DNA of 64,000 nucleotides from Marinomonas sp. MED121. GTDB taxonomy: Bacteria > Pseudomonadota > Gammaproteobacteria > Pseudomonadales > Marinomonadaceae. A program made the translations under genes and the position numbers. This document shows positions 1-64,000 of this stretch, piece by piece; the stretch's first letter is position 1; each line of letters starts with the position of its first letter. Under the pieces are notes generated by a model. It did no database searches and was not told the origin of the DNA. It saw only the letters and a list, made by a program, of their open reading frames with translations. The DNA lies in assembly GCF_000153025.1 (NCBI RefSeq), contig NZ_CH672429.1, forward strand, positions 1,418,226 to 1,482,225, written 5' to 3'.

Positions 1-1414
1 GACCGGCAAGCACTTTAGACATGCCATCTTGTCTTAAGCTAGGCGTTGATTTTCGAACATGTTGTTCCATAGCCTGTTCACCTACTTGGCTATGAATTAA
101 TGTTTTAACACCTTCATCAATAAGAATGAGCTCATATAAACCCACTCGCCCTCGATAACCTTGATCGAAGCAAGCATCACAACCTTTCGCCTGGTAAATA
201 GTCACGTCTGAATCTACACCTAATAATGCTTGGCTTGCCTCATCGGCTTGTATTGGCTGCTTACAAGTATCACATAATTTACGAACCAAACGCTGAGATA
301 GCACCCCCACAATAGAAGAGGATAGTAAGAAGGGCTCAACCCCCATATCCTCTAATCGAGTAATCGCACCAACAGCACTATTTGTGTGTAAAGTAGATAG
401 CACGAGATGGCCTGTTAACGATGCTTGTACAGCAATTTCAGCCGTTTCTTTATCTCGAATCTCACCTATCATAACTACATCAGGGTCTTGACGTAGTATT
501 GCTCTCAAGCCTCTCGCAAAAGTCATATCCGCTTTACTATTTACCTGAGTTTGACCTATCCCTTCTAAATGATACTCAACCGGGTCCTCTACCGTCATAA
601 TATTACGGCGTCCATTGTTGAGATAACCAAGAGAGGCATAAAGAGAAGTCGTTTTACCAGAACCTGTTGGACCTGTAACTAAAAGGATGCCATGTGGATG
701 GCTAATAACGTCACGCAATCTTTCACGATCAGACTCATTCATCCCTAAGTGTGTTAGATCTAAGCGTCCGGCTTGCTTATTAAGCAAACGCATTACTATT
801 CGCTCGCCATGAGAAGAGGGTAATGTTGATACTCGCACATCCACTTCTTGACCTGATATTCTCAGTACGATACGGCCGTCTTGAGGGACACGCTTTTCAG
901 CAATATCCAATTTCGCCATAACTTTGATACGTGAAACCAACATGGGCGCTAATGCTCGTCTTGGCTCAATCACCTCACGTAAAATGCCGTCTACTCGAAA
1001 ACGAACAACTAAGCGTCTTTCAAATGTTTCAATATGCACATCTGATGCTTCTTCTTTAACAGCCTCACTCATAATGGCATTAATCAAGCGGATAATGGGA
1101 GCATCGCCTTCACGCTCAAGCAAATCTTCACTTTCTGGCAAAGCTTCTGCCACGCTGGCAAGATCCATATCATCCCCAATCCCTTGAGCCATAGCGAGAG
1201 ATTGGCCACCCTCCTGTTGATAGAAACGAACCACTGTTTCATCAAAATCAGAGTCAGATAAACATTCTAGGTCTGGGTATTTAGGGGCTATCCTTAAGGC
1301 TTCAGAAATGGCTTGAATACTTGCCTCTTTTTTATGCACGACAATCCACTCTTCCGCTTCTTGCTTAAGCAGTACACCTGATTGTTTAACAAATGAATAG
1401 GGCAATGACGACAA
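1..1414 (-). CDS. gspE: Type II secretion ATPase GspE (C-terminal end cut by window edge)
   Basis: Cytoplasmic hexameric ATPase that powers pseudopilus assembly in type II secretion. Reading leftward from 1414 gives 471 open codons to the window edge. They contain a Walker A (GPTGSGKTTSLY) near residue 247, an Asp box with RAILRQDPDVVMIGEIRD, and the GspE zinc-binding pair of CxxC motifs (CDTC, CDAC). The family is about 500 residues, so roughly 20-30 C-terminal residues are missing. The start chosen is TTG at 1414-1412, because AAGGA sits 6 bases upstream and the nearby ATG at 1419 is out of frame. It is the last visible gene of the leftward kds-gsp run, separated from gspD by a TraF-like gene. 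Confidence 0.95.
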   Translation of the reverse strand, partial: MSSLPYSFVKQSGVLLKQEAEEWIVVHKKEASIQAISEALRIAPKYPDLECLSDSDFDETVVRFYQQEGGQSLAMAQGIGDDMDLASVAEALPESEDLLEREGDAPIIRLINAIMSEAVKEEASDVHIETFERRLVVRFRVDGILREVIEPRRALAPMLVSRIKVMAKLDIAEKRVPQDGRIVLRISGQEVDVRVSTLPSSHGERIVMRLLNKQAGRLDLTHLGMNESDRERLRDVISHPHGILLVTGPTGSGKTTSLYASLGYLNNGRRNIMTVEDPVEYHLEGIGQTQVNSKADMTFARGLRAILRQDPDVVMIGEIRDKETAEIAVQASLTGHLVLSTLHTNSAVGAITRLEDMGVEPFLLSSSIVGVLSQRLVRKLCDTCKQPIQADEASQALLGVDSDVTIYQAKGCDACFDQGYRGRVGLYELILIDEGVKTLIHSQVGEQAMEQHVRKSTPSLRQDGMSKVLAG

Positions 1415-1596
1415 AACATTTCCTTATAAATTAATAGCCTAAGTCTTAAGCGAGCAAGGGCTAGAATTACATCAAACTAAATAATCCCTCAAGCAGATGC
1501 TTAATAAAAAGCTTTGCTAAAGCAATATAAATTGAGGGGTCTCACAAAAACAAACTATAAAACCACTTTTAGACCAATTTCAGTGACAATCATTAA

Positions 1597-2898
1597 CTAG
1601 AATGCTGTTTCTAAACCTAAACTTGCAAACATAGATCTAGGCATATTTTTACCATCAACCTCAACCGAGTCTAATGCCCAGCTCACGTCAAAGGTCACAC
1701 GCTGCAAAAAAGTCACGCCAAAACTTAAATAATCCAATTTTGTACCGGATAGGTTTTTACTGTATCCCGCTCTTAGGCCAGGCAGCCAGTTACTCTTATC
1801 AAAATGGCTGGCTGACATTGAAAACCATTGGTACTTATCATCAACAGCATCCTCAACCCCATTTAAATCTAAACTAGACTGAACACTCCATTCACCTTCC
1901 CCTAAAAAAGATGACGCTTCTACACTGAACTGTCTTTTAACCACATATTCGCCACTATCCGTCAAATCACCAGAGCTAATAAAAGTGGCTACCGCATTAC
2001 AATTAATTAAAGCGGTACCCGTTTTATTCGTACAATCGTCACCGATTGCATCATAGTGATAAGTCGGCTCATTAATATTGGTAGCCCTGACACCAAACAT
2101 GGTATTTTTCATTAACCAAATCATGCCAAAATCAAGACTATAATTATTCTCAAAAGAGTCACTCTCTTCAAAATCATCATCTTGATCTAAGTTTTCAATC
2201 GTACTGAAACGCCTTGAAAGCTTCATTCTAGTCAGATTAAGTTTTGATCCTAAAATCAAGCTTCCAAATTGGTTTCGCCATACTTGATTGCTATAACCTA
2301 AACCGAAAACAGAAGCTAAAGCCGCCCGGGAATAAACAGATGAATCCGTTTCTAAATCCACATCACTGCCGCTAACAATGATATCAATTTCATCATCTAG
2401 TACCTGCATTTTGGCTTCACCAGCTAAAATCAGGTCAAAACTAAAGGCTCCCCATTGAGGATGACGATAGATAATTGGAAATGCCGGTACATAGCTAGCG
2501 ACAGAGGCTTTCACAAAGCCTTCTTCGCCTGCATTTGCTAGAAATGCATTGTATTGACTCTGTGCCGCTAACGCCTCTGCATAAGTCAGGTCGGTATCAT
2601 CTAGTACGGATTCAAGTCCATCCAGCTCATCCGATAAAGAATCCAAATCCCCTGTTTCATAACCTACTGAAATAGGGCCAAAAATACCAAATCGAAAATG
2701 ACCATCCGGATCATCCTTAAACACTTTATCATCAAACATTAAGAAGGCACTGGCAGGATTCACTAACCCAGTAGACAATGATCTTATGTTTGTTGCGCTA
2801 CCTATGGTCGTAGCACTCCCCATAGGTTGGTAAATAAGCTGCCCAGACATACTGACTGATGCAAAACACAGACAAAAGAGAAAAAAGGCTTCTCGCAC
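1597..2898 (-). CDS. TraF-like outer-membrane beta-barrel protein
   Basis: This 433-residue protein has an N-terminal signal peptide (hydrophobic core, then SMSGQ). The mature N-terminus has a GSATxxGSATN stretch followed by LVNPASAF, the pattern of the FadL-related family usually named 'conjugal transfer protein TraF' (TraF_2). Most of the rest alternates polar and hydrophobic residues and ends in Phe (LETAF), as expected for an outer-membrane barrel. It has two cysteines in a loop near residue 290. It lies between gspD and gspE in the same direction, an unusual position for a non-Gsp gene. Its function is unknown; a secretion-linked outer-membrane role is inference from position only. Confidence 0.7.
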   Translation of the reverse strand: MREAFFLFCLCFASVSMSGQLIYQPMGSATTIGSATNIRSLSTGLVNPASAFLMFDDKVFKDDPDGHFRFGIFGPISVGYETGDLDSLSDELDGLESVLDDTDLTYAEALAAQSQYNAFLANAGEEGFVKASVASYVPAFPIIYRHPQWGAFSFDLILAGEAKMQVLDDEIDIIVSGSDVDLETDSSVYSRAALASVFGLGYSNQVWRNQFGSLILGSKLNLTRMKLSRRFSTIENLDQDDDFEESDSFENNYSLDFGMIWLMKNTMFGVRATNINEPTYHYDAIGDDCTNKTGTALINCNAVATFISSGDLTDSGEYVVKRQFSVEASSFLGEGEWSVQSSLDLNGVEDAVDDKYQWFSMSASHFDKSNWLPGLRAGYSKNLSGTKLDYLSFGVTFLQRVTFDVSWALDSVEVDGKNMPRSMFASLGLETAF

Positions 2899-2977
2899 TA
2901 TTTAGCCCCCACTCATTCTAATACGATTTAAATGAGCACTACTTTCATTGAGAACTCATATCCCTGTTCGTTGTATT

Positions 2978-4828
2978 CTACTCATCAGATAACTCAGGTT
3001 CAAACAAGCCCTCAAGACCACCATCTCTTGGTGCACTCATTTGAATTTCTACCGCTCTAAAGCCTTGATATTGAGTATTAGTAATCTGATCAGCTTTCGC
3101 TTTACCGCGAATAATGGTTGGTCGTATAAAGACTAACAAGTTCTTTTTATCGATAGAAAAAGAGCTACTTCTAAATAAGCCACCAACAAAAGGAAGGTCC
3201 CCTAAAAAAGGCACTTTTTGTTTTGACTCTGTGATGTTATCTTGGATCAAACCACCTAACACTATGGTTTGCCTATCACCAGCAATGACAACGGTTTCGA
3301 CCTCTCGAACTGTTGTTATCGTGCCTAAATCACTCGCTTCATCTGAAGCAGATTCAACTGTCTGAAACACTTCCATCTTAACTTCATTACCTGAGTTAAT
3401 ATGGGGCGTTACCTTAAGCGTTAAACCAACATCTTCTCGTGATGTGGTAACAAAAGTACTATCACTGTCTTCAGAATATTCACCGGTTTGAAAAGGGCGA
3501 GTCTCGCCCACAAGAATACGCGCCTCTTGATTATCCAAGGTGAGAATTTTGGGTGTGGATAAAAGATTGGAGTTTGTTTTACTTTGCAGGGCTTGAATAA
3601 TGGCTCCAAAATTAGTGTCACCTAGAATTGCAGTACCACCTGTCGCTAAAGTATTTGCCGTACTTGAGTTTATAGAAGAAGCAATGGTGTTCGCACTACT
3701 TCCCGCTGATGTAAAGTTTGTACCAGAAATAATTTCATCACTTCCTCCGATTAACCACTGTACTCCTAGCTCTTCCTCATCAGTCACTGTAATTTCAACA
3801 ATCACAGCTTCAATTAATACCTGTGCTCGCGGTACATCAATTTGCTTTAACACGGAATAAATTTCAGACATAACCCCAGGCTCTGAATTCACCAGTAGTG
3901 CATTTAAATCTTCATCAGCTTGAATATTAGTTTCAAGAGTTGGCGCGTTACCTTCTTTCTTCTCAATATCACCCACGACACCTTTTAATAAATCCGCCAC
4001 CTTTGTTGCATCAGCATACTGTAAAGGGATGTATTGCAGTCGACTGGTTTTTTCAGCAGGGATATCAAGCTTAATAATTAAATCTTTTATTTGATTTAGC
4101 TCACCAGGCTTACCTTTAAGGATTAATCGATTCGTTCTTTCATCCGCAACTATGGTAGTCACATCGCTGGATCTAGCCCCTTTACCTGTTGTTGTAGTCG
4201 TGAGCTCTTGAAGCAAAGTGATCACATCCCCAGCCCAAGCATGCTTAAGTGGAATAACAGCCATTTCCCCTTCAATCGTACTATCAAGGCGCTCCACTAG
4301 ATCTTCTAAACTTCTAATATTATCCGCATGATCACTGATAATGAGTGCATTCATGGTGGGCACGGCTGCTAAATGGCCATATTGAGGAATCAAAGGCCTT
4401 AAAATTGGGACTAGCTCTGCTGCCACGGCGTTTTTAATCGCCAATACGCGAGTCACCATAAGCTCCCCAGGCGCACCGCCTGAAGGGTCAAAGTTCAGAC
4501 CGCCTTGCTTAGCAATATTTTGCGGTAAGATCTTAAAGCCTTCCGGTGACTCTAAAACAGCGTATCCATGTACCGTTAAAACTGAAAGAAAAAGTCTAAA
4601 AACAGCATCTTCATCTAAACTTGCATTAGAGATTACCGTCACCTTCCCTTTTACTCTTGGATCAACGATAAAGCTTCTATCAGTCATTTCTGCAACTTGA
4701 CGAATAAAAATACTAATATCAGCCTGTTGCAAGTTCACCTGCCAAGTTTTCCCGATCGCCAATAGCGGAATTAACATACAAAGTGAAACGATAAGCTTAA
4801 GCAATTGGCGTCTTACAACAAAATACAT
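2978..4828 (-). CDS. gspD: Type II secretion outer-membrane secretin GspD
   Basis: Forms the multimeric outer-membrane channel of the type II secretion system. The 616-residue product has a signal peptide (LIVSLCMLIPLLAIGKTWQ), an N0 domain starting around VNLQQADISIFIRQVAEMT, repeated N1-N3 domains (the Ala/Asn-rich 'NALIISD' and 'TNRLILKGKP' elements), then the secretin core with VPFLGDLPFVGGLFRS and a C-terminal S-domain-like tail. The length is slightly short of the usual 650-700. Its start lies 18 bases after the gspC stop, so the two are translated as one operon. Confidence 0.96.
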   Translation of the reverse strand: MYFVVRRQLLKLIVSLCMLIPLLAIGKTWQVNLQQADISIFIRQVAEMTDRSFIVDPRVKGKVTVISNASLDEDAVFRLFLSVLTVHGYAVLESPEGFKILPQNIAKQGGLNFDPSGGAPGELMVTRVLAIKNAVAAELVPILRPLIPQYGHLAAVPTMNALIISDHADNIRSLEDLVERLDSTIEGEMAVIPLKHAWAGDVITLLQELTTTTTGKGARSSDVTTIVADERTNRLILKGKPGELNQIKDLIIKLDIPAEKTSRLQYIPLQYADATKVADLLKGVVGDIEKKEGNAPTLETNIQADEDLNALLVNSEPGVMSEIYSVLKQIDVPRAQVLIEAVIVEITVTDEEELGVQWLIGGSDEIISGTNFTSAGSSANTIASSINSSTANTLATGGTAILGDTNFGAIIQALQSKTNSNLLSTPKILTLDNQEARILVGETRPFQTGEYSEDSDSTFVTTSREDVGLTLKVTPHINSGNEVKMEVFQTVESASDEASDLGTITTVREVETVVIAGDRQTIVLGGLIQDNITESKQKVPFLGDLPFVGGLFRSSSFSIDKKNLLVFIRPTIIRGKAKADQITNTQYQGFRAVEIQMSAPRDGGLEGLFEPELSDE

Positions 4829-4846
4829 CTATGGTCCTTTATAATT

Positions 4847-5686
4847 TTATTTAATCGGATAAGAAACTGAGAAGGTCCGACTTCCCCGCTGGATCTGGAA
4901 ATTAGCAACACTTTGTTCACGTACAAGTTCACCTAGGCCGGCATCATTTTCAACATTCCCGACACTCTGACCATTTACAGCGACAATTTTATCTCCAGCT
5001 TTTAACCCCATTGCAATAAGTGAGCTTGAAGCAAGTACCTCGTATGCATTACCTGTAGATTTAAGCCCTGTGGAGGCGAGTAAGGCATCTGGATCCTCTT
5101 TGAAAAGAGCCTCATAGGTGCTCAAAATTTCTTGTGGCGTAAGCGTATCAGCAGCTTTGTTACGGGATAAATCAGGACGAGTCTTTTTTATCTCAGCCAC
5201 CTCCAGATCGTCACTATTTTCAATCAAGGTAGTTAATTTTGTTTCGCCAAAGTATAAGGACTCGGACTTACCTGAGCGCTCTAAAATAACATGGTCTTGA
5301 TAAACCTCTTTGAGAAGAACGCCTCGAATTATTTGATCATCAATACGGTAAACTTCGTCTTTTTTACTTTTTGAACTAATAATGGCCATTGAATCTTGCA
5401 TAACAATGGCAGGCATAACACCTTTTAAAGTCAACTTTAGAGTGGTTTTCTTAGTTGGCTCTTTTATTTCTTGCTCAACTTTAGCGACAAAACCAAACAA
5501 GGAAGAAGAGGGTAAAGTTAATTGAGGACGAGTTTTTTGTGATGCATTAAAATCAATAGGGGCTAATGTTTGGGCTGGCATAGGCGAAAAAGACCAAAAA
5601 ACACGAGCAGCAGAAAACGCGGACAAACTCACAAAAGCAAACAGGCATATAAAACGGAATATTGCACCTACTCTTGGAATAGCCAT
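4847..5686 (-). CDS. gspC: Type II secretion inner-membrane protein GspC
   Basis: Links the inner-membrane platform to the GspD secretin and takes part in substrate selection. The 279-residue product has one N-terminal membrane segment (about residues 9-30), a linker, a homology region (KLTLKGVMPAIVMQDSMAII) that contacts GspD, and a C-terminal PDZ domain (about 210-279, with GLKAGDKIVAVNGQ). It is followed directly by gspD on the same strand. The cluster lacks gspF-M in this window; they may lie left of position 1 beyond gspE. Confidence 0.93.
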   Translation of the reverse strand: MAIPRVGAIFRFICLFAFVSLSAFSAARVFWSFSPMPAQTLAPIDFNASQKTRPQLTLPSSSLFGFVAKVEQEIKEPTKKTTLKLTLKGVMPAIVMQDSMAIISSKSKKDEVYRIDDQIIRGVLLKEVYQDHVILERSGKSESLYFGETKLTTLIENSDDLEVAEIKKTRPDLSRNKAADTLTPQEILSTYEALFKEDPDALLASTGLKSTGNAYEVLASSSLIAMGLKAGDKIVAVNGQSVGNVENDAGLGELVREQSVANFQIQRGSRTFSVSYPIK

Positions 5687-5831
5687 AACATTACACCTTA
5701 TCCTTAGGTGCCATAAATCTATATATCAGGCTTATGTTCGACATCATTCTTCTCTTTTAATTATTCTTATAGCCTTCATCATACATAAGGCTCTTTATTA
5801 ATGAAGTTAAGTCTCATCAATCTTCAACATT

Positions 5832-6563
5832 TTAAAAAATTGCATCCGTCATAACAAAGACAGGAGCATCTTTATCGCCAGACCAGGACTGCCCGATCAA
5901 ATCCAATGAAGCAGGCATAACAGATAACTCCGCCTCACCTTGCTTATTAATACTGGCGTTTAAATATGACTCACCCGTTAAAGACATTAACTTTAAATGA
6001 TTAACCTGATTAATATTTACTAATTCAAACAGTACCTTATCTAAAAACACAGAGTCTCGTCGATTAGCTGCGACATAATCAAGATTACCACCATCCCAAT
6101 AGCCATTGCCTCTTAATTTATTCGGCATTGACTCTACATAGGGCCATTTTCCATATAATTTATCCAGAACTAAATTACTCTCGCTTACTTTTGCTTTGTA
6201 AGGCTCTAAAAATGAGTTCAAAAGTCCACTAGATAAGCTCATATAATCCAACCAAAGGGTCATTTCATCTAGATCAAACTTTACACTTCCTCTTGCATTA
6301 ATGTCATTATGCATAAGCTGGAAGTCGATTGGGGAAAGTATTTCTGCCATTTGCCATTGTAATTGCATTGGCCCTTTGAATTGCTGACCAGACAATATTA
6401 AAACACCTTGCCAAATACATCCCTCTAACCTTTCAAGCTGAATCCCTTCATTCGATAAAATTTGATTGACGCTATTTTTCCACAAATGAAGAGGAGATAA
6501 AAAAGTGCCGGCAATTAAACCCAGAAGAACAAACCAAACACTAAGAAAGATTTTCACCTTCAT
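5832..6563 (-). CDS. gspN: Type II secretion system protein GspN
   Basis: Accessory inner-membrane component of type II secretion, present in some systems. The 243-residue protein has an N-terminal membrane anchor (residues 4-24, LSVWFVLLGLIAGTFLSPLHL) and a periplasmic part with the GspN-type pattern (GCIWQGVLILSG, later ARGSVKFDL). It begins 27 bases after kdsB on the same strand and precedes gspC across a 145-base gap, so it bridges the LPS and secretion blocks. Two cysteines near residues 48-49 could matter for folding. Confidence 0.8.
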   Translation of the reverse strand: MKVKIFLSVWFVLLGLIAGTFLSPLHLWKNSVNQILSNEGIQLERLEGCIWQGVLILSGQQFKGPMQLQWQMAEILSPIDFQLMHNDINARGSVKFDLDEMTLWLDYMSLSSGLLNSFLEPYKAKVSESNLVLDKLYGKWPYVESMPNKLRGNGYWDGGNLDYVAANRRDSVFLDKVLFELVNINQVNHLKLMSLTGESYLNASINKQGEAELSVMPASLDLIGQSWSGDKDAPVFVMTDAIF

Positions 6564-6590
6564 TGAAATTCTCCTTCCCTTATGACCAAG

Positions 6591-7385
6591 TTAAACCTTG
6601 CCCATCAACTGATTTAACTTTTCTAAATCTTCTTGAGTATCCACACCATGTGGTGGCATTCCGTCAGCATAGGCAACTTTAATCTTAACTCCATGATGTA
6701 AAAGCCTTAATTGCTCTAACTTCTCCCATTTTTCTAATGGTGAAATAGGCATCTTAGAATATTGGTTTAATAAACTAGCGCGATAGACATACATGCCAAT
6801 ATGACGATAAACCGCCATTTCAGGAGCTAGCTCCTGCTCTTGGCTAAAGCCATCTCTATCCCATGGAATCGGGGCACGACTAAAATAAAGGGCATGATCT
6901 TTTTTGTCTGTTACTAACTTGACGACATTAGGGTTAAATATGTCCCCTCTTTGGTAAATACGACACGCCATTGTCGCCATGTCAGCTTGGTTATCATTGG
7001 CTAAAGCCGACACTGCTAAATGAATAATTTCAATGGGTAAAAGCGGCTCATCGCCTTGCACATTTACCACTATTTCATCATCAGACCAGCCCATTTTTTG
7101 AGCGACCTCTGCCAATCGCTCAGTACCATTTTCGTGATCGTCTCGAGTCATGACGACTTGCGCGCCAAAACTAGAAGCTAAGGAGAAAATCTCTTCATGA
7201 TCAGTAGCTACAACCACATCCTTTGCCTGAGCACTTAGCGCGAGCTCATACACCCATTGCAACACGGGTTTACCCGCCAAAGGAGCCAAAAGCTTTTTAG
7301 GGAAGCGTTGCGATGCATAACGCGCCGGAATGACAATATAAAACTCAGGTAAATTTTGAGCTGTTACTACAGTATTTTGTGACAT
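6591..7385 (-). CDS. kdsB: CMP-KDO synthetase (3-deoxy-manno-octulosonate cytidylyltransferase)
   Basis: Activates KDO with CTP to CMP-KDO before its transfer to lipid A. The 264-residue product has the family N-terminus (VIPARYASQRFPKKLLAPLAG), VVATDHEEI, the RDDHENGTERLAEV nucleotide-binding segment and VNVQGDEPLL. Length matches the family. It is third or fourth in a kdsD-kdsA-kdsC-kdsB run, so the last step of the pathway sits directly behind the earlier ones. Confidence 0.97.
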   Translation of the reverse strand: MSQNTVVTAQNLPEFYIVIPARYASQRFPKKLLAPLAGKPVLQWVYELALSAQAKDVVVATDHEEIFSLASSFGAQVVMTRDDHENGTERLAEVAQKMGWSDDEIVVNVQGDEPLLPIEIIHLAVSALANDNQADMATMACRIYQRGDIFNPNVVKLVTDKKDHALYFSRAPIPWDRDGFSQEQELAPEMAVYRHIGMYVYRASLLNQYSKMPISPLEKWEKLEQLRLLHHGVKIKVAYADGMPPHGVDTQEDLEKLNQLMGKV

Positions 7386-7417
7386 AAATTCATTTCAATT
7401 TTGTAATAGCCATTGAT

Positions 7418-7999
7418 TTATTGTTTCTCAAAGGCAGGTTTCTGGGCAAGCGCATAGGCGGTTTCTAAAGGCATCCTAGCAGCCAAAATCAAATCACTGA
7501 CCTCACGAGCCACACCCTCTCCCGCCTTAGTCAATAAGACTCGATGACAATGACGCTTAACAAGTACATGGGCATCGGCGGGACATAAAGCAAGCAATAC
7601 CTCAGGCATCACTTGCAAATCAATCACATCATCCCCGATATAAGCGGTCTGATCTGCCTTTTTTCCAAGGCGCTTTAACACATCTTGAAAAGCCTCTTTT
7701 TTATTATGACAACCAGGGTAAAAATGGGTCACTGACAAATCCTTCATGCGCTTTCTAAGAGGTGCTGAATCTTTTGCCGTAATGACAGCAACCTCAACCC
7801 CCCACTTAGGAAGTAGTTTTAATGCCACACCATCTTTTACATTAAAACGTTTTAGAGCCTCTCCATGCTCACCATACAAAAGACCACCATCAGTTAAAAC
7901 ACCATCGACGTCCAATACCACCAACTCAAGCGCCTTCAACTTAGCAATAAAGTCTTCACTTAAGTCTTGATAAGATGAAAGGAAGCCTGTATCCATCAT
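7418..7999 (-). CDS. kdsC: KDO 8-phosphate phosphatase KdsC
   Basis: HAD-superfamily phosphatase that releases KDO from KDO 8-phosphate. The 193-residue product carries motif I ([12 protein letters not shown]), motif II (VITAKDS), and motif III/IV ([10 protein letters not shown]). Its first codons overlap the end of kdsA by 4 bases (the ATGATG region at 7996-7999), showing translational coupling. Length is typical for the tetrameric KdsC family. Confidence 0.96.
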
Positions 8000-8868
8000 G
8001 ATGCACTCGTATCCAAAACATCAAATCCTTTTACCAGTTCATCAATTTGCTTAAGTTGATGTAAAAACGGCTTTAATTTATCAAGCGGCAAGGCACAAGG
8101 GCCATCGCATTTTGCTTGATTAGGGTTCGGATGGGTTTCTAAAAATAAACTGGATAAACCTAAAGCCATACCAGAGCGAGCCAGTTCTGCTACTTGAGCA
8201 CGGCGACCATCGGCAGATTCTGCGCGACCACCAGGTTTTTGAAGAGCATGAGTTACATCAAACATGACAGGGTAATCAAATTTTTTCATCAAGCCAAAGC
8301 CCAGCATATCCACAACCAGATTGTTATAACCCATCATGGTTCCTCGCTCACACAACATAAGACGATCATTACCAGCCTCTTCACACTTGGTCAAAATATG
8401 CTGCATTTCATGGGGTGCTAAAAATTGTGCTTTTTTAATATTGATCACGGCATCTGTTTGCGCCATCGCCACAACCAAGTCCGTTTGACGAGATAAAAAA
8501 GCAGGTAATTGAATAACATCAGCAACCTCAGCAACAGGAGCACACTGGGCAACTTCATGAACATCAGTAATGACAGGCACATTAAAGCTGGCTTTAACAT
8601 CTTCAAGAATGCGAAGCCCTTCTTCCATTCCAGGTCCACGAAAAGAGTTAATCGAAGAGCGATTAGCCTTATCAAACGACCCCTTAAACACATAAGGAAT
8701 ATTTAATGCTTGGCAAACTTTGACATGCTCTTCAGCCACACTCATCGCAAGGTCGCGAGACTCTAGAACATTAACACCACTAAAAAGAACAAATGGCAGG
8801 TGATTCGCAACTTTTACATCTTGATTTATTTCAATGATTTTACTTTTTTCAGTCATCTTTATATCCAT
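7996..8868 (-). CDS. kdsA: KDO 8-phosphate synthase KdsA
   Basis: Condenses arabinose 5-phosphate and phosphoenolpyruvate to KDO 8-phosphate. Signature segments are [28 protein letters not shown], the VITDVHE and [16 protein letters not shown] elements, and [12 protein letters not shown]. The listed start gives 290 residues; an alternative ATG at 8856, with GGA 7 bases upstream, would remove MDIK and may be the real start. It starts 12 bases after the kdsD stop and overlaps kdsC by 4 bases. Confidence 0.96.
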
Positions 8869-8880
8869 TTAAATCTAAAT

Positions 8881-9879
8881 TTAGCGGTCGTAGATTTCTA
8901 ACAATCCAACCACTTTATTATCGTCATCGACAGCAATTAACAGGGTAATTTTATCCTGTAACATTTGCTCTTCTGCGTTAACTATCAAGGTATCTTGGTG
9001 GATGGTTTTAGGACTTGCCGTCATCACTTTTGACAGTGTCTTATCCATCATAGAAGCTGCATCGGCTAACATAGCTCGCCTTAAGTCACCATCAGTAAAA
9101 ATGCCCAACAGGTCGTCACCTTGCTTAACAAGTACCATTCCCATGCGACCGGCAGTCATAACTGCAATGGCTTCTTTAAGTGGGGTATCTGGATGGCACT
9201 CTGGCAGATTATCCTTGTGCATCAGGTCTTTCACTCTAGTCAGCAACTTACGCCCTAAGCTACCGCCAGGGTGAAAACGTGCAAAATCTTGAGGTTTAAA
9301 ATCACGACATTCCATTAATGCAACAGCAAGGGCATCACCCATAGCGGTTGTCATCGTTGTGGATGTTGTTGGAGCAAGATTATTAGGGCAAGTTTCCCTA
9401 TCGACTGAAATATCCAGCACACAATCACAATGCTTAGCTAGGGTAGATTGGCTATTACCTACCATGGCAATACAGGCATTACCAAAGCTTTTTAGAGAAG
9501 GAAGTAAGCGAATAAGTTCTTCAGTTTCACCTGAATAACTAATCAAAATAAGAGTGTCTTGAGGTTCGACCATACCAAGGTCACCATGGAAAGCTTCACC
9601 TGGATGAAGAAAAAAGCTTGGCGTCCCCGTGGAAGCTAGCGTTGCTGCAATTTTTGCCCCAATTAGCCCGGATTTTCCCATACCACAAATAATGGTACGG
9701 CCTTGCGTTTTCATGATGAGTTTAATGGCATCTGCAAATTCTTGAGTAATGGAATCTGCTAGTTTTGCAAGAGCATTCGCTTGTGTTGTTAGGGTGTGTT
9801 GAGCACTACCCAGCAACTCACTGTCGGTCTTGTTAAAGGACAGCCCAACAGAGGGTGTCATTGCCTTAGTATCAGCCAT
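8881..9879 (-). CDS. kdsD: Arabinose 5-phosphate isomerase KdsD
   Basis: Interconverts ribulose 5-phosphate and arabinose 5-phosphate, the first step to KDO. The 332-residue product has an SIS sugar-isomerase domain (about 35-180; CGMGKSGLIGAKIAATLAST, HPGEAFHGDLGM) and two CBS domains at the C-terminus (about 205-332). It is the first gene of the leftward kds run. Upstream at 9954-9998 there is a three-copy 15-bp tandem repeat. Confidence 0.95.
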   Translation of the reverse strand: MADTKAMTPSVGLSFNKTDSELLGSAQHTLTTQANALAKLADSITQEFADAIKLIMKTQGRTIICGMGKSGLIGAKIAATLASTGTPSFFLHPGEAFHGDLGMVEPQDTLILISYSGETEELIRLLPSLKSFGNACIAMVGNSQSTLAKHCDCVLDISVDRETCPNNLAPTTSTTMTTAMGDALAVALMECRDFKPQDFARFHPGGSLGRKLLTRVKDLMHKDNLPECHPDTPLKEAIAVMTAGRMGMVLVKQGDDLLGIFTDGDLRRAMLADAASMMDKTLSKVMTASPKTIHQDTLIVNAEEQMLQDKITLLIAVDDDNKVVGLLEIYDR

Positions 9880-9953
9880 GTCTGATCTCTACAAATTAGA
9901 AAGACCAGTATTATACTCAAAAAGCCAAACCAAGATAGAAGTCTTATTGCATA

Positions 9954-9998
9954 GACCTTGAGACAATTGACCTTGAGACAATTAACCTTAAGACAATA
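9954..9998. repeat. 15-bp tandem repeat, 3 copies, upstream of kdsD
   Basis: Units are 9954-9968 and 9969-9983 (identical, gaccttgagacaatt) and 9984-9998 (three changes). They lie 75-120 bases upstream of the kdsD start. No function is evident; they resemble the other short tandem duplications in this window. Confidence 0.85.
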
Positions 9999-10064
9999 AG
10001 CTTTGCGCAAAATAAGATATGAGTGCTCTAGACTTTAAATCCACTCGATAAAAAACGGAGGATT

Positions 10065-10127
10065 ATGCAACGTCGACCTAGACCTATTAAAGCCCAAATA
10101 AAGCTGCCATCATTTAAAAAATATTAA
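10065..10127 (+). CDS. Candidate 20-residue basic small protein
   Basis: A short open frame (MQRRPRPIKAQIKLPSFKKY) sits behind a strong Shine-Dalgarno (CGGAGG, 4 bases before ATG). Seven of 20 residues are Arg or Lys. It stands alone between the divergent kdsD start and the end of znuA. The good ribosome site is the only positive evidence; no promoter or known homologue is recognised. Confidence 0.4.
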   Translation: MQRRPRPIKAQIKLPSFKKY

Positions 10128-10133
10128 ACCAGC

Positions 10134-11048
10134 CTAACCACACTGAGAAAATTGTTGGCTCATTTTCTCTAAAAATTCTGGATACGCATTTTTGGTTAAC
10201 GGGATGCCTGCACCTAAGGGGTCTAGTTCAATCGCTTTTACTTGTGTACCTTCAATCAAAACGTCGACTATAGCCGGATTAAACTGCACTTCACTAAAAA
10301 TGCAATCAACCTTTTTTGATTCCATTAACTTTCTTAGGGCGACCACTTTTTTAGCGCCAGGTTTACGCTCAGGGCTAAGGCTGATATTGGCAACATGCTG
10401 TAAATTATAATGCCTTTCAAAATAGCCATAAGCATCATGAAAAACCACATAATTGGCTTGAGAAAGACTTGTTAACGTGTCTTTGTTCTGGGCATCTATG
10501 CGTGTTAGCGCTTGCTCAAATTGGGTTAAATTATTAGCAAAATAAGCCGCTAAACTGGGCCTCAAATGAGCTAATTTAGCGGTAATAGAAGCCGCTAATA
10601 TCTGAGCATATTCAACATCCAACCAAAGGTGAGGGTCCATGCCTGCATGATGATGACCATCACCATGATCATGGTGTTTTACCTCAACATGATTATTAAG
10701 GCCTTGTTCAGAATCATGACCCTCTACCAATAACATCCATTCAATGGCAGAATTTGCAACCTTGCTATTGGCAATAGGCTTTTCTAGGAAGGGTTCAAGT
10801 GACTCACCCACCCAGACAATAAGATCCGCTTTATAAAGCTTCTTAATATCCGATGGACGTAATGCAAAATCATGGGGAGAGGCTGAATTGGATACAACTT
10901 GCTCAATTTTCACCTTATCGCCTGCGATCGCTTTAACAATCATAGAAACAGGCTTAATACTTGTGGTAACAACCAAAGAATCACTTGCTTGCAAGTGACC
11001 ACTCAAAAAGATCATACTAGCAAGCACATACCCCAAAAACACTTTCAT
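10134..11048 (-). CDS. znuA: Zinc ABC transporter periplasmic binding protein ZnuA
   Basis: High-affinity zinc-binding protein for an ABC importer. The 304-residue product has a signal peptide (residues 1-22), the TSIKPVSMIVKAI start of cluster A-I lipoprotein/ZnuA folds, a His-rich loop around 120-137 (VKHHDHGDGHHHAG), and conserved His/Asp/Glu ligands in DPHLWLD, YVVFHDAYGYF and IFSEVQF. A Zur-box-like palindrome lies 20 bases upstream of its start. znuB and znuC are not adjacent, so the permease and ATPase must be elsewhere. Confidence 0.92.
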   Translation of the reverse strand: MKVFLGYVLASMIFLSGHLQASDSLVVTTSIKPVSMIVKAIAGDKVKIEQVVSNSASPHDFALRPSDIKKLYKADLIVWVGESLEPFLEKPIANSKVANSAIEWMLLVEGHDSEQGLNNHVEVKHHDHGDGHHHAGMDPHLWLDVEYAQILAASITAKLAHLRPSLAAYFANNLTQFEQALTRIDAQNKDTLTSLSQANYVVFHDAYGYFERHYNLQHVANISLSPERKPGAKKVVALRKLMESKKVDCIFSEVQFNPAIVDVLIEGTQVKAIELDPLGAGIPLTKNAYPEFLEKMSQQFSQCG

Positions 11049-11067
11049 TTATCACTCTCAAAAAAAC

Positions 11068-11080
11068 GTTATAACATAAC
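11068..11080. promoter_or_regulatory. Zur-box-like palindrome upstream of znuA
   Basis: GTTATaacATAAC is a perfect inverted repeat matching the core of gammaproteobacterial Zur boxes (GTTATAxTATAAC). It lies 20-32 bases before the znuA start codon, where zinc-loaded Zur would block transcription. Confidence 0.65.
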
Positions 11081-11149
11081 AAGAGCGTAACATTTATCCT
11101 AAATTCTGTATATTTAAAAAGTGATAAATTGCCTTAAAAACCAGATTAA

Positions 11150-12157
11150 CTAAACTTGATTCAGTTCTTTCAGGGCCACTTCTCTAACCATTAAACCGGC
11201 TCTTTGACCAACAGGTAGCTTGATATTCGGAAAGACTAAAGCATCACCTGACTCTTGCACCACATAATTGGATACACTCGATTGACTCAAGGTAAAACCA
11301 GCCTCAAACCCAGTAAAGTTTTCAAAACTATCATCGATATTTAATTGGTAGTCTTCTGAATCTTTTTTAAGCATATCGATTACTTGGAAAATCTTAATTT
11401 GTTTAGCTTCTTGCTTAGGCAAATCCGCAGCTGAAATCAAGTGCCTTAAAGTACGATCAATTGCCGTCAATTTAGTTAAATCATTCTCACCAAAGCCTGC
11501 CACCTGACCAAGCTCAACAGTAAATGATTGAGCCTGATGCTGATTTGAAGAAAAATAAGAAAGTGTGGTAGTACTTTGATGTGATAATAAAATAGCTTGT
11601 ATACCTGAGGCCTCTAAAAAGCCTAATTGTTCTGCACTATAGGCCTCATCATGTAAAAAAGGGTAAACAGCAAACTTGGGGTATTTTGATCCACGAATGG
11701 CTGTATGAAGATCATAATGTAGCCTTAGTGCGTCTGCTGGGCCAGACTCAAAAAAGTCCGCTATAGACTGCTCTATATATCCTGCTCGTTCAGCCTCAAA
11801 ACCTTGCTCTTTTTTCCAAGCACCAGAGAAGAGACGATTCATATTTATTTCTGTAAACCTTTGCCCCACATTAGCAGCAGGTAAATTACCAAAAATTATC
11901 AACAAACGCACCGAACACACCAAAGCCTGATCAAGAATATCTTTAAGAATTTGATTTACTAATTCCATAGGTGCTGTTTCATTTCCATGAATACCAGCAC
12001 TTAAAACCAAGCTAACACTGGCCTCTTGTTTAGGCTCAATTTTTAACACCCCTGTATCTAATAAAGCAGCTTCGAAACCATTATAAGTTTGCATATGTGC
12101 TTGTGCGTTAACAGGGTTAGCTAAACTAAATGCTAAAAAATCATGTTGCTTAATCAA
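11150..12157 (-). CDS. astE: Succinylglutamate desuccinylase AstE
   Basis: Zinc hydrolase of the last step of the arginine succinyltransferase pathway (succinylglutamate to glutamate and succinate). Motifs: SAGIHGNETAP (zinc His and Glu), EINMNRLFSGAW, LHYDLHTAIRGSKYPKF and the ELGQVAGFGEN segment. I place the start at TTG 12157 (335 residues) because AGAGGA lies 7 bases upstream and the resulting N-terminus (MIKQHDFLAFSL) aligns with other AstE proteins. The longer frame from GTG 12259 adds 34 residues with no ribosome site. The other ast genes are not here, so it is detached from its usual operon. Confidence 0.88.
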   Translation of the reverse strand: MIKQHDFLAFSLANPVNAQAHMQTYNGFEAALLDTGVLKIEPKQEASVSLVLSAGIHGNETAPMELVNQILKDILDQALVCSVRLLIIFGNLPAANVGQRFTEINMNRLFSGAWKKEQGFEAERAGYIEQSIADFFESGPADALRLHYDLHTAIRGSKYPKFAVYPFLHDEAYSAEQLGFLEASGIQAILLSHQSTTTLSYFSSNQHQAQSFTVELGQVAGFGENDLTKLTAIDRTLRHLISAADLPKQEAKQIKIFQVIDMLKKDSEDYQLNIDDSFENFTGFEAGFTLSQSSVSNYVVQESGDALVFPNIKLPVGQRAGLMVREVALKELNQV

Positions 12158-12367
12158 AAGTAAATCCTCTGGTTTAACTTTATTGGCTACTAAAACTATC
12201 TTGCTACATAAGATATGGGCATGAGAAAAGACTTCAAGCAAAAACCGTAAAAGCGACACAAGACTAACGCTATACCAAAATAAATGTCGCTAATTAGAAA
12301 CTTTACCTTCCTTTCAAAACTTTTTCTCTGCAACGCATTTACAAGCAACTCATTCATATAAGAAATT

Positions 12368-12940
12368 ATGCCTAAATTAAACCCCTTATTTCAAAGCAAG
12401 AGCCCTATTATGAGTGAAGAAGTCATCAGTTTAATTGATAAAAATAACAACTTAATAGGCAGCGTAAAACGAAGCGAAATGCGATTTGGCATCGATTTTC
12501 ATAGGGCAACTTATATTTTTATTTTTTTGCCTGACGATAAACTTCTCATTCAAAAACGCACCTTAAATAAGCAGTTTTGCCCTGGTTATTATGGCATTGC
12601 AACGGGTGGTGTGGTTGCTCATGGCGAAAGCTATGCGATATCCGCACAAAGAGAATTAAAGGAAGAGCTTGGCTTAGATTTAACCTTAACCAATCATGGA
12701 CTCTTTTACACAGAAGGAGAAAGCTATCGCATTTGGGGTAAGGTGTTTAGCTGTACTTATGATGCCAATTTAGATGGTGAGATAAAGATGCAAGAAGAAG
12801 AGGTCGCCGCCATTGATCACTTAAGTATTGACGATATATTAAACAACAAAAAGGGGTTAAACTTCACCCCTGATACTTTGGACGCCTTACATCATTATGT
12901 TGAAAAACGCCTTATTCTGCGCCCTACTGACCCTGATTAG
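12368..12940 (+). CDS. Nudix hydrolase, YfcD-like
   Basis: Hydrolase of nucleoside-diphosphate-linked compounds; substrate not identifiable. The Nudix box is complete (GVVAHGE, 7 residues, then RELKEELGL) within a YfcD/IDI-type fold: HRATYIFIFL, LLIQKRT, GYYGIATGG, and a C-terminal LNFTPDTLDAL. The listed ATG gives 190 residues; an inner ATG at 12410 fits the usual YfcD start (MSEEVISLIDKNN). Its 3' end overlaps the next gene by 44 bases, so the two are probably cotranscribed. Confidence 0.88.
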   Translation: MPKLNPLFQSKSPIMSEEVISLIDKNNNLIGSVKRSEMRFGIDFHRATYIFIFLPDDKLLIQKRTLNKQFCPGYYGIATGGVVAHGESYAISAQRELKEELGLDLTLTNHGLFYTEGESYRIWGKVFSCTYDANLDGEIKMQEEEVAAIDHLSIDDILNNKKGLNFTPDTLDALHHYVEKRLILRPTDPD

Positions 12941-13685
12941 CCAGACTATCTCAGCTCAATCACAAGCAAGGTGGCTAGATCACGACTATATAAAATCAAG
13001 CTTTTTAGACATTGCTCTGGGCAGAGAATATGAAAAACAACTAGCAGGAAAGTTAATACGCTGGCGTCATGAGATCAAAATTCATCTAGAAAGCAATGCT
13101 GGAAATCAAGCACTGCAAAAAGAGTTGCTTTCCACTCACACCCAACACCTTGCAAGCATTACAGGTCATCCAATCACATTTGATGTGCCCAGAAGTGAAG
13201 CCAATATTTCTATTGTGTTTACCCGATATAAACACATGAGAGAGACAGTAGCAGAGTATATTGGCGACCCAAAGAAGTACGAAGTGGCATTAAAGGAAGC
13301 CATTTGTATTGGCACCTTTAGCTATAATGGCCGAGGAGAGATATTCTCAGGCACAATTATTATCCCAGTGGATTATGCAAGACAAAAGGCCCGCTTTCTT
13401 GACTGTATCGTAGAAGAAATCACTCAACTCTTAGGCTTGCCGAATGATTCAGATAAGGTGTTTCCCTCAATATTTAACGACAACAGTATCGATGCCTATT
13501 TAAGCCCTTTGGATTACATACTATTAAAACTACTTTACTCAGATCAGTTGCAAGCAGGTATGTCCCATCAAGCAGTGCTAGGCAAACTTGATTTAGCGAT
13601 TGCAGACCTGGATAAAACTGGCGATCTAGAAGGTGCTTTATATAGAGTGAACCAACAAAGCTTAAAATCTTATCTAGGTGATTAA
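12897..13685 (+). CDS. Secreted DUF2927-family protein
   Basis: This 262-residue protein has a signal peptide (LFCALLTLISQTISAQ). The DUF2927-like core has the segment IVEEITQLLGLPNDSD followed by FNDNSIDAYLSPLDYILLKLLY, resembling a degenerate metalloprotease helix (the Glu-Glu in VEEITQ replaces HExxH). It starts inside the end of the Nudix gene (44-base overlap). Function unknown; likely periplasmic. Confidence 0.7.
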   Translation: MLKNALFCALLTLISQTISAQSQARWLDHDYIKSSFLDIALGREYEKQLAGKLIRWRHEIKIHLESNAGNQALQKELLSTHTQHLASITGHPITFDVPRSEANISIVFTRYKHMRETVAEYIGDPKKYEVALKEAICIGTFSYNGRGEIFSGTIIIPVDYARQKARFLDCIVEEITQLLGLPNDSDKVFPSIFNDNSIDAYLSPLDYILLKLLYSDQLQAGMSHQAVLGKLDLAIADLDKTGDLEGALYRVNQQSLKSYLGD

Positions 13686-13925
13686 TATGACATTTAAGTC
13701 TAATAAAACGCAAAAAGTCAGCAAAACTTCAAGTTTCAAGACAACTCTGGCAGAGCAAAAAGGTAATTGAGATCAGCAAAACAAGAATTAAGCCTCAATT
13801 TAAAGACAAAATACTGACTCAAAACACGCCTTTTTCAATTTAAAGTCATAAAAATCATTTATAGATTCCGCTTTTATCGTCAAGTTAGGTAAAATGCTTA
13901 AAAATTTTCACCTCGGAGTCACTGA

Positions 13926-15029
13926 ATGTTCCCTGAACTCAAAAATGATCGTTTTATTCGCGCCCTATTAAAGCAGCCCGTTGATACCACACCAGTATGG
14001 ATGATGCGCCAAGCAGGACGCTATCTTCCTGAATATCGTGCTAGCCGCGCCCATGCGGGTGATTTTTTGAGCCTATGTAAAAACGATGAGTTTGCCTGTG
14101 AAGTGACTTTGCAACCGCTAGAAAGATATGAGCTTGACGCTGCGATTCTTTTCTCCGACATTTTGACCATCCCTGATGCTATGGGCCAAGGTCTTTATTT
14201 TGAAACAGGCGAAGGCCCAAAGTTCAAAAAAGTCATTCGTACTGAAGCTGATGTTGATGCATTGCCAATTGCCAAGGTAAATGATCTTGATTATGTGATG
14301 AAGGCAGTGACAACTATACGTAACGCCCTTGGCGGTCGTGTACCTCTTATTGGCTTCTCAGGCAGTCCTTGGACATTGGCGACTTATATGGTCGAAGGTG
14401 GTTCAAGCAAAGATTTTCGTCACATCAAAGGTATGATGTACAAATCACCAGAAATCCTGCATGAGTTACTTCGCAAACTAGCGATTTCAGTGACAGATTA
14501 CCTTAACGGTCAAATTAAAGCAGGCGCACAAGCCGTGCAAATCTTTGACACTTGGGGCGGTGTTTTAAGTGGTCCTAAATACCAAGAGTTCTCTTTGATG
14601 TACATGAAACAAATCATTGACGGTTTAATTCGTGTACATGATGGAAAAAAGATCCCCGTCATTATGTTTACTAAAAACGGTGGTCAGTGGTTAGAAAATA
14701 TGGCTGCAAGTGGTACAGACGCACTGGGCCTCGATTGGACAACAGACATGGCTGAAGCGCGCGCTCGTGTGGGCAACAAAGTCGCACTTCAAGGTAATAT
14801 CGATCCATGTGTGCTTTATGCAGATAAAGACGTTATTCGAGATCAAGTTGGAGAAGTACTCGCTGGCTTCGGCAACGGTTCAGGTCACGTATTTAATTTA
14901 GGTCATGGTATTCACCAATTTGTTGATCCGGAACAACCAAAATACCTTATCGATGCAGTACATGAGCTGGGAGCACAATATCACCAAGAAGCATCCGATC
15001 AACTGGATAAATTAAATAATCTAGATTAA
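13926..15029 (+). CDS. hemE: Uroporphyrinogen III decarboxylase HemE
   Basis: Decarboxylates uroporphyrinogen III to coproporphyrinogen III in heme synthesis. The 367-residue product contains the family signatures [16 protein letters not shown] near the N-terminus and [17 protein letters not shown] in the middle, plus [12 protein letters not shown] and NLGHGI near the end. A Shine-Dalgarno (CTCGGAGT) lies just before ATG. It is monocistronic; a 13-bp stem follows it at 15068-15103. Confidence 0.98.
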
Positions 15030-15067
15030 AAATCACAAACTCAGTCAAAGTAATCACCTAATCTGAC

Positions 15068-15103
15068 TGGACTGATGCCTAACAATGCCAAGGCGTCAGT
15101 CCA
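15068..15103 (+). terminator. Stem-loop after hemE
   Basis: Arms TGGACTGATGCCT and AGGCGTCAGTCCA (one G-T pair) flank a 10-base loop, 38 bases after the hemE stop. There is no U-tract, so it may be a 3'-end stabiliser or a weak terminator. Confidence 0.45.
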
Positions 15104-15219
15104 GCACATTCCTCTTCAAAACAGACTTTCTTATTCTTTGAACAGATAATCCCTCTTTATTTGTCTCTACTTTCCCCCTCTCCCTAGCGACATTAGGAAG
15201 AGAGTGGTATTTTTATTAA

Positions 15220-15591
<372 letters not shown>

Positions 15592-15612
15592 TTTCAGCCC
15601 TGTTGTAAATAT

Positions 15613-15650
15613 AAAAAAACCTCAAACTTCTTCAAGTTTGAGGTTTTTTT
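15613..15650. terminator. Bidirectional terminator between glnB and peroxiredoxin gene
   Basis: Near-perfect hairpin with arms AAAAAACCTCAAACTT and AAGTTTGAGGTTTTTT around a 4-base loop, U-tracts on both strands, placed between two convergent genes. Confidence 0.92.
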
Positions 15651-15685
15651 ATATTAAAAAGCCAGCTTCATTTAACAATGGTTAC

Positions 15686-16165
15686 TTATAGCTGACTCAG
15701 AACATGCTCAGCAGAGCTCACTTTAAACTCACCCGGCTCTTCTCGCCATAACTGAGTTACAACGCCATTATCCACAAGCATGGCATAACGACTACTACGC
15801 ATACCAAACTTAGCTGATGATAAATCCAACTCAAGCCCCATCGCCAAAGTAAATTCAGCCATACCATCTGCAGCCATAACTAAATTTTCTGCATTTTGAG
15901 CCTCTCCCCATGCATGCATAACAAAGGCATCATTAACAGAAAGGCAAACTACCTCATCAACACCCTTTTCTTTTAATTCATCAAAGCTCACAACAAAGCC
16001 AGGTACATGGCTAGCACTACAAGTTGGTGTAAAAGCACCAGGAAGTGCAAACATTACAACTTTTTTATTACTAAAAAACTCAGCCACCTGGATAGTTTTT
16101 GGACCATCTTCACCCATTACTTGAAACTGGGCTGCTGGCAGGGTATCACCGACTTGAATTGACAC
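15686..16165 (-). CDS. Peroxiredoxin, Prx5/AhpE-type (hybrid peroxiredoxin family)
   Basis: Thiol peroxidase reducing hydrogen and alkyl peroxides. The 159-residue product carries the peroxidatic cysteine in FALPGAFTPTCSASHVPGF and the Prx5-type VVCLSVNDAFVMHAWG segment. No fused glutaredoxin domain is present. Single gene, convergent with glnB. Confidence 0.92.
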   Translation of the reverse strand: MSIQVGDTLPAAQFQVMGEDGPKTIQVAEFFSNKKVVMFALPGAFTPTCSASHVPGFVVSFDELKEKGVDEVVCLSVNDAFVMHAWGEAQNAENLVMAADGMAEFTLAMGLELDLSSAKFGMRSSRYAMLVDNGVVTQLWREEPGEFKVSSAEHVLSQL

Positions 16166-16228
16166 TAAACCTTCTCCTAAATCAAAAACTTATAATAAAA
16201 TTCACAAGAGCAGAACAACAATATTTTC

Positions 16229-18205
16229 CTATGAGACTTTAAATTGGCTCAAGAGACTGTTTTGTTCCTTAGCTAAAGAGGCCAAACCTTCACTGTTCTG
16301 AGCGGTTGAATCAGCGGCATTAGAGGCTTCATCTGACATTTTAGCAATATCATGAACACTCTCACTAATCTCTTGAGCCACAGCAGACTGCTGTTCAGCA
16401 GCCGTTGCGATTTGCGTACTTAAGTCGCGAATACCTGTGACAAACTCTTGCATCTCCTGCAAGGATTGGCCAACTTCTTTAGCCTTATCGACGCTTTGTT
16501 GAGCACTATTTTGACTTTGTGTCATGCTAGAGACGGTTTCTTTTACCCCTTGCTGCAATCGACTAATCACTTTTTGAATCTCTTCTGTAGAACTATGGGT
16601 TCGTGTTGCTAAGGTTCTTACTTCATCAGCCACAACCGCAAAACCACGACCTTGTTCACCCGCTCTAGCCGCCTCTATCGCAGCGTTTAGTGCTAACAAA
16701 TTTGTTTGCTCAGCAATATCCTGAATAACTTCAAGTATTTTACCAATATCTTGAGAGTAAACATTGAGTTCGTTAACCACCTTTGACGAGCTTTCAATTT
16801 CGCCGGCTAGGGTTTGAATAGTCTGAATATTTGCATCCATCTGAGTGCGGTTCTCTGTCGCTTTAACATCCACCGTTTGCACTTGCTCAAGAGTCGTTTC
16901 AGCACTGTTTGCAACCTGATGAACCGTTGCCGCCATTTCTGTCATAGCCGAAGCGACAGAAGTTGTCATATCATTTTGAGAGCTCATTAGTTCTTTAGAT
17001 TGTTCAGCGGTAACCACGCCGGTTTGAGCAGAGCTTGCAACCTGAACCGACGCTTGGCGGATTTCGCGAATAACAGACTCTAATTTGCTGGCTAAATCAT
17101 TAACCCAACGAGATAGCTCACCAAATTCATCCTTGCTAATAATTTGCGCCCTTAGGGTAAAATCACCTTCTGCAATCTTACCCAGCACCCCCATAACAAT
17201 AGAAAGAGGTTTTCTAATACTTCTGCTCACCCAAGTAGCCACTAAAATAGCAATGATGACAGAGACAACAATAACCAGTATCGCACTCGTAACCGACCAA
17301 TTGACTGCCGACTTTGCCACTTCCAAAGCACTTTGACGAGCCTGAGAGGCTTCATCTAAAAGCGCTGCAGTCGACAGGTTAATGGAACTCATAGTGTTAG
17401 AAAGCTGAGACGCCAAGCTTTTTGCTTCTTCTTGTAATAACAAATAATTATAGTAAGCCTTAACAACCCCTTCTTCAGATAAAATATGACCTTCAATTTC
17501 TTCCATTAGAATTTCAATATTTTCATCTTCAAGGTTGGCTAATTTATCTTTAGCCCCTTGCAAATTAGAGTTCATTGACTTAATTAAGTCATCTAAAGAC
17601 GCTTGGTTAGTCTGATCAAAATAATCATTTACTGTGTATTGAATACTTTCAATTTGACCAAGAATATAAGCAGCAGCAAACTTAACATCTGTTTTATGCC
17701 CAGATTCTTCTAGTACAGCCAAATCTTCTACAGCAAATAATACCGAATCTTTTAAATCAAATTTTTGCACAAAAACTTGATCTCGATTTGCGATTTCTTG
17801 CCTATGGTTAGTCGTCGCCTCTTTTGAGATTTGGTAGAAGTTAGCTGTTTTAGTTTTTATCTCATTTAAAGATGCCGTCATCACAGCATCATTTTGTATC
17901 AGTCCTTCTAATGAATTCGCAACCTCTGCAAATTCTGCTTGCTGAGCTTCCAATGCAATTTCTAATTTACTTAGCTCGTCATCAGGGTAAGTGATCAAAT
18001 GCTGTAATAGAGTCGCATTTGAAGTTAATAAAATTTCATTAATTTTATTACTAGAGGCCACCACACTAGCTACTTCTCCAGTGACCTTATTTAAACCCTG
18101 TTCAACTTTTTTAATGCCTGTGAACCCTGTTGCAGCCACAATAACCAGTAGCACCAACAAAATGGTAAAACCTAAAAGAATTCTCTGTATCACAGATAAA
18201 GACAT
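16229..18205 (-). CDS. Methyl-accepting chemotaxis protein with a large helical sensor domain
   Basis: This 658-residue transmembrane chemoreceptor has TM1 at about 8-28 and a roughly 270-residue periplasmic all-helical domain whose size and heptad pattern suit an HBM-type (helical bimodular) sensor. TM2 lies at about 300-325, then HAMP ([21 protein letters not shown]) and a signalling domain with the hairpin tip [18 protein letters not shown]. There is no terminal NWETF-type CheR tether. HBM assignment is inference from size. Single gene; ligand unknown. Confidence 0.92.
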
Positions 18206-18522
18206 TACTCACCCCAATTTATTCAAAATACATGACATTCGTCACAAGCTCATGATTTTTATAGCTGCATTAAACTTATTTTCTTATTAATGACTTATCA
18301 CAAATTACTGAATATTAATCAATTAAATATGCACATAAATCATCAAATATTTACAAAAGATAAAAGCGGTTGGCTTTTAACCAGCCATTTTTATTTCAAG
18401 CCTAACACTTTTGCATAACAAACTAACCATGCAGTCAGGATTAATTTAGTTTTATTTTGCTTACTGTCGCTCTTCTGTTAAATTTGTCATTCCTATTCCT
18501 GTGACCCTTTTTAGACTTATTT
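18206..18522. other. Intergenic region between divergent MCP and MocR genes
   Basis: AT-rich 317 bases holding the promoters of two divergent genes. I see no gene or convincing operator; only a short imperfect stem near 18361-18385. Confidence 0.5.
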
Positions 18523-19935
18523 ATGGATCAACCTCTCTACGAGAAAATTGCTGACCAAGTAGAATCACAAATTCAAGAAGGTGTGTTTTTACCTGGTACA
18601 AAAATTCCGTCTGTACGTAAGTCTAGTAAACAAATGAGCGTGAGTGTAGCGACAGTTTTACAAGCTTATAGCCTGCTCGAAGATAGGGGAGTTGTAAAAG
18701 CGAGGCCGCAAAAAGGTTACTTTGTTCAAGACAACTTACCTCAACCGCAAGCTTTACCCCAATTTGAGCCAAGTCATGCACAAGAGTCAGTTCCAGAACT
18801 AATACGTTCCTTATTACACGCCTCTCAAAGACCCGATATCATTCAATTTGGGGCTGCCATCCCACACACTCAGTTTCTGCCTATTAGGCAGTTACAAAAA
18901 TCTGTTGGGCGCTTAATGCGATTAGAGCCTGAAATTTGCGCAGCTTATGAGTTCACCCCAGGTTCACTCAATTTAAGACGTCAAATTGCAATCAGAATGC
19001 TTGATGCAGGCTGTAATATCCAGCCGGACGACATTACCATCACACTGGGCTGTCAAAATGCAATGATCCTGGCTCTAAGGACAATCACAGAACCTGGTGA
19101 TACCATCATTATTGAGACACCGACTTATCATGGCCTATTACAAGCCATTGATGAATTAAAGCTAAAAGCCATTGAGATACCTTGTGACCCTAGTTCAGGT
19201 ATCGACCTTGATGCCATGTCACAAGTACTTGCCCAATGGAGAGTAACAGCCTGTGTCATTACGCCTTCTAACCAAAATCCAACCGGTGCAACATTAAAGC
19301 AAGAGGCAAAAACTAAGCTACTTAACTTATGCCAACAATATAGCACCACTATTATTGAAGATGATGTCTATGGTGAACTGAGTTACTGCGAAACGAGGGA
19401 GAAAGCAATTAAAGCTGAAGACCCACAAGCAGATGTTATTTATTGTAGTTCTTTTTCAAAAAGCATCGCTCCAGGCTTTCGCATAGGTTGGATTATAGGC
19501 GGCAAATATCAACAGCGAATAGAACAGCATGCTTATGTTGAATCCCTCGCCATACCAACACTGACTCAAAAGGCTATTGCAAACTTCCTTGAGAATGGGG
19601 CTTACGATAGACACTTGCGGAAAACAAGGCACACCTACGAGGAAAATTTACGCCGCTGCCAGCAAGCAATTACCCAGTTTTTCCCTTCAGGCACTTATAC
19701 TTCAGACCCTCAAGGAGGATTCTTGCTTTGGATAACATTACCTCCTGAGGTAAATGCATTAACCCTACATAAGGCTGCATTAGAGCATGGAATTGGCACA
19801 ATTCCGGGCCTGGCATTTAGCCTAACCCATAGTTTTAGCCATCATTTACGCATTAACTATGCAATCAGTTGGGATAGCCGGATCGAAGGCGCACTCAAAC
19901 TAGTGGGAAATATGGCAAAAAAACTCACTCTTTAA
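18523..19935 (+). CDS. MocR-type transcription regulator (GntR winged helix fused to aminotransferase fold)
   Basis: 470 residues: a GntR winged-helix at about 1-75 (LPGTKIPSVRKSSKQMSVSVATVLQAY) joined to a fold-type I PLP domain (about 110-460). The latter contains SNQNPTGA, EDDVYGEL and the PLP-lysine segment SSFSKSIAPGFRIGW. Family members regulate vitamin B6, taurine, GABA and similar genes. The target here is unknown; the neighbouring sigma-54-like RNA locus is downstream rather than divergent. Confidence 0.93.
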   Translation: MDQPLYEKIADQVESQIQEGVFLPGTKIPSVRKSSKQMSVSVATVLQAYSLLEDRGVVKARPQKGYFVQDNLPQPQALPQFEPSHAQESVPELIRSLLHASQRPDIIQFGAAIPHTQFLPIRQLQKSVGRLMRLEPEICAAYEFTPGSLNLRRQIAIRMLDAGCNIQPDDITITLGCQNAMILALRTITEPGDTIIIETPTYHGLLQAIDELKLKAIEIPCDPSSGIDLDAMSQVLAQWRVTACVITPSNQNPTGATLKQEAKTKLLNLCQQYSTTIIEDDVYGELSYCETREKAIKAEDPQADVIYCSSFSKSIAPGFRIGWIIGGKYQQRIEQHAYVESLAIPTLTQKAIANFLENGAYDRHLRKTRHTYEENLRRCQQAITQFFPSGTYTSDPQGGFLLWITLPPEVNALTLHKAALEHGIGTIPGLAFSLTHSFSHHLRINYAISWDSRIEGALKLVGNMAKKLTL

Positions 19936-19987
19936 ATCACTCTTTGCCACCACAAAAAAACTGAATCGAAATCATTTTATCAATAGA

Positions 19988-20002
19988 TGGCACGCATACT
20001 GC
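19988..20002 (+). promoter_or_regulatory. Sigma-54 (-24/-12) promoter motif
   Basis: TGGCACGcatactGC has the invariant GG (19989-19990) and GC (20001-20002) separated by exactly 10 bases and a perfect TGGCACG -24 box. The expected transcription start is about 20014. The promoter points at the structured region and then at the PilZ-like gene. Confidence 0.75.
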
Positions 20003-20013
20003 TTATTTTCTAT

Positions 20014-20188
20014 ACAAGTACAATTTTAACGCCCTATACTGAAAATTAATAAGGTGAAGCAATCACTTATTGGCAGAAAGTATTTTTAAAAGGCGTTGTA
20101 TAAGGAAAGAATGGGTTCAATACTGAAGAATATACGTATTTTGCTCTGTACAGATAGCGTGAAAAGCGTACAATTCCCATTCTTTTTT
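20014..20188 (+). ncRNA. Candidate sigma-54-dependent small RNA (about 175 nt)
   Basis: Downstream of the -24/-12 motif there are nested structures: AACGCC (20028-20033) pairs with GGCGTT (20092-20097); inside it AATAAGgTGA (20048-20057) pairs with TCACTTATT (20063-20071). A terminator-like long-range stem follows, AAAGAATGGG (20106-20115) with CCCATTCTTT (20176-20185), ending in a T-run at 20183-20188. No protein frame of note crosses it. It could instead be a structured 5' leader with an attenuator for the PilZ-like gene at 20247. Confidence 0.5.
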
Positions 20189-20246
20189 AATACTTTTGTA
20201 TTTTGGTCGATAACTTATATATCTGAGTAACTTTTGGCACGTCCTT

Positions 20247-20657
20247 ATGGAATTTGTAGCACATCCTAAAGACATACCTCTTCATATAGAAGAAGTGAGC
20301 ACCCAATCATTCCAACAGAATTTATTGGAAAGAGATGGGTTTGCCGGGATTATATGCTTGACTCCTCAAGCTTATAACCCAGGCCAATGTGTGCAATTAA
20401 AACTCGCTGAAATTGATCCTAACTTTTGCGTTATCGGGCGTATTGTTTGGTGTGAAAAAGAAGTAGGTGAGTTTAGAATTGCAATAGAGTTCCCTTGTAA
20501 GGATGATTGTTATTGCGTTCGCATGGTTGAACAACTTTCCCATATTGAGCATTATCGACGACAAGCAAAGCAACAAGGACGCCGATTAAATTTTAACGAT
20601 GCCGCAGCCGAATGGATTCAAAAATTTGCAGCATCTTTCCCCGCATTTATAGCCTAA
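20247..20657 (+). CDS. PilZ-like domain protein
   Basis: This 136-residue soluble protein has a core GRIVWCEKEVGEFRIAIEF that resembles the beta-barrel end of PilZ c-di-GMP receptors. The usual RxxxR motif is not evident in the N-terminal part, so c-di-GMP binding is uncertain. It has several cysteines (DDCYC). It is followed 10 bases later by the DUF501 gene in the same direction, and preceded by the sigma-54 RNA locus. Confidence 0.55.
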   Translation: MEFVAHPKDIPLHIEEVSTQSFQQNLLERDGFAGIICLTPQAYNPGQCVQLKLAEIDPNFCVIGRIVWCEKEVGEFRIAIEFPCKDDCYCVRMVEQLSHIEHYRRQAKQQGRRLNFNDAAAEWIQKFAASFPAFIA

Positions 20658-20667
20658 TCAACACTTT

Positions 20668-21183
20668 ATGACCCAACTTAGCGAAAAAGATATTGCCATT
20701 ATCACAGATCAAATTGGCCGCACACCCAATGGTATCGCAAAAATTGCACACTACTCTCCAGCAGGAATACCTCAATCTCTTCAAATGCAAAGCTGGGTAT
20801 TTAATCAACCTTTTCCAACGCTTTTTTGGCTATCAAGTAAAGCCATAGACAAGGCTTTGGCTCGCATCGAAAGCCAAGGTGTTGTGAAAGAATTAGAACA
20901 GCGCATTAAAGATGACCCAGAGCTAAGAGAAGCCCATCACCAATCTCACCGCGACTATATAGCACGTCGTTGGGAAGGTATGACGGATGAGCACAAAACA
21001 ATCATTGAAGAAAAAGGTTTTACTCACCTCTTCGAGAGCTTAGGTATTGGCGGAATAAAAAGCTGGGATCAGGTACGTTGCCTACATATGCAATATGCAC
21101 ATCACCTAGTTGGCGACAATGTGATCGGTCGTATTTTAGATAAAGAATATGGTATTAAAGCCATTGCTGACGCAGAAAAATAA
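20668..21183 (+). CDS. DUF501 family protein
   Basis: 171 residues with the DUF501 hallmarks: DQIGRTPNGIAKIAHYSPAG, PFPTLFWLSSKAIDKALARIE, GIGGIKSW and VRCLHMQYAHHLVGDN. The family is widespread, soluble and of unknown biochemical role. Starts 10 bases after the PilZ-like gene and ends at a terminator, so the two form a short operon. Confidence 0.9.
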   Translation: MTQLSEKDIAIITDQIGRTPNGIAKIAHYSPAGIPQSLQMQSWVFNQPFPTLFWLSSKAIDKALARIESQGVVKELEQRIKDDPELREAHHQSHRDYIARRWEGMTDEHKTIIEEKGFTHLFESLGIGGIKSWDQVRCLHMQYAHHLVGDNVIGRILDKEYGIKAIADAEK

Positions 21184-21190
21184 GACACAA

Positions 21191-21220
21191 AAAAACCATC
21201 ATTAAACAATGATGGTTTTA
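21191..21220. terminator. Terminator after the DUF501 gene
   Basis: AAAACCATCATT-aaac-AATGATGGTTTT, a 12-bp perfect stem with A-run and T-run, lies between convergent genes and can act in both directions. Confidence 0.9.
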
Positions 21221-21247
21221 ATTTTCATCTCATTTATTGAGCTGAAT

Positions 21248-21535
21248 TTAGCCTTCTAAAGAAGCTTTAAGGGCTACGCCATCAGCGACACCATTCTCCA
21301 AAGCTTCCCTAATTCTATTAAAAGACGCAGCCGCTACAGCGGGTCTTTGTGCATAAGTTGTTAAAGCGCCGCCAGTCCATCCAGCAGCCTTAAGTACTTC
21401 TTTTTTAAACTGATTCCCTGTAACCCCAAGTCCACCCATTGCCATGAGCTCATCTTCAATTAATAAATAACTTGGGCGCTCACCGCCAAACTTCATAAAA
21501 TCATCTGCCTGAACTGGCTCAAATTTGTTCGCCAT
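21248..21535 (-). CDS. Conserved-looking hypothetical protein, 95 residues
   Basis: Not recognised. A small soluble protein rich in Ala and Gly with a Met-Gly stretch (ELMAMGGLGVTGNQFKKEVL) and no signal peptide or membrane segment. A GAGAG ribosome site precedes ATG. It ends against the bidirectional terminator and lies just downstream of glpK in the same direction, with a 120-base gap, so it may be read from the glpK transcript or its own promoter. Confidence 0.65.
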   Translation of the reverse strand: MANKFEPVQADDFMKFGGERPSYLLIEDELMAMGGLGVTGNQFKKEVLKAAGWTGGALTTYAQRPAVAAASFNRIREALENGVADGVALKASLEG

Positions 21536-21654
21536 ATTTATCTCTCACCAATTAAAAGCAAGGTTGGCCTTTATTTAAAAAGACCGCCATGGACTAACGT
21601 TAGCTAGAAGTATGATTTGAGACAAGCTAAATGCTGTATAAAAACGTAATTTTT

Positions 21655-23139
21655 TTAATCTTTAGTTTTCACTCTTGCAACAGCATCTACCCAACCTTGA
21701 TAGAGAGATTCTTGTTGTGCTGTAGGCATCTCACAAGTAAAAGCCTTATCTGACCACCAAAGTTCAGTAATTTCGTCTAAAGATGCATAAACACCCACTT
21801 TTAGACCTGCCAAAAATGCAGCGCCAAGTGCGGTTGTTTCCGTCACTTTTGGCCTTTCAACTTTGACACCTAAAATATCGGCAAGAAATTGAACCACCAA
21901 ATCATTGACGACCATACCTCCATCCACCCTTAAAGAGTTGAAAATAGCACCATCTTTCTCCATCGCATTGACCAAATCTTTTGTTTGATAACAAACGGAG
22001 CGAAGACCTGCACTGACGATATCTGCAACACTGGTATCTCGAGTAAGCCCCAACATAGCACCACGAGCATCCGGATCCCAATAAGGTGCACCTAACCCGG
22101 TAAATGCAGGCACTAAATAAACAGAATCTTGATTTCTTGCCTGCTCTGCCAATGTTTTAGTTTCTTTCGCATCACTAAATAGCTTCAGACCATCTCGCAA
22201 CCATTGAATCGCAGCACCTGCAATGAAGATACTCCCTTCAAGTGCATAAGTTACTTTGCCGTCCAGTCGATACCCTACTGTCGTCAACATTTTATGTTCA
22301 GATTTAAGTGCTTCATCACCTGTATTTAAGATCATAAAGCAGCCAGTTCCATAGGTGCTTTTGACCATGCCTTTTTCAAAGCATGCTTGACCAATTAAGG
22401 CCGCCTGTTGATCTCCAGCCATACCTGTAATAGGAATAGCGCCACCAAATAAATCGACACTGGTTTCGCCAAAATCAGCACTGCAATCCATTACCTCTGG
22501 GAACAGCACATCACCAATACCCATTAATTCAATTAACTCAGCATCCCATTCCTGAGTATGGATATTAAAGGCCATCGTTCTTGCCGCATTGGTTGCATCC
22601 GTTTTATGAGACTTACCTGAAGTCAGGTGCCAAAGCAAAAAGGAGTCAATCGTACCAAAGACAATATTGCCCGCTGCTGCCTGCTCTTTTACGCCTTCAA
22701 TATTATCTAAAATCCACTTTATTTTAGTTGCAGAGAAGTATGGATCTATTAACAAGCCTGTCTTTTCTTGCACCTTCTCTTGCCAATTCGCATCAGCAAG
22801 TGACTGACAATATTCGCTTGTTCTTCTATCTTGCCAAACGATAGCGTTATAAACAGGCTTACCTGTATTCTTATCCCATAGAACGGTGGTTTCACGCTGA
22901 TTAGTTATTCCGATAGCGGCTATATCTTGAGCAGTTAACCCTGTATCCTTAAGCACAGTTCGACAAACATCTAAACTTGATTGCCAAATCTCTTCAGGAT
23001 TATGTTCAACCCAGCCGTCATGCGGAAATATCTGGTTAAACTCTTGTTGAGCTTGCCCAATACGTTTACCTTTTGCATCGAACACTATGGCCCTACTGCT
23101 AGTGGTTCCCTGATCAATTGCTAGAATATAATTAGTCAT
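21655..23139 (-). CDS. glpK: Glycerol kinase GlpK
   Basis: Phosphorylates glycerol to sn-glycerol 3-phosphate. The 494-residue FGGY-family protein has [14 protein letters not shown] at the N-terminus, GVTNQRETT-like [26 protein letters not shown] and [13 protein letters not shown]. Divergent from glpR with GlpR-type half-sites between. The usual facilitator gene glpF is absent here. Confidence 0.98.
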
Positions 23140-23197
23140 GGTGAGTCTCTATGGGCAAATACATATTAATTTAAATATGAAAATGTTTATTATATTT

Positions 23198-23225
23198 CGA
23201 ACATAAAATGTTCGTCTTTGAATCC
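23198..23225. promoter_or_regulatory. GlpR-type operator sites between glpK and glpR
   Basis: CGAACAT-aaa-ATGTTCG (23198-23214) is a perfect inverted repeat. The segment AATGTTCGTCTTTGAA (23207-23222) matches the site upstream of glpD closely and resembles the E. coli GlpR consensus ATGTTCGxTAxCGAACAT. The position allows repression of glpK and autoregulation. Confidence 0.65.
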
Positions 23226-23286
23226 TTTATATTAAAACCACAACTGCCTTCATTGGCAAGTCATAAAATTAGGAGTCTTTGACAGA

Positions 23287-24066
23287 ATGGGTCAACAAAC
23301 TCGACATGAAAAAATCACACTTTTCGTCAAAGAGCGTGGTTATGTCACAATCGATGAGCTTTCCGCACACTTTAACGTAACGCCTCAAACGATACGACGT
23401 GACATCAACACCCTAGCGGATGCAGATAAAATTCGTCGTCACCATGGTGGTGCCAGCATAGATTCAAGCACAACCAATGTAGCTTATGCCACACGCCAGA
23501 TATTACAATTAGATGCTAAGCAGGCCATCGCTCAGAAGATTGCCTCTGAAATTCCTGATCACGCCTCCCTTTTTATTAATATTGGTACAACAACAGAAAC
23601 AGTGGCTAAGGCATTACTTAACCATACAGGTTTGCAAGTAATCACTAACAACTTAAATGTTGCAAGTATCTTAAGCAGCAAAGAAGATTTCACCGTCATT
23701 ATTGCGGGCGGCACTGTTCGCCCCAGAGATAGAGGGGTAATTGGTGAAGCAACCTTAGACTTTATCAATCAATTTCGCGTTGATTTCGGAATCATAGGGA
23801 TAAGTGGTGTCGATCCTCAAGATGGCTCGCTACTAGATTATGACTATCAGGAAGTACGCGTCGCTCAAAGCATTATTAATAACTCTCGTACCGTTTTTCT
23901 TGCTGCTGATAACGCTAAATTTGGCCGTAACGCTATGGTAAGACTCGGTAGCATCAGCCAAGTCGATACTTTATTTACAGATGTTAAACCGCCAGAAGCT
24001 ATCCAGAACATATTATTAGAGCATGACGTCTCTCTCACTCTCTGCCAGCCAAAAACATCAAAGTAG
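23287..24066 (+). CDS. glpR: DeoR-family glycerol 3-phosphate regulon repressor GlpR
   Basis: The 259-residue repressor releases DNA on binding glycerol 3-phosphate. The N-terminal HTH (GYVTIDELSAHFNVTPQTIRRDI) is followed by a DeoR sensor domain (FINIGTTTETVAKAL, VIIAGGTVR, DFGIIGISGVD). Its place between glpK and glpD, with operators at both promoters, supports the assignment. Confidence 0.96.
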   Translation: MGQQTRHEKITLFVKERGYVTIDELSAHFNVTPQTIRRDINTLADADKIRRHHGGASIDSSTTNVAYATRQILQLDAKQAIAQKIASEIPDHASLFINIGTTTETVAKALLNHTGLQVITNNLNVASILSSKEDFTVIIAGGTVRPRDRGVIGEATLDFINQFRVDFGIIGISGVDPQDGSLLDYDYQEVRVAQSIINNSRTVFLAADNAKFGRNAMVRLGSISQVDTLFTDVKPPEAIQNILLEHDVSLTLCQPKTSK

Positions 24067-24097
24067 TCACCAAAAACTAACAATTTCTTCTTTTTAT

Positions 24098-24132
24098 TAA
24101 ACCAACCTTGCGAATTATGCGAGGTTGGTTTA
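24098..24132 (+). terminator. Hairpin after glpR
   Basis: 14-bp stem (TAAACCAACCTTGC with GCGAGGTTGGTTTA) 32 bases after the glpR stop and before the glpD operator; no U-tract, so efficiency is uncertain. Confidence 0.55.
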
Positions 24133-24146
24133 GTCTTCAATCATTA

Positions 24147-24166
24147 AATGTTCGTTTTTGAACATT
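24147..24166. promoter_or_regulatory. GlpR operator upstream of glpD
   Basis: AATGTTCGTTTTTGAACATT is a near-perfect palindrome (ATGTTC/GAACAT arms) matching the GlpR operator pattern, 51 bases before the glpD start. Confidence 0.75.
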
Positions 24167-24216
24167 ATTATTCTAAACTGACCAAATTCACTAATATTGA
24201 TACATGGGACTAAGCA

Positions 24217-25716
24217 ATGTCAGAAACGAATTTCGATCTTTTTATTGTTGGTGGCGGTATTAATGGTACGGGAATCGCAGCAGATGCAGCGGGTCGCGGT
24301 CTTTCTGTCGCTTTGTGCGAAATGAATGATTTAGCCAGTGCAACTTCTTCAAACAGCAGTAAGCTCATCCATGGCGGTCTTCGATATTTAGAACATTACG
24401 AATTTGGCCTGGTTAAAAAAGCCTTAAACGAAAGAGAAGTTTTGCTTAAAGTCGCACCTCATATAGTGACACCACTGCGCTTTCAAATGCCGCACCGCCC
24501 TCATTTAAGACCCGCTTGGTTAATTCGAATTGGGCTTTTTCTTTATGATCATCTTGGTAAAAGAGAAGCCTTAAGCGGCTCACATGGCGTAAAGTACGAT
24601 AGTGCTAGCCCACTAAAAAGTGAGATAACAAAAGGTTTTGAATATGCAGACTGCTGGGTCGACGACGCTAGATTAGTAATCATCAACGCCTTAAGCGCTC
24701 AAAATAATGGCGCAACCATTTATGACAGACGTAAATGTGTCAGTGCTAAACGCAAAAATGGTGTATGGGAAATCACGCTACAAAAATCAGGATCAAATGA
24801 AACTGAAACCGTGACCGCCAAAGGCTTAGTTAATGCAGCGGGACCTTGGGTATCATCATTTATCGAAACTAAGGTAGAAAGAAAAGCACCTTATAGCATT
24901 CGTATGATAAAAGGCAGCCACATTGTAGTACCTAAGCTATACGAACAAGATAATGCCTTTATTATGCAAAACGAAGATCAGCGCATCGTTTTTGCTATTC
25001 CTTATCGTAACGATTACACCTTAGTCGGCACAACAGATGAAGAGTATACGGGCGATCCATCTGAAGTTAGCATCTCTCAAGATGAAACTGACTATATTTT
25101 ATCCGTTGCCAACCAACACTTTAAAAAGCAGCTTAACAATAAAGACATCATTTGGTCCTACTCTGGTGTTAGACCACTTTTAGAAGATGAATCTAGTGAT
25201 CCATCAGCAGTGACTCGTGATTATACTTTGCATGTGGAAGACGAAGCGGGACAAGCACCTTTATTAAGTGTGTTTGGCGGCAAGATCACAACATACCGTC
25301 AATTAGCGCTTTCATGTATGAATGATCTTAAGCGTTACTACCCAAATATGGGTGAAGAGTGGACTCATTTAAGCAGCTTACCTGGTGGCGATTTGAATAG
25401 CAGCCTTCAAGGCTATGCCGAATCACTACAAAATAAATACCGCTTTTTAAGCAAGAAACTTGCTTATCGATATGCTAACTCCTACGGCACTTTATGCGAG
25501 AACTTCTTAAAAGGTGCCAATTCAATTGAAGCATTAGGACAAAATTTTTCCAACGATTTATATCAAGTGGAAATCGACTACTTAGTTAAAAGTGAATGGG
25601 CTTATTCAAGTCAAGACATTCTATGGCGTCGTACTAAACTGGGGTTAGAGTTTAACGATGATATGATCAAAAAACTCGACCAATACCTTGCAGATCAAGG
25701 CTTAGCAGCCGCTTAG
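24217..25716 (+). CDS. glpD: Aerobic glycerol 3-phosphate dehydrogenase GlpD
   Basis: Membrane-associated FAD enzyme oxidising glycerol 3-phosphate to DHAP with electrons to quinone. The 499-residue product has the FAD motif LFIVGGGINGTGIAADAAGRG, SSKLIHGGLRYLEHYEFGLV, and FGGKITTYRQLA. Preceded by a GlpR site and followed by a strong terminator. Together with glpK and glpR it completes glycerol breakdown to DHAP. Confidence 0.98.
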   Translation: MSETNFDLFIVGGGINGTGIAADAAGRGLSVALCEMNDLASATSSNSSKLIHGGLRYLEHYEFGLVKKALNEREVLLKVAPHIVTPLRFQMPHRPHLRPAWLIRIGLFLYDHLGKREALSGSHGVKYDSASPLKSEITKGFEYADCWVDDARLVIINALSAQNNGATIYDRRKCVSAKRKNGVWEITLQKSGSNETETVTAKGLVNAAGPWVSSFIETKVERKAPYSIRMIKGSHIVVPKLYEQDNAFIMQNEDQRIVFAIPYRNDYTLVGTTDEEYTGDPSEVSISQDETDYILSVANQHFKKQLNNKDIIWSYSGVRPLLEDESSDPSAVTRDYTLHVEDEAGQAPLLSVFGGKITTYRQLALSCMNDLKRYYPNMGEEWTHLSSLPGGDLNSSLQGYAESLQNKYRFLSKKLAYRYANSYGTLCENFLKGANSIEALGQNFSNDLYQVEIDYLVKSEWAYSSQDILWRRTKLGLEFNDDMIKKLDQYLADQGLAAA

Positions 25717-25765
25717 TTTTAATAGAACTCACTCGATCATTCTCTATGAACCTAGTGTTCATTTT

Positions 25766-25800
25766 GCCGCACTTTCTCTTGAAAGTTGCGGCTTTTTTTT
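25766..25800 (+). terminator. Rho-independent terminator after glpD
   Basis: GCCGCACTTTC-tctt-GAAAGTTGCGGC followed by eight T residues. Confidence 0.93.
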
Positions 25801-25877
25801 ATGCTTCTTTAATAAATGTTAACTAAAGCATGCTATCTTACCAAGGCTTTGTTTGACCCTCTTGGAAGACTCATTAA

Positions 25878-26654
25878 ATGGACCTTATTTTTTTCGATTT
25901 TAGCCTCAGCACCATTCTGATATTAACCTTTGTTGCATTTCTTGCAGGTATCATAGACTCAATTGCAGGCGGAGGTGGATTGGTTACGGTTCCTGTACTT
26001 TTGTTCTCAGGTATTGAACCCGCACAAGCGCTTGCCACAAATAAGTTACAAGGTTGCGCAGGCACTGTTTCTGCCTCATATCATTTTATTAAGCGCCGTA
26101 AAGTTGACCTTAAGGCACTCTTACCAGCCATTATCACAACAGCAATTGGCAGTGTATTAGGTACAATTCTAGTCGCTTATCTTGATAGCAGTTTACTACT
26201 CAAAGCCGTTCCAATTATTTTGATTTTAGTGGCTATTTTCTTTTTATTCCTAAATAAACTACAGCCTCTTATTAGCAGTAAAGTTCAATTTTCTAGCTTT
26301 GCTTTCGCTTTAATTATTGGTACATCATTTGGTTTTTATGATGGCTTAATCGGCCCAGGAACGGGCGCATTTTTCACCACTGCTTACCTCTGTCTCACAG
26401 GAATGAACCTTATTTCAGCAACAGCAAACACTAAGGTACTAAACGCAACCAGTAACCTAGCCTCTCTGTTCATTTTCTCATTCACAGGTCATGTACTTTG
26501 GGGATTAGGGCTTTGTATGGCAGCAGGACAATGGTTGGGGGCACAAATTGGATCACGATTAGTTGTCACCAAAGGCAACCTTCTGATTCGCCCAATGGTG
26601 ATTATTATGTGCTTACTCATGTCAGTAAAACTCATTCATAGCAATTGGTTTTAA
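25878..26654 (+). CDS. TSUP (TauE/SafE) family membrane permease
   Basis: 258 residues with about eight hydrophobic segments and the family motifs GIIDSIAGGGGLVTVPVL near the N-terminus and GFYDGLIGPGTGAFF in the second half (paired half-repeats). Family members export or import sulfonates, sulfite or sulfoacetate-type anions; substrate not identifiable here. Ends with a 4-base convergent overlap with the LysR gene. Confidence 0.92.
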   Translation: MDLIFFDFSLSTILILTFVAFLAGIIDSIAGGGGLVTVPVLLFSGIEPAQALATNKLQGCAGTVSASYHFIKRRKVDLKALLPAIITTAIGSVLGTILVAYLDSSLLLKAVPIILILVAIFFLFLNKLQPLISSKVQFSSFAFALIIGTSFGFYDGLIGPGTGAFFTTAYLCLTGMNLISATANTKVLNATSNLASLFIFSFTGHVLWGLGLCMAAGQWLGAQIGSRLVVTKGNLLIRPMVIIMCLLMSVKLIHSNWF

Positions 26655-27595
26655 TCGATTAAGCTACTCGGAGACGTAAGGGTGGATTCTGGCTCATAGT
26701 CAAAACAGCTTTGTAACAACCATTGCAACAGATCTTTCACTTCTCGTCGCAAACTCTGGGCTTGGGGGCAAACAAACAAATAACTAAGCCCTTCATCAAG
26801 CTCAACGGAAAAAGGCTTAATTAATTGGCCACTTTGGATATCATCCATCACTAAGGGTGTTCGCCCTAAAGCAATACCTTGGCCAGCTACCGCAGCCTGT
26901 ATGGCTAAATCACCTCGGTTAAAGCTAATGGCCCGTGAAGGTTTAACCCCTTTCACGTTCGCTTTTTGCAACCAGTTTTCCCACTCGACATAGGGAGTAC
27001 TAAAGCGACTTTCGGAGTCATCATTTAATAAGGGTAAGCCCACAAGTTGTTGAGGCTCTAATAAATTATGTTGCTTTGCAAACTCAGGGCTACAGACAGG
27101 AAAAACCTTATCTTTAATCAAGGGAACCTGAAAATCATTGCCCTTATAAAGGTGACTATGCACTATCGCTACATCCACCTTATCCCGTCTAAAGTTCACC
27201 TCTTTATCATTTGCTTGAATCCTAAGCTGCATATCGGGGTATGCACTTTGTAGATCTCCTAGTCTTGGAATAAGCCATTTACTTGCAAAAGAAGGCATCA
27301 CAGATAGGGTCAAAATATTAGACTGCTTGTCTTCTTTTAACTCGTTAATCAAAGAGTCAATTTCGGTAAAATTATGATTAAGTTGCAGAGCAAGTCTTGC
27401 CCCTTCCGCTGTTAAAGTTAACCGCCTGTGGTAACGTTCAAATAGCTTAAAACCTATTTTTTCTTCAAGTTGACGTATTTGTTGGCTAACGGCACCTTGA
27501 GTAATATGCAACTCATCAGCCGTTTTAGTGAAATTTAAATGCCTTGCAGCCACTTCAAATGTAAAGAGAGTCGCTAATGGAAGCTGACGCATCAT
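26651..27595 (-). CDS. LysR-family transcription regulator (GcvA-like)
   Basis: 314 residues. N-terminal winged helix LPLATLFTFEVAARHLNFTKTADELHITQGAVSQQIRQLE followed here only in outline by a periplasmic-binding-like effector domain (about 90-300). The 'LPPL..F..AARH.SF..AA..L..T..AVS' type start resembles the GcvA/AmpR subgroup. It is convergent with the TSUP gene rather than divergent, so regulation of it is not implied by layout. Confidence 0.9.
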   Translation of the reverse strand: MMRQLPLATLFTFEVAARHLNFTKTADELHITQGAVSQQIRQLEEKIGFKLFERYHRRLTLTAEGARLALQLNHNFTEIDSLINELKEDKQSNILTLSVMPSFASKWLIPRLGDLQSAYPDMQLRIQANDKEVNFRRDKVDVAIVHSHLYKGNDFQVPLIKDKVFPVCSPEFAKQHNLLEPQQLVGLPLLNDDSESRFSTPYVEWENWLQKANVKGVKPSRAISFNRGDLAIQAAVAGQGIALGRTPLVMDDIQSGQLIKPFSVELDEGLSYLFVCPQAQSLRREVKDLLQWLLQSCFDYEPESTLTSPSSLID

Positions 27596-27835
27596 AGGGT
27601 TCGTCCTTAGGTTTATATTAGATATTCTACGCCAAAATACTTCTAATTAAGCATAAAACCCTAGCGATATGCATCAATAGTTAAAGAAGGGTCAGTTTTA
27701 GATACCATAAAGTCATGATTTAGTAGTATTTTTAACTTCAATAAAAGTAATTCACAACATAAAGAAAAACAGAAACAGAATCTAATATCTAGATCTTTTG
27801 GATTAGTTCAGCTAATTCTAACTATAAAATTATAT

Positions 27836-28049
27836 CGTTTGAAGTTCACCTTAAAATACCTAAAATACCCTCATCTTCTCGGTCATACTGAGATTGATAA
27901 AAACAGCCCTAACTGTTTTTATCTAGCCAAATTATGCCCCCACAGTCATAGTTTGGCAGGTAAAAATGCTACCCACACGCATTTTTACCAGGCAACTGCT
28001 AGTTACTTTTGTATTATCGGGCAAATGTTTATTTGCCCGATTTTTTTTG
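27836..28049 (+). ncRNA. Candidate structured small RNA with three perfect stem-loops
   Basis: The 458-base gap between two leftward genes contains three successive perfect hairpins on one strand. They are ATAAAAACAG/CTGTTTTTAT (about 27897-27922), GGTAAAAATGC/GCATTTTTACC (27959-27989), and ATCGGGCAAAT/ATTTGCCCGAT (28016-28041) followed by an eight-T run. The last is a rightward intrinsic terminator with no rightward gene before it. A weak -10 (TATAAA, 27823-27828) would start the RNA near 27836. Unpaired C-rich patches (ATGCCCCCACA) could pair with Shine-Dalgarno sequences. The 72-codon frame across it has no protein-like features. Confidence 0.45.
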
Positions 28050-28053
28050 TTTT

Positions 28054-29070
28054 TTAATCTGAAGCAAGCGAAGCAGCCCCATCACTACCTTTATCGTCAT
28101 GAATAATAGATTCAAAAGCCTTCAAGCGCTTGTAAATTGACATCAGCTCAACAATGGTGCTCCAAGAATTCACCAAGAATTGGAATGAGTTTTCCACTTG
28201 TCCAAATGCTCGAGAAATTTGTTGCAATAGGCCTAAGGTAATAGCACCAGCAACAATAGTTGGCGCCATTGCAATATAGGGAATCAAAACGGTAAACTGC
28301 AAATAAGACCACTTAGCCACATCAAAATACATATAGTGTAAATATAGGTTAAAATAATTCTTACGAACATGGGTAAAAAGCTCTTTTACCGTTGGAGGAT
28401 CAGCTCTTTCATCATGATCCTCCCCTATTACCAACTCTTTACGATAAGCGGCTTCAACTTTTTGGTTTTTAAACTCCAACCCAGGCAGTTTCACACCAAC
28501 GGCAGCTAAAAGCACAGTTCCAAATAGCGCAGATAAAATGGCAATATAAACCAATGAATGGTCTACGGGGCCAAAGTAAGGTAGTTCGGTCACATTTTCA
28601 CTTAACACCCACAGCAAAGGTAAAAACGCGACTAGCGTCATAATAGAACGAATAAAGGCAACGCCCAGCCCTTCCATAATACTGGCAAAACGCATGGTAT
28701 CTTCTTGCACACGCTGAGCCGCACCTTCAACATGGCGTAGTTTTGGCCAGTGGCTCATATAATATTCGTTCATTGCCGTACGCCAGCGAAAGATATAATG
28801 CCTGACAAAAAAACCCAGCATCACAGCAATAAAGACATACAAACCTGCAATTTTTGCAAAGGTAAAACACTTACTTATAAACTCTTCTAAGGAGACACTA
28901 TTAGGCTCAGCTAAAGCCATTTGTAAGGTGTTATAAAAATCACCAAACCATTCATTAATTTGCACATCCAGCTGCACCTTGTACCAGGTCACACCCAAAA
29001 TTAAAATCGAGCCAAATAAAGACCAAAGCAGCCACTTCTTATTGAGAAAAAAAGACTTAAACATTATCAA
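28054..29070 (-). CDS. SbmA/BacA-like inner-membrane peptide transporter
   Basis: 338 residues with about six to seven membrane segments and the SbmA/BacA pattern: FRWRTAMNEYYMSHW, EGAAQRVQEDTMRFA, a long cytoplasmic loop, and the C-terminal ISRAFGQVENSFQFLVNSWSTIVELMSIYKRL. No ATP-binding domain is attached, as in SbmA, which uses the proton gradient to import peptides and peptide antibiotics. It is shorter than E. coli SbmA (406 residues) mainly at the N-terminus. Confidence 0.88.
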   Translation of the reverse strand: MIMFKSFFLNKKWLLWSLFGSILILGVTWYKVQLDVQINEWFGDFYNTLQMALAEPNSVSLEEFISKCFTFAKIAGLYVFIAVMLGFFVRHYIFRWRTAMNEYYMSHWPKLRHVEGAAQRVQEDTMRFASIMEGLGVAFIRSIMTLVAFLPLLWVLSENVTELPYFGPVDHSLVYIAILSALFGTVLLAAVGVKLPGLEFKNQKVEAAYRKELVIGEDHDERADPPTVKELFTHVRKNYFNLYLHYMYFDVAKWSYLQFTVLIPYIAMAPTIVAGAITLGLLQQISRAFGQVENSFQFLVNSWSTIVELMSIYKRLKAFESIIHDDKGSDGAASLASD

Positions 29071-29228
29071 CTTACCTATTCATTATGATGGCAACAAGCC
29101 ACTTGTTAACTCTAATACACCTTATTTACAGCCGTCTCGTCAACCTTAACACCTTAATAAAATCAATTAGTTCAGCTAAAGACTAGCAAGTCACTAAAAA
29201 GGTTCCATTTAGACTTTCTTTTAGACCA

Positions 29229-29258
29229 AAAAAAACGGCAACCTATGGTTGCCGTTTT
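29229..29258 (-). terminator. Terminator after the GAPDH gene
   Basis: AAAACGGCAACC-tat-GGTTGCCGTTTT; on the minus strand a run of eight T follows, 22 bases after the gene's stop. Confidence 0.92.
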
Positions 29259-29280
29259 ATTCAATACTTTATAATAAGTA

Positions 29281-30654
29281 TTAAGCTGCTTGGTTTTGCT
29301 CTTCCTGCTTAACCTGCATAGCAACTTGAGACAAGCGCTCCATTAAGCGAACAACTTGACAGCTGTAACCGTATTCATTGTCATACCAAACATACAAGGT
29401 AGCTTGTTTGCCACGAACTTTAGTGGATTGAGAGTCCAAGATGCCCGCATTTTCACAACCAATGAAGTCAGAAGATACCGCATCCGGCGCATCGCTATAG
29501 GCAATTTGACCTGTTAGCTCAGCAGATACAGATGCCTCTTTTAACAAGGCATTGATTTCTTCAACCGATGTTTCTGCTTTTAAATTCAGGCTTAATACCG
29601 CAATAGATACATTGATAACAGGTACACGAATTGCACTACCACTCAATTTACCTTCTAACGCTGGAATCGCTTTAGAAACCGCTTTAGCTGCGCCGGTTTC
29701 TGTAATAACCATGTTCATTGCAGCAGCACGTCCGCGACGGTCACCTTTGTGCACATTATCAATCAGGTTTTGATCGTTTGTGTAAGCGTGAACAGTTTCT
29801 ACGTGACCAGACTCAACACCATATTTGTTTTCTAAAACAGATAAGATTGGTGTAATTGCATTTGTGGTACAAGAAGCGGCAGAGAGAATTTGATCTTGGC
29901 TATCTATATCAGAATCGTTAACACCAAAGACAATATTTTTCATTTGCTTACCTGGTGCAGTCAAAACAACTCGCTCAATACCAGGACGCTGCAAATGGAC
30001 GCTCAAGCCATCATGATCACGCCAGATACCTGTATTATCAACTAATAAGGCACCTTCAATACCCTGTGCTTGATAGTCAACTTCACTTGGATGCGAAGCA
30101 TAAATTATTTTTACTGGTTGGCCATTAATAATCAATGACTGCTGATCAGCATCAACTTTAACTAGACCATCATAAGTACCATGTACTGAATCAAACTTAA
30201 GTAAGCTTGCACGCTTCTTAAGATCCTTATCGCCAGCTTTACGTACAACAATCGCAGCTAGTTTCATACTTGGTGTTATGTGGCCTATGCTACACATACG
30301 ACGAGCCAGTAAACGACCAATACGACCAAACCCGTAAAGTACAACAGGCGTTTGCTCGCCGCTATCAACACTGGTTTGCAAAATTGCATCGAGTTCACTT
30401 TCAGCAAGCAAAGCTTCTAGGTCAACAACAGTATTAGAAGCGTCGCTTTCCTTTAGGTTGTTAAGAATGCTTACAATTTTCGCTAGGTCTATCTCTGGAT
30501 AATCATCAAACACTGTCATCAGGCTTGTCACAGAGTCAGCTAGAAGGGTCTTACCTGCTAGTTGAACTTTAACGTTTTGTTCGCGACCCAATTGGCCTAG
30601 AGCGGGAATCATAGATTCAACCAGTGAAAGAGATGTTAACCAAGCGTTTGTCAT
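29281..30654 (-). CDS. Glyceraldehyde-3-phosphate dehydrogenase, long form with N-terminal extension
   Basis: 457 residues, about 125 longer than classical GapA. The catalytic half has ASCTTNAITPIL (active-site Cys) and the NAD fold start VVLYGFGRIGRLLARRM at about 105-122; SLLKFDSVHGTY and WYDNEYGY are present. The extra N-terminal domain (VESMIPALGQLGREQNVKVQL) is typical of the roughly 460-480-residue GAPDH group of Pseudomonas and marine gammaproteobacteria. A gluconeogenic or alternative role is known for some long forms, not shown here. Two palindromes lie upstream. Confidence 0.93.
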   Translation of the reverse strand: MTNAWLTSLSLVESMIPALGQLGREQNVKVQLAGKTLLADSVTSLMTVFDDYPEIDLAKIVSILNNLKESDASNTVVDLEALLAESELDAILQTSVDSGEQTPVVLYGFGRIGRLLARRMCSIGHITPSMKLAAIVVRKAGDKDLKKRASLLKFDSVHGTYDGLVKVDADQQSLIINGQPVKIIYASHPSEVDYQAQGIEGALLVDNTGIWRDHDGLSVHLQRPGIERVVLTAPGKQMKNIVFGVNDSDIDSQDQILSAASCTTNAITPILSVLENKYGVESGHVETVHAYTNDQNLIDNVHKGDRRGRAAAMNMVITETGAAKAVSKAIPALEGKLSGSAIRVPVINVSIAVLSLNLKAETSVEEINALLKEASVSAELTGQIAYSDAPDAVSSDFIGCENAGILDSQSTKVRGKQATLYVWYDNEYGYSCQVVRLMERLSQVAMQVKQEEQNQAA

Positions 30655-30719
30655 TAGTTTCTCCGAAAGCAGTAACTTAAAGCGATATTTGCGCGAATAT
30701 TAGCTGGCAAAACGTTTCA

Positions 30720-30732
30720 TTACAAATTGTAA
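30720..30732. promoter_or_regulatory. Palindrome upstream of GAPDH gene
   Basis: TTACAAATTGTAA is a perfect 13-bp palindrome 66 bases before the GAPDH start. Possible operator; regulator unknown. Confidence 0.35.
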
Positions 30733-30776
30733 GAAGGCTACGAAACGCCCTAAAAACGGGCCTTAAGAAGGGTTTT

Positions 30777-30791
30777 CGTTATGAAATAACG
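30777..30791. promoter_or_regulatory. Second palindrome upstream of GAPDH gene
   Basis: CGTTAT-gaa-ATAACG with T-rich and A-rich flanks (TTTT before, GAAAA after) gives an extended dyad 123 bases upstream of the GAPDH start. It does not match the HexR consensus. Regulator unknown. Confidence 0.4.
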
Positions 30792-30926
30792 GAAAAAAAG
30801 TAGACAGTTTTGAAAGTTTACAACACTAAACAAATAATTTAGGGGTTATTCTGAATTTAACTCAATTTATGTAGTTATTTGATCACGTAAAAAGGCATTA
30901 ACTTTCATACTTTTTTTCATATTTTT

Positions 30927-31259
30927 TTATAAATGACGTTTTCGCTCTGCCATTACACCTAAAAAACAGAATATTGCGATCACAAAACTGGGTAAATATA
31001 AACCCGGAATATGCCTTAGCCCTGTTTCAAGCCAAGGCTGTAGCCAAACGGTTAATAATCCATAACCAAAAGTACACATAAAGATAAAAGCAAGAACACG
31101 AGCAAGAAAATGCCAATGATGAACAAGACGCTTGATCACTTTATTTAACTGATCACCGTAAACAACCAAACAGGTTGCGACAAGCGCAAGAGAAATATCA
31201 GAAATATAAGAACCCATGAACAAGGTTAGTTCACGGTTAAGAGATAAGATTAAATCCAT
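30927..31259 (-). CDS. DUF3392 family membrane protein
   Basis: 110 residues with three hydrophobic segments (about 22-35, 52-72, 88-104) and the DUF3392 pattern beginning LILSLNRELTLFMGSYISDISLALVATCLV. Function unknown. It lies between the GAPDH gene and a secreted hypothetical protein, all leftward with gaps of 272 and 86 bases. Confidence 0.8.
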   Translation of the reverse strand: MDLILSLNRELTLFMGSYISDISLALVATCLVVYGDQLNKVIKRLVHHWHFLARVLAFIFMCTFGYGLLTVWLQPWLETGLRHIPGLYLPSFVIAIFCFLGVMAERKRHL

Positions 31260-31345
31260 GTAAAAAATTTAACTCGAAACGTTAATGAGTTTTTAATTTT
31301 AAGCTCATTTAATATCTTCGTAAACTAGGCGAAAAAGCAGCTTAA

Positions 31346-31924
31346 TTACAGACTGTCCTTTAATGCCTGTACATTAATCTCACCTGAAACGCTCTTACGT
31401 TTAGGAATAAGATCACGGTAAGAGACAGTTACATCATAAGTCGTATTATGCAGCTCCACCAAGGTGCCATCTTCAAATCGCCATTGCGCACGACCAAAAC
31501 CTTCTCTCACAAAGCCAGCCATTGGTGGGCCGTATTTTTTTGATAATAAATTTCCTAGAGAGCTTCTTTTACGTACATTTTCTACAACACCATGCAATTC
31601 AATGCGTTTTACAAAATTGTAGTTATTATATTGAACCGATATTTGTCTGATGCCTAAGATGCCTTTCTCACCCAAACTATAGTTTGCTGTATCAGCTTGA
31701 TAACTAGGATAAGGGGACATGCCCATATTTTTAAGATGCCTTTCAAACTCTTCTTGGCTTAAATCATTAATCAATAAGCCAAAAAGCTCCGCTGACTTAG
31801 CATAAACCGGCTCCGGTTTTGTGCCTAATTCAACTTCTTCCTGAGCGCTTAATGAAATAGGAAAAACCACGATACTCGCCATGCTAATGCCGCATAAAAG
31901 GCGAGAAAACAGAGAAGTGTTCAT
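31346..31924 (-). CDS. Secreted hypothetical protein
   Basis: 192 residues, not recognised. It has a Sec signal peptide (MASIVVFPISLSAQEE). The mature part is predicted mixed alpha/beta, with an 'LSQEEFERHLKNMGM' helix and a C-terminal beta-rich stretch (AQWRFEDGTLVELHNTTYDVTVSY). Likely periplasmic. No cysteine in the mature part. Confidence 0.7.
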   Translation of the reverse strand: MNTSLFSRLLCGISMASIVVFPISLSAQEEVELGTKPEPVYAKSAELFGLLINDLSQEEFERHLKNMGMSPYPSYQADTANYSLGEKGILGIRQISVQYNNYNFVKRIELHGVVENVRKRSSLGNLLSKKYGPPMAGFVREGFGRAQWRFEDGTLVELHNTTYDVTVSYRDLIPKRKSVSGEINVQALKDSL

Positions 31925-32070
31925 GAGATTTCAACCGCAAAAAAATTATAAAAAAGATAACCCTGTCTATAAGAGTAGCAAGGAATTTTGACCTTGCTTC
32001 TGTTATATTACAATAATGCGTTCCAACACTGGAGCTCAATCCCGTAAACAACTGTAAAATGAGGTAATAA

Positions 32071-32682
32071 ATGGCGCTTGTTATTGGCGTAACTGGTGTA
32101 TCTGGTAGTGGTAAAAGTCGCCTTTGCTCGCTTTTAGCGGAAGGTCATGAAGATAAAATCACCGTACTTTGCCAAGATAACTTTTATAACGGCTGCGGTA
32201 GCATCGACCCTGATGTTTATAATTTTGATGACTTAAGTTCGTTAGACACAGAAAGCCTAACCTTAGCCATCCATAATTGTAAGAATCGCCAACAACCAAA
32301 CGAAATCCCTATATACGATCATTCTAAACATAGTCGTGTTGGGTATCGCAATCTTGAGCCAACCCATGTTGTCTTAGTTGAAGGCCATATGATGTTTCAA
32401 GACCCAGGTATTCGTGATGCCGTTGACTACCTTTTGTTCGTCGATACTGACCTTGATATTGCAGTCGTTCGTCGACTAAAACGAGATATCTCTGAGCGTG
32501 GACGTAACGTTAATGAAGTGACAAGTCGCTACATGCGCCACGTAAGACAAGCTGCATTAAAAACATTAGATATTCGCAATAAGTCAGACTTTATTATTCC
32601 TAATAATAATAGTTTTACTAACGCTGCCAACCTTTTCCGTAATCACATTGATTACCTTTTGAAAGAAAAAGGCGCTATCTAA
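32071..32682 (+). CDS. udk: Uridine kinase-family protein
   Basis: 203 residues with the P-loop GVTGVSGSGKSRLCSLL, a uridine-kinase/PRK-like NFDDLSSLD and YDHSKHSR, then VVLVEGHMMF and RRLKRDISERGR (lid). Phosphorylates uridine/cytidine in pyrimidine salvage, or a related nucleoside such as nicotinamide riboside; sequence does not settle the substrate. Terminator follows. Confidence 0.82.
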   Translation: MALVIGVTGVSGSGKSRLCSLLAEGHEDKITVLCQDNFYNGCGSIDPDVYNFDDLSSLDTESLTLAIHNCKNRQQPNEIPIYDHSKHSRVGYRNLEPTHVVLVEGHMMFQDPGIRDAVDYLLFVDTDLDIAVVRRLKRDISERGRNVNEVTSRYMRHVRQAALKTLDIRNKSDFIIPNNNSFTNAANLFRNHIDYLLKEKGAI

Positions 32683-32693
32683 TAAATAGCTAA

Positions 32694-32727
32694 CAAAAAG
32701 CCGTGTAAATTCTTACACGGCTTTTTG
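32694..32727. terminator. Bidirectional terminator between udk and rep
   Basis: CAAAAAGCCGTGTAA with TTACACGGCTTTTTG, 15-bp perfect stem and 4-base loop between convergent genes. Confidence 0.93.
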
Positions 32728-32758
32728 TGACTGTTTTCATCTACTCTAGTGTTACTAT

Positions 32759-34807
32759 TTAGTTATTTAGCATGGCCTTTAAAGCAGACAAAGAAGCTTT
32801 GCCCTGTTCTTTTTTAACCTTCTCAGATTCATCCCCTCGTCCTTCCCATTGCACTACATCATCAGGCAACTCATCTAAGAAGCGGCTCGGCATACAGTCA
32901 ACTTCTTCGCCATACTGACGTCTTTTTGATGCCAGAGTAATACATAAAGTACGTTTAGCCCGTGTAATCCCCACATAAGCTAACCGCCTTTCTTCCTCAA
33001 TATCATCATTTTCTATGCTATTTCGATGAGGCAATAGCTCCTCTTCACAACCAATCAAAAATACATGTGGATACTCAAGTCCTTTAGATGCATGCAAGGT
33101 AAGTAGCTGCACCTTGTCCTCATCTTCCTCTTCTTCTTGACGCTCAAGCATATCAATCAAGAGTAATTTACTAATCGCTTGATCTAATTCTGCATTGGGG
33201 TCTTCTTCCCAGGCGCTTTCCATCATACGCTGAATAGATTCGAGTAAAAAACGTACATTTTCAATACGACGTTCAGCCGCTTTTGGTGAACTTGATTGCT
33301 CCTGCAACCAACCATAATAATTCATATCATGAATCATCTGCTCTATCACAGGCACAGGTGAAGCGCCGGACAAACGTCGCCTTAAAGCACGAATCCAAGA
33401 CTCAAACTCACGTAAGCTCTTTAAAGCTCGCCCCGTTACCCTTTCATCTAATTCAGCTAATTCACATGCCGCAAACAAGCTTACTTTATGCTCAGTCGCT
33501 AAATTCCCCACTTTTTCTAAAGTTGCGGGTCCAATTTCTCTTTTAGGCAAATTGATAATACGTAAAAAGGCATTGTCATCTTCAGGGTTAACCAATAAGC
33601 GTAAATAGCTCATCAAATCCTTAATTTCAGCGCGCGCAAAAAATGAAGTGCCACCATTCATTTTATAAGGAATACGATAAGCCTGAAGTTTGATTTCTAT
33701 TAAGCGTGCCTGATGGTTACCTCTATAAAGAATGGCAAAATCTTTATAGGGAATGTCATGTCTTAAATGGCGCGATTGTATTTCTGCCGCAATACGATCT
33801 GACTCGGACTCTTCATTTCGCGTTACCATAATACGAATAGGATCACCGACACCAAGATCACTCCAAAGAGACTTATCATAAACGTGTGGATTATTCGCAA
33901 TCAGAGTGTTTGCGGCCTTTAAAATATTTTTGGTAGAGCGATAATTTTGCTCCAACTTAACCAATTTAAGACCTTTGTAGTCACTATTTAAGCGTTCTAA
34001 ATTTTCAGGCCTTGCACCACGCCAAGCATAAATAGATTGGTCATCATCACCTACTAGGGTAAAGCATTTACGCGCCCCGGCTAGAATACGTATCAACTCA
34101 TACTGACTGTTGTTTGTATCCTGGCACTCATCCACCAGCAAATATCTAACCTTACGCTGCCAACGCTCTCTTAAATCGTCAAAGCCACTTAAAAGGCTCA
34201 CTGGCAATAATATTAGGTCATCAAAATCAACCGCATTGTAAGCTCTTAAATAACGCTGATATTGACCGTACACATGTGCGGCCAATAGCATTTCATCTGT
34301 GTCCGCATTTACTACTGCTTCATTTGGAGGTGTTAGGTCATTTTTCCAATTTGAGATTGTCATCTGACAAAAATTAGCTTCGTCAGTTTGTTCATTAAAC
34401 TCTTTATCTAATATTTCTTTAATCAGAGTCAGAGAATCTTGTGAATCAAATAAGGTAAAGCCTTGTTTAAGACCTGCTTTCGCATACTCTTTACGTAAAA
34501 TCGTTAAGCCTAAGTTATGAAAAGTGGAAATTTTCAAGCCTCGGCTTTCATCTTTACTTAGCATACTGACAACCCGCTCTTTCATCTCACGGGCCGCTTT
34601 ATTGGTAAAGGTCACAGCAACAATATTTGTCGCCTTATAGCCACATTCTTGAATCAAGTAGGCTATTTTCGTGGTAATTACACTGGTTTTACCACTACCA
34701 GCACCAGCCAATACCAATAAGGGACCATCAATACGTTTGACCGCATCCAACTGGCGATCATTAAGCTTACTCATTCTCTGACGAATTGTTGGCGGGGCTT
34801 TTGACAT
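32759..34807 (-). CDS. rep: ATP-dependent DNA helicase Rep
   Basis: Superfamily 1A 3'-5' helicase that clears proteins ahead of replication forks and restarts them. 682 residues with Walker A LAGAGSGKTSVITTKIAYLI, AVTFTNKAAREMKERV, Walker B LLVDECQDTN, GDDDQSIYAWRGA, and TLHASKGLEYPHVFLIG. Closer to Rep than UvrD by the N-terminus (LNDRQLDAVKRIDGPLLVLA) and length. Confidence 0.95.
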   Translation of the reverse strand: MSKAPPTIRQRMSKLNDRQLDAVKRIDGPLLVLAGAGSGKTSVITTKIAYLIQECGYKATNIVAVTFTNKAAREMKERVVSMLSKDESRGLKISTFHNLGLTILRKEYAKAGLKQGFTLFDSQDSLTLIKEILDKEFNEQTDEANFCQMTISNWKNDLTPPNEAVVNADTDEMLLAAHVYGQYQRYLRAYNAVDFDDLILLPVSLLSGFDDLRERWQRKVRYLLVDECQDTNNSQYELIRILAGARKCFTLVGDDDQSIYAWRGARPENLERLNSDYKGLKLVKLEQNYRSTKNILKAANTLIANNPHVYDKSLWSDLGVGDPIRIMVTRNEESESDRIAAEIQSRHLRHDIPYKDFAILYRGNHQARLIEIKLQAYRIPYKMNGGTSFFARAEIKDLMSYLRLLVNPEDDNAFLRIINLPKREIGPATLEKVGNLATEHKVSLFAACELAELDERVTGRALKSLREFESWIRALRRRLSGASPVPVIEQMIHDMNYYGWLQEQSSSPKAAERRIENVRFLLESIQRMMESAWEEDPNAELDQAISKLLLIDMLERQEEEEDEDKVQLLTLHASKGLEYPHVFLIGCEEELLPHRNSIENDDIEEERRLAYVGITRAKRTLCITLASKRRQYGEEVDCMPSRFLDELPDDVVQWEGRGDESEKVKKEQGKASLSALKAMLNN

Positions 34808-34997
34808 GGAAATAACTCAAACAAAGGGGGCAATAAATCAATTTTACATGAGAGGTGCTTTGGCAACTACTCATTTATACAAAATGCACAAAGGGAGGCT
34901 TAACTTATTCAGTTACCTAATTTTCAATCAATAGGTTAAGGAAACTGCGATTAAGTCACCTCTTCTCAGTTTTCTCTTTAAAGGTATATGGGTAAAA

Positions 34998-35201
34998 ATG
35001 CCGAATAGGTATTATTCAACAACCCGAAGGGCGTGGCCTAGAAACCTTATCTTTATGTTGTGGTGCTTATCAATAGAATCACTTTTAAGTTGCGCGCCTC
35101 GCCATCAATCTAAATGCTTTATCCACACTCAGAGGCAGGAGGACTTGTTCGCAACGTCATTAACAAGCATTAACAATTCAGCCATCTCTGGATTTAATTA
35201 A
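34998..35201 (+). CDS. Possible small lipoprotein (67 residues)
   Basis: The frame begins MPNRYYSTTRRAWPRNLIFML and continues through a hydrophobic stretch to a lipobox-like LLSC at about residue 32, then a polar tail of about 35 residues. A basic n-region, h-region and Cys in that order suit a lipoprotein signal. The only purine-rich site (AAGG) is 13 bases upstream, too far for comfort, and no homologue is recognised. The rest of the 485-base gap (34808-35292) shows no other gene. Confidence 0.3.
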   Translation: MPNRYYSTTRRAWPRNLIFMLWCLSIESLLSCAPRHQSKCFIHTQRQEDLFATSLTSINNSAISGFN

Positions 35202-35292
35202 ACGCTTTAATACAAATTAATAACAAGTCATACACATACGTAACAAAAGCATTGATCTAGCTTTATAACTAACCATAAAAAAGGCAAATCAT

Positions 35293-37023
35293 GTGAGAGA
35301 GATTCCTATTTCGAAGCATAATGCAATTAATACAGGGACAGAAAATATCATGGAATCCATAGGACAGGGGCTCATTAAGCTCAACCATAAAGGGCATATT
35401 ACCTATGCCAATATGACAGCTTATCAATTGCTTAAATCTGTACCTGAAATTTTAATTGATAGTCATATTGACCAATGGTTTCGCTTTGAAGACAGTACTC
35501 AAGCCACCCATTATTCAATATTATCTCGCATTGAAGCGGCTTTAGATCAAAGCCCTAACATGGATAATGGTTATCAAGAAAAAGCATACGCTTCACCCAT
35601 CTTGGCACCACAATTTACGGTAGAAATTACTTGCTCTAATCTTGCGATGACAAGCCCTACAGAACGTCTCATCTTATTTCAAGATATCAGCCAAAGGCAG
35701 GCCTTTGAAACCGAACTTAAGTATTTAGCCAATTTTGATTCGATGACTAAATTGCCTAACAGAACCTATTTCAACCAAGCCTTAACCCAAGCGTTAGAAA
35801 GCAACAAAAAAGACAAGCATCCCCTCTATTTATTTATGCTTGGATTAGATGGTTTTAAAGAGATCAATGACACGTTAGGCCACAACATAGGAGATCAAGT
35901 CCTTATCAGCGTTGCAGAACGCCTACAAAAAATATTACCTAAAGACAGCTTAATTGCGCGATTTGGCGGTGATGAATTTGCCTTGTTAAGCTCAAAGTTT
36001 ACTCATAATGAAGCGCAATTGCTCGCCCAAGAGTTAATCCAGTTTATTGCCCTTCCATTCTCAATCTTTGATAACGAAATTTATATTGAAACCAGCATAG
36101 GCATTGCTGATAGCGATATTAGCAAGGCAGATAAATCTACCTTGTTACGGTTTGCAGATATTGCACTTAGCGAAGCAAAATTAGCAGGGAAAAATGGTTA
36201 CAAGATATTTGCACCTGAAATGGCCCATAAAAAATCGGAAGAGGCAAAAATCAAACAAACTCTCAGACAAATTCTAGAAAACCAAGATCTTATTGTTCAT
36301 TACCAACCCCAATACAATGTTATACAAGGTGATTTTATAGGCTTTGAAGCCCTCGCAAGATGGCCAGAATCAGAATATGGAAAACAGGTATCACCCGCTA
36401 TATTTATTCCTCTAGCGGAGCAAAATCAATTAATTCATATTATAGGTGAACAGGTTCTTATACAAAGTTGTGAGCAACTCGCTTTTTGGCATGCAAGAAA
36501 CCCAAATTGTCACTTTACTATTTCTGTCAATTTATCAGCCAAACAACTTAATCACCCTCTCTTTTTAGAGCGTTTAAAAGCCATTCTTCTTAACTATCAT
36601 TTCCCACTTGAGAGGTTAGTATTTGAAATTACAGAGACAGCGATATTAGGTAATTTTGAAAGTATTATTCATAGTATTCAAACCATAAAAGACATGGGTA
36701 TTCGGTTGGCGTTAGATGATTTTGGGACAGGCTACTCATCCTTAAATTACTTACAAAAATTGCCTTTTGATGTCATAAAAATCGATCAAAGTTTTACCCA
36801 GCAATTAGGTCAATGTAAAAAAACAGAAGCGCTCGTCAAAGCCATTATTACCATTGCAGATGCTTGTAATATGGACGTGATAGCCGAAGGTGTAGAAAGT
36901 AATATGCACCACCAGCATGTAGTCGCACTAGGTTGTAATAAAATTCAAGGATATTACTACAGCCCAGCATTGCCACAGCACTTACTGGAAGGCTATTGTG
37001 AATCACTTAAGCAACTTCAGTAA
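35293..37023 (+). CDS. GGDEF-EAL c-di-GMP turnover protein with N-terminal PAS
   Basis: 576 residues: a PAS-like sensor (about 15-135, GLIKLNHKGHITYANMTAY), then GGDEF (about 140-300, active-site ARFGGDEFAL), then EAL (about 315-570, GFEALARWP, NLSAKQLNH, LDDFGTGYSSLNYL, IAEGVE). Both catalytic motifs are intact, so it could be bifunctional or work mainly as a phosphodiesterase. No membrane segment. GTG start, AAGG 9 bases before. A 13-bp tandem duplication spans its stop codon. Confidence 0.93.
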   Translation: MREIPISKHNAINTGTENIMESIGQGLIKLNHKGHITYANMTAYQLLKSVPEILIDSHIDQWFRFEDSTQATHYSILSRIEAALDQSPNMDNGYQEKAYASPILAPQFTVEITCSNLAMTSPTERLILFQDISQRQAFETELKYLANFDSMTKLPNRTYFNQALTQALESNKKDKHPLYLFMLGLDGFKEINDTLGHNIGDQVLISVAERLQKILPKDSLIARFGGDEFALLSSKFTHNEAQLLAQELIQFIALPFSIFDNEIYIETSIGIADSDISKADKSTLLRFADIALSEAKLAGKNGYKIFAPEMAHKKSEEAKIKQTLRQILENQDLIVHYQPQYNVIQGDFIGFEALARWPESEYGKQVSPAIFIPLAEQNQLIHIIGEQVLIQSCEQLAFWHARNPNCHFTISVNLSAKQLNHPLFLERLKAILLNYHFPLERLVFEITETAILGNFESIIHSIQTIKDMGIRLALDDFGTGYSSLNYLQKLPFDVIKIDQSFTQQLGQCKKTEALVKAIITIADACNMDVIAEGVESNMHHQHVVALGCNKIQGYYYSPALPQHLLEGYCESLKQLQ

Positions 37024-37042
37024 GTAACTTCAGTAAGTAACT
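37013..37042. repeat. 13-bp tandem duplication across the stop codon of the GGDEF-EAL gene
   Basis: Units aacttcagtaagt at 37013-37025 and 37026-37038, with a third started (aact). The first unit contains the last codons and the TAA stop. Confidence 0.85.
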
Positions 37043-37182
37043 AGAAAACGTCAAAATCACTAACGTCTTTCATAACACGCACTGCTCGATACTTCTGAGC
37101 TTTTAGGGAACTTTTTAGCACGTTTTTAGCACTTTTTAAGAGAGTTTTTTGAGATAATCTTTTTAAGACAACCTTAATATAT

Positions 37183-38835
37183 TTAAAGTTCACTCAGGAT
37201 TAAATGCGCGCCTTTTTCAGCTACCATCATCACAGGGGCGTTGATGTTGCCCGAGGTGATATTAGGAAAAATAGAGGCATCTATGACTCTCAATGCGCTG
37301 ATACCATGAACTCTCAGCCTATCATCAACTACCGCATCAGCTGGGTTTGGCCCCATTTTGCAAGAACCACATAAGTGATAGATAGATCCACCTTTCTCAC
37401 GAAAGTACTGCAACATACTCTCATCATCATTTACTTGGGATAAGGTCGGAATCACCTCTTCTTCGGTAATCTTCTGCAAAGCTTTGGCCTGCATCATTTT
37501 ACGAATCAAGCGACTTCCTTGAATCACCTCATCCTTATCTTTTTGGGTCGATAAGTAATTTGGCTTGATCAAAGCCGCATCCAGAGGATCATTAGAAGCA
37601 AGCACGATAGTACCTGTGCTGGTAGGACGACAAGCATTAAATGCCAGTAAGAAACCAGAATAAGGCTCGGGCTCTAAGCTGGCATTAGGATCCACCGGAA
37701 TCTGATAAGACATAGGGTTAAAGTAAAGCTGAATATTAGGCTCGGTTTCTTGCTCATTGCCTTTAAAAAAGCCACCTGCCTGATTCACACTCATAGATAA
37801 AGGACCCGTGCGATTAATCACATATTCAAGCCCTGCTTTAATCTGAGAAGCATACGATAAGAACACGTCGTTTAAGGTTTTTACTTTAGCGCGATAGTAA
37901 TAACTCACACATAAATGATCCTGTAAGTTCTTCCCTACCCCAGGCAAATGATGTAAAGGGGTCACTTGCTTGGCTTCAAGTTCGTCTTTATCGCCAATAC
38001 CAGATAATTGCAGAAGCTTAGGTGAATCAACAGCCCCCGCACACAGTATCACTTCTTTGTGAGCCTTAACCTCAACTAGCTTGCCTTCATGACGTACCAG
38101 TACACCTGTTGCACGATTAGCCTCATCTAGCGCTGCCTTTTCATTTAGCGCTGTCTTTTCATTTAGCACTATTTTTTCAACTTGGCTAACGCGCCAAAGT
38201 GTTAGATTAGCTCGCTTCAAGGCTGGCTTTAAATAAGCAATATTACTGGAGGATCTTTGACCATTTTTAATATTGGTCTCATACACTCCAGCCCCTTCGA
38301 ATTCAGCCCCATTAAAATCATCATTTAAGGGGTAACCCAGCTCTTTCGCCGCCGCTAGATAGTCTTGGCAAATAGGGTGAGCCCCATCTTTCATTGGCAA
38401 GATACCTATCTTGCCTTGATCAGAATGATATGGAGTCTCACCAAGCGGGTGCTGTTCTAGCTTTTTAAAGTAAGGCAATACATCTTGATAAGACCAACCT
38501 TGATTACCCGCATTCGCCCAATCATCAAAGTCAGAGGCTTGGCCACGCACATAAATCATGGCATTGATCGAACCTGAGCCACCTTGCACCTTACCTCTTG
38601 GGGCATACAATTTACGTCCAGCCATTTCCTTTTCGGCTTCGCTGTAATACATATAATTGTATTTTGGGTTGTAGTAAGTTTTACCAAAACCCACAGGCAG
38701 CTTGATCCAAGGAGAGACATCTCTGCCCCCTGCTTCGATCAACAACACAGAATAGCGACCAGATTCGCTCAACCTGTCTGCCACAATACAGCCAGCAGAC
38801 CCAGCGCCCACAATAATAAAATCAAATTCCATCAT
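37183..38835 (-). CDS. GMC-family flavin oxidoreductase (choline/alcohol dehydrogenase-like)
   Basis: 550 residues from ATG 38835, where GGAGAAG lies 3 bases upstream and the ATG overlaps the stop of the preceding gene (TGATG). FAD-binding IVGAGSAGCIVADRLSE, the GMC signature GGSGSINAMIYVRG, and the C-terminal LCGSCKMGPNPADAVVDDRLRVHG with active-site His. Oxidises a primary alcohol, substrate unknown. An 18-bp triplication at 38123-38176 inserts LNEKTALNEKAALDE in the middle domain. Last gene of the ALDH/dehydratase operon. Confidence 0.92.
   Translation of the reverse strand: MMEFDFIIVGAGSAGCIVADRLSESGRYSVLLIEAGGRDVSPWIKLPVGFGKTYYNPKYNYMYYSEAEKEMAGRKLYAPRGKVQGGSGSINAMIYVRGQASDFDDWANAGNQGWSYQDVLPYFKKLEQHPLGETPYHSDQGKIGILPMKDGAHPICQDYLAAAKELGYPLNDDFNGAEFEGAGVYETNIKNGQRSSSNIAYLKPALKRANLTLWRVSQVEKIVLNEKTALNEKAALDEANRATGVLVRHEGKLVEVKAHKEVILCAGAVDSPKLLQLSGIGDKDELEAKQVTPLHHLPGVGKNLQDHLCVSYYYRAKVKTLNDVFLSYASQIKAGLEYVINRTGPLSMSVNQAGGFFKGNEQETEPNIQLYFNPMSYQIPVDPNASLEPEPYSGFLLAFNACRPTSTGTIVLASNDPLDAALIKPNYLSTQKDKDEVIQGSRLIRKMMQAKALQKITEEEVIPTLSQVNDDESMLQYFREKGGSIYHLCGSCKMGPNPADAVVDDRLRVHGISALRVIDASIFPNITSGNINAPVMMVAEKGAHLILSEL
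38123..38176. repeat. 18-bp in-frame triplication inside the GMC gene
   Basis: Units at 38123-38140, 38141-38158 and 38159-38176 differ by 1-4 bases and encode three 6-residue repeats (KIVLNE, KTALNE, KAALDE) in a surface segment of the protein. Confidence 0.85.
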
Positions 38836-40070
38836 CACTTCTCCGGAATATGTTTCCACTCGGTTCCTGATTCTCGTTTCACATCATAAGGTCTTGGGTC
38901 CATGGAAAGATGCAAGGTTTTACCACGATAAGGAGAGCAAGCTTTTACTGCCTCCATATTAAGCTCAACCCCTAAACCAGGCTTATCAGAAGGAATAATA
39001 TAGCCATCCTGCCAATTAATTTTTTCTTCTAGCACCTCAGCATGAAAACCATCCCAAGTACCTATACTTTCTTGGATCAAGAAGTTTGGCAGGGTCGCTG
39101 CTAATTGAATGCTGGCAGCCGCACCGACAGGGCCGTTATAAAGGTGAGGTGCGATTTGGGCATAATAGGCTTCGGCCATTCCGGCAATTTTCTTACCCTC
39201 TAAAATGCCGCCCACTCGGCCTAGATTCATTTGCAAAATCGAAGCCGCATTGTGTTTTAGAACATCATGGAATTCATACTTAGTAGTTAGCCTTTCACCT
39301 GTCGCCACTGGAATACTGGTTTTAGCAGCGACTCTTGCCATCGCTTCACTTTGACCTGGCGGTACTGGCTCTTCAAACCACATAGGGTCAAAAGGTTCCA
39401 AATGCTTAGCCAAACGCACCGCTGAAGCTGGCACCATCTGCCCGTGTGTACCAAAGAGTAAATCACAGCTATTACCCACAGCTTCACGAATACGACGACA
39501 AAAAGTGGCGGACTTTTCCATAGCTTCAAGGGAAATCATATGCCCAGAGTAAGCACTATAAGGGCCTGCTGGATCAAATTTTAAAGCAGTGAAACCACGC
39601 TCTTTTTCAGCTAAAGCACATTCAACAGCCAGCTCTACATTGTCGTAGTTATAGTCACCGTTTTTATCCTTAGGATAGAGGTAAGTGTATGAGCGTAGTT
39701 TGTCATTCACCTTGCCTCCTATCAGCTCGTACACAGGCTTACTCGCTGCCTTACCGATAATATCCCAGCAGGCCATCTCCAAACCACTGACAATCCCCAT
39801 CATGGTTAAGTCAGGTCTTTGGGTAAAACCGCTTGAATAAGCTTCCCTAAAAAAACGTTCGATATGATGCGGATCCTGCCCTTTTAAAAAGCGCTCAAAG
39901 ACGTCTTCTATGGCTTTCACCATCACCTCTGGGTGAAAGGTAGCGGCGTAGACTTCACCAACCCCGTCGATGCCAGCATCTGTTTTCAGGCTAACAAAAA
40001 TCCAATACATCCCCCCTACATGAGGGGCTGGCGTGGCAACAATATGAGTATCACAATGGGTTACTTTCAT
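38835..40070 (-). CDS. Enolase-superfamily sugar-acid dehydratase (mandelate racemase/DgoD-like)
   Basis: 411 residues with the N-terminal capping domain and a barrel carrying the metal/acid-base motifs ALKFDPAG, WFEEPVPPGQ, PVATGERLTT, NLGRVGGILEGKKIAGMAEAYY and IAPHLYNGP. The GER and APH elements resemble the galactonate/mannonate dehydratase subgroup, so dehydration of an aldonic acid is the likely reaction. Cotranscribed with ALDH and the GMC oxidoreductase; its stop overlaps the GMC start codon. Confidence 0.88.
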   Translation of the reverse strand: MKVTHCDTHIVATPAPHVGGMYWIFVSLKTDAGIDGVGEVYAATFHPEVMVKAIEDVFERFLKGQDPHHIERFFREAYSSGFTQRPDLTMMGIVSGLEMACWDIIGKAASKPVYELIGGKVNDKLRSYTYLYPKDKNGDYNYDNVELAVECALAEKERGFTALKFDPAGPYSAYSGHMISLEAMEKSATFCRRIREAVGNSCDLLFGTHGQMVPASAVRLAKHLEPFDPMWFEEPVPPGQSEAMARVAAKTSIPVATGERLTTKYEFHDVLKHNAASILQMNLGRVGGILEGKKIAGMAEAYYAQIAPHLYNGPVGAAASIQLAATLPNFLIQESIGTWDGFHAEVLEEKINWQDGYIIPSDKPGLGVELNMEAVKACSPYRGKTLHLSMDPRPYDVKRESGTEWKHIPEK

Positions 40071-40085
40071 GGTTAAGACTTCTTC

Positions 40086-40286
40086 TTAGCTGTCATAGAT
40101 AGCTGTCATTGATTTAAGTTTAAGTGCTGCTAGCGTGCCTAAAGCACTGATTACTGCAATATAGCCAAAATACAGGTTATAGACGCTAATGCCTTCATAG
40201 CGAGCAGCAAAATAGCCGTTGATTTGAGGTAGAAAGATATCTGGCATGCAAATAAAAAGTGACCCCATGCAAAGCACAGGCATCAC
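40086..40286 (-). pseudogene. Membrane-protein remnant, possibly the C-terminal end of a transporter
   Basis: A 66-residue frame with two hydrophobic segments (MMPVLCMGSLFICMPDIF, and ISVYNLYFGYIAVISALGTL) and a short polar tail. It follows the ALDH gene closely in the same direction, where catabolic operons usually carry the uptake transporter, and a stop codon lies directly before its GTG/ATG. The size suits the last two helices of an MFS-type permease whose front has been deleted. A genuine small protein cannot be excluded. Confidence 0.4.
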
Positions 40287-40309
40287 TTAATGACACTAAG
40301 GGTTAAGCC

Positions 40310-41734
40310 CTAGTAGTTGAGTACCACTAAACGGGTTTGTGTATATTCCAACATACCGTGCTTACCATCATCCCCACCTAGGCCAGAACGTTTCCAGCCA
40401 GCATGAAAGCCTTGGTAAGGATCAGCAGGTGTACGATTAATATAAATCTCACCCGCTTCAATATTGTTGGCTACCTTCATGGCGGTACGATAATTTTCTG
40501 TGTAGATAACCGATGCCAAACCAAACTGGTGATCATTCGCCAGCTCTAAAGCTTGATCCGCATCGGTATATTTAAGGACAGGTAAAACTGGGCCAAAGAT
40601 CTCTTCTTGCACGATTTCCATATCTTGGCGGCAGTTAGTCAATAAAGTAGGAGGATAGAAGTGACCTTTACCTTCTGGGATATAGCCACCAACCTCTAGA
40701 GACGCGCCATCATCAATGGCCCTTTCAACCATTTGATGAATGTTTAAACGCGCATTCTCATTAATGAGCGGCCCCATAAAGCTGGCATCTTGTGCGCGAT
40801 CACCAAACTGACGTTCGCTCATCTGCCCTTTTAGTAAGGCAACAAACTCATCATAAATGACTTCATGTACATAAACCCTTTCGATCGCAGTACAAAGCTG
40901 ACCACAGTTAGTCGTTTTAGATGCCACTATCTCACGGGCCGCTTTTTCAAGGTCTGCATCTGCTTCAACAATGGCAGGTGATTTACCGCCTAATTCTAAA
41001 GAAGATTTGGCAATATTCACTTGAGAATACTCCAACACTTTACGGCCAGCGCCGACGCTACCAGTAAGGGTAATCATGCCAACTTTAGGGTGAGTACATA
41101 CGCTCTCAGCAGTGGCGTGATCCATAGTTAGAATATTCACTACACCTGCTGGAATACCTGAATCTTGTACCGCTTTCGCAATTTCAAACGCTGAACTTGG
41201 GGTATTGTTACTTGGGCGTACCACCACACTGTTACCAGTAATTAAAGCCGGGGCAATTTTGCGCAACAGGGTGTAAACCGGATAGTTAAAAGGGATTAGG
41301 CAAGCCACCACACCAATCGGCTCTCTTTGCAGTAAGAGGTTTTCTGATGGTGAATCACTTGGAATAATTTCACCTTCAATACGACGCGCCCATTCAGCGT
41401 GATAACGGGTAATATCTGCCGCGTAAACCGCTTCGTTAGTCGCATCTTCAAGGCTTTTACCTGATTCTAATGCCAACGCTTGACCAATAGCGTCTTTACG
41501 GGCCAACAAAGCATCTGCCAATTTATGAAGGAAACCAGCACGCTCAATGCTGGTCAGTTGACGCCAGCCTTTCTGGGCTTTGGCAGCGATATCAACAGCA
41601 CCCAGCGCATCTTCGGCACTGGCTAGTGCAACCTGAGCAACTTGTGCTTCATTTACTGGGCTATAAACAGGCATAGCCTTGCTTGTGATAGATGGAACAA
41701 ATGCATTATTGATAAAATTTTGATCGCTTCTCAT
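40310..41734 (-). CDS. NAD-dependent aldehyde dehydrogenase, AldA-like
   Basis: 474 residues. Catalytic Cys in NCGQLCTAIERVYV, general-base Glu in LELGGKSPAIVE, NAD loop TGSVGAGRKVLEYS and EEIFGPVLPV. The GQxC context and length are like lactaldehyde/glycolaldehyde dehydrogenase AldA. First gene of the catabolic operon, with an IclR-type operator 67-94 bases upstream. Confidence 0.93.
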   Translation of the reverse strand: MRSDQNFINNAFVPSITSKAMPVYSPVNEAQVAQVALASAEDALGAVDIAAKAQKGWRQLTSIERAGFLHKLADALLARKDAIGQALALESGKSLEDATNEAVYAADITRYHAEWARRIEGEIIPSDSPSENLLLQREPIGVVACLIPFNYPVYTLLRKIAPALITGNSVVVRPSNNTPSSAFEIAKAVQDSGIPAGVVNILTMDHATAESVCTHPKVGMITLTGSVGAGRKVLEYSQVNIAKSSLELGGKSPAIVEADADLEKAAREIVASKTTNCGQLCTAIERVYVHEVIYDEFVALLKGQMSERQFGDRAQDASFMGPLINENARLNIHQMVERAIDDGASLEVGGYIPEGKGHFYPPTLLTNCRQDMEIVQEEIFGPVLPVLKYTDADQALELANDHQFGLASVIYTENYRTAMKVANNIEAGEIYINRTPADPYQGFHAGWKRSGLGGDDGKHGMLEYTQTRLVVLNY

Positions 41735-41800
41735 GGGTTCACCCTTTTACTGAATATGACCATGCTAAAACCTCCCACCTGCTTGAGTCAAAAAACATTC

Positions 41801-41828
41801 CATATGAGAAATTTTAATTCTATATATG
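41801..41828. promoter_or_regulatory. IclR-type operator at the ALDH promoter
   Basis: CATATGAGAA-attttaa-TTCTATATATG is an imperfect inverted repeat with arms CATAnnAGAA and TTCTnnTATG. Its reverse complement shares TTTC-ATATATAGAATT with the site at 42051-42076 near the iclR start. The 367-base gap between the two genes holds nothing else recognised. Confidence 0.55.
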
Positions 41829-42050
41829 AAATAATATCCTGAAAGCCTTATAATTCGGGTCTTTAAGCTTAGCTCAATTTTTCAATAATCAGCCACTGAG
41901 TTCACTCTTAAAGAGAAAAAAGCAACGCAAGCCAGCTATCGTCTATGGTTAGCTTAAAATCAAAAAATTGTATTTTTTTCATTTTATTTTCCCTTAGGGA
42001 ATCAGGTTTAAAAAAGTGGGATTAATTCAGAGCGTTTTACGCAAGTTTTT

Positions 42051-42076
42051 CCATATATAGAATTTTAAATCTATGA
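42051..42076. promoter_or_regulatory. IclR-type operator at the iclR promoter
   Basis: CCATATATAGAATTTTAAATCTATG, 26 bases before the iclR start codon, has arms CATAnATAGA and TCTATG and repeats the core of the site at 41801-41828, implying one regulator for both promoters. Confidence 0.55.
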
Positions 42077-42101
42077 GTCACATCACTTTTAGGATCAAGC
42101 T

Positions 42102-42878
42102 ATGCCAGAAAGAGAAAAGTCAGAGAAAGAGAAGTCGAAAGCCCCAGCAGTAGATAGTTCAGTACTTATTATGGACCTTCTTGCCAGCGCTAATTATCCT
42201 ATGACATTGTCTGAAATCTGTGAACAAACCGGCATCCCTTCTGCCAGTGGCCATCGCATTATTAATACCCTGTTAGAACACCAAATGGTGGCCCATGACC
42301 CAAGTCGTAAAAAGTCTTACTGCATAGGTGCAAAGATCTTTCAAATTGCCTCTACCATTTACAACAAGCAGAGCATCATCCCCTTCTTTTATCCTATTGC
42401 AGAAATCCTTAAAAACGAGATCCATAAAACCATCTTTTTAAGCGTGCCAGTGGGCAATACCATAGTGGTGGTGTCTAAGTTAGAAACCTCATTAAACTGT
42501 GCGTTTAATATCTTTATTGGCCAAACCATGCCCCTTTATCAATCCGCATCAGGGAAAGCGATCCTCTCTATGCGCAGCACTGAGTTTCAGCAAACTTACC
42601 TAGCCTCAGAGAAAAAGGTTAACCCACAAATCAAACAAGAGTGGCAGACAGTTCAAGAAGAATTAGATAGAGCGAAACGCTTAGGTTATGCCGTCACTCA
42701 CGGGGAAATAGAAGCCGGTGTCAGCTGTATTTCAGCACCAATTTTAAACTTACGAAATGAGCCAGTTGCCGCCATCAGTGCCAGTATTAGTGGTGATTAT
42801 CTGGACCAGCAAGAAGCCAGAGATAATGCAAAAAAACTCATACAGGCGGCACGTCAGTTATCCTCAAGAATTGGCTAG
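42102..42878 (+). CDS. IclR-family transcription regulator
   Basis: 258 residues: N-terminal winged helix (MDLLASANYPMTLSEICEQT, SASGHRIINTLLEHQMV) and an IclR GAF-like effector domain (about 95-255; SASGKAILS, GYAVTHGEIEAGVSCISAPI). Divergent from the ALDH operon with a shared operator motif in between, so it most likely controls that operon and itself. Confidence 0.92.
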   Translation: MPEREKSEKEKSKAPAVDSSVLIMDLLASANYPMTLSEICEQTGIPSASGHRIINTLLEHQMVAHDPSRKKSYCIGAKIFQIASTIYNKQSIIPFFYPIAEILKNEIHKTIFLSVPVGNTIVVVSKLETSLNCAFNIFIGQTMPLYQSASGKAILSMRSTEFQQTYLASEKKVNPQIKQEWQTVQEELDRAKRLGYAVTHGEIEAGVSCISAPILNLRNEPVAAISASISGDYLDQQEARDNAKKLIQAARQLSSRIG

Positions 42879-42952
42879 ATGTGACGATTGCCCCATAATT
42901 TTATAAATAAAATGAGTAACAACTAAAAGCCATTACTCATTGCTCAATATCC

Positions 42953-43621
42953 CTATCGGTGCGTCAAATCACCGATAAAATCGACCGCCTCATCCTTAGC
43001 TAAACGCCACCAGCTTCTTGCTTCTAAACGTGTTAGCCAAGCCACTAAATGTGGGTAATTATCTAGTGGCATGCCAGCTTCTTGATGGAACATGAAAAGT
43101 GCGGCGACTGAGATATCAGCCACACTCACGTCATCACCACATAAATAAGTATTTTGGGCGAGTGCCTGCTCTAGCACTTGACAACTTTTAGAAAACTTAC
43201 CTAGCTGCTCTTCATCGGGTTCATGGGCTCTGTGAACACCCCAATGAGGTAAGAGAACACGATTAAAGTGATAACCCGCCCTATCGATACCCGTATCACT
43301 TGCCTGCCAAAACAACCAAGACATAACAGCAGATCCTTGACTTAATTTGGCTAATTCAGGCACTGCCTGAACTTGAGGAAGACCAAGTAAATACAGCAAG
43401 ATGGCATTGGATTCTGTCACTGTTTCTCCACGTGCAGCATTCACTAAAACGGGAATTTTCCTCTTAGGATTAATCGCTAAAAAATCCGCCTGACTCTGCT
43501 CTCTTTTTTGTAACTGAATTAGCCTTTGCTCTATGCCTAAATCGAGAAAAGGCTTGATATAAGCCTCTAATAAAGCCACCTTCAGCGCATTTGTCGTAAC
43601 AGGATAAGTGTATAACTGCAT
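42953..43621 (-). CDS. Glutathione S-transferase family protein
   Basis: 222 residues with an N-terminal thioredoxin-like domain (KRKIPVLVN, ETVTESNAILLYL: the glutathione-binding cis-Pro and ES motif) and an all-helical C-terminal domain (DDVSVADISVAALFMF, the N-capping box). Substrate unknown. A MarR-type operator lies 24 bases before the start, and marR is upstream on the same strand, suggesting inducible detoxification. Confidence 0.9.
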   Translation of the reverse strand: MQLYTYPVTTNALKVALLEAYIKPFLDLGIEQRLIQLQKREQSQADFLAINPKRKIPVLVNAARGETVTESNAILLYLLGLPQVQAVPELAKLSQGSAVMSWLFWQASDTGIDRAGYHFNRVLLPHWGVHRAHEPDEEQLGKFSKSCQVLEQALAQNTYLCGDDVSVADISVAALFMFHQEAGMPLDNYPHLVAWLTRLEARSWWRLAKDEAVDFIGDLTHR

Positions 43622-43644
43622 TATTCACCTCGATTAAAAAATAA

Positions 43645-43657
43645 ATGCGTATGCATG
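43645..43657. promoter_or_regulatory. MarR operator upstream of the GST gene
   Basis: ATGCGTATGCATG is the exact reverse complement of the element at 44143-44155 upstream of marR and is itself near-palindromic (ATGCnTAnGCAT). Confidence 0.6.
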
Positions 43658-43707
43658 AATTTACTTATTTATTTGAGTGATAGTTCATCTTCATAAAAAC
43701 TTAGCAA

Positions 43708-44130
43708 TCAGCTTTTAAAAGATACGATTTTGTTACTTAACTCATGCAATAGCTGGCTTGTTTCAGGCCCTAAATGAGCGGCTAAATCATCCTGTGCTTG
43801 TCGCCAAGGAATCATACACTGATCAAATAACGACTTACCTTCTGGTGTGAGCATCAGCCACTTTTCCTTCTTGTTTTTGCCTTCACTCACCAGAATATAG
43901 CCATCTCTAATCAAGGGTTTTAATGCCCGAGAAACGGTAGGTTGTTCCATGGAAAGGTGTTGTTGTAAGTCTTTAGCACTGGCTTTTTGCATCACATCTA
44001 TCACTCTCAACACAGAAAACTGAGTTGAACGAATACCTAAAACAGACAAACGGTCGTTATAGGCTTGGCTGATAATACGGTCAGCACGGCGAATAGATAA
44101 AGCTAAGCAAGGTTCAATTTTATTTTTCAT
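43708..44130 (-). CDS. MarR-family transcription regulator
   Basis: 140 residues; MarR winged helix with RSTQFSVLRVIDVMQKASAKD, the recognition helix region MEQPTVSRALKPLIRDGYI and a wing SEGKNKKEKWLMLTPEG. Upstream of the GST gene on the same strand, and each has a copy of the same 13-bp element just before its start codon, so autoregulation and GST control are likely. Cysteine at position 8 could be redox-sensitive. Confidence 0.92.
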   Translation of the reverse strand: MKNKIEPCLALSIRRADRIISQAYNDRLSVLGIRSTQFSVLRVIDVMQKASAKDLQQHLSMEQPTVSRALKPLIRDGYILVSEGKNKKEKWLMLTPEGKSLFDQCMIPWRQAQDDLAAHLGPETSQLLHELSNKIVSFKS

Positions 44131-44142
44131 TACTTAAAAATA

Positions 44143-44155
44143 CATGCATACGCAT
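44143..44155. promoter_or_regulatory. MarR operator upstream of marR
   Basis: CATGCATACGCAT ends 13 bases before the marR start codon; reverse complement of the GST-upstream element. Confidence 0.6.
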
Positions 44156-44252
44156 TAAACTGCAAATTTATCTTCATTTATGGTGGAGATTTTACCTCCT
44201 AAGTTGCAGTCTAGAATCATTAAACCACTACAATAAAATTAGCCCAGAGTGA

Positions 44253-44327
44253 ATGCTAAAAGTCAGTCAGATCGCGGGATTTTTGTTGATTATCTTTGGA
44301 GGTTGGCAGCTAATCAGTTTGATTTAA
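44253..44327 (+). CDS. Candidate 24-residue membrane peptide
   Basis: MLKVSQIAGFLLIIFGGWQLISLI is a short Lys-led single hydrophobic helix. A weak purine stretch (AGAG) precedes it by three bases. Located between marR and the YheO-like regulator, upstream of the latter on the same strand. Evidence is composition only. Confidence 0.25.
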   Translation: MLKVSQIAGFLLIIFGGWQLISLI

Positions 44328-44411
44328 TAAAAATATAATTAGACAAACAGTCCAATTATAGATAAATTGTAAAAAATAATTTATCTATTGCTTAATATAT
44401 TGGAAGCTAAG

Positions 44412-45029
44412 ATGTCTGATTCTCTTCAAAATTACAGAGTGTTATGTAAAGCCATTTCACTCTTATTGCCCAATCAACTTGAGGTCGTCATACACGATTT
44501 AGGCTCAGGCAAAATTGCTCATATCGAGAACCCTTATTCCAACCGAAAAGTGGGTGATGACTCACTGATTGATGAAGATGAGCTCACCACAGAAATTGAT
44601 AACAAGGCCATTATTGGGCCCTATTCGAAATCCACCCCAGAAGGTGAAAGCACAAAATCGATTACCAGCGTATTAAGAGATGATAAAGGCGTCGCAACCC
44701 ACCTACTTTGCATCAATATGAAAACCGGTTTGCTAGCACAATCTGCCAAGCTACTGGCATCGCTAATCGATTTTGAATCAAAGCAACAAAGCCCAGCCCT
44801 TATGGGCTCAGATTGGCGCGAAAATGCAAACCAAATCATAGCTAAAACCTTGGCCGAACTTGGGATGGCAATGCATGCAACAAGCAAAGCAGACAAGCTC
44901 AAGATAGTTACGGCCCTAGAAGCCAATCAGATTTTTCAAGTAAGAGGTTCTAGCGACTATGTTGCCAAGGCTTTTGGTATCTCAAGAGCCAGCTTATACA
45001 CCCTTTTACGAGATGTTCGACAGCACTGA
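44412..45029 (+). CDS. YheO/DauR-like transcription regulator
   Basis: 205 residues from ATG 44412 (GGAAG 6 bases upstream; the longer frame from TTG 44388 lacks a ribosome site). The N-terminal YheO-type PAS domain (LEVVIHDLGSGKIAHIENPYS, LLCINMK) is joined to a C-terminal HTH (FQVRGSSDYVAKAFGISRASLYTLLRD). DauR of Pseudomonas, of this family, controls D-arginine catabolism next to an ornithine-cyclodeaminase-like gene; the same pairing is seen here. Confidence 0.88.
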   Translation: MSDSLQNYRVLCKAISLLLPNQLEVVIHDLGSGKIAHIENPYSNRKVGDDSLIDEDELTTEIDNKAIIGPYSKSTPEGESTKSITSVLRDDKGVATHLLCINMKTGLLAQSAKLLASLIDFESKQQSPALMGSDWRENANQIIAKTLAELGMAMHATSKADKLKIVTALEANQIFQVRGSSDYVAKAFGISRASLYTLLRDVRQH

Positions 45030-45089
45030 TCGTTCAATTAATGCAACAAATACGCTATTCAACATTTAGCTTAAACGGAGAGTTTGATA

Positions 45090-46265
45090 ATGATGACGTC
45101 CCCAAAACCTATGCGTGATTTTTCTTTAGAAGTCTTTTTTTCCAAGTGGGAATTTAAAGCCAAACACCATATGACAGCCTCAGATTTAGAAACCCTGACA
45201 TTGAGCCAACTATTGGCCATGGCAAATGAGGAAGACAGAGAGAAGTATAACAATCTCACATTAGGTTATACGGAAACATGGGGCGCGCCTGAATTACGCG
45301 AACTCATCGCAGGCACTTATCAAACCATGCAAAAAGACAATATTCTTTGCCTAGCAGGTGCAGGCGAAGGTATTTATGCCCTAGCAAGATGCTTACTCAC
45401 AGAAAAAGACCACGTCATAGTGCCTACTCCAAATTACCAAAGCGCTGAGACTATCCCTTTAGCCATTTGCGAGGTAACAGGTGTCCCTCTCATCGAAGAT
45501 AACACTGGCCAGAGTAAAGGCGGTTGGAAACTGGATATTGAAGGGATTAGAGCCGCTATACGCCCTAATACCAAGCTATTATCAATCAACTTTCCCCATA
45601 ACCCCACGGGGCATGTATTGAGCGTAAAAGAGCTCGAAGACATCATCACTTTATGCCGAGAAAATGATATCTACCTTTTCAGTGACGAAGTTTACCGTGG
45701 GGTCGAGCTCAATTCAGATGATCAAATGCCACAAATAGCAGATCTCTATGAAAAAGGCATTTCCCTTAATGTCATGTCTAAAGCCTATGGGTTACCCGGT
45801 CTTAGAATTGGTTGGATCGCTTCACAAGATAAAGAGGTACTACTAAAAGTAGAACGTTATAAACACTTCTTGTCTATTTGTAACTCAGCGCCTTCTGAAC
45901 AACTGGCCATCATTGCCTTAAAAAACAAAGACGCGATTTTAGCTCGCAACCTTAACTTGATGCAGCGTAATGTGGCAGAGTTAGAACAACTTTTTGCGGA
46001 CTACCCGGGCATCATTGATTGGCAACGTCCTTTAGGGGGTTGTGTTGCCTTCCCTCGCTATATTGGCCCTGGCAATGTGGAAGACTTTTGTAAATCACTC
46101 CTTGAAGAGAGCGGCATCTTATTATTGCCCGCCTCCATTTATGCCTCTGACTTGAATGAGGTATCTAAAGACAGATTCCGACTTGGTTTTGGCAGAGATA
46201 AGGTATTCACTGAAGGCCTCAAAGCCATGCGCCAGCACTTTGAAGCTAACTTCTCTGATCTGTAA
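45090..46265 (+). CDS. PLP-dependent aminotransferase, class I/II
   Basis: Fold-type I enzyme, 391 residues from ATG 45090 (ACGGAG upstream; the frame from TTG 45084 adds two residues). SINFPHNPTG, SDEVYRGVEL and the PLP-lysine NVMSKAYGLPGLRIGWIA are intact. It begins 60 bases after the YheO-like regulator and is followed by the ornithine-cyclodeaminase-like gene. Substrate probably an amino acid linked to that enzyme; sequence does not identify it. Confidence 0.9.
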   Translation: MMTSPKPMRDFSLEVFFSKWEFKAKHHMTASDLETLTLSQLLAMANEEDREKYNNLTLGYTETWGAPELRELIAGTYQTMQKDNILCLAGAGEGIYALARCLLTEKDHVIVPTPNYQSAETIPLAICEVTGVPLIEDNTGQSKGGWKLDIEGIRAAIRPNTKLLSINFPHNPTGHVLSVKELEDIITLCRENDIYLFSDEVYRGVELNSDDQMPQIADLYEKGISLNVMSKAYGLPGLRIGWIASQDKEVLLKVERYKHFLSICNSAPSEQLAIIALKNKDAILARNLNLMQRNVAELEQLFADYPGIIDWQRPLGGCVAFPRYIGPGNVEDFCKSLLEESGILLLPASIYASDLNEVSKDRFRLGFGRDKVFTEGLKAMRQHFEANFSDL

Positions 46266-46336
46266 CCTTCAATCTGTAACCCTCAACCTGTAACCCTCAA
46301 CCTGTAACCCTCAACCTGTAACCCTCAACCTGTAAC
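46260..46336. repeat. 14-bp tandem repeat, 5.5 copies, starting in the aminotransferase stop codon
   Basis: Units of ctgtaaccctcaac at 46260-46273 (variant), 46274-46287, 46288-46301, 46302-46315, 46316-46329 and a partial 46330-46336. The first copy contains the last Leu codon and the TAA stop, so every unit carries CTG-TAA. A second duplication (9-bp taaggagtc, 46354-46371) doubles the Shine-Dalgarno of the next gene. Confidence 0.93.
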
Positions 46337-46375
46337 ACCGAGATTCAGGATTATAAGGAGTCTAAGGAGTCTAAG

Positions 46376-47341
46376 ATGCACGTTATTCCGTTAGCAGATA
46401 TTCGCCCAGCTTTATCTTTTACAGCGGCAATAGATGCCGTAAAAGAGATCTTTATTGATTATTCAAAGGGCTTAATTGAACAACCTGAACCAATGCAAAT
46501 TCTATTTAAAGAATCCAATGGTGCTTTTTTTGGTGACTGTCATGTTAAGGCTGCTCAACATAGCGAGCAGCCTTATTTTGTCATCAAGGTGGCCTCTGGT
46601 TTTTATCAGAATACGGCAAAAGGCCTAGCTGCTAACAATGGTTTAGTGCTTGTAATGTCTGCACAAACAGGCGTACCCGTAGCATTACTCCAAGATGAAG
46701 GCTGGTTAACTCAGGTTCGCACAGCGGCAGCAGGCGCCTTAGCCGCTTCTTTAAAACCTGTATGCGAAGATGCTTGTTTAGGTTTAGTCGGTGCTGGCAC
46801 TCAAGCTTATCTTCAAGCCCAGATGATTAGTCAAAAGCTCGGCATCAAAAAAGTGGCTATCTATGCTCGAAACTTAGAAGAAAGCAAATCCTTCAAACAA
46901 AGGCTCGAAGCAGAATCAGGGCTCATAGTCGAAGTTTTGCAAAGTGTACGAGAGGTGTGTCATACAAGCCAAATACTAGTCACTGCCACACCTTCAAGTA
47001 CTGCACTGGTTCAAGTTGAAGATCTTCCTAAAGAACTTCATATTGTGGCGGTTGGGGCTGATAGCCCGGGGAAATCTGAAATCGCGCCAGATGTGCTGGC
47101 TAACGCCGATATTCTGGTCACAGATAACCACGAACAATGCCTACATCATGGTGATTTTGGGAATGCGGTACGCGCTGGTATTATTGCTGAAGACAGTGAT
47201 GTTGAGCTAGGGCATTTACTTGCAGGCAAGAGAAACGACATAGATTTTGCTAAAGCCAATATCAGTGTCGTAGATCTCACAGGCATTGGTGCTCAAGATC
47301 TTGCGGTAGCAAGCGTGGTGGTTGATCAACTCGCTTTATAA
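46376..47341 (+). CDS. Ornithine cyclodeaminase/mu-crystallin family dehydrogenase
   Basis: 321 residues with RTAAAGALAASL, the Rossmann motif LVGAGTQAYLQAQMI and DLTGIGAQDLAVA. Family members reduce or oxidise amino/imino acids (ornithine cyclodeaminase, Dpkr, alanine and arginine dehydrogenases such as DauB). The context with a DauR-like regulator and an aminotransferase favours an amino-acid dehydrogenase or imine reductase role (inference). The ribosome site AAGGAG is duplicated upstream. Confidence 0.9.
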   Translation: MHVIPLADIRPALSFTAAIDAVKEIFIDYSKGLIEQPEPMQILFKESNGAFFGDCHVKAAQHSEQPYFVIKVASGFYQNTAKGLAANNGLVLVMSAQTGVPVALLQDEGWLTQVRTAAAGALAASLKPVCEDACLGLVGAGTQAYLQAQMISQKLGIKKVAIYARNLEESKSFKQRLEAESGLIVEVLQSVREVCHTSQILVTATPSSTALVQVEDLPKELHIVAVGADSPGKSEIAPDVLANADILVTDNHEQCLHHGDFGNAVRAGIIAEDSDVELGHLLAGKRNDIDFAKANISVVDLTGIGAQDLAVASVVVDQLAL

Positions 47342-47370
47342 TACTTTCCCATAATGAATAAAGAGCATTA

Positions 47371-47394
47371 GCCAACTTAACTCCCTAAGTTGGC
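47371..47394 (+). terminator. Terminator-like hairpin after the dehydrogenase gene
   Basis: GCCAACTTA-actccc-TAAGTTGGC followed by a short T-containing tract, between convergent gene ends. Confidence 0.65.
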
Positions 47395-47413
47395 ATTTAA
47401 TCTAAAGATAACC

Positions 47414-48085
47414 TCACCCCTGCCCTATCGCTTTCGCAAGCTTCTGCTCCATTTTACGATAGGCGAGAGATTCCATTAGGTGTCGACGCTCTACCAGATC
47501 AGCTTGGCTTAAATCAGAGAGAGTAAGAGCCACTTTTAGCACTCTATGATAGGCCCTTGCGGATAAACCCAGCTTGTCTAAAGCCCCTTGCATAAAAGCT
47601 TTATCACTTTCATTTAAAGCACAAATTGCTTCTAATTCACGGCCATTTAGTTGAGCATTTAAGCAGCCTTGGCGTGCTCTTTGTCTTGTAACAGCCTGCT
47701 CGACCCGTTCTCGAATGGAAGCGCTGCTTTCCCCCGTTTCACCAGCATTTACCAAGACATTGGAAGGCAAAGGTGGCACTTCTACATGTAGATCGATCCT
47801 ATCTAAGAATGGCGCTGAGAGTTTACGTAAATAACCTTGGCTGGCCATTGAGCCATAATAATCATCCCCTTGATAAGCTTCATTGCTCGCATTCATAGCA
47901 GCGACCAATTGAAAACGTGCGGGATAACAGACTTGTCCGCGAGCTCGAGATAAATGTATCTCACCATTTTCTAAAGGCTCTCTTAATACCTCTAAGACTT
48001 TACGGTCGAACTCAGGCAATTCATCCAGAAAAAGCACGCCACAATGGGCTAAAGAGATTTCACCTGGCTTAGGGACAGAGCCACC
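47414..48085 (-). pseudogene. comM: comM (YifB, Mg-chelatase-like helicase), C-terminal part left by transposon insertion
   Basis: About 223 codons of the ComM C-terminus: PKPGEISLAHCGVLFLDELP (Walker B), LLREPLENG-type sensor region, AMNASN, FLDRIDLHVEVP (Arg finger) and the Mg_chelatase C-terminal domain. ComM is about 500 residues; the N-terminal half with Walker A is cut off at 48085/48086, where the transposon begins. The ATG at 48097 that opens the present frame is inside the transposon end and not the native start. ComM is a branch-migration helicase for natural transformation, so that step is probably lost. Confidence 0.93.
48081..48085. repeat. Presumed 5-bp target-site duplication (left copy)
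   Basis: CCACC, the last comM bases before the TGT of the transposon end. Tn7-like elements duplicate 5 bp; the second copy should lie beyond the right edge. Confidence 0.55.
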
Positions 48086-48139
48086 TGTAAGAAACATAGT
48101 TAAGTGATAATATAAACTAAATTCTATAGGTATTTAATA
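48086..48139 (+). other. tns-proximal transposon end (Tn7 R-like)
   Basis: The 54 bases between the comM junction and the tnsA start begin TGT, as Tn7-family ends do. As in Tn7, tnsA reads inward from this end. Repeated TnsB-binding sites are not obvious by eye and may extend into tnsA. Confidence 0.6.
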
Positions 48140-48796
48140 ATGAGTAAGCCTTTTCATTCATCAGAAGCTAGAAAGATAGGGATAACGAATAGAAGTGTTT
48201 CCGGTGTTGTCCCAGATATTGGCTCTTATGAATCAACGCTTGAACGTGACTTTATGGAAAGACTCCGTTTTGAGCCTAATTTTAAAAAAATCACTCCACA
48301 GCCTATTACTATCCATTATGAAAACCACAGTCAAAAGCCAAGATCTTATACACCAGATGGCCTACTTTTTTTCAAAGAAGACTGCCATATAAGACCTATT
48401 TTATATGAAATAAAATATAGAGAAGACTTTAAAAAGTCGTGGAGAGAGCTTCTTCCTAAATTCAGAGCTGCAAAAAAATTTGCAATATCTCGCGGATGGT
48501 CTTTCAAAGTATTTACAGAAACAGATGTTAGAACACCATACCTAGATAATGCTAAGTTCTTGTGGCCATACAAGCACACAGTTATCGAAAAGGAGATGGA
48601 AACACATATCCTTTCATTATTGAGAGATTTACAGGAAGCTGATCCAGACTTGCTACTAACAGCGCTATGCAGCTCTCCTTATAACAGAGCAAAAATGATT
48701 CCGATCATTTGGACCCTCATTGCGAACCAAAGAATTGATTGTGACCTAGATCAACCACTCACTATGAGCAATAGAATTTGGGTTAAGGAGATATGA
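48140..48796 (+). CDS. tnsA: Transposon endonuclease subunit TnsA
   Basis: Cuts the 5' ends of the element so that transposition is cut-and-paste. 218 residues with a restriction-endonuclease-like core: E35 in ESTLERDF, D73 in SYTPDG and E90-x-K92 in LYEIKYREDF, the usual E-D-ExK arrangement, followed by a small C-terminal winged-helix part. Its stop overlaps the tnsB start (ATGA). Confidence 0.92.
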   Translation: MSKPFHSSEARKIGITNRSVSGVVPDIGSYESTLERDFMERLRFEPNFKKITPQPITIHYENHSQKPRSYTPDGLLFFKEDCHIRPILYEIKYREDFKKSWRELLPKFRAAKKFAISRGWSFKVFTETDVRTPYLDNAKFLWPYKHTVIEKEMETHILSLLRDLQEADPDLLLTALCSSPYNRAKMIPIIWTLIANQRIDCDLDQPLTMSNRIWVKEI

Positions 48797-50682
48797 TGAA
48801 AACTATTCAACCAGGTCAATTAATCTATTGGAAAGGAAGTGCTGCAATAGTCCTTGAGTTCAAAGGTTTTCAAGAGCTGATTGTACGTTCTGTTGAATCA
48901 GGGAAAACCGATATTGTTCATCTAAGAGAGATATCTTTACGCTTACCGTCCGACATAAATAAGCCTAGAAGCGCTCATTTAGTCGCAGAAGATAAAGAAT
49001 GGAATAAAGCACTAGAACGGTTTGAAATAATTAAGCCTCTTCTATCTATTCACCATAGAAGTGCAGAACAAGTTCAGCAGGTTGCTAAGAAACACAGTAA
49101 GGGAGTTGCAACAATATACCGTTGGATTAAGCAATTTGAGGAAACTGGTCTGGTTTCTTCTTTGCTTCGTCAAAAAAGAACAGATAGCGGAGAAACCAAG
49201 CTAGATAAGGAAGTTGAAGAATTAATAGGAACATTGATACAAGAGGAATACCTTCAAGAAGAAAGGAAATCTATCACAAAAGTGTTCAATTTAATTAAAG
49301 CTGAATGTAAGAATCTTGACCTTCCTGTTCCTCATCAAAATACGGTATATGCTCGAGTTCAAAAACTTGAAGATAAAGAGGTTTTAAAAAAACGATTAGG
49401 GGCAAAGATATCGAAGCAAAAGCACACGCCTACTCCTGGTAAGTTTCCAGGTGCAGATTACCCTAACGCCGTTGTGCAAATTGACCACACTCCAGTAGAT
49501 TTAATTATCGTAGACGAACTCCATAGGTTACCTATTGGTAGACCCTATTTAACCATTTCAATCGATGTCGCTACTAAGATGATTAGTGGATTTAAAATGA
49601 CCCTTGATCCCCCAGGGTCATCTTCTGCTGGCTTATGTATAGCTAATGCAATACTGCCTAAAGAAAACTGGCTTGCTAAACGAGATATTGAAGTTGAATG
49701 GCCTATTTATGGGAAAATGCAAAAAATACACGTAGATAACGCAAAAGAATTTCATGGGAATATGCTAAAACGCGCCTGCCAACAACATGGAATAATCTTA
49801 GAGTTTAGGCCTAAAGGTCAGCCAAACTATGGACCTCATGTCGAGAGAGCGTTTCGTACATTTATGCAAGAGACACATACTCTCCCTGGAACAACATTTT
49901 CTAATGTAAAAGAAAAATTAAATTACAACTCTGAAGGTAAAGCGGTCATGACACTTTCAGAACTAGAGCTTTGGTTTACCATATTTCTTGTGTACTGCTA
50001 CCACCATAGACCACATAGAGGAATCAATAAAATTCCACCTATCAAGCTTTATATGGAGTGCATTTTTGGAGATAAAGATAAGCCTGGCATTGGTTTACCA
50101 GCACCGATAGAAGATGAAGAGACATTACGACTAGATTTTACACCGTACATTGAAAGAACAATTCAACGACAAGGTGTCGAAATTGATTATGTGCATTACT
50201 ACTCAGATGCACTAAGGAAGTGGATTGGAACTGCCGATGATGAGAATCCAACAAAGTCGAAAAAATTCATTTTCGCTAGAGATCCTAGAGATATTAGCAC
50301 CATTTATTTCTTTGACCCAGATACAAGTAGATATATTCCAATTCCATATCTGAATACCTCTCGGCCCACTATCAGTTTATGGGAACTAAAGGCTGTAAAA
50401 AAACGACTCATTGAAGAGAATGATGCTTACGTTATTGATGAAGAAGTTATCTTCAGAGGCATCAAAAAAATGAGAGAAATCGAGGCTCAAGCCATTGAAA
50501 AAACACGTTTATCAAAACAACAACGAGCGACAGAAAAACGAAAACGAAGAATGGCTGAAAGACGTAAAAACTGGGAAGTAGAGCATGAAACCACCTCTCA
50601 CAAAGCTGAAGTATTGCCGAATGAGACTGCAGATGAACTTCTTGACGATATAGAGCCTTTCAATGATGTCGAACTTTATTAA
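48793..50682 (+). CDS. tnsB: Transposase TnsB (DDE integrase fold)
   Basis: 629-residue transposase that binds the ends and joins the 3' ends to target. N-terminal HTH domains (about 75-130, HSKGVATIYRWIKQFEETGL), then the DDE catalytic core with D231 (QIDHTPVDL), D315 (IHVDNAKEF) and E351 (YGPHVERAF), i.e. 35 residues between the second Asp and Glu. A Mu-type C-terminal barrel and a basic, charged tail (RATEKRKRRMAERRKNW) that may contact TnsC follow. Coupled to tnsA by 4-base overlap. Confidence 0.95.
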   Translation: MMKTIQPGQLIYWKGSAAIVLEFKGFQELIVRSVESGKTDIVHLREISLRLPSDINKPRSAHLVAEDKEWNKALERFEIIKPLLSIHHRSAEQVQQVAKKHSKGVATIYRWIKQFEETGLVSSLLRQKRTDSGETKLDKEVEELIGTLIQEEYLQEERKSITKVFNLIKAECKNLDLPVPHQNTVYARVQKLEDKEVLKKRLGAKISKQKHTPTPGKFPGADYPNAVVQIDHTPVDLIIVDELHRLPIGRPYLTISIDVATKMISGFKMTLDPPGSSSAGLCIANAILPKENWLAKRDIEVEWPIYGKMQKIHVDNAKEFHGNMLKRACQQHGIILEFRPKGQPNYGPHVERAFRTFMQETHTLPGTTFSNVKEKLNYNSEGKAVMTLSELELWFTIFLVYCYHHRPHRGINKIPPIKLYMECIFGDKDKPGIGLPAPIEDEETLRLDFTPYIERTIQRQGVEIDYVHYYSDALRKWIGTADDENPTKSKKFIFARDPRDISTIYFFDPDTSRYIPIPYLNTSRPTISLWELKAVKKRLIEENDAYVIDEEVIFRGIKKMREIEAQAIEKTRLSKQQRATEKRKRRMAERRKNWEVEHETTSHKAEVLPNETADELLDDIEPFNDVELY

Positions 50683-50694
50683 TAGGAGTAAACA

Positions 50695-51588
50695 ATGAAG
50701 GAATTTCCGCATTTACATCCTCGTTGTGCTGAGAAAATGAGCCTGTCTACTGAAGAGCGGTTAACAGAAATTTCTTCTCCAAGGTGGATTGGTTACCCCA
50801 AGGCGCATCAAATATTACAAAAATTTGAAGACCTACTCCGTCACCCTAGAGTCGCTAGGATGCCAAATTTAATGCTTGTGGGTAGAACAAATAATGGTAA
50901 AACAGATTTAGTCCAAAGGTTTTGCCAGTCTCACTTACCGGACCCTAATGCTGAAGGTGGAAGAATCATCGCACCTGTCATGTATATTCAGGCTCCGCCA
51001 TCCCCTAATGAAGCAGACTTGTATGCAACTATTTTATCTTCTATATACGAACGGGTTCCTTCAGCCTCTACTTCTGCAAAAAGAACAAGAACAATCCAAG
51101 TGCTCAAAGATATTGGAGTAAAAGTACTTTGTATTGATGAATTACATAATTCTTTAGCTGGATCGACACTCAAAAGGCAACACTTTCTAAACGCTATTAA
51201 AAACTTAGGAAACGAATTAAGAATATCTTTTATAGCATGCGGAACTGAGGATATATTAAGAGCAATAAGTATTGACCCTCAAATACAAAATCGCTTCCAG
51301 CCAATTCTTTTACCAAAATGGAAGTTTGATCAAGATTATAGGCAATTATTAAGAACATTCGAGGCAGTACTGCCTTTAAAAGAGCCTTCGAATTTACACT
51401 CAGGATTACTTGGTAGAAAAATTTATGCGACATCAGAAGGAAGTATTGGTGAACTTTCTTTACTTTTAAATCAAGCTGCCTCGTTTGCTTTAAATTCTGG
51501 AGAGGAAAAAATCACTACTGACATCATATCAAGCTGTGGTTATACACCACCAAGCGACCGATCACGAGAAGCCAGCCGGAATATTTAG
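50695..51588 (+). CDS. tnsC: AAA+ transposition regulator TnsC (TniB-size)
   Basis: ATPase that relays target choice from TniQ/TnsE to TnsAB. 297 residues with Walker A GRTNNGKT (63-70), Walker B VLCIDELHN (D148-E149) and sensor FIACGTEDI. Far shorter than Tn7 TnsC (about 555) and of TniB type, as in many Tn7-like elements. Starts 12 bases after tnsB with a TAGGAG ribosome site. Confidence 0.93.
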   Translation: MKEFPHLHPRCAEKMSLSTEERLTEISSPRWIGYPKAHQILQKFEDLLRHPRVARMPNLMLVGRTNNGKTDLVQRFCQSHLPDPNAEGGRIIAPVMYIQAPPSPNEADLYATILSSIYERVPSASTSAKRTRTIQVLKDIGVKVLCIDELHNSLAGSTLKRQHFLNAIKNLGNELRISFIACGTEDILRAISIDPQIQNRFQPILLPKWKFDQDYRQLLRTFEAVLPLKEPSNLHSGLLGRKIYATSEGSIGELSLLLNQAASFALNSGEEKITTDIISSCGYTPPSDRSREASRNI

Positions 51589-51590
51589 CT

Positions 51591-52739
51591 ATGCTTTTAC
51601 CTATGCATCCTAAACCATTTGAAAACGAACTGTTGTCATCTTGGGTCACTCGCATAGCATTAGAAAATGGTCTTTATACCCACGCACTTTATAAAAGTTG
51701 TCTTGGATTAGATTCTTCCATTTTCATTAGGGATATCGACAAATTTTTTGTGCCAAACTTAGTTGATAGTTTAGAACAAAGTACAGGGCTTACTTCTGAC
51801 AAAATTAAAAAGTTAATGCTAACAGGCTTCGAAGGCCGCATTACTGAGAAAATAATTATTAATAGCGCTTCACGGTGGATATTGCCTTTAGGTATTTACC
51901 ATAGGACTAGAAAAAATAAAGGTGTCGTTTACTGCCCACAATGCTTCGCTGAAACCCCAGTTAAATACTATAAGCGCATTTGGAGACTGTCTTTTGTAGT
52001 GATGTGCGAGAAACACCTTTGCTTACTAAGAGACTGTTGTCCTCATTGTGAAAGACCAATTGATTATCAACGACTTGGAATTGGAAAAACACAGTTCGAA
52101 ACTCCCTCCAATGACCTTGGGTTATGTGGTTCATGTACGCTCCCTCTATGGACTAACTGTAGCTCAGAAATACCTTCTGAATATATAGAGCTAACCGGTG
52201 CATATTTATCATTTTTGAAAGCCTTCACTTTAAACCAACCTTGTATCCCCCTTCTAAAACAACCAATGGAATTGCAAGAATTTAATGGTTTATGGGTTTT
52301 AATCAGCTCAATACTAAGAAAACATTACTTTAATAGCGGTGTTAGAGCTAACATCCTGAAGTTTACTGGAATAGACATTCATTCAAGCACAGGCACACAC
52401 GTAAGCTTTGATCAACGCCCGATAGAGGAAAGGTTTAAAATTCTATTAGCTATCTTTTGGATTTTAGACAAGTGGCCCGATAGGCTTCTTCAACTAGCCG
52501 GTGGTACCATCTATTCAAAATCAGCCTTTAAAGACCTTTCAGAATCTCCTCCATTTTGGCTAAACACTGTTATCCATAGGCATCTTGATAAAACGATATA
52601 CTCAGCAACTGACGATGAACTATTGAATATCGAAAACTATTTGATGACACATTCAATTGTTCCTACAACAAAGACTATCGCTCTTTTTGCTAATATGAAT
52701 AAAGGGACCTGTCGAGATAAATTAAAAACTCTCAGGTAA
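51591..52739 (+). CDS. tniQ: Target-site selector TniQ/TnsD-like, presumed comM-specific
   Basis: 382 residues. The TniQ start MHPKPFENELLSSWVTRIAL is followed by two zinc-finger CxxC pairs (YCPQCF, CCPHCE and a later GLCGSC), then a C-terminal HTH-rich region (LMTHSIVPTTKTIALFANM). TnsD-type proteins read a fixed chromosomal site; since the element sits in comM, this protein presumably recognises comM (inference). It starts 2 bases after the tnsC stop. Confidence 0.9.
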   Translation: MLLPMHPKPFENELLSSWVTRIALENGLYTHALYKSCLGLDSSIFIRDIDKFFVPNLVDSLEQSTGLTSDKIKKLMLTGFEGRITEKIIINSASRWILPLGIYHRTRKNKGVVYCPQCFAETPVKYYKRIWRLSFVVMCEKHLCLLRDCCPHCERPIDYQRLGIGKTQFETPSNDLGLCGSCTLPLWTNCSSEIPSEYIELTGAYLSFLKAFTLNQPCIPLLKQPMELQEFNGLWVLISSILRKHYFNSGVRANILKFTGIDIHSSTGTHVSFDQRPIEERFKILLAIFWILDKWPDRLLQLAGGTIYSKSAFKDLSESPPFWLNTVIHRHLDKTIYSATDDELLNIENYLMTHSIVPTTKTIALFANMNKGTCRDKLKTLR

Positions 52740-52855
52740 CTAAGTTATTGCTTCAATAGATAAAATTTTCAATCAAAAGCATTATTGTTATTGACAAGTA
52801 ATCACAATCTTCATAAACATAGCTAATTGATAATAGCTTTGTGTGAGGAAGTACG

Positions 52856-54676
52856 TTGTTTGAATCAAAAAAACTGAAAAGCAAGGAAGGTATTTGGCGC
52901 GTTAACGGCATAAGCTCTATAAAGCCAAGTGAAAAATATATCCCGAGTGTTTTTATCTCTTTGTCTAAGGTAAAAAGTGAAGGTGTACACTCCCCACTTA
53001 AGCTGGGACAACTTTCTGAAAAACACATATGGATTGTGGAACCGCTTAATAGAATATCTGAATTTTTGATTGGTTCTTGCTGGGAAGATGGTAAAAGAAT
53101 TAACAGGCTTTCACCTTTTGAAACAAAGTTTACTATCGATACCTCAAAGATTAAAATCATCAAACCCAACGAAAAAATATCTATTGATAGCACTTTTTTC
53201 CCTTCAATACTTCCTTCAATGGCCATTGATCTTAGTTCCAAAAAAGTTAGGCGAATTAAAAGCGAATCATTTTATGCAATTGTGCCAGTCCTCGATGATC
53301 CACTAACAAAGTTTTTAGTGCTTCCATGCAGTGAGCTATATCGTTTCTATATCGGTGTTAGTGATCGTTTTATTAATAAAGTATTAACAAACAATACCCA
53401 AAACTATTTTTCTTGGGAAGATCCATACATAAGAGTAAAAAAACCATTAAACAGGCTGGAGCAGTTTATTGCTTATAGAGGGAATTGGGATGAACAAGGG
53501 AAAGATTGGCTATTGATGCCATCAAGATATATACAAACTATTGCAACGGCGAATAATTCAGTGAAAGATGAAAAAATGCTACAGCCATTTGCTCTAAAAG
53601 CCACTTTCCCATTTAAAGGTATAACTACCTTAACAATCGCTGGTAAGCGCTTTAAATATGAGTCCGAAGATAAAGTCATATGGGCTATTTTTGCTGCGAA
53701 CATAATCCATTGCGATAAAAAAGTTGATTTTGAGACAAAAATTCTTGCTGATCCATATTCTAAAAACCCTCAAGCATGGACACTAGAAGCTGGAGACGCA
53801 AATGATTTAATTAAGAGCCCGTTTGACGATGAATATAATTTATCAGAAACAGATGAGCCTTCCAATACTCTTCCTGACAATGTTGTGATACTAAACCCCA
53901 GTAATCGTTTTTCAGCAATGAATGACATGGATTTTAAGCACTATTTAACAAATGAAACAAATGATCCTTTATATGTAGGTGATTCTACTGCAGATTCTAA
54001 TTTCTATTCATACGAAGATATGGTTTCTGATGGATCTGATGATCGTATACTTCGCAAAAGCGATTTCGAATCACACGTAAACCATGTCGATCGGAAACTA
54101 TCTGACTTCATAAAAGTAATATCTCATCTTAGAGCTAAAAATATCCATAGAAACTGGGAGGTTGTAACTAGATCAGCTGCAAATTCAATATTAGAACAAG
54201 ATGGTGAAATTGTTACTACTTTCCTTGAGAACAGGAATAGAAGATATTCTTGGCATTTAGTTGATGATATTAATGAAGGAGTTAAACGGCTAAGGCAAAT
54301 AGTTTGGGTAGAAATTATTGTAAACCAAAGCTCTTTTATATACCTTGCAGAAATGGAACTAAAAGGATCAGAAACTGGTCGAAGCACCTTCTGTATTTAT
54401 ACAAATGACCTTAAATATATGCCTGAAGGAGATTTCGAGACCTTTTTAGAAATAACAGCAAGGCAAAATCGTTGGCCAATGCCTGACCATAAATGGAGGA
54501 GCTCATCAGCTAAAATTACAGCAGATAAATATTTTGAAAATTATAAGCATAGACCCATTATTCACCCTGACTTTCTATCAACTTCAGACTCACTATCAGA
54601 GACAGAATTATCATTGTGGGCTAATAATTTAACCAGTAACCTTAGGTCAATATTGGCTCGGAACGTTACTAGTTAA
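52856..54676 (+). CDS. tnsE: TnsE-like protein (fifth transposition gene)
   Basis: 606 residues, TTG start with GAGGAAG 5 bases upstream. It occupies the fifth slot after TniQ, as tnsE does in Tn7 and tniE in Tn6022-type islands. Its C-terminus (NRWPMPDHKW, HRPIIHPDF, then ELSLWANNL) recalls the end of Tn7 TnsE (LNWPNS, HRGVNHPK, WAERVV) by eye. TnsE targets lagging-strand replication, notably on conjugating plasmids. A middle region (about 330-410) is acidic and low-complexity. The link to TnsE is an inference that a profile search should test. Confidence 0.6.
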   Translation: MFESKKLKSKEGIWRVNGISSIKPSEKYIPSVFISLSKVKSEGVHSPLKLGQLSEKHIWIVEPLNRISEFLIGSCWEDGKRINRLSPFETKFTIDTSKIKIIKPNEKISIDSTFFPSILPSMAIDLSSKKVRRIKSESFYAIVPVLDDPLTKFLVLPCSELYRFYIGVSDRFINKVLTNNTQNYFSWEDPYIRVKKPLNRLEQFIAYRGNWDEQGKDWLLMPSRYIQTIATANNSVKDEKMLQPFALKATFPFKGITTLTIAGKRFKYESEDKVIWAIFAANIIHCDKKVDFETKILADPYSKNPQAWTLEAGDANDLIKSPFDDEYNLSETDEPSNTLPDNVVILNPSNRFSAMNDMDFKHYLTNETNDPLYVGDSTADSNFYSYEDMVSDGSDDRILRKSDFESHVNHVDRKLSDFIKVISHLRAKNIHRNWEVVTRSAANSILEQDGEIVTTFLENRNRRYSWHLVDDINEGVKRLRQIVWVEIIVNQSSFIYLAEMELKGSETGRSTFCIYTNDLKYMPEGDFETFLEITARQNRWPMPDHKWRSSSAKITADKYFENYKHRPIIHPDFLSTSDSLSETELSLWANNLTSNLRSILARNVTS

Positions 54677-54975
54677 AATTATCTTATCCATACAATTTAT
54701 ATGACATGAATTGCATACAAGTGGCATGCCACCTGTTAAATACTGAGAAATGTTTTTCTTAGAATCCAATGCTGTCTAGCAAACTCTAGGAAGTCCAAAC
54801 CAAGAAAAGTTCATATACCTTGCAGAAATGAAGTTGAAAGGATTAAAAACTGGGAGTCAGTACCTTTATTGTGCCTAATATTTTGAAGGAAATTATGATT
54901 AAAAATTTTTCACAGTAAAAACTTAAAAATAACGTAGCGTTTCTTAATTGAAACTCCACTACTCAATGGTCTGAT
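54677..54975. other. Gap with a decayed partial duplicate of the tnsE 3' region
   Basis: No intact gene. Bases 54798-54856 (aaccaa..., catataccttgcagaaatga..., aaaactggg) match 54324-54382 inside the TnsE-like gene at most positions but are frame-broken. This marks a deleted or recombined copy at the core/cargo border. Confidence 0.75.
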
Positions 54976-55740
54976 CTATTCTCTAAGGGCTAAATGTTGA
55001 TGTATATTTGGAAATTCACTTTGGTCTGTTACTAAATATGTGTGCAAGGTATAGAGAAACAATGCCTTCCTGCATGATACAGCCAGAACACCGTTGCTCA
55101 TTTGGTAGTCAATTTCAATGATACGCCTTTGCTCAAGACTCAAACTTGGATTTGGAATCAAAAAGAAGGTTTTGTACTCATTCCAATCAAGGTCATTATC
55201 GATATGACTAGTAGTATCATTCTCACTCACTAATAAACTATTTCCCTGCATTCTTGGTAAGTTGAAATCCTTAAACAACCCAGACCCTTTTTCCCACCCT
55301 CTGACATGCCAACGATAACCAGAGCTAATCAAGCTATGCGGATAGACTATTCGCTTAGTTGGTTCAGGCGTATTTAATGATGAATAATCGAACTCAACAG
55401 CAAATCCATGTTTAATGGCTTCTTGGATAGAGCGAAACTTATCCATATCCACACCGGAATTTACCGTTTCCAGATGATGGATAAAGCCTGGACGACCAAC
55501 AATCTGTAGATAATCGACAAAACGATATGTACTTTTAATCCGGTAGTCTTCACTTGGCACATATCCTCGACTACGAGGATGATAATGGATATGCCTTGGC
55601 AGCTCCTTTGAGATGAGAGCAAAAATTTTCGTGGCCTTAGATTCTTTTATGCCAAACCGTTCTATTAGATCTTTGCGTGTAACACGACCTTCAAAGAAAG
55701 CCTTATGCAAGGTAAATTCAATGTAATCCTTGTTATTCAT
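54976..55740 (-). CDS. WYL-domain transcription regulator of the Wadjet operon
   Basis: 254 residues: N-terminal winged helix (about 1-60, VTRKDLIERFGIKESKATKIF), WYL domain (about 115-195, VEFDYSSLNTPEP, PHSLISSGYRWHVRGW) and a C-terminal WCX-type extension. It resembles BrxR/CapW-type defence regulators. Divergent from jetA across a 195-base region whose six phased repeats are the likely binding sites. A -10 TATAAT (55776-55771, minus strand) lies 31 bases before the ATG. Probably a repressor of both genes (inference). Confidence 0.88.
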   Translation of the reverse strand: MNNKDYIEFTLHKAFFEGRVTRKDLIERFGIKESKATKIFALISKELPRHIHYHPRSRGYVPSEDYRIKSTYRFVDYLQIVGRPGFIHHLETVNSGVDMDKFRSIQEAIKHGFAVEFDYSSLNTPEPTKRIVYPHSLISSGYRWHVRGWEKGSGLFKDFNLPRMQGNSLLVSENDTTSHIDNDLDWNEYKTFFLIPNPSLSLEQRRIIEIDYQMSNGVLAVSCRKALFLYTLHTYLVTDQSEFPNIHQHLALRE

Positions 55741-55794
55741 CTTGTTCTGCGCCCTTATTCATATACAGCTATTATAAAACATAAAAACCCATAA

Positions 55795-55896
55795 ACCTAT
55801 TGCCTTTCAATACCTATTGACTTTCAATACCTATTGATTTTCAATACCTATTGATTTTCAATACCTATTGATTTTAAATACCTATTGATTTTCAAT
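55795..55896. promoter_or_regulatory. Operator array: six 17-bp direct repeats with internal palindromes
   Basis: Units of acctattgattttcaat start at 55795, 55812, 55829, 55846, 55863 and 55880, exactly in phase. Each contains ATTGA-ttt-TCAAT, a perfect dyad in units 2, 3, 4 and 6. Units 1 and 5 keep most of it. The array reaches from the -35 region of the WYL gene to within 4 bases of the jetA -10 (TATAAT, 55900-55905). Confidence 0.9.
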
Positions 55897-55935
55897 AGAT
55901 ATAATGCGTACATCATTTTATGTATAAGGAAAATA

Positions 55936-57384
55936 ATGAGCCATTTCTTCAACCTGTATCCTGACAATATATTTTTCCCCTTGGCTGGAGAAAATAGAAC
56001 AGCTTATTTAGATCTCATAGTTAGTATGCATTCAAAATTTTTCAGTGAATCAGCAGAGTTTATTGACACCAGCATTCCAATACCACGAATCAAGGCATTT
56101 ATTGAAGAAGCACTTCATGAAGAAAACTGGAACACTGAAGGTGAAGGTGAAGGTGGTTGCATCAAATCCCGTGCGATTTATGTATATAACCGATTACTTG
56201 AAACAGGTTGGCTAAATATTCGCAAAGACGGCATTAAACAGGATATTTATATGTCATCGAAAGTTTCTATGTTAGTAGACTTCATAGAAAACATTCAACT
56301 TTATTCATCCGGAGAAATTGGTGGAGGAGTGTTATCAATCCGTAACAATCTAGAATCAATCATCTCACCAAGAAAACGAACCTCTGCAACCGATATTTCT
56401 CAAATGCTAGACCAAGTGGTTCAAGACACTCAGTCATTAAGCAAGACAATGAAGAATTTGGCTTTGCACTTGACAGATATCTCTCAGGACTTTCGTCGCT
56501 TTACCAAACTGGATGAAAAAATGACTTTGTTCTTTGAAGAGTTTATTAAGAATTCCTCTTTCTCCGATTACAACTTGATTAAAGGTCAGCATCATCCATT
56601 TCGTTTTAAAAGTGAGATATTGGACATGCTGTACTCGATTGAGTATGAAGTAGATACAACCGAGCAAGTAGTAAATTCCATCCAAGAACACAATAGATTA
56701 AAAACAGCTCAAGACCTTCCCTATGAAAAGGCTCTAGAAAGCTTAAAAAACAAGGTTCGTTTGATTCGTAACATCTTTGAGAATACCGAATATTTAATCG
56801 AGAAAATCGATGCCAGTCATGCTCGACTAGGGCGACAGGTGAATGAGTCCATTAAATATCACTCGCGAACCCCATCAAGTGCCATCAATGATTTTGAGTC
56901 CTTATTAAAAACTATTAAAGAGACCGGAGTAAAAGGCACAATCAGTAACCCATTACCTGTTTATCCATTTTTTTCACTGGAACTTGTGGCAAGAGTCCCG
57001 AAACAACGCAAACAGATTACCCAGCGCAAAAACACAATAAAGACACTAATCCCTGAAGAAGTAATAAGACAGAAGGAAGAAAAACGTCTTGCACTTGAAA
57101 GGCGTACCATTAATCAAGAGAAGCTTACAAAATGGCTAGATGCGTTATTCAACCAGCATGGAGAGCTCGGCCAAATTAACTCAATCAACATTCCGGTCTC
57201 CACCATTGAAGATTTTGTGGCATTTACCGTCTGTCGGCGACTGGGCATAGAAGATGAAAAACTTCACCGTAATTATTCAGACACGCTCACACAATACAAT
57301 TTTATCCTGGCAGGTGATGATCTTATTGAGCATGAGCACACCTTCTGCCAGCCATTTAATATCGTAAAAATGTTTGGGAGTTAA
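55936..57384 (+). CDS. jetA: Wadjet protein JetA (condensin-like kleisin subunit)
   Basis: Kleisin-type subunit of the Wadjet SMC complex that extrudes and senses circular DNA. 482 residues from ATG 55936 (AAGGA 5 bases upstream; a longer frame from TTG 55885 would begin inside the operator repeats and lies around the -10, so it is rejected). Start MSHFFNLYPDNIFFPLAGEN; central coiled-coil region (about 145-280, DQVVQDTQSLSKTMKNLAL); C-terminal winged helix. Followed 3 bases later by jetB. The Wadjet type is not decided by eye. Confidence 0.88.
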   Translation: MSHFFNLYPDNIFFPLAGENRTAYLDLIVSMHSKFFSESAEFIDTSIPIPRIKAFIEEALHEENWNTEGEGEGGCIKSRAIYVYNRLLETGWLNIRKDGIKQDIYMSSKVSMLVDFIENIQLYSSGEIGGGVLSIRNNLESIISPRKRTSATDISQMLDQVVQDTQSLSKTMKNLALHLTDISQDFRRFTKLDEKMTLFFEEFIKNSSFSDYNLIKGQHHPFRFKSEILDMLYSIEYEVDTTEQVVNSIQEHNRLKTAQDLPYEKALESLKNKVRLIRNIFENTEYLIEKIDASHARLGRQVNESIKYHSRTPSSAINDFESLLKTIKETGVKGTISNPLPVYPFFSLELVARVPKQRKQITQRKNTIKTLIPEEVIRQKEEKRLALERRTINQEKLTKWLDALFNQHGELGQINSINIPVSTIEDFVAFTVCRRLGIEDEKLHRNYSDTLTQYNFILAGDDLIEHEHTFCQPFNIVKMFGS

Positions 57385-57387
57385 GCC

Positions 57388-58047
57388 ATGTTCAATGAGG
57401 TAAGGAATCTAATTAATAATACAGCGGTTGAAGAGTCACAAATTATCGAGACGTTCAACTACCTACAAAATCACCAGTTTGTCTTCAGAAAACGTTCAAA
57501 AGACCGTAAGCACTATGCATTCATCAGCGAGCATTTCGACCTCTTTAGAAGTGGTTTTGAACTGTTTGGAAAATTTCTTATCCAGAATAATGATTATGGT
57601 TATATTGGAATCAACAGTACTTCGTCGGATGACTTTAATCGTCTAACGATGATTGACACAGCTATTCTGGTAACTTTAAGGGTTATATACCATCAAGAGA
57701 AAGAATCCCGTTCTAATGAAGATGGCTCAATCAGTATCTCGGGGAGTCACTTAGTGACGCAGTATAAGCAATATACTGAACGTAATGACTTGGTTGATAG
57801 TAAGTCACGCTTTATGGAATATTTAAAGCTGTTTAAACAGAAGCGAATCCTTTCGCTTAGCAGTGAGGTTGATGAAGAAACCCTGCTTCCGATAATTACC
57901 ATTTTCCCGACAATCGAAGTCATAATGACTCCGGAGGTTGCACTAAGACTTAATCAGGAAATCGCTAATAGAGCAAACTCTGCTTCTTCAGATGATGATA
58001 CCAGTCAGATTAAAATATCTTCCTATACCATGGAGGAAGAAGTATGA
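57388..58047 (+). CDS. jetB: Wadjet protein JetB (kite-type subunit, DUF4194-like)
   Basis: 219 residues, mostly winged-helix, with RSKDRKHYAFISEHFDLFRSGFELFGK and a Ser/Asp-rich C-terminal tail (SASSDDDTSQ). In condensin-like Wadjet complexes JetB binds JetA and bridges the SMC-like JetC. It overlaps the jetC start by 4 bases (ATGA) and starts 3 bases after jetA, so the operon is tightly coupled. Confidence 0.88.
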   Translation: MFNEVRNLINNTAVEESQIIETFNYLQNHQFVFRKRSKDRKHYAFISEHFDLFRSGFELFGKFLIQNNDYGYIGINSTSSDDFNRLTMIDTAILVTLRVIYHQEKESRSNEDGSISISGSHLVTQYKQYTERNDLVDSKSRFMEYLKLFKQKRILSLSSEVDEETLLPIITIFPTIEVIMTPEVALRLNQEIANRANSASSDDDTSQIKISSYTMEEEV

Positions 58048-61000
58048 AATTAAAAAGTGTTATTCTTGTTAATTGGTACTTGTTCGACCCAATCACAGTT
58101 CCCATTCACGGCAATGTCGCCTTAATCGGTGAGAACGGATCGGGTAAATCCACCATTATTGATGCAATCCAGACTGTCCTGTTTGGTGGGAACCAGAAAT
58201 CTATCCACCTAAATGCAAGTGCCTCTGTTGCCAAAACCAATCGAAGCATCCGGACTTACTGCCTAGGTTATTACAAACCGGGCAACAAAGATGATGAATC
58301 CTCCTCTACTTATAGAAAGCGTGATGAGAGTATTACCTATCTGGGTTTAGTATTTGAGCACCCAAATAATGGCAGTCATGTTTCACTTTTTGTGGGGATT
58401 GAGGCTTATGAAGATGATCCTGCGCCAAACTTTAAAATTAGAGGGATATATCAAGGTAATCGTGCCTTAGAGGCCAAGGACTTTATTACTATACATGATG
58501 ATGGATCTTTTGAATCTCTAACAGCGATAAATTTAAAAAAATCTCTATCGCTACAAGGGATTACTCCCTACTATGCAGACAAGTCAAAAGACTTTATGGA
58601 GGCAATGGTTAAGCTCATTGGTCCAACTGCACACCATGACTGGATAGATCCCGAGATCTTGCGTGGCTCACTTTCCAAATCTATCTCATTGAAAAAAGAG
58701 ATCACCGAAGTATCGCAGTTTGTCGAGAGCTTCGTTCTGGAACCCCGCGATATCAAAGTTGATGATTTAATTCGAACCAAGAATCACTATCAAAACCTTA
58801 CTACTAAAATCAATGAATTAAGTCAACAAAAGGAGATATTGGATGAACTGAATGCCACTTTGAACCGTGCTATTACACAACGAAAAAAAATGCACTCACT
58901 TTCGTGGATTGCTTTGGAGAAACAGCTCGAAGGCATTCAAGAAGATCAATATGTTCGAAAACAAGGTTTAGCACAATATATTCAGAAACGATGGGACAAC
59001 CGTAAAGCCGAACGTCAACTGAAAAAGACTATTGCAACGTTACGTAATAAGCAGAGCGAACTGTCAATCCAGATTAGTAATGATGATGAGCAGCGACGCA
59101 GAGACAATCTTACTAAAGAAATCGAAAAAATTGTGGATAAAATTAATTCAATTCAAAGGGACATGCTTAGTGACATTGCACATTACCGACAGTTCTGTAA
59201 GCAAGATGTTTCGGTTTTGCATGAAGAGTCAATAAATCTTTTGACGTCAAAAATGCGTCCTATGCTTGAACAGACAGCTAACATGTCTTTTGATTTTGAA
59301 TCGTTCGACGATCTTTCTGAAGCCTTGATTGGACAGATTGATGCGATTGAGGATTTGATTGATCTCAAACAAAAGCCTTTGATAGCACGGGAAGTCCAAA
59401 TTGAAGAACAGGTTACAACGCTAACTGAAAACATTAATCGCGTTTCCTCCGGTAAGCGTCTTTTAACCCCTGAGACGGAATTCTTGATTCAATACTTAGT
59501 AGAACATGGTATTCAGGCAACCCCTGTATGTAATGTTGTAGAAATCTCAGATGCCACTTGGCAACCTGCAATCGAGGCATTTTTGGCGAATAACGTGGAA
59601 GCCTTGATTGTACCGGAAGACCAAGAAGTTGAAGCGATTCGCTTGTATCGAAGATTGAAGAACACCCACCAGATTTATAAGCGCGTCATTGTTAAAGCCT
59701 CCCTTTGCGTGAATTGGTACGATTCAATCGCTTTGGCTCCAAACTCTGCAGCCACTCTTTTAGAGTCAAACAACCAATATGCTTTGGGCTTTTTGTACAA
59801 ATTGCTAGGCAGACTTGAGTTGGTAGATTCAGACTCAGAACTTAGACGCTCGAGATTCGCCTTATCTAAAGATGGAATGGTTACAAATTCAGTCGGAATT
59901 TCTCGTCTTAAATTGATCTCTCATCTAAAAATGATGAAAGATCAGAGTCATAACCTTGAGACGTGGCGCAATAAGCGTCGTGATTTATCGACTGAAAAAG
60001 ACGACCAGATTACGCCAACTAGGTCAAAACTCAAAGACGTTTCTGATTCACTCGCGCATTTAAAAATGGTCCAGAGAGATACTGAGCGTCAATCATTCCA
60101 AGCACGAAACTTAGCGATCACACAACAAGAAAAGCTGAAAGAAAAGAATGAAGAAATCCTGAAAGGGATTGATTTAACTCATATTGACAGCCTGATTCAG
60201 GAGCGCGATAAAATTGAAAAGAAGCTTCTGCCTCTGCGAACAAAAGAGCTAGAAAAGCTTCTGGATGAAAAAGGGGGCATGAGAGCCCAGATTAAAGATA
60301 CAAAAACGTACCTTTTGGCTCTTAATAAAAAAGTTGAAGTAAAATATGAAGAACAGGGCAAAATTGAAGCCTCTGTCTATTTTGATGTTCAATATAATGA
60401 CGAACTTCAGATCAAGTCTGAGGATGAAGATGCAGATATAGTCAAGGGCAAGCATGAAAGTCTCAGTAAGCAGTTTTACAATGCATTGAACCGAAATGAG
60501 TTCACAATGAAAGATATTGCTGAAACGAATGAAAGTTTTAACCCTGAGGCGTACTTCCCACTAAATAATGAGACCTTGGAGCCTGTGACTCAATACGTTC
60601 ATGAGTGCATCACCAAGATTGTCGAGATGAATATCGTCAAATATAAAGAAGCAGCTGAAAGAGCCAGTAAAGAACTGAATGAATCCTTTAGAACCGATGT
60701 GACTAACCGATTAAGGGAAGTCTTTAAAATGCAGAATCGTCAGTTCAGAGATTTAAATAAGGCACTCTCACAAAGACTTTTTCATTCAGAACGTTATAAG
60801 TTCATAAAAAAACCAAAATCAGAATTTAGGGACCTGATTAATTATATTGAGAAGACTGACTTGACCACAAATACTGATGATTTGTTTGATTCCATGCCAC
60901 CGGAAGTAGAAGCGCAAATTGAATTACTTATTTCCAGTGATAAGGACGATACATTGAATATTCGGGATTACAGAAAATATTTTGTGTATGACGTTGAAGT

Positions 61001-61427
61001 AACATCGGATGTGACTCAAGAGCGTTATTACGTCAGCGACCAAATGGGAACAGGTTCTGGTGGTGAAAAGCAGTCGCCCTTCTATGTTGCCATTGCCTCA
61101 TCATTAGCGACCGCATGGGGAACATTGAGCAATCCAGGTAGAAGTGCTGGACTTGCTTTATTGGATGAAGCATTTGACAAGTTGGATGAAGAAAACCTCA
61201 AGAACGCGATGGATTTTATGGGCGATACTGGGTTACAGGTTATTGTGGCAACCCCAGCACAGCAAGAATACGTATTCAAACCAGCAGTCAACAGTGTGAT
61301 CTATGTGTCCAAGCACATCTTGTCTAAAGATAAGGCCACCGCCAGTCTAGATATTGAGATTTTAACGGAAAGAGGTTGGGAAATCTTCAATCCAGTACAA
61401 GCAATACCAAGCGAGGTTCTTGTATGA
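58044..61427 (+). CDS. jetC: Wadjet protein JetC (SMC-like ATPase)
   Basis: Motor subunit that extrudes DNA loops. 1127 residues with Walker A GENGSGKST (K35), ABC signature GTGSGGEKQ (from G1002) and Walker B LALLDEAFD (D1041, E1042). Between them lie two long coiled-coil arms (about 270-460 and 680-870) and a central hinge-like region with Rossmann-like segments (PEDQEVEAIRLYRRLK). All ATPase motifs are intact. jetD begins in its last codons (ATGA overlap). Confidence 0.93.
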   Translation: MKLKSVILVNWYLFDPITVPIHGNVALIGENGSGKSTIIDAIQTVLFGGNQKSIHLNASASVAKTNRSIRTYCLGYYKPGNKDDESSSTYRKRDESITYLGLVFEHPNNGSHVSLFVGIEAYEDDPAPNFKIRGIYQGNRALEAKDFITIHDDGSFESLTAINLKKSLSLQGITPYYADKSKDFMEAMVKLIGPTAHHDWIDPEILRGSLSKSISLKKEITEVSQFVESFVLEPRDIKVDDLIRTKNHYQNLTTKINELSQQKEILDELNATLNRAITQRKKMHSLSWIALEKQLEGIQEDQYVRKQGLAQYIQKRWDNRKAERQLKKTIATLRNKQSELSIQISNDDEQRRRDNLTKEIEKIVDKINSIQRDMLSDIAHYRQFCKQDVSVLHEESINLLTSKMRPMLEQTANMSFDFESFDDLSEALIGQIDAIEDLIDLKQKPLIAREVQIEEQVTTLTENINRVSSGKRLLTPETEFLIQYLVEHGIQATPVCNVVEISDATWQPAIEAFLANNVEALIVPEDQEVEAIRLYRRLKNTHQIYKRVIVKASLCVNWYDSIALAPNSAATLLESNNQYALGFLYKLLGRLELVDSDSELRRSRFALSKDGMVTNSVGISRLKLISHLKMMKDQSHNLETWRNKRRDLSTEKDDQITPTRSKLKDVSDSLAHLKMVQRDTERQSFQARNLAITQQEKLKEKNEEILKGIDLTHIDSLIQERDKIEKKLLPLRTKELEKLLDEKGGMRAQIKDTKTYLLALNKKVEVKYEEQGKIEASVYFDVQYNDELQIKSEDEDADIVKGKHESLSKQFYNALNRNEFTMKDIAETNESFNPEAYFPLNNETLEPVTQYVHECITKIVEMNIVKYKEAAERASKELNESFRTDVTNRLREVFKMQNRQFRDLNKALSQRLFHSERYKFIKKPKSEFRDLINYIEKTDLTTNTDDLFDSMPPEVEAQIELLISSDKDDTLNIRDYRKYFVYDVEVTSDVTQERYYVSDQMGTGSGGEKQSPFYVAIASSLATAWGTLSNPGRSAGLALLDEAFDKLDEENLKNAMDFMGDTGLQVIVATPAQQEYVFKPAVNSVIYVSKHILSKDKATASLDIEILTERGWEIFNPVQAIPSEVLV

Positions 61428-62632
61428 ATGACCCTGCAAAAAGCGAACAGATTTTAATCGAAATCTTGACTAAACTGTTACTCAAGCAAGAGCAATTACT
61501 GGGATCTGGTTCAAATAAGCAGGCAGACATAGGTACGCGTGAATCAGTGTTCAAGCCTTATGCTAAAAGTCAGCCACTAGGCATTGTGAAGTACATAAAC
61601 ATTCTGATCCAAAAGTATGAAAAAGAAGGTATTCTAAAAGCCTCTTGGCATACTGAAAATATATCTTTGAAGCGTATCTATTTGCAAGATTACGAAAGGC
61701 TTTGTGAGTTAATTAAGCACACCCCTATACTGAAAAAACTGAGTATCGCCTTACAATATTTGGACTACAAGGTGCTAGATATTCCGCTTTATTCCATGTT
61801 GAGAGATGCTATTAGGGCGAATTGGTTGGAACATAAATCTTTTCATAAATGCACGGTTGATCAATATGAGACTCTAGCTAAGGGTTTTCAGGGCGCACAT
61901 ATAGCATTGTCGCTGTATCAGAAAAAAGAGGCCATCGACTACCGTCATTTCTCCATTAAGGCGTTTAAAGATTCCAAGAAGCTCAGTTCTTATAAAGCCC
62001 TTATTGCTAACCTTCTCAAATCACAATATTCAGAACTCGAAGGTTTTGGTATTGATGAAGTCTTTCGATTCTTTGGAATTACTCCCATAGAGCAACCTAT
62101 CCTTCTTTCAGGAAGTCTTAACTTTACGCAACATGGAAGTATTCTCGATGCCAGTTTTCCTCCGGCAGTAGGATTGTTCCCAACTGAAGAGCTGCTAGTA
62201 TCAACTCAAATAGCTATAACTAGTGTTATAACCATAGAAAATCAGGCTTCCTTTATGCGCTACGTTAAAGAGGAAAAACAACCAACAGAAATAGTACTTT
62301 ATACTTCTGGCATTCCGACCCCTAAATTTATTGAACTTTTCCAAAAGGTTTCTAATACGTTAGAATCTGAAACTAACTTCCTTCACTGGGGAGATATCGA
62401 TCTTGGTGGCTTTAGGATCTGGAACATACTAAATAAATCGATAGAAAGAGAGGTTAAACCGCACCGGATGTCACCAGATGATTATCCAAGCTCTCAGCAC
62501 TTAAAAGATTTAAACGAGTCTGAAAAAACACAGCTTGAAACACTTTCCAATCCTAGCATAGCGAAATTAATTCAAAGAATAACTTCTGTCGGAAAAAAAT
62601 ATGAGCAAGAGATGTGGAAAGGAAAACAGTAA
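61424..62632 (+). CDS. jetD: Wadjet nuclease JetD (Toprim)
   Basis: Topoisomerase-like endonuclease that cuts plasmid DNA trapped by JetABC. 402 residues from ATG 61424, overlapping the jetC stop; the longer frame from 61376 would lie inside jetC and is rejected. Toprim motifs: E272 in ITIENQASF and D324/D326 in LHWGDIDLGGF. The N-terminal part (about 1-200) is the arm/CAP-like domain that contacts DNA. With complete JetABC upstream, the system looks functional. Confidence 0.9.
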   Translation: MNDPAKSEQILIEILTKLLLKQEQLLGSGSNKQADIGTRESVFKPYAKSQPLGIVKYINILIQKYEKEGILKASWHTENISLKRIYLQDYERLCELIKHTPILKKLSIALQYLDYKVLDIPLYSMLRDAIRANWLEHKSFHKCTVDQYETLAKGFQGAHIALSLYQKKEAIDYRHFSIKAFKDSKKLSSYKALIANLLKSQYSELEGFGIDEVFRFFGITPIEQPILLSGSLNFTQHGSILDASFPPAVGLFPTEELLVSTQIAITSVITIENQASFMRYVKEEKQPTEIVLYTSGIPTPKFIELFQKVSNTLESETNFLHWGDIDLGGFRIWNILNKSIEREVKPHRMSPDDYPSSQHLKDLNESEKTQLETLSNPSIAKLIQRITSVGKKYEQEMWKGKQ

Positions 62633-62996
62633 AAGTGATTTTTTATGCTAATAAAGCATTAGAATAATGTAATAAATCAATTTCATCTTACCTAATATTT
62701 TCGGATTCCAAAAAAATCACATTCAGATGTTTAAAATGCTGTATTGGTAGTTAGCTAATTTCACTACAATTGGTATGATGGATCAAACTTACTTTATTAG
62801 TAAACCTAAAAGCAATTACTTTGGAGGACTTATCAAACCTTCCTAATCACCAACAACATAATGCTTCATTAGGGAAATCAAAACTTCAAGAAAAGCTTAC
62901 TACAACTCCTCTTGAGAGCTTTAATAATGGATTAATTACGGGTAATAAACACTAAAGAATACTGTTTGTTTTAAAAAGCTCCATTTTTATAGAAAA
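62633..62996. other. Gap between jetD and the S8 protease gene
   Basis: AT-rich. An open frame without ATG runs rightward to TAA at 62953-62955; from TTG 62821 it reads about 44 residues (EDLSNLPNHQQHNASLGKS...TTTPLESFNNGLITG), protein-like in composition but with no ribosome site. It may be the tail of a lost gene. No terminator with a U-tract was seen after jetD. Confidence 0.5.
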
Positions 62997-64000
62997 TTAA
63001 GCTGTTTGCTCTGCAGCAATAGAAAGCCCTTGCTTAACTTCTTCGTAGATTGGTATATTTTCACCAGGTGTATCAAGAGTGACAACCAAAGCATAAGGGA
63101 TTTCTATATTTGAAATCCCTGCTCTCCCCATACAGTGAACTTGAATAGTAAGTTGATCTCCTTCAGTAAAAACTGACGCTTTATCACCTTTACGAACATC
63201 ATGATAAAGTGTGCCATTCTTTAAGTAATGATGGTAATAATCACTACTCTGAGCATTGATATCTTCTTTTGATGATGTAGCCCATAATTGAGCCCCCCTG
63301 TAATCTTGATGACCATGATTCACAGGAGAGAACCATGCAATAGTCACAATGAGACGTCGCTCAGACGTTTGAGACGCTAAACTTTTGGGCAAAGGCATCT
63401 TATATTCATGCCCAGCATCATTCTTAATTACTCCTGTATAGATCAGTGTTGCTTGATTATTCTGGCAGGCATGAATTCTTTGTTCATTAACATTACCAAA
63501 ACCAATAAATTGATTCAGTTCAGATTTAAATATATTACTATTAGATTTGTCTTTCAGATATTTAGAAATAACATCTGTAAGTGACCTAGAGTATTCAGCA
63601 CCATGAGCGAGAAGTGCTTTCAGTATTAATGCATCTGGAGCATGAGATAAAGCTTCAGAATCGCCTAAATCTTTTATCCCTTTAAGTGTCTCATATAAAA
63701 AAGCAATACGACGTGTTGCCAATGCAGCTGCATTACTTGTTCCGGCAGTATATCCGTATGAGTTAACAGAGCCCAAAACTGAAGAAGGTAGCGCTGTTTT
63801 TTGCCCTGGCCCAAAGCGCGTACTTACAACAGGTTCGAGCACAATATCCTGTTCAGCTAAATAGCTCTTATTACGATAAGTAAGCCTGCCTCCAGGCATC
63901 ATCAATTCAGGCTTAATTGAGTTTTTCTTACCTAATGATATAGGGTTAATAGGGCTAAATATTTTCTTTGTTTCCAATATATCAATCTGATTAGGAGGGA
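62997..64000 (-). CDS. Subtilisin-like (S8 family) protease, C-terminal part, truncated by window edge
   Basis: Reading leftward, the frame is open through the right edge (codons PPNQIDILETKKIF before the nominal TTG at 63977), so this is the C-terminal part of a longer protein. The catalytic Ser is in the S8 context YTAGTSNAAALATRR. The region after it (about residues 100-320) is a beta-rich C-terminal domain (RRLIVTIAWFSPVNHGH). The His and Asp of the triad would be upstream. Paired S8 protease/AAA ATPase genes (IetAS) are known defence systems, and an ATPase just beyond 64000 would fit. Confidence 0.75.
   Translation of the reverse strand, partial: PPNQIDILETKKIFSPINPISLGKKNSIKPELMMPGGRLTYRNKSYLAEQDIVLEPVVSTRFGPGQKTALPSSVLGSVNSYGYTAGTSNAAALATRRIAFLYETLKGIKDLGDSEALSHAPDALILKALLAHGAEYSRSLTDVISKYLKDKSNSNIFKSELNQFIGFGNVNEQRIHACQNNQATLIYTGVIKNDAGHEYKMPLPKSLASQTSERRLIVTIAWFSPVNHGHQDYRGAQLWATSSKEDINAQSSDYYHHYLKNGTLYHDVRKGDKASVFTEGDQLTIQVHCMGRAGISNIEIPYALVVTLDTPGENIPIYEEVKQGLSIAAEQTA

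What the first reader, a model, noticed from the sequence alone, without database searches (positions are those of the whole stretch)
54976..62632. Complete Wadjet system as cargo of a comM-inserted Tn7-like transposon
jetA, jetB, jetC and jetD are all intact, with all catalytic motifs (JetC Walker A, signature, Walker B; JetD Toprim E272, D324, D326) and ATGA or 3-base junctions. Being cargo of a transposon that targets a conserved gene explains how such anti-plasmid operons spread.
Basis: partly seen in the sequence, partly recalled or inferred. Interest (0 to 1): 0.8.

Follow-up and report, generated by a model that had tools for sequence, protein, structure and literature searches.

The report
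Anti-plasmid Wadjet operon inside a transposon
A marine bacterium carries a complete operon of the type that destroys invading plasmids, riding with other defence genes inside a jumping element that has landed in the comM gene; both halves are known kinds of thing, but no sign was found here of the protein known to steer such elements to comM.

Summary
Window 55936-62632 encodes JetA, JetB, JetC and JetD, all best matched by PADLOC type I Wadjet models, with intact frames, tight junctions and the expected motifs. The operon lies inside a Tn7-like transposon of 33,418 bp whose far end is outside the window: inverted ends (12 of 14 bases), 5-bp duplication CCACC, and rejoined flanks restore comM. 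JetD_C matches in 1 of 48 genus genomes. Marinomonas pontica has the same 6.6-kb backbone 4 bp away in comM, with another duplication and other cargo (SspBCD, frames broken), so cargo is exchanged and the insertions are separate. Wadjet in Tn7-like elements and comM-targeting Tn7-like elements are already published. Additions: no TnsF, the known comM selector, is detectable; the gene after tniQ weakly resembles TnsE; a CapW/BrxR-like WYL gene faces jetA across six 17-bp palindromic repeats with no other near-exact match in the genome; IetAS is further cargo. Ordinary in kind and well delimited; what steers the element to comM is the open part.

The parts
48081..48085 (.). 5-bp target-site duplication CCACC, left copy (right copy at C9:1499729-1499733, outside the window)
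48086..48099 (.). left terminal inverted repeat TGTAAGAAACATAG (right end TGTAAGGAACATTG, outside the window)
47414..48085 (-). 3' part of comM, cut by the transposon; the 5' part lies 33.4 kb away at C9:1499.7-1500.6 kb
48140..48796 (+). tnsA (218 aa)
   Evidence: Pfam PF08722 and PF08721
48793..50682 (+). tnsB transposase (629 aa)
   Evidence: PADLOC TnsB, Pfam Mu-transpos_C
50695..51588 (+). tnsC (297 aa)
   Evidence: Pfam TniB 215 bits
51591..52739 (+). short tniQ (382 aa)
   Evidence: Pfam TniQ 83.6 bits
52856..54676 (+). 606-aa protein that weakly resembles TnsE; no Pfam match; not TnsF
   Evidence: hhalign against five TnsE: two rows E 0.0039 (probability 8.7%), with one plasmid piece added E 1.4e-6 (90.4%); two-row controls 0.083 to 0.92, single-sequence tnsB control 0.051; against TnsF E 0.6
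54976..55740 (-). WYL-domain regulator of the CapW/BrxR family (254 aa), divergent from jetA
   Evidence: phmmer to 7tb5 1.6e-25, CapW 7tb6 4.5e-25, BrxR 7t8k 1.3e-24
55795..55897 (.). array of about six 17-bp tandem repeats, each an imperfect palindrome CTATTGA-TTT-TCAATA; proposed operator array
   Evidence: TRF 6.1 copies, 95% matches, score 178; all five genome matches at 0-1 mismatch lie here
55936..57384 (+). jetA (482 aa from ATG 55936; open frame from TTG 55885)
   Evidence: JetA1 models; start
57388..58047 (+). jetB (219 aa)
   Evidence: JetB1 models
58044..61427 (+). jetC, SMC-like ATPase (1127 aa)
   Evidence: JetC1 models; motifs
61424..62632 (+). jetD, Toprim nuclease (402 aa)
   Evidence: JetD1 models; PF09983; E272, D324, D326
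62997..63998 (-). 3' part of ietS (S8 protease, 868 aa); it continues outside the window, next to ietA
   Evidence: PADLOC IetS 979 bits, IetA 468 bits

Best explanation
A 33,418-bp Tn7-like transposon (TnsA, TnsB, TnsC, short TniQ, a TnsE-like protein) is inserted in comM of a Marinomonas genome and carries, among other cargo, a complete type I Wadjet operon. By homology to studied Wadjet systems (recalled; abstracts in the listing), JetABC is a loop-extruding SMC complex that recognises circular plasmid DNA and JetD cuts it, so that the host resists plasmids. A divergent WYL repressor of the CapW/BrxR family probably holds jetABCD down by binding the six palindromic 17-bp repeats. Shown: gene content, type, intactness, transposon ends, target duplication, other cargo on the same backbone and separate insertion of that backbone. 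Inferred: anti-plasmid activity, repression, present mobility.
For: Type I profiles for all four genes; motifs and junctions; inverted ends, duplication, comM restored as one frame; comM frame of 506-544 aa in 45 of 48 genus genomes, short in G000, G011 and G019; JetD_C in 1 of 48 genus genomes; same backbone (81% DNA identity over 6.57 kb, then only the terminal 25 bp) with other cargo in M. pontica, 4 bp away in comM and with duplication CTCCC instead of CCACC; WYL relatives CapW/BrxR and repeat array.
Against: The jet operon was found in one element only. No match covering three quarters or more of JetC exceeds about 28% identity in the class and plasmid searches (cut at E 1e-100), so function rests on family membership; shorter pieces reach 37%. 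Of solved structures only one JetC family (8dk1, 9.1e-6) matched JetC and none matched JetD at E up to 0.1. The sigma-70 scan found no promoter match between the WYL gene and jetA.
Confidence: 0.9

Rival explanations
1. The operon is a housekeeping MukBEF/MksBEF condensin, not a defence system.
For: All 34 of 34 same-genus relatives and G000 itself carry another JetC-like protein at 26-27% identity (in G017 it is in two pieces, 27% and 38%).
Against: That core copy is a separate locus: in G000, on contig C6, its two upstream neighbours look like mksF and mksE by reading, and no nuclease frame follows. The three genus copies compared are 77-91% identical to each other and 25-26% to the transposon JetC. 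JetD_C is not found in the other 47 of 48 genus genomes. The transposon operon has JetD and type I profiles.
Confidence: 0.03
2. The jet operon is not transposon cargo but an island that happens to lie next to tns genes.
For: The jet operon itself was seen in one element only, and the nearest JetC of the class (G169) lies in a stretch without tns genes by reading.
Against: Inverted ends and identical 5-bp duplications bracket the whole 33.4 kb, and joining the flanks restores comM.
Confidence: 0.02
3. The element belongs to the Tn6022 family and reaches comM through a TnsF too divergent to be seen, or supplied by another element.
For: Same target gene, short TniQ, TnsB about 40% identical to TnsB of Acinetobacter elements that carry TnsF.
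Against: A profile of five TnsF proteins scores at best 2.5 bits in the frames of the G000 element and lists none of the G011 element at E up to 10, while left-out TnsF of P. putida, Halomonas and Methylobacter elements score 452, 555 and 559 bits. One Acinetobacter TnsF finds nothing in all of G000 at E up to 1 (no positive control of its own), while it finds those three at 281-339 bits.
Confidence: 0.15

Closest known systems
Wadjet type I (JetABCD)
   Same: Four genes in order A-B-C-D, type I profiles, SMC ATPase and Toprim motifs.
   Different: JetC is at most about 28% identical to any copy covering three quarters or more of it in the class and plasmid searches; it is transposon cargo next to a WYL regulator.
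Wadjet as cargo of Tn7-like transposons (Benler et al. 2021, PMC8649781; passages read)
   Same: Their defence table gives 34 for Wadjet/JetD, in Pro and Act hosts (I did not see the column head).
   Different: The text held has no whole word comM; I could not check whether any of the 34 lies in comM.
Tn6022/AbaR-type Tn7-like transposons in comM (Faure et al. 2023, PMC10293859; passages and sections 11 and 14 read)
   Same: comM target near its Walker B motif, TnsABC, short TniQ.
   Different: No TnsF detectable; a TnsE-like gene directly after tniQ on the same strand, where the paper reports tnsE on the opposite strand.
BrxR/CapW WYL regulators (Picton et al. 2022, PMC9122601; passages read)
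   Same: Homologous regulator next to a defence operon; the paper lists Wadjet among systems co-localised with BrxR homologues.
   Different: BrxR sites in the passages are pairs of 10-11 bp inverted repeats with a 5-bp spacer; here six tandem 17-bp units with arms of 6-7 bp.
Mks-type condensin of the genus core
   Same: JetA/B/C-like set.
   Different: No nuclease found, present in every genus genome, about 26% identical.

Membership tests
Wadjet type I | JetA, JetB, JetC, JetD in one operon, type I profiles | tested here: met
   junctions
Wadjet type I | JetC ATPase motifs and JetD Toprim acidic residues | tested here: met
   that these residues are catalytic is recalled
Wadjet type I | cleaves circular plasmid DNA and lowers transformation | not testable with these tools
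   needs bench work
Tn7-like transposon | TnsA, TnsB, TnsC and TniQ | tested here: met
Tn7-like transposon | TGT...ACA inverted ends and 5-bp target duplication | tested here: met
   also G011
Tn6022 family | insertion in comM | tested here: met
Tn6022 family | TnsF target selector in operon with short TniQ | tested here: not met
Tn6022 family | tnsE on the opposite strand | tested here: inconclusive
   the only TnsE candidate is on the strand of tniQ, but its TnsE identity is itself weak
TnsE | sequence relation to known TnsE | tested here: inconclusive
   hhalign E 0.0039, probability 8.7% (two rows) and E 1.4e-6, 90.4% (one plasmid piece added); two-row controls 0.083 to 0.92, no three-row control; tnsB single-sequence control 0.051; no Pfam match at E up to 10; AlphaFold model failed, pLDDT 27
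MksBEF/MukBEF without nuclease | no JetD/MksG | tested here: not met
   JetD present
CapW/BrxR regulator | sequence relation | tested here: met
CapW/BrxR regulator | binds inverted repeats and represses | not testable with these tools
   palindromic array present; binding untested

The most novel reading that the evidence does not exclude
This element and its M. pontica sister define a Tn7-like lineage that hits comM without TnsF, so that a short TniQ alone or with the TnsE-like protein (or an unrecognised gene) reads the comM site: a second, independent way to the same target. Its Wadjet cargo is held by a WYL repressor on a six-site operator array, and the element bars rivals twice, by breaking comM (transformation) and by cutting plasmids.
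Probability: 0.45. Interest if true: 0.55.

Novelty: new member of a known kind. Interest (0 to 1): 0.4.

Why it matters
It gives a fully delimited case of an anti-plasmid operon on a chromosomal transposon, with a sister copy that shows other cargo and a separate insertion. The absence of a detectable TnsF makes a clean test: which protein of this small set finds comM. The regulator with its repeat array makes the control of a Wadjet operon directly testable.

Tried and rejected
AlphaFold of the 606-aa protein with a two-row alignment gave pLDDT 27 and was not used further. It has no Pfam match at E up to 10, no PHROGs match at E up to 0.01, two PDB matches only at E 1.2 and 1.6, and no relative confirmed in viral contigs. 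TnsE_C (PF18623) does not ring in G000. The G019 TnsE-like protein (610 aa) found no plasmid relative from its C-terminal 322 aa and alone does not align significantly to TnsE (E 0.19). I first thought that the G000 and M. pontica insertions were at the same base; one search shows them 4 bp apart. I considered G019 as a third copy: it is another family (TnsB 41%; ends TGACA, duplication CTAAG, opposite orientation), also without a detectable TnsF (best 3.6 bits). Searches for near relatives of JetC in 369 genomes of the class (E up to 1e-100: G000 and G169 only) and in 72,556 plasmid records (23 records) gave no closer jet operon.
Full report
What is there. The window is C9:1418226-1482225 of a 5.15-Mb genome. 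The genus is Marinomonas by inference: the same-genus relative G011 has a contig of the same length (60,463 bases) as NZ_JAODTL010000009.1, Marinomonas pontica LMG 22531, with the same transposon genes in it. Frames from 54976 to 62632 are a WYL gene on the minus strand and then jetA, jetB, jetC and jetD on the plus strand. PADLOC gives type I for all four: JetA1 201.9 bits, JetB1 97.9, JetC1 541.3, JetD1 164.6, against 45.5 for JetD2 and 32.2 for JetD3. Pfam gives JetA, DUF4194, SbcC_Walker_B and JetD_C above their cut-offs. NCBIfam gave nothing above a cut-off. The junctions are 3 bp, ATGA and ATGA; JetC has GENGSGKST, SGGE and LLDEAF; JetD has E272, D324 and D326 counted from ATG 61424, and the three residues align with the same residues in the JetD of genome G169 of the same class. 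That they are catalytic is recalled from the Toprim family. Weiss et al. 2023 (PMC10123090; abstract and outline seen) report that the homologous MksG is a Toprim nuclease that degrades plasmid DNA.

The transposon. tnsA, tnsB, tnsC and a short tniQ of 382 aa follow one another from 48140 to 52739. The left end is window 48086, the right end C9:1499728, outside the window; the ends are TGTAAGAAACATAG and TGTAAGGAACATTG, the flanking duplications both CCACC, the length 33,418 bp, and joining the flanks gives comM as one frame. Of 48 genus genomes searched with the ComM N-terminal domain PF13541, 45 have an open frame of 506-544 aa and three a short one: G000 (327), G019 (294) and G011 (290); in each of the three an element with duplicated target bases splits the gene. 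With TnsC as query, 8 of the 48 have some match at E up to 0.001, but outside G000 only G011 (92%) and G019 (44%) are near.

Other cargo on the same backbone. In M. pontica (G011) the element is 21,740 bp long. It shares 6,581 aligned bases with ours at 81% identity (tnsA to the end of the 606-aa gene); beyond that blastn at E up to 1e-3 finds only the terminal 25 bp. Its cargo has SspB, SspC and SspD matches, with SspC and SspD each in two frames, and G011 has no JetD_C match. Its duplication is CTCCC and lies 4 bp upstream of ours on the comM coding strand. Two different duplications at slightly different points mean two separate insertions, in the same orientation. Near the right end both elements keep a distant pair: a 132/146-aa protein (34% identity, 3e-32) and a Phd-like antitoxin (35% over 37 residues, 1e-8).

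Further cargo of our element: IetA and IetS, a defence pair in PADLOC (468 and 979 bits); an ankyrin protein; three similar frames in tandem; a 703-aa frame that I read as VgrG from recall (not searched), a DUF4123 protein and an 829-aa LysM protein. The genome has two T6SS sheath genes elsewhere (PF05591).

Is it a condensin instead? All 34 of 34 same-genus relatives, and G000 on contig C6, have another JetC-like protein, 26-27% identical; in G017 it is in two pieces. In G000 the two frames before it look like mksF and mksE, and the next frame after it is a response-regulator-like protein (names by reading, no profile run). Three genus copies are 77-91% identical to each other and 25-26% to the transposon JetC. 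JetD_C matches only in G000, 1 of 48, while the control genome Corynebacterium glutamicum rings. The core locus is thus an Mks-type set without a nuclease; the transposon operon is Wadjet.

Where else? In 369 genomes of the class only G169 has a JetC match at E up to 1e-100 besides G000 (27%); its jet operon lies in a 17-kb stretch in which I saw no tns genes (by reading). In 72,556 plasmid records 23 have a match; those covering 76% or more of JetC are at most 27.8% identical, shorter ones reach 36.9%. So I cannot say where this operon came from.

Target selection. Faure et al. 2023 (PMC10293859; passages, sections 11 and 14 read) showed that Tn6022 reaches comM through TnsF, encoded after a short TniQ, and that TnsF needs a 10-bp stretch of the comM Walker B region. 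Our duplication ends 43 bp before the VLFLDE codons (counted on the letters and the frame). Yet no TnsF is seen: a profile of five TnsF proteins scores at best 2.5 bits in the frames (40 aa or more) of the G000 element and lists none of the G011 element at E up to 10, while left-out TnsF of three other genera score 452, 555 and 559 bits. A single Acinetobacter TnsF finds nothing in the whole G000 genome at E up to 1, while it finds the TnsF of Halomonas, Methylobacter and P. putida elements at 281-339 bits. The gene after tniQ (606 aa) weakly resembles TnsE: against five TnsE proteins, hhalign with two rows gives E 0.0039 (probability 8.7%); with one unjoined plasmid piece added 1.4e-6 (90.4%) over 291 columns; five two-row controls give 0.083 to 0.92, and a single tnsB sequence gave 0.051. 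No three-row control was run. The paper calls TnsE the plasmid-target selector, so what reads comM here is open: TniQ itself, the TnsE-like protein or an unrecognised gene. A third comM element, in G019, is a different family in the opposite orientation (duplication CTAAG) and also shows no TnsF (best 3.6 bits).

Regulation. The WYL protein matches CapW and BrxR structures at 1e-25 to 1e-24. Between it and jetA lies an array of about six 17-bp repeats (55795-55897, TRF score 178). The core of the unit is an imperfect palindrome, CTATTGA-TTT-TCAATA. In the genome all five matches at 0-1 mismatch, and a sixth at 2, are in this array; the other 12 of 18 hits have 2 mismatches, against 10 hits of the reversed control pattern. 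Picton et al. 2022 (PMC9122601; passages read) describe BrxR as a repressor that binds paired inverted repeats and list Wadjet among systems near BrxR homologues. That the array is the operator is inference. A sigma-70 scan found no promoter match between the WYL gene and jetA.

What is known. Benler et al. 2021 (PMC8649781; passages read) give 34 for Wadjet/JetD in their table of defence systems of Tn7-like transposons, so Wadjet as Tn7-like cargo is in print; comM as a Tn7-like target is in print too. A search for papers with comM, Tn7-like and Wadjet gave four, listings seen, of which I read passages of Benler only (the word-start match also counts words such as 'common'); a wider search gave 39, of which 20 were listed. 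Marinomonas with Tn7 gave 12, six listed. I saw none that describes this combination, which is weak evidence, since only open papers are held. The finding is therefore a new, well-delimited member of a known kind; the comM targeting without a detectable TnsF is the part that could be a new variant.

Noticed in passing
window 55795-55897: About six 17-bp tandem palindromic repeats between the WYL gene and jetA; no other place in the genome matches the core at 0-1 mismatch.
   Followed up: partly
window 52856-54676: 606-aa TnsE-like protein; relatives found were M. pontica (75%) and, at 25%, two Pseudomonas plasmids, where the match spans three annotated genes; in the one fetched the frame is broken.
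   Followed up: partly
L007 523-5729 (C9, outside the window): VgrG-like (recalled, not searched), DUF4123 and LysM-829 genes as transposon cargo; the host has two T6SS sheath genes elsewhere. A paper search for Tn7-like with VgrG gave four papers, listings seen only.
   Followed up: no
L006 3223-6881: IetA/IetS defence pair as second defence cargo of the same element.
   Followed up: partly
L006 10953-14452: Three similar frames in tandem that look like lipoproteins of the formylglycine-generating-enzyme (SUMF1) kind (recalled; not searched).
   Followed up: no
L034 10191 to C23 about 176536 (G019): A different Tn7-like element of about 24.3 kb in comM, opposite orientation, ends TGACA, duplication CTAAG, no TnsF detectable.
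   Followed up: partly
L032 13064-17196: SspC and SspD of the M. pontica element are each split into two frames, so that system may be inactive or the assembly may hold errors.
   Followed up: no
G011 C9, near the right end of its element: A 297-aa protein 27% identical to the window's WYL regulator lies between the cargo and the right end in M. pontica.
   Followed up: no
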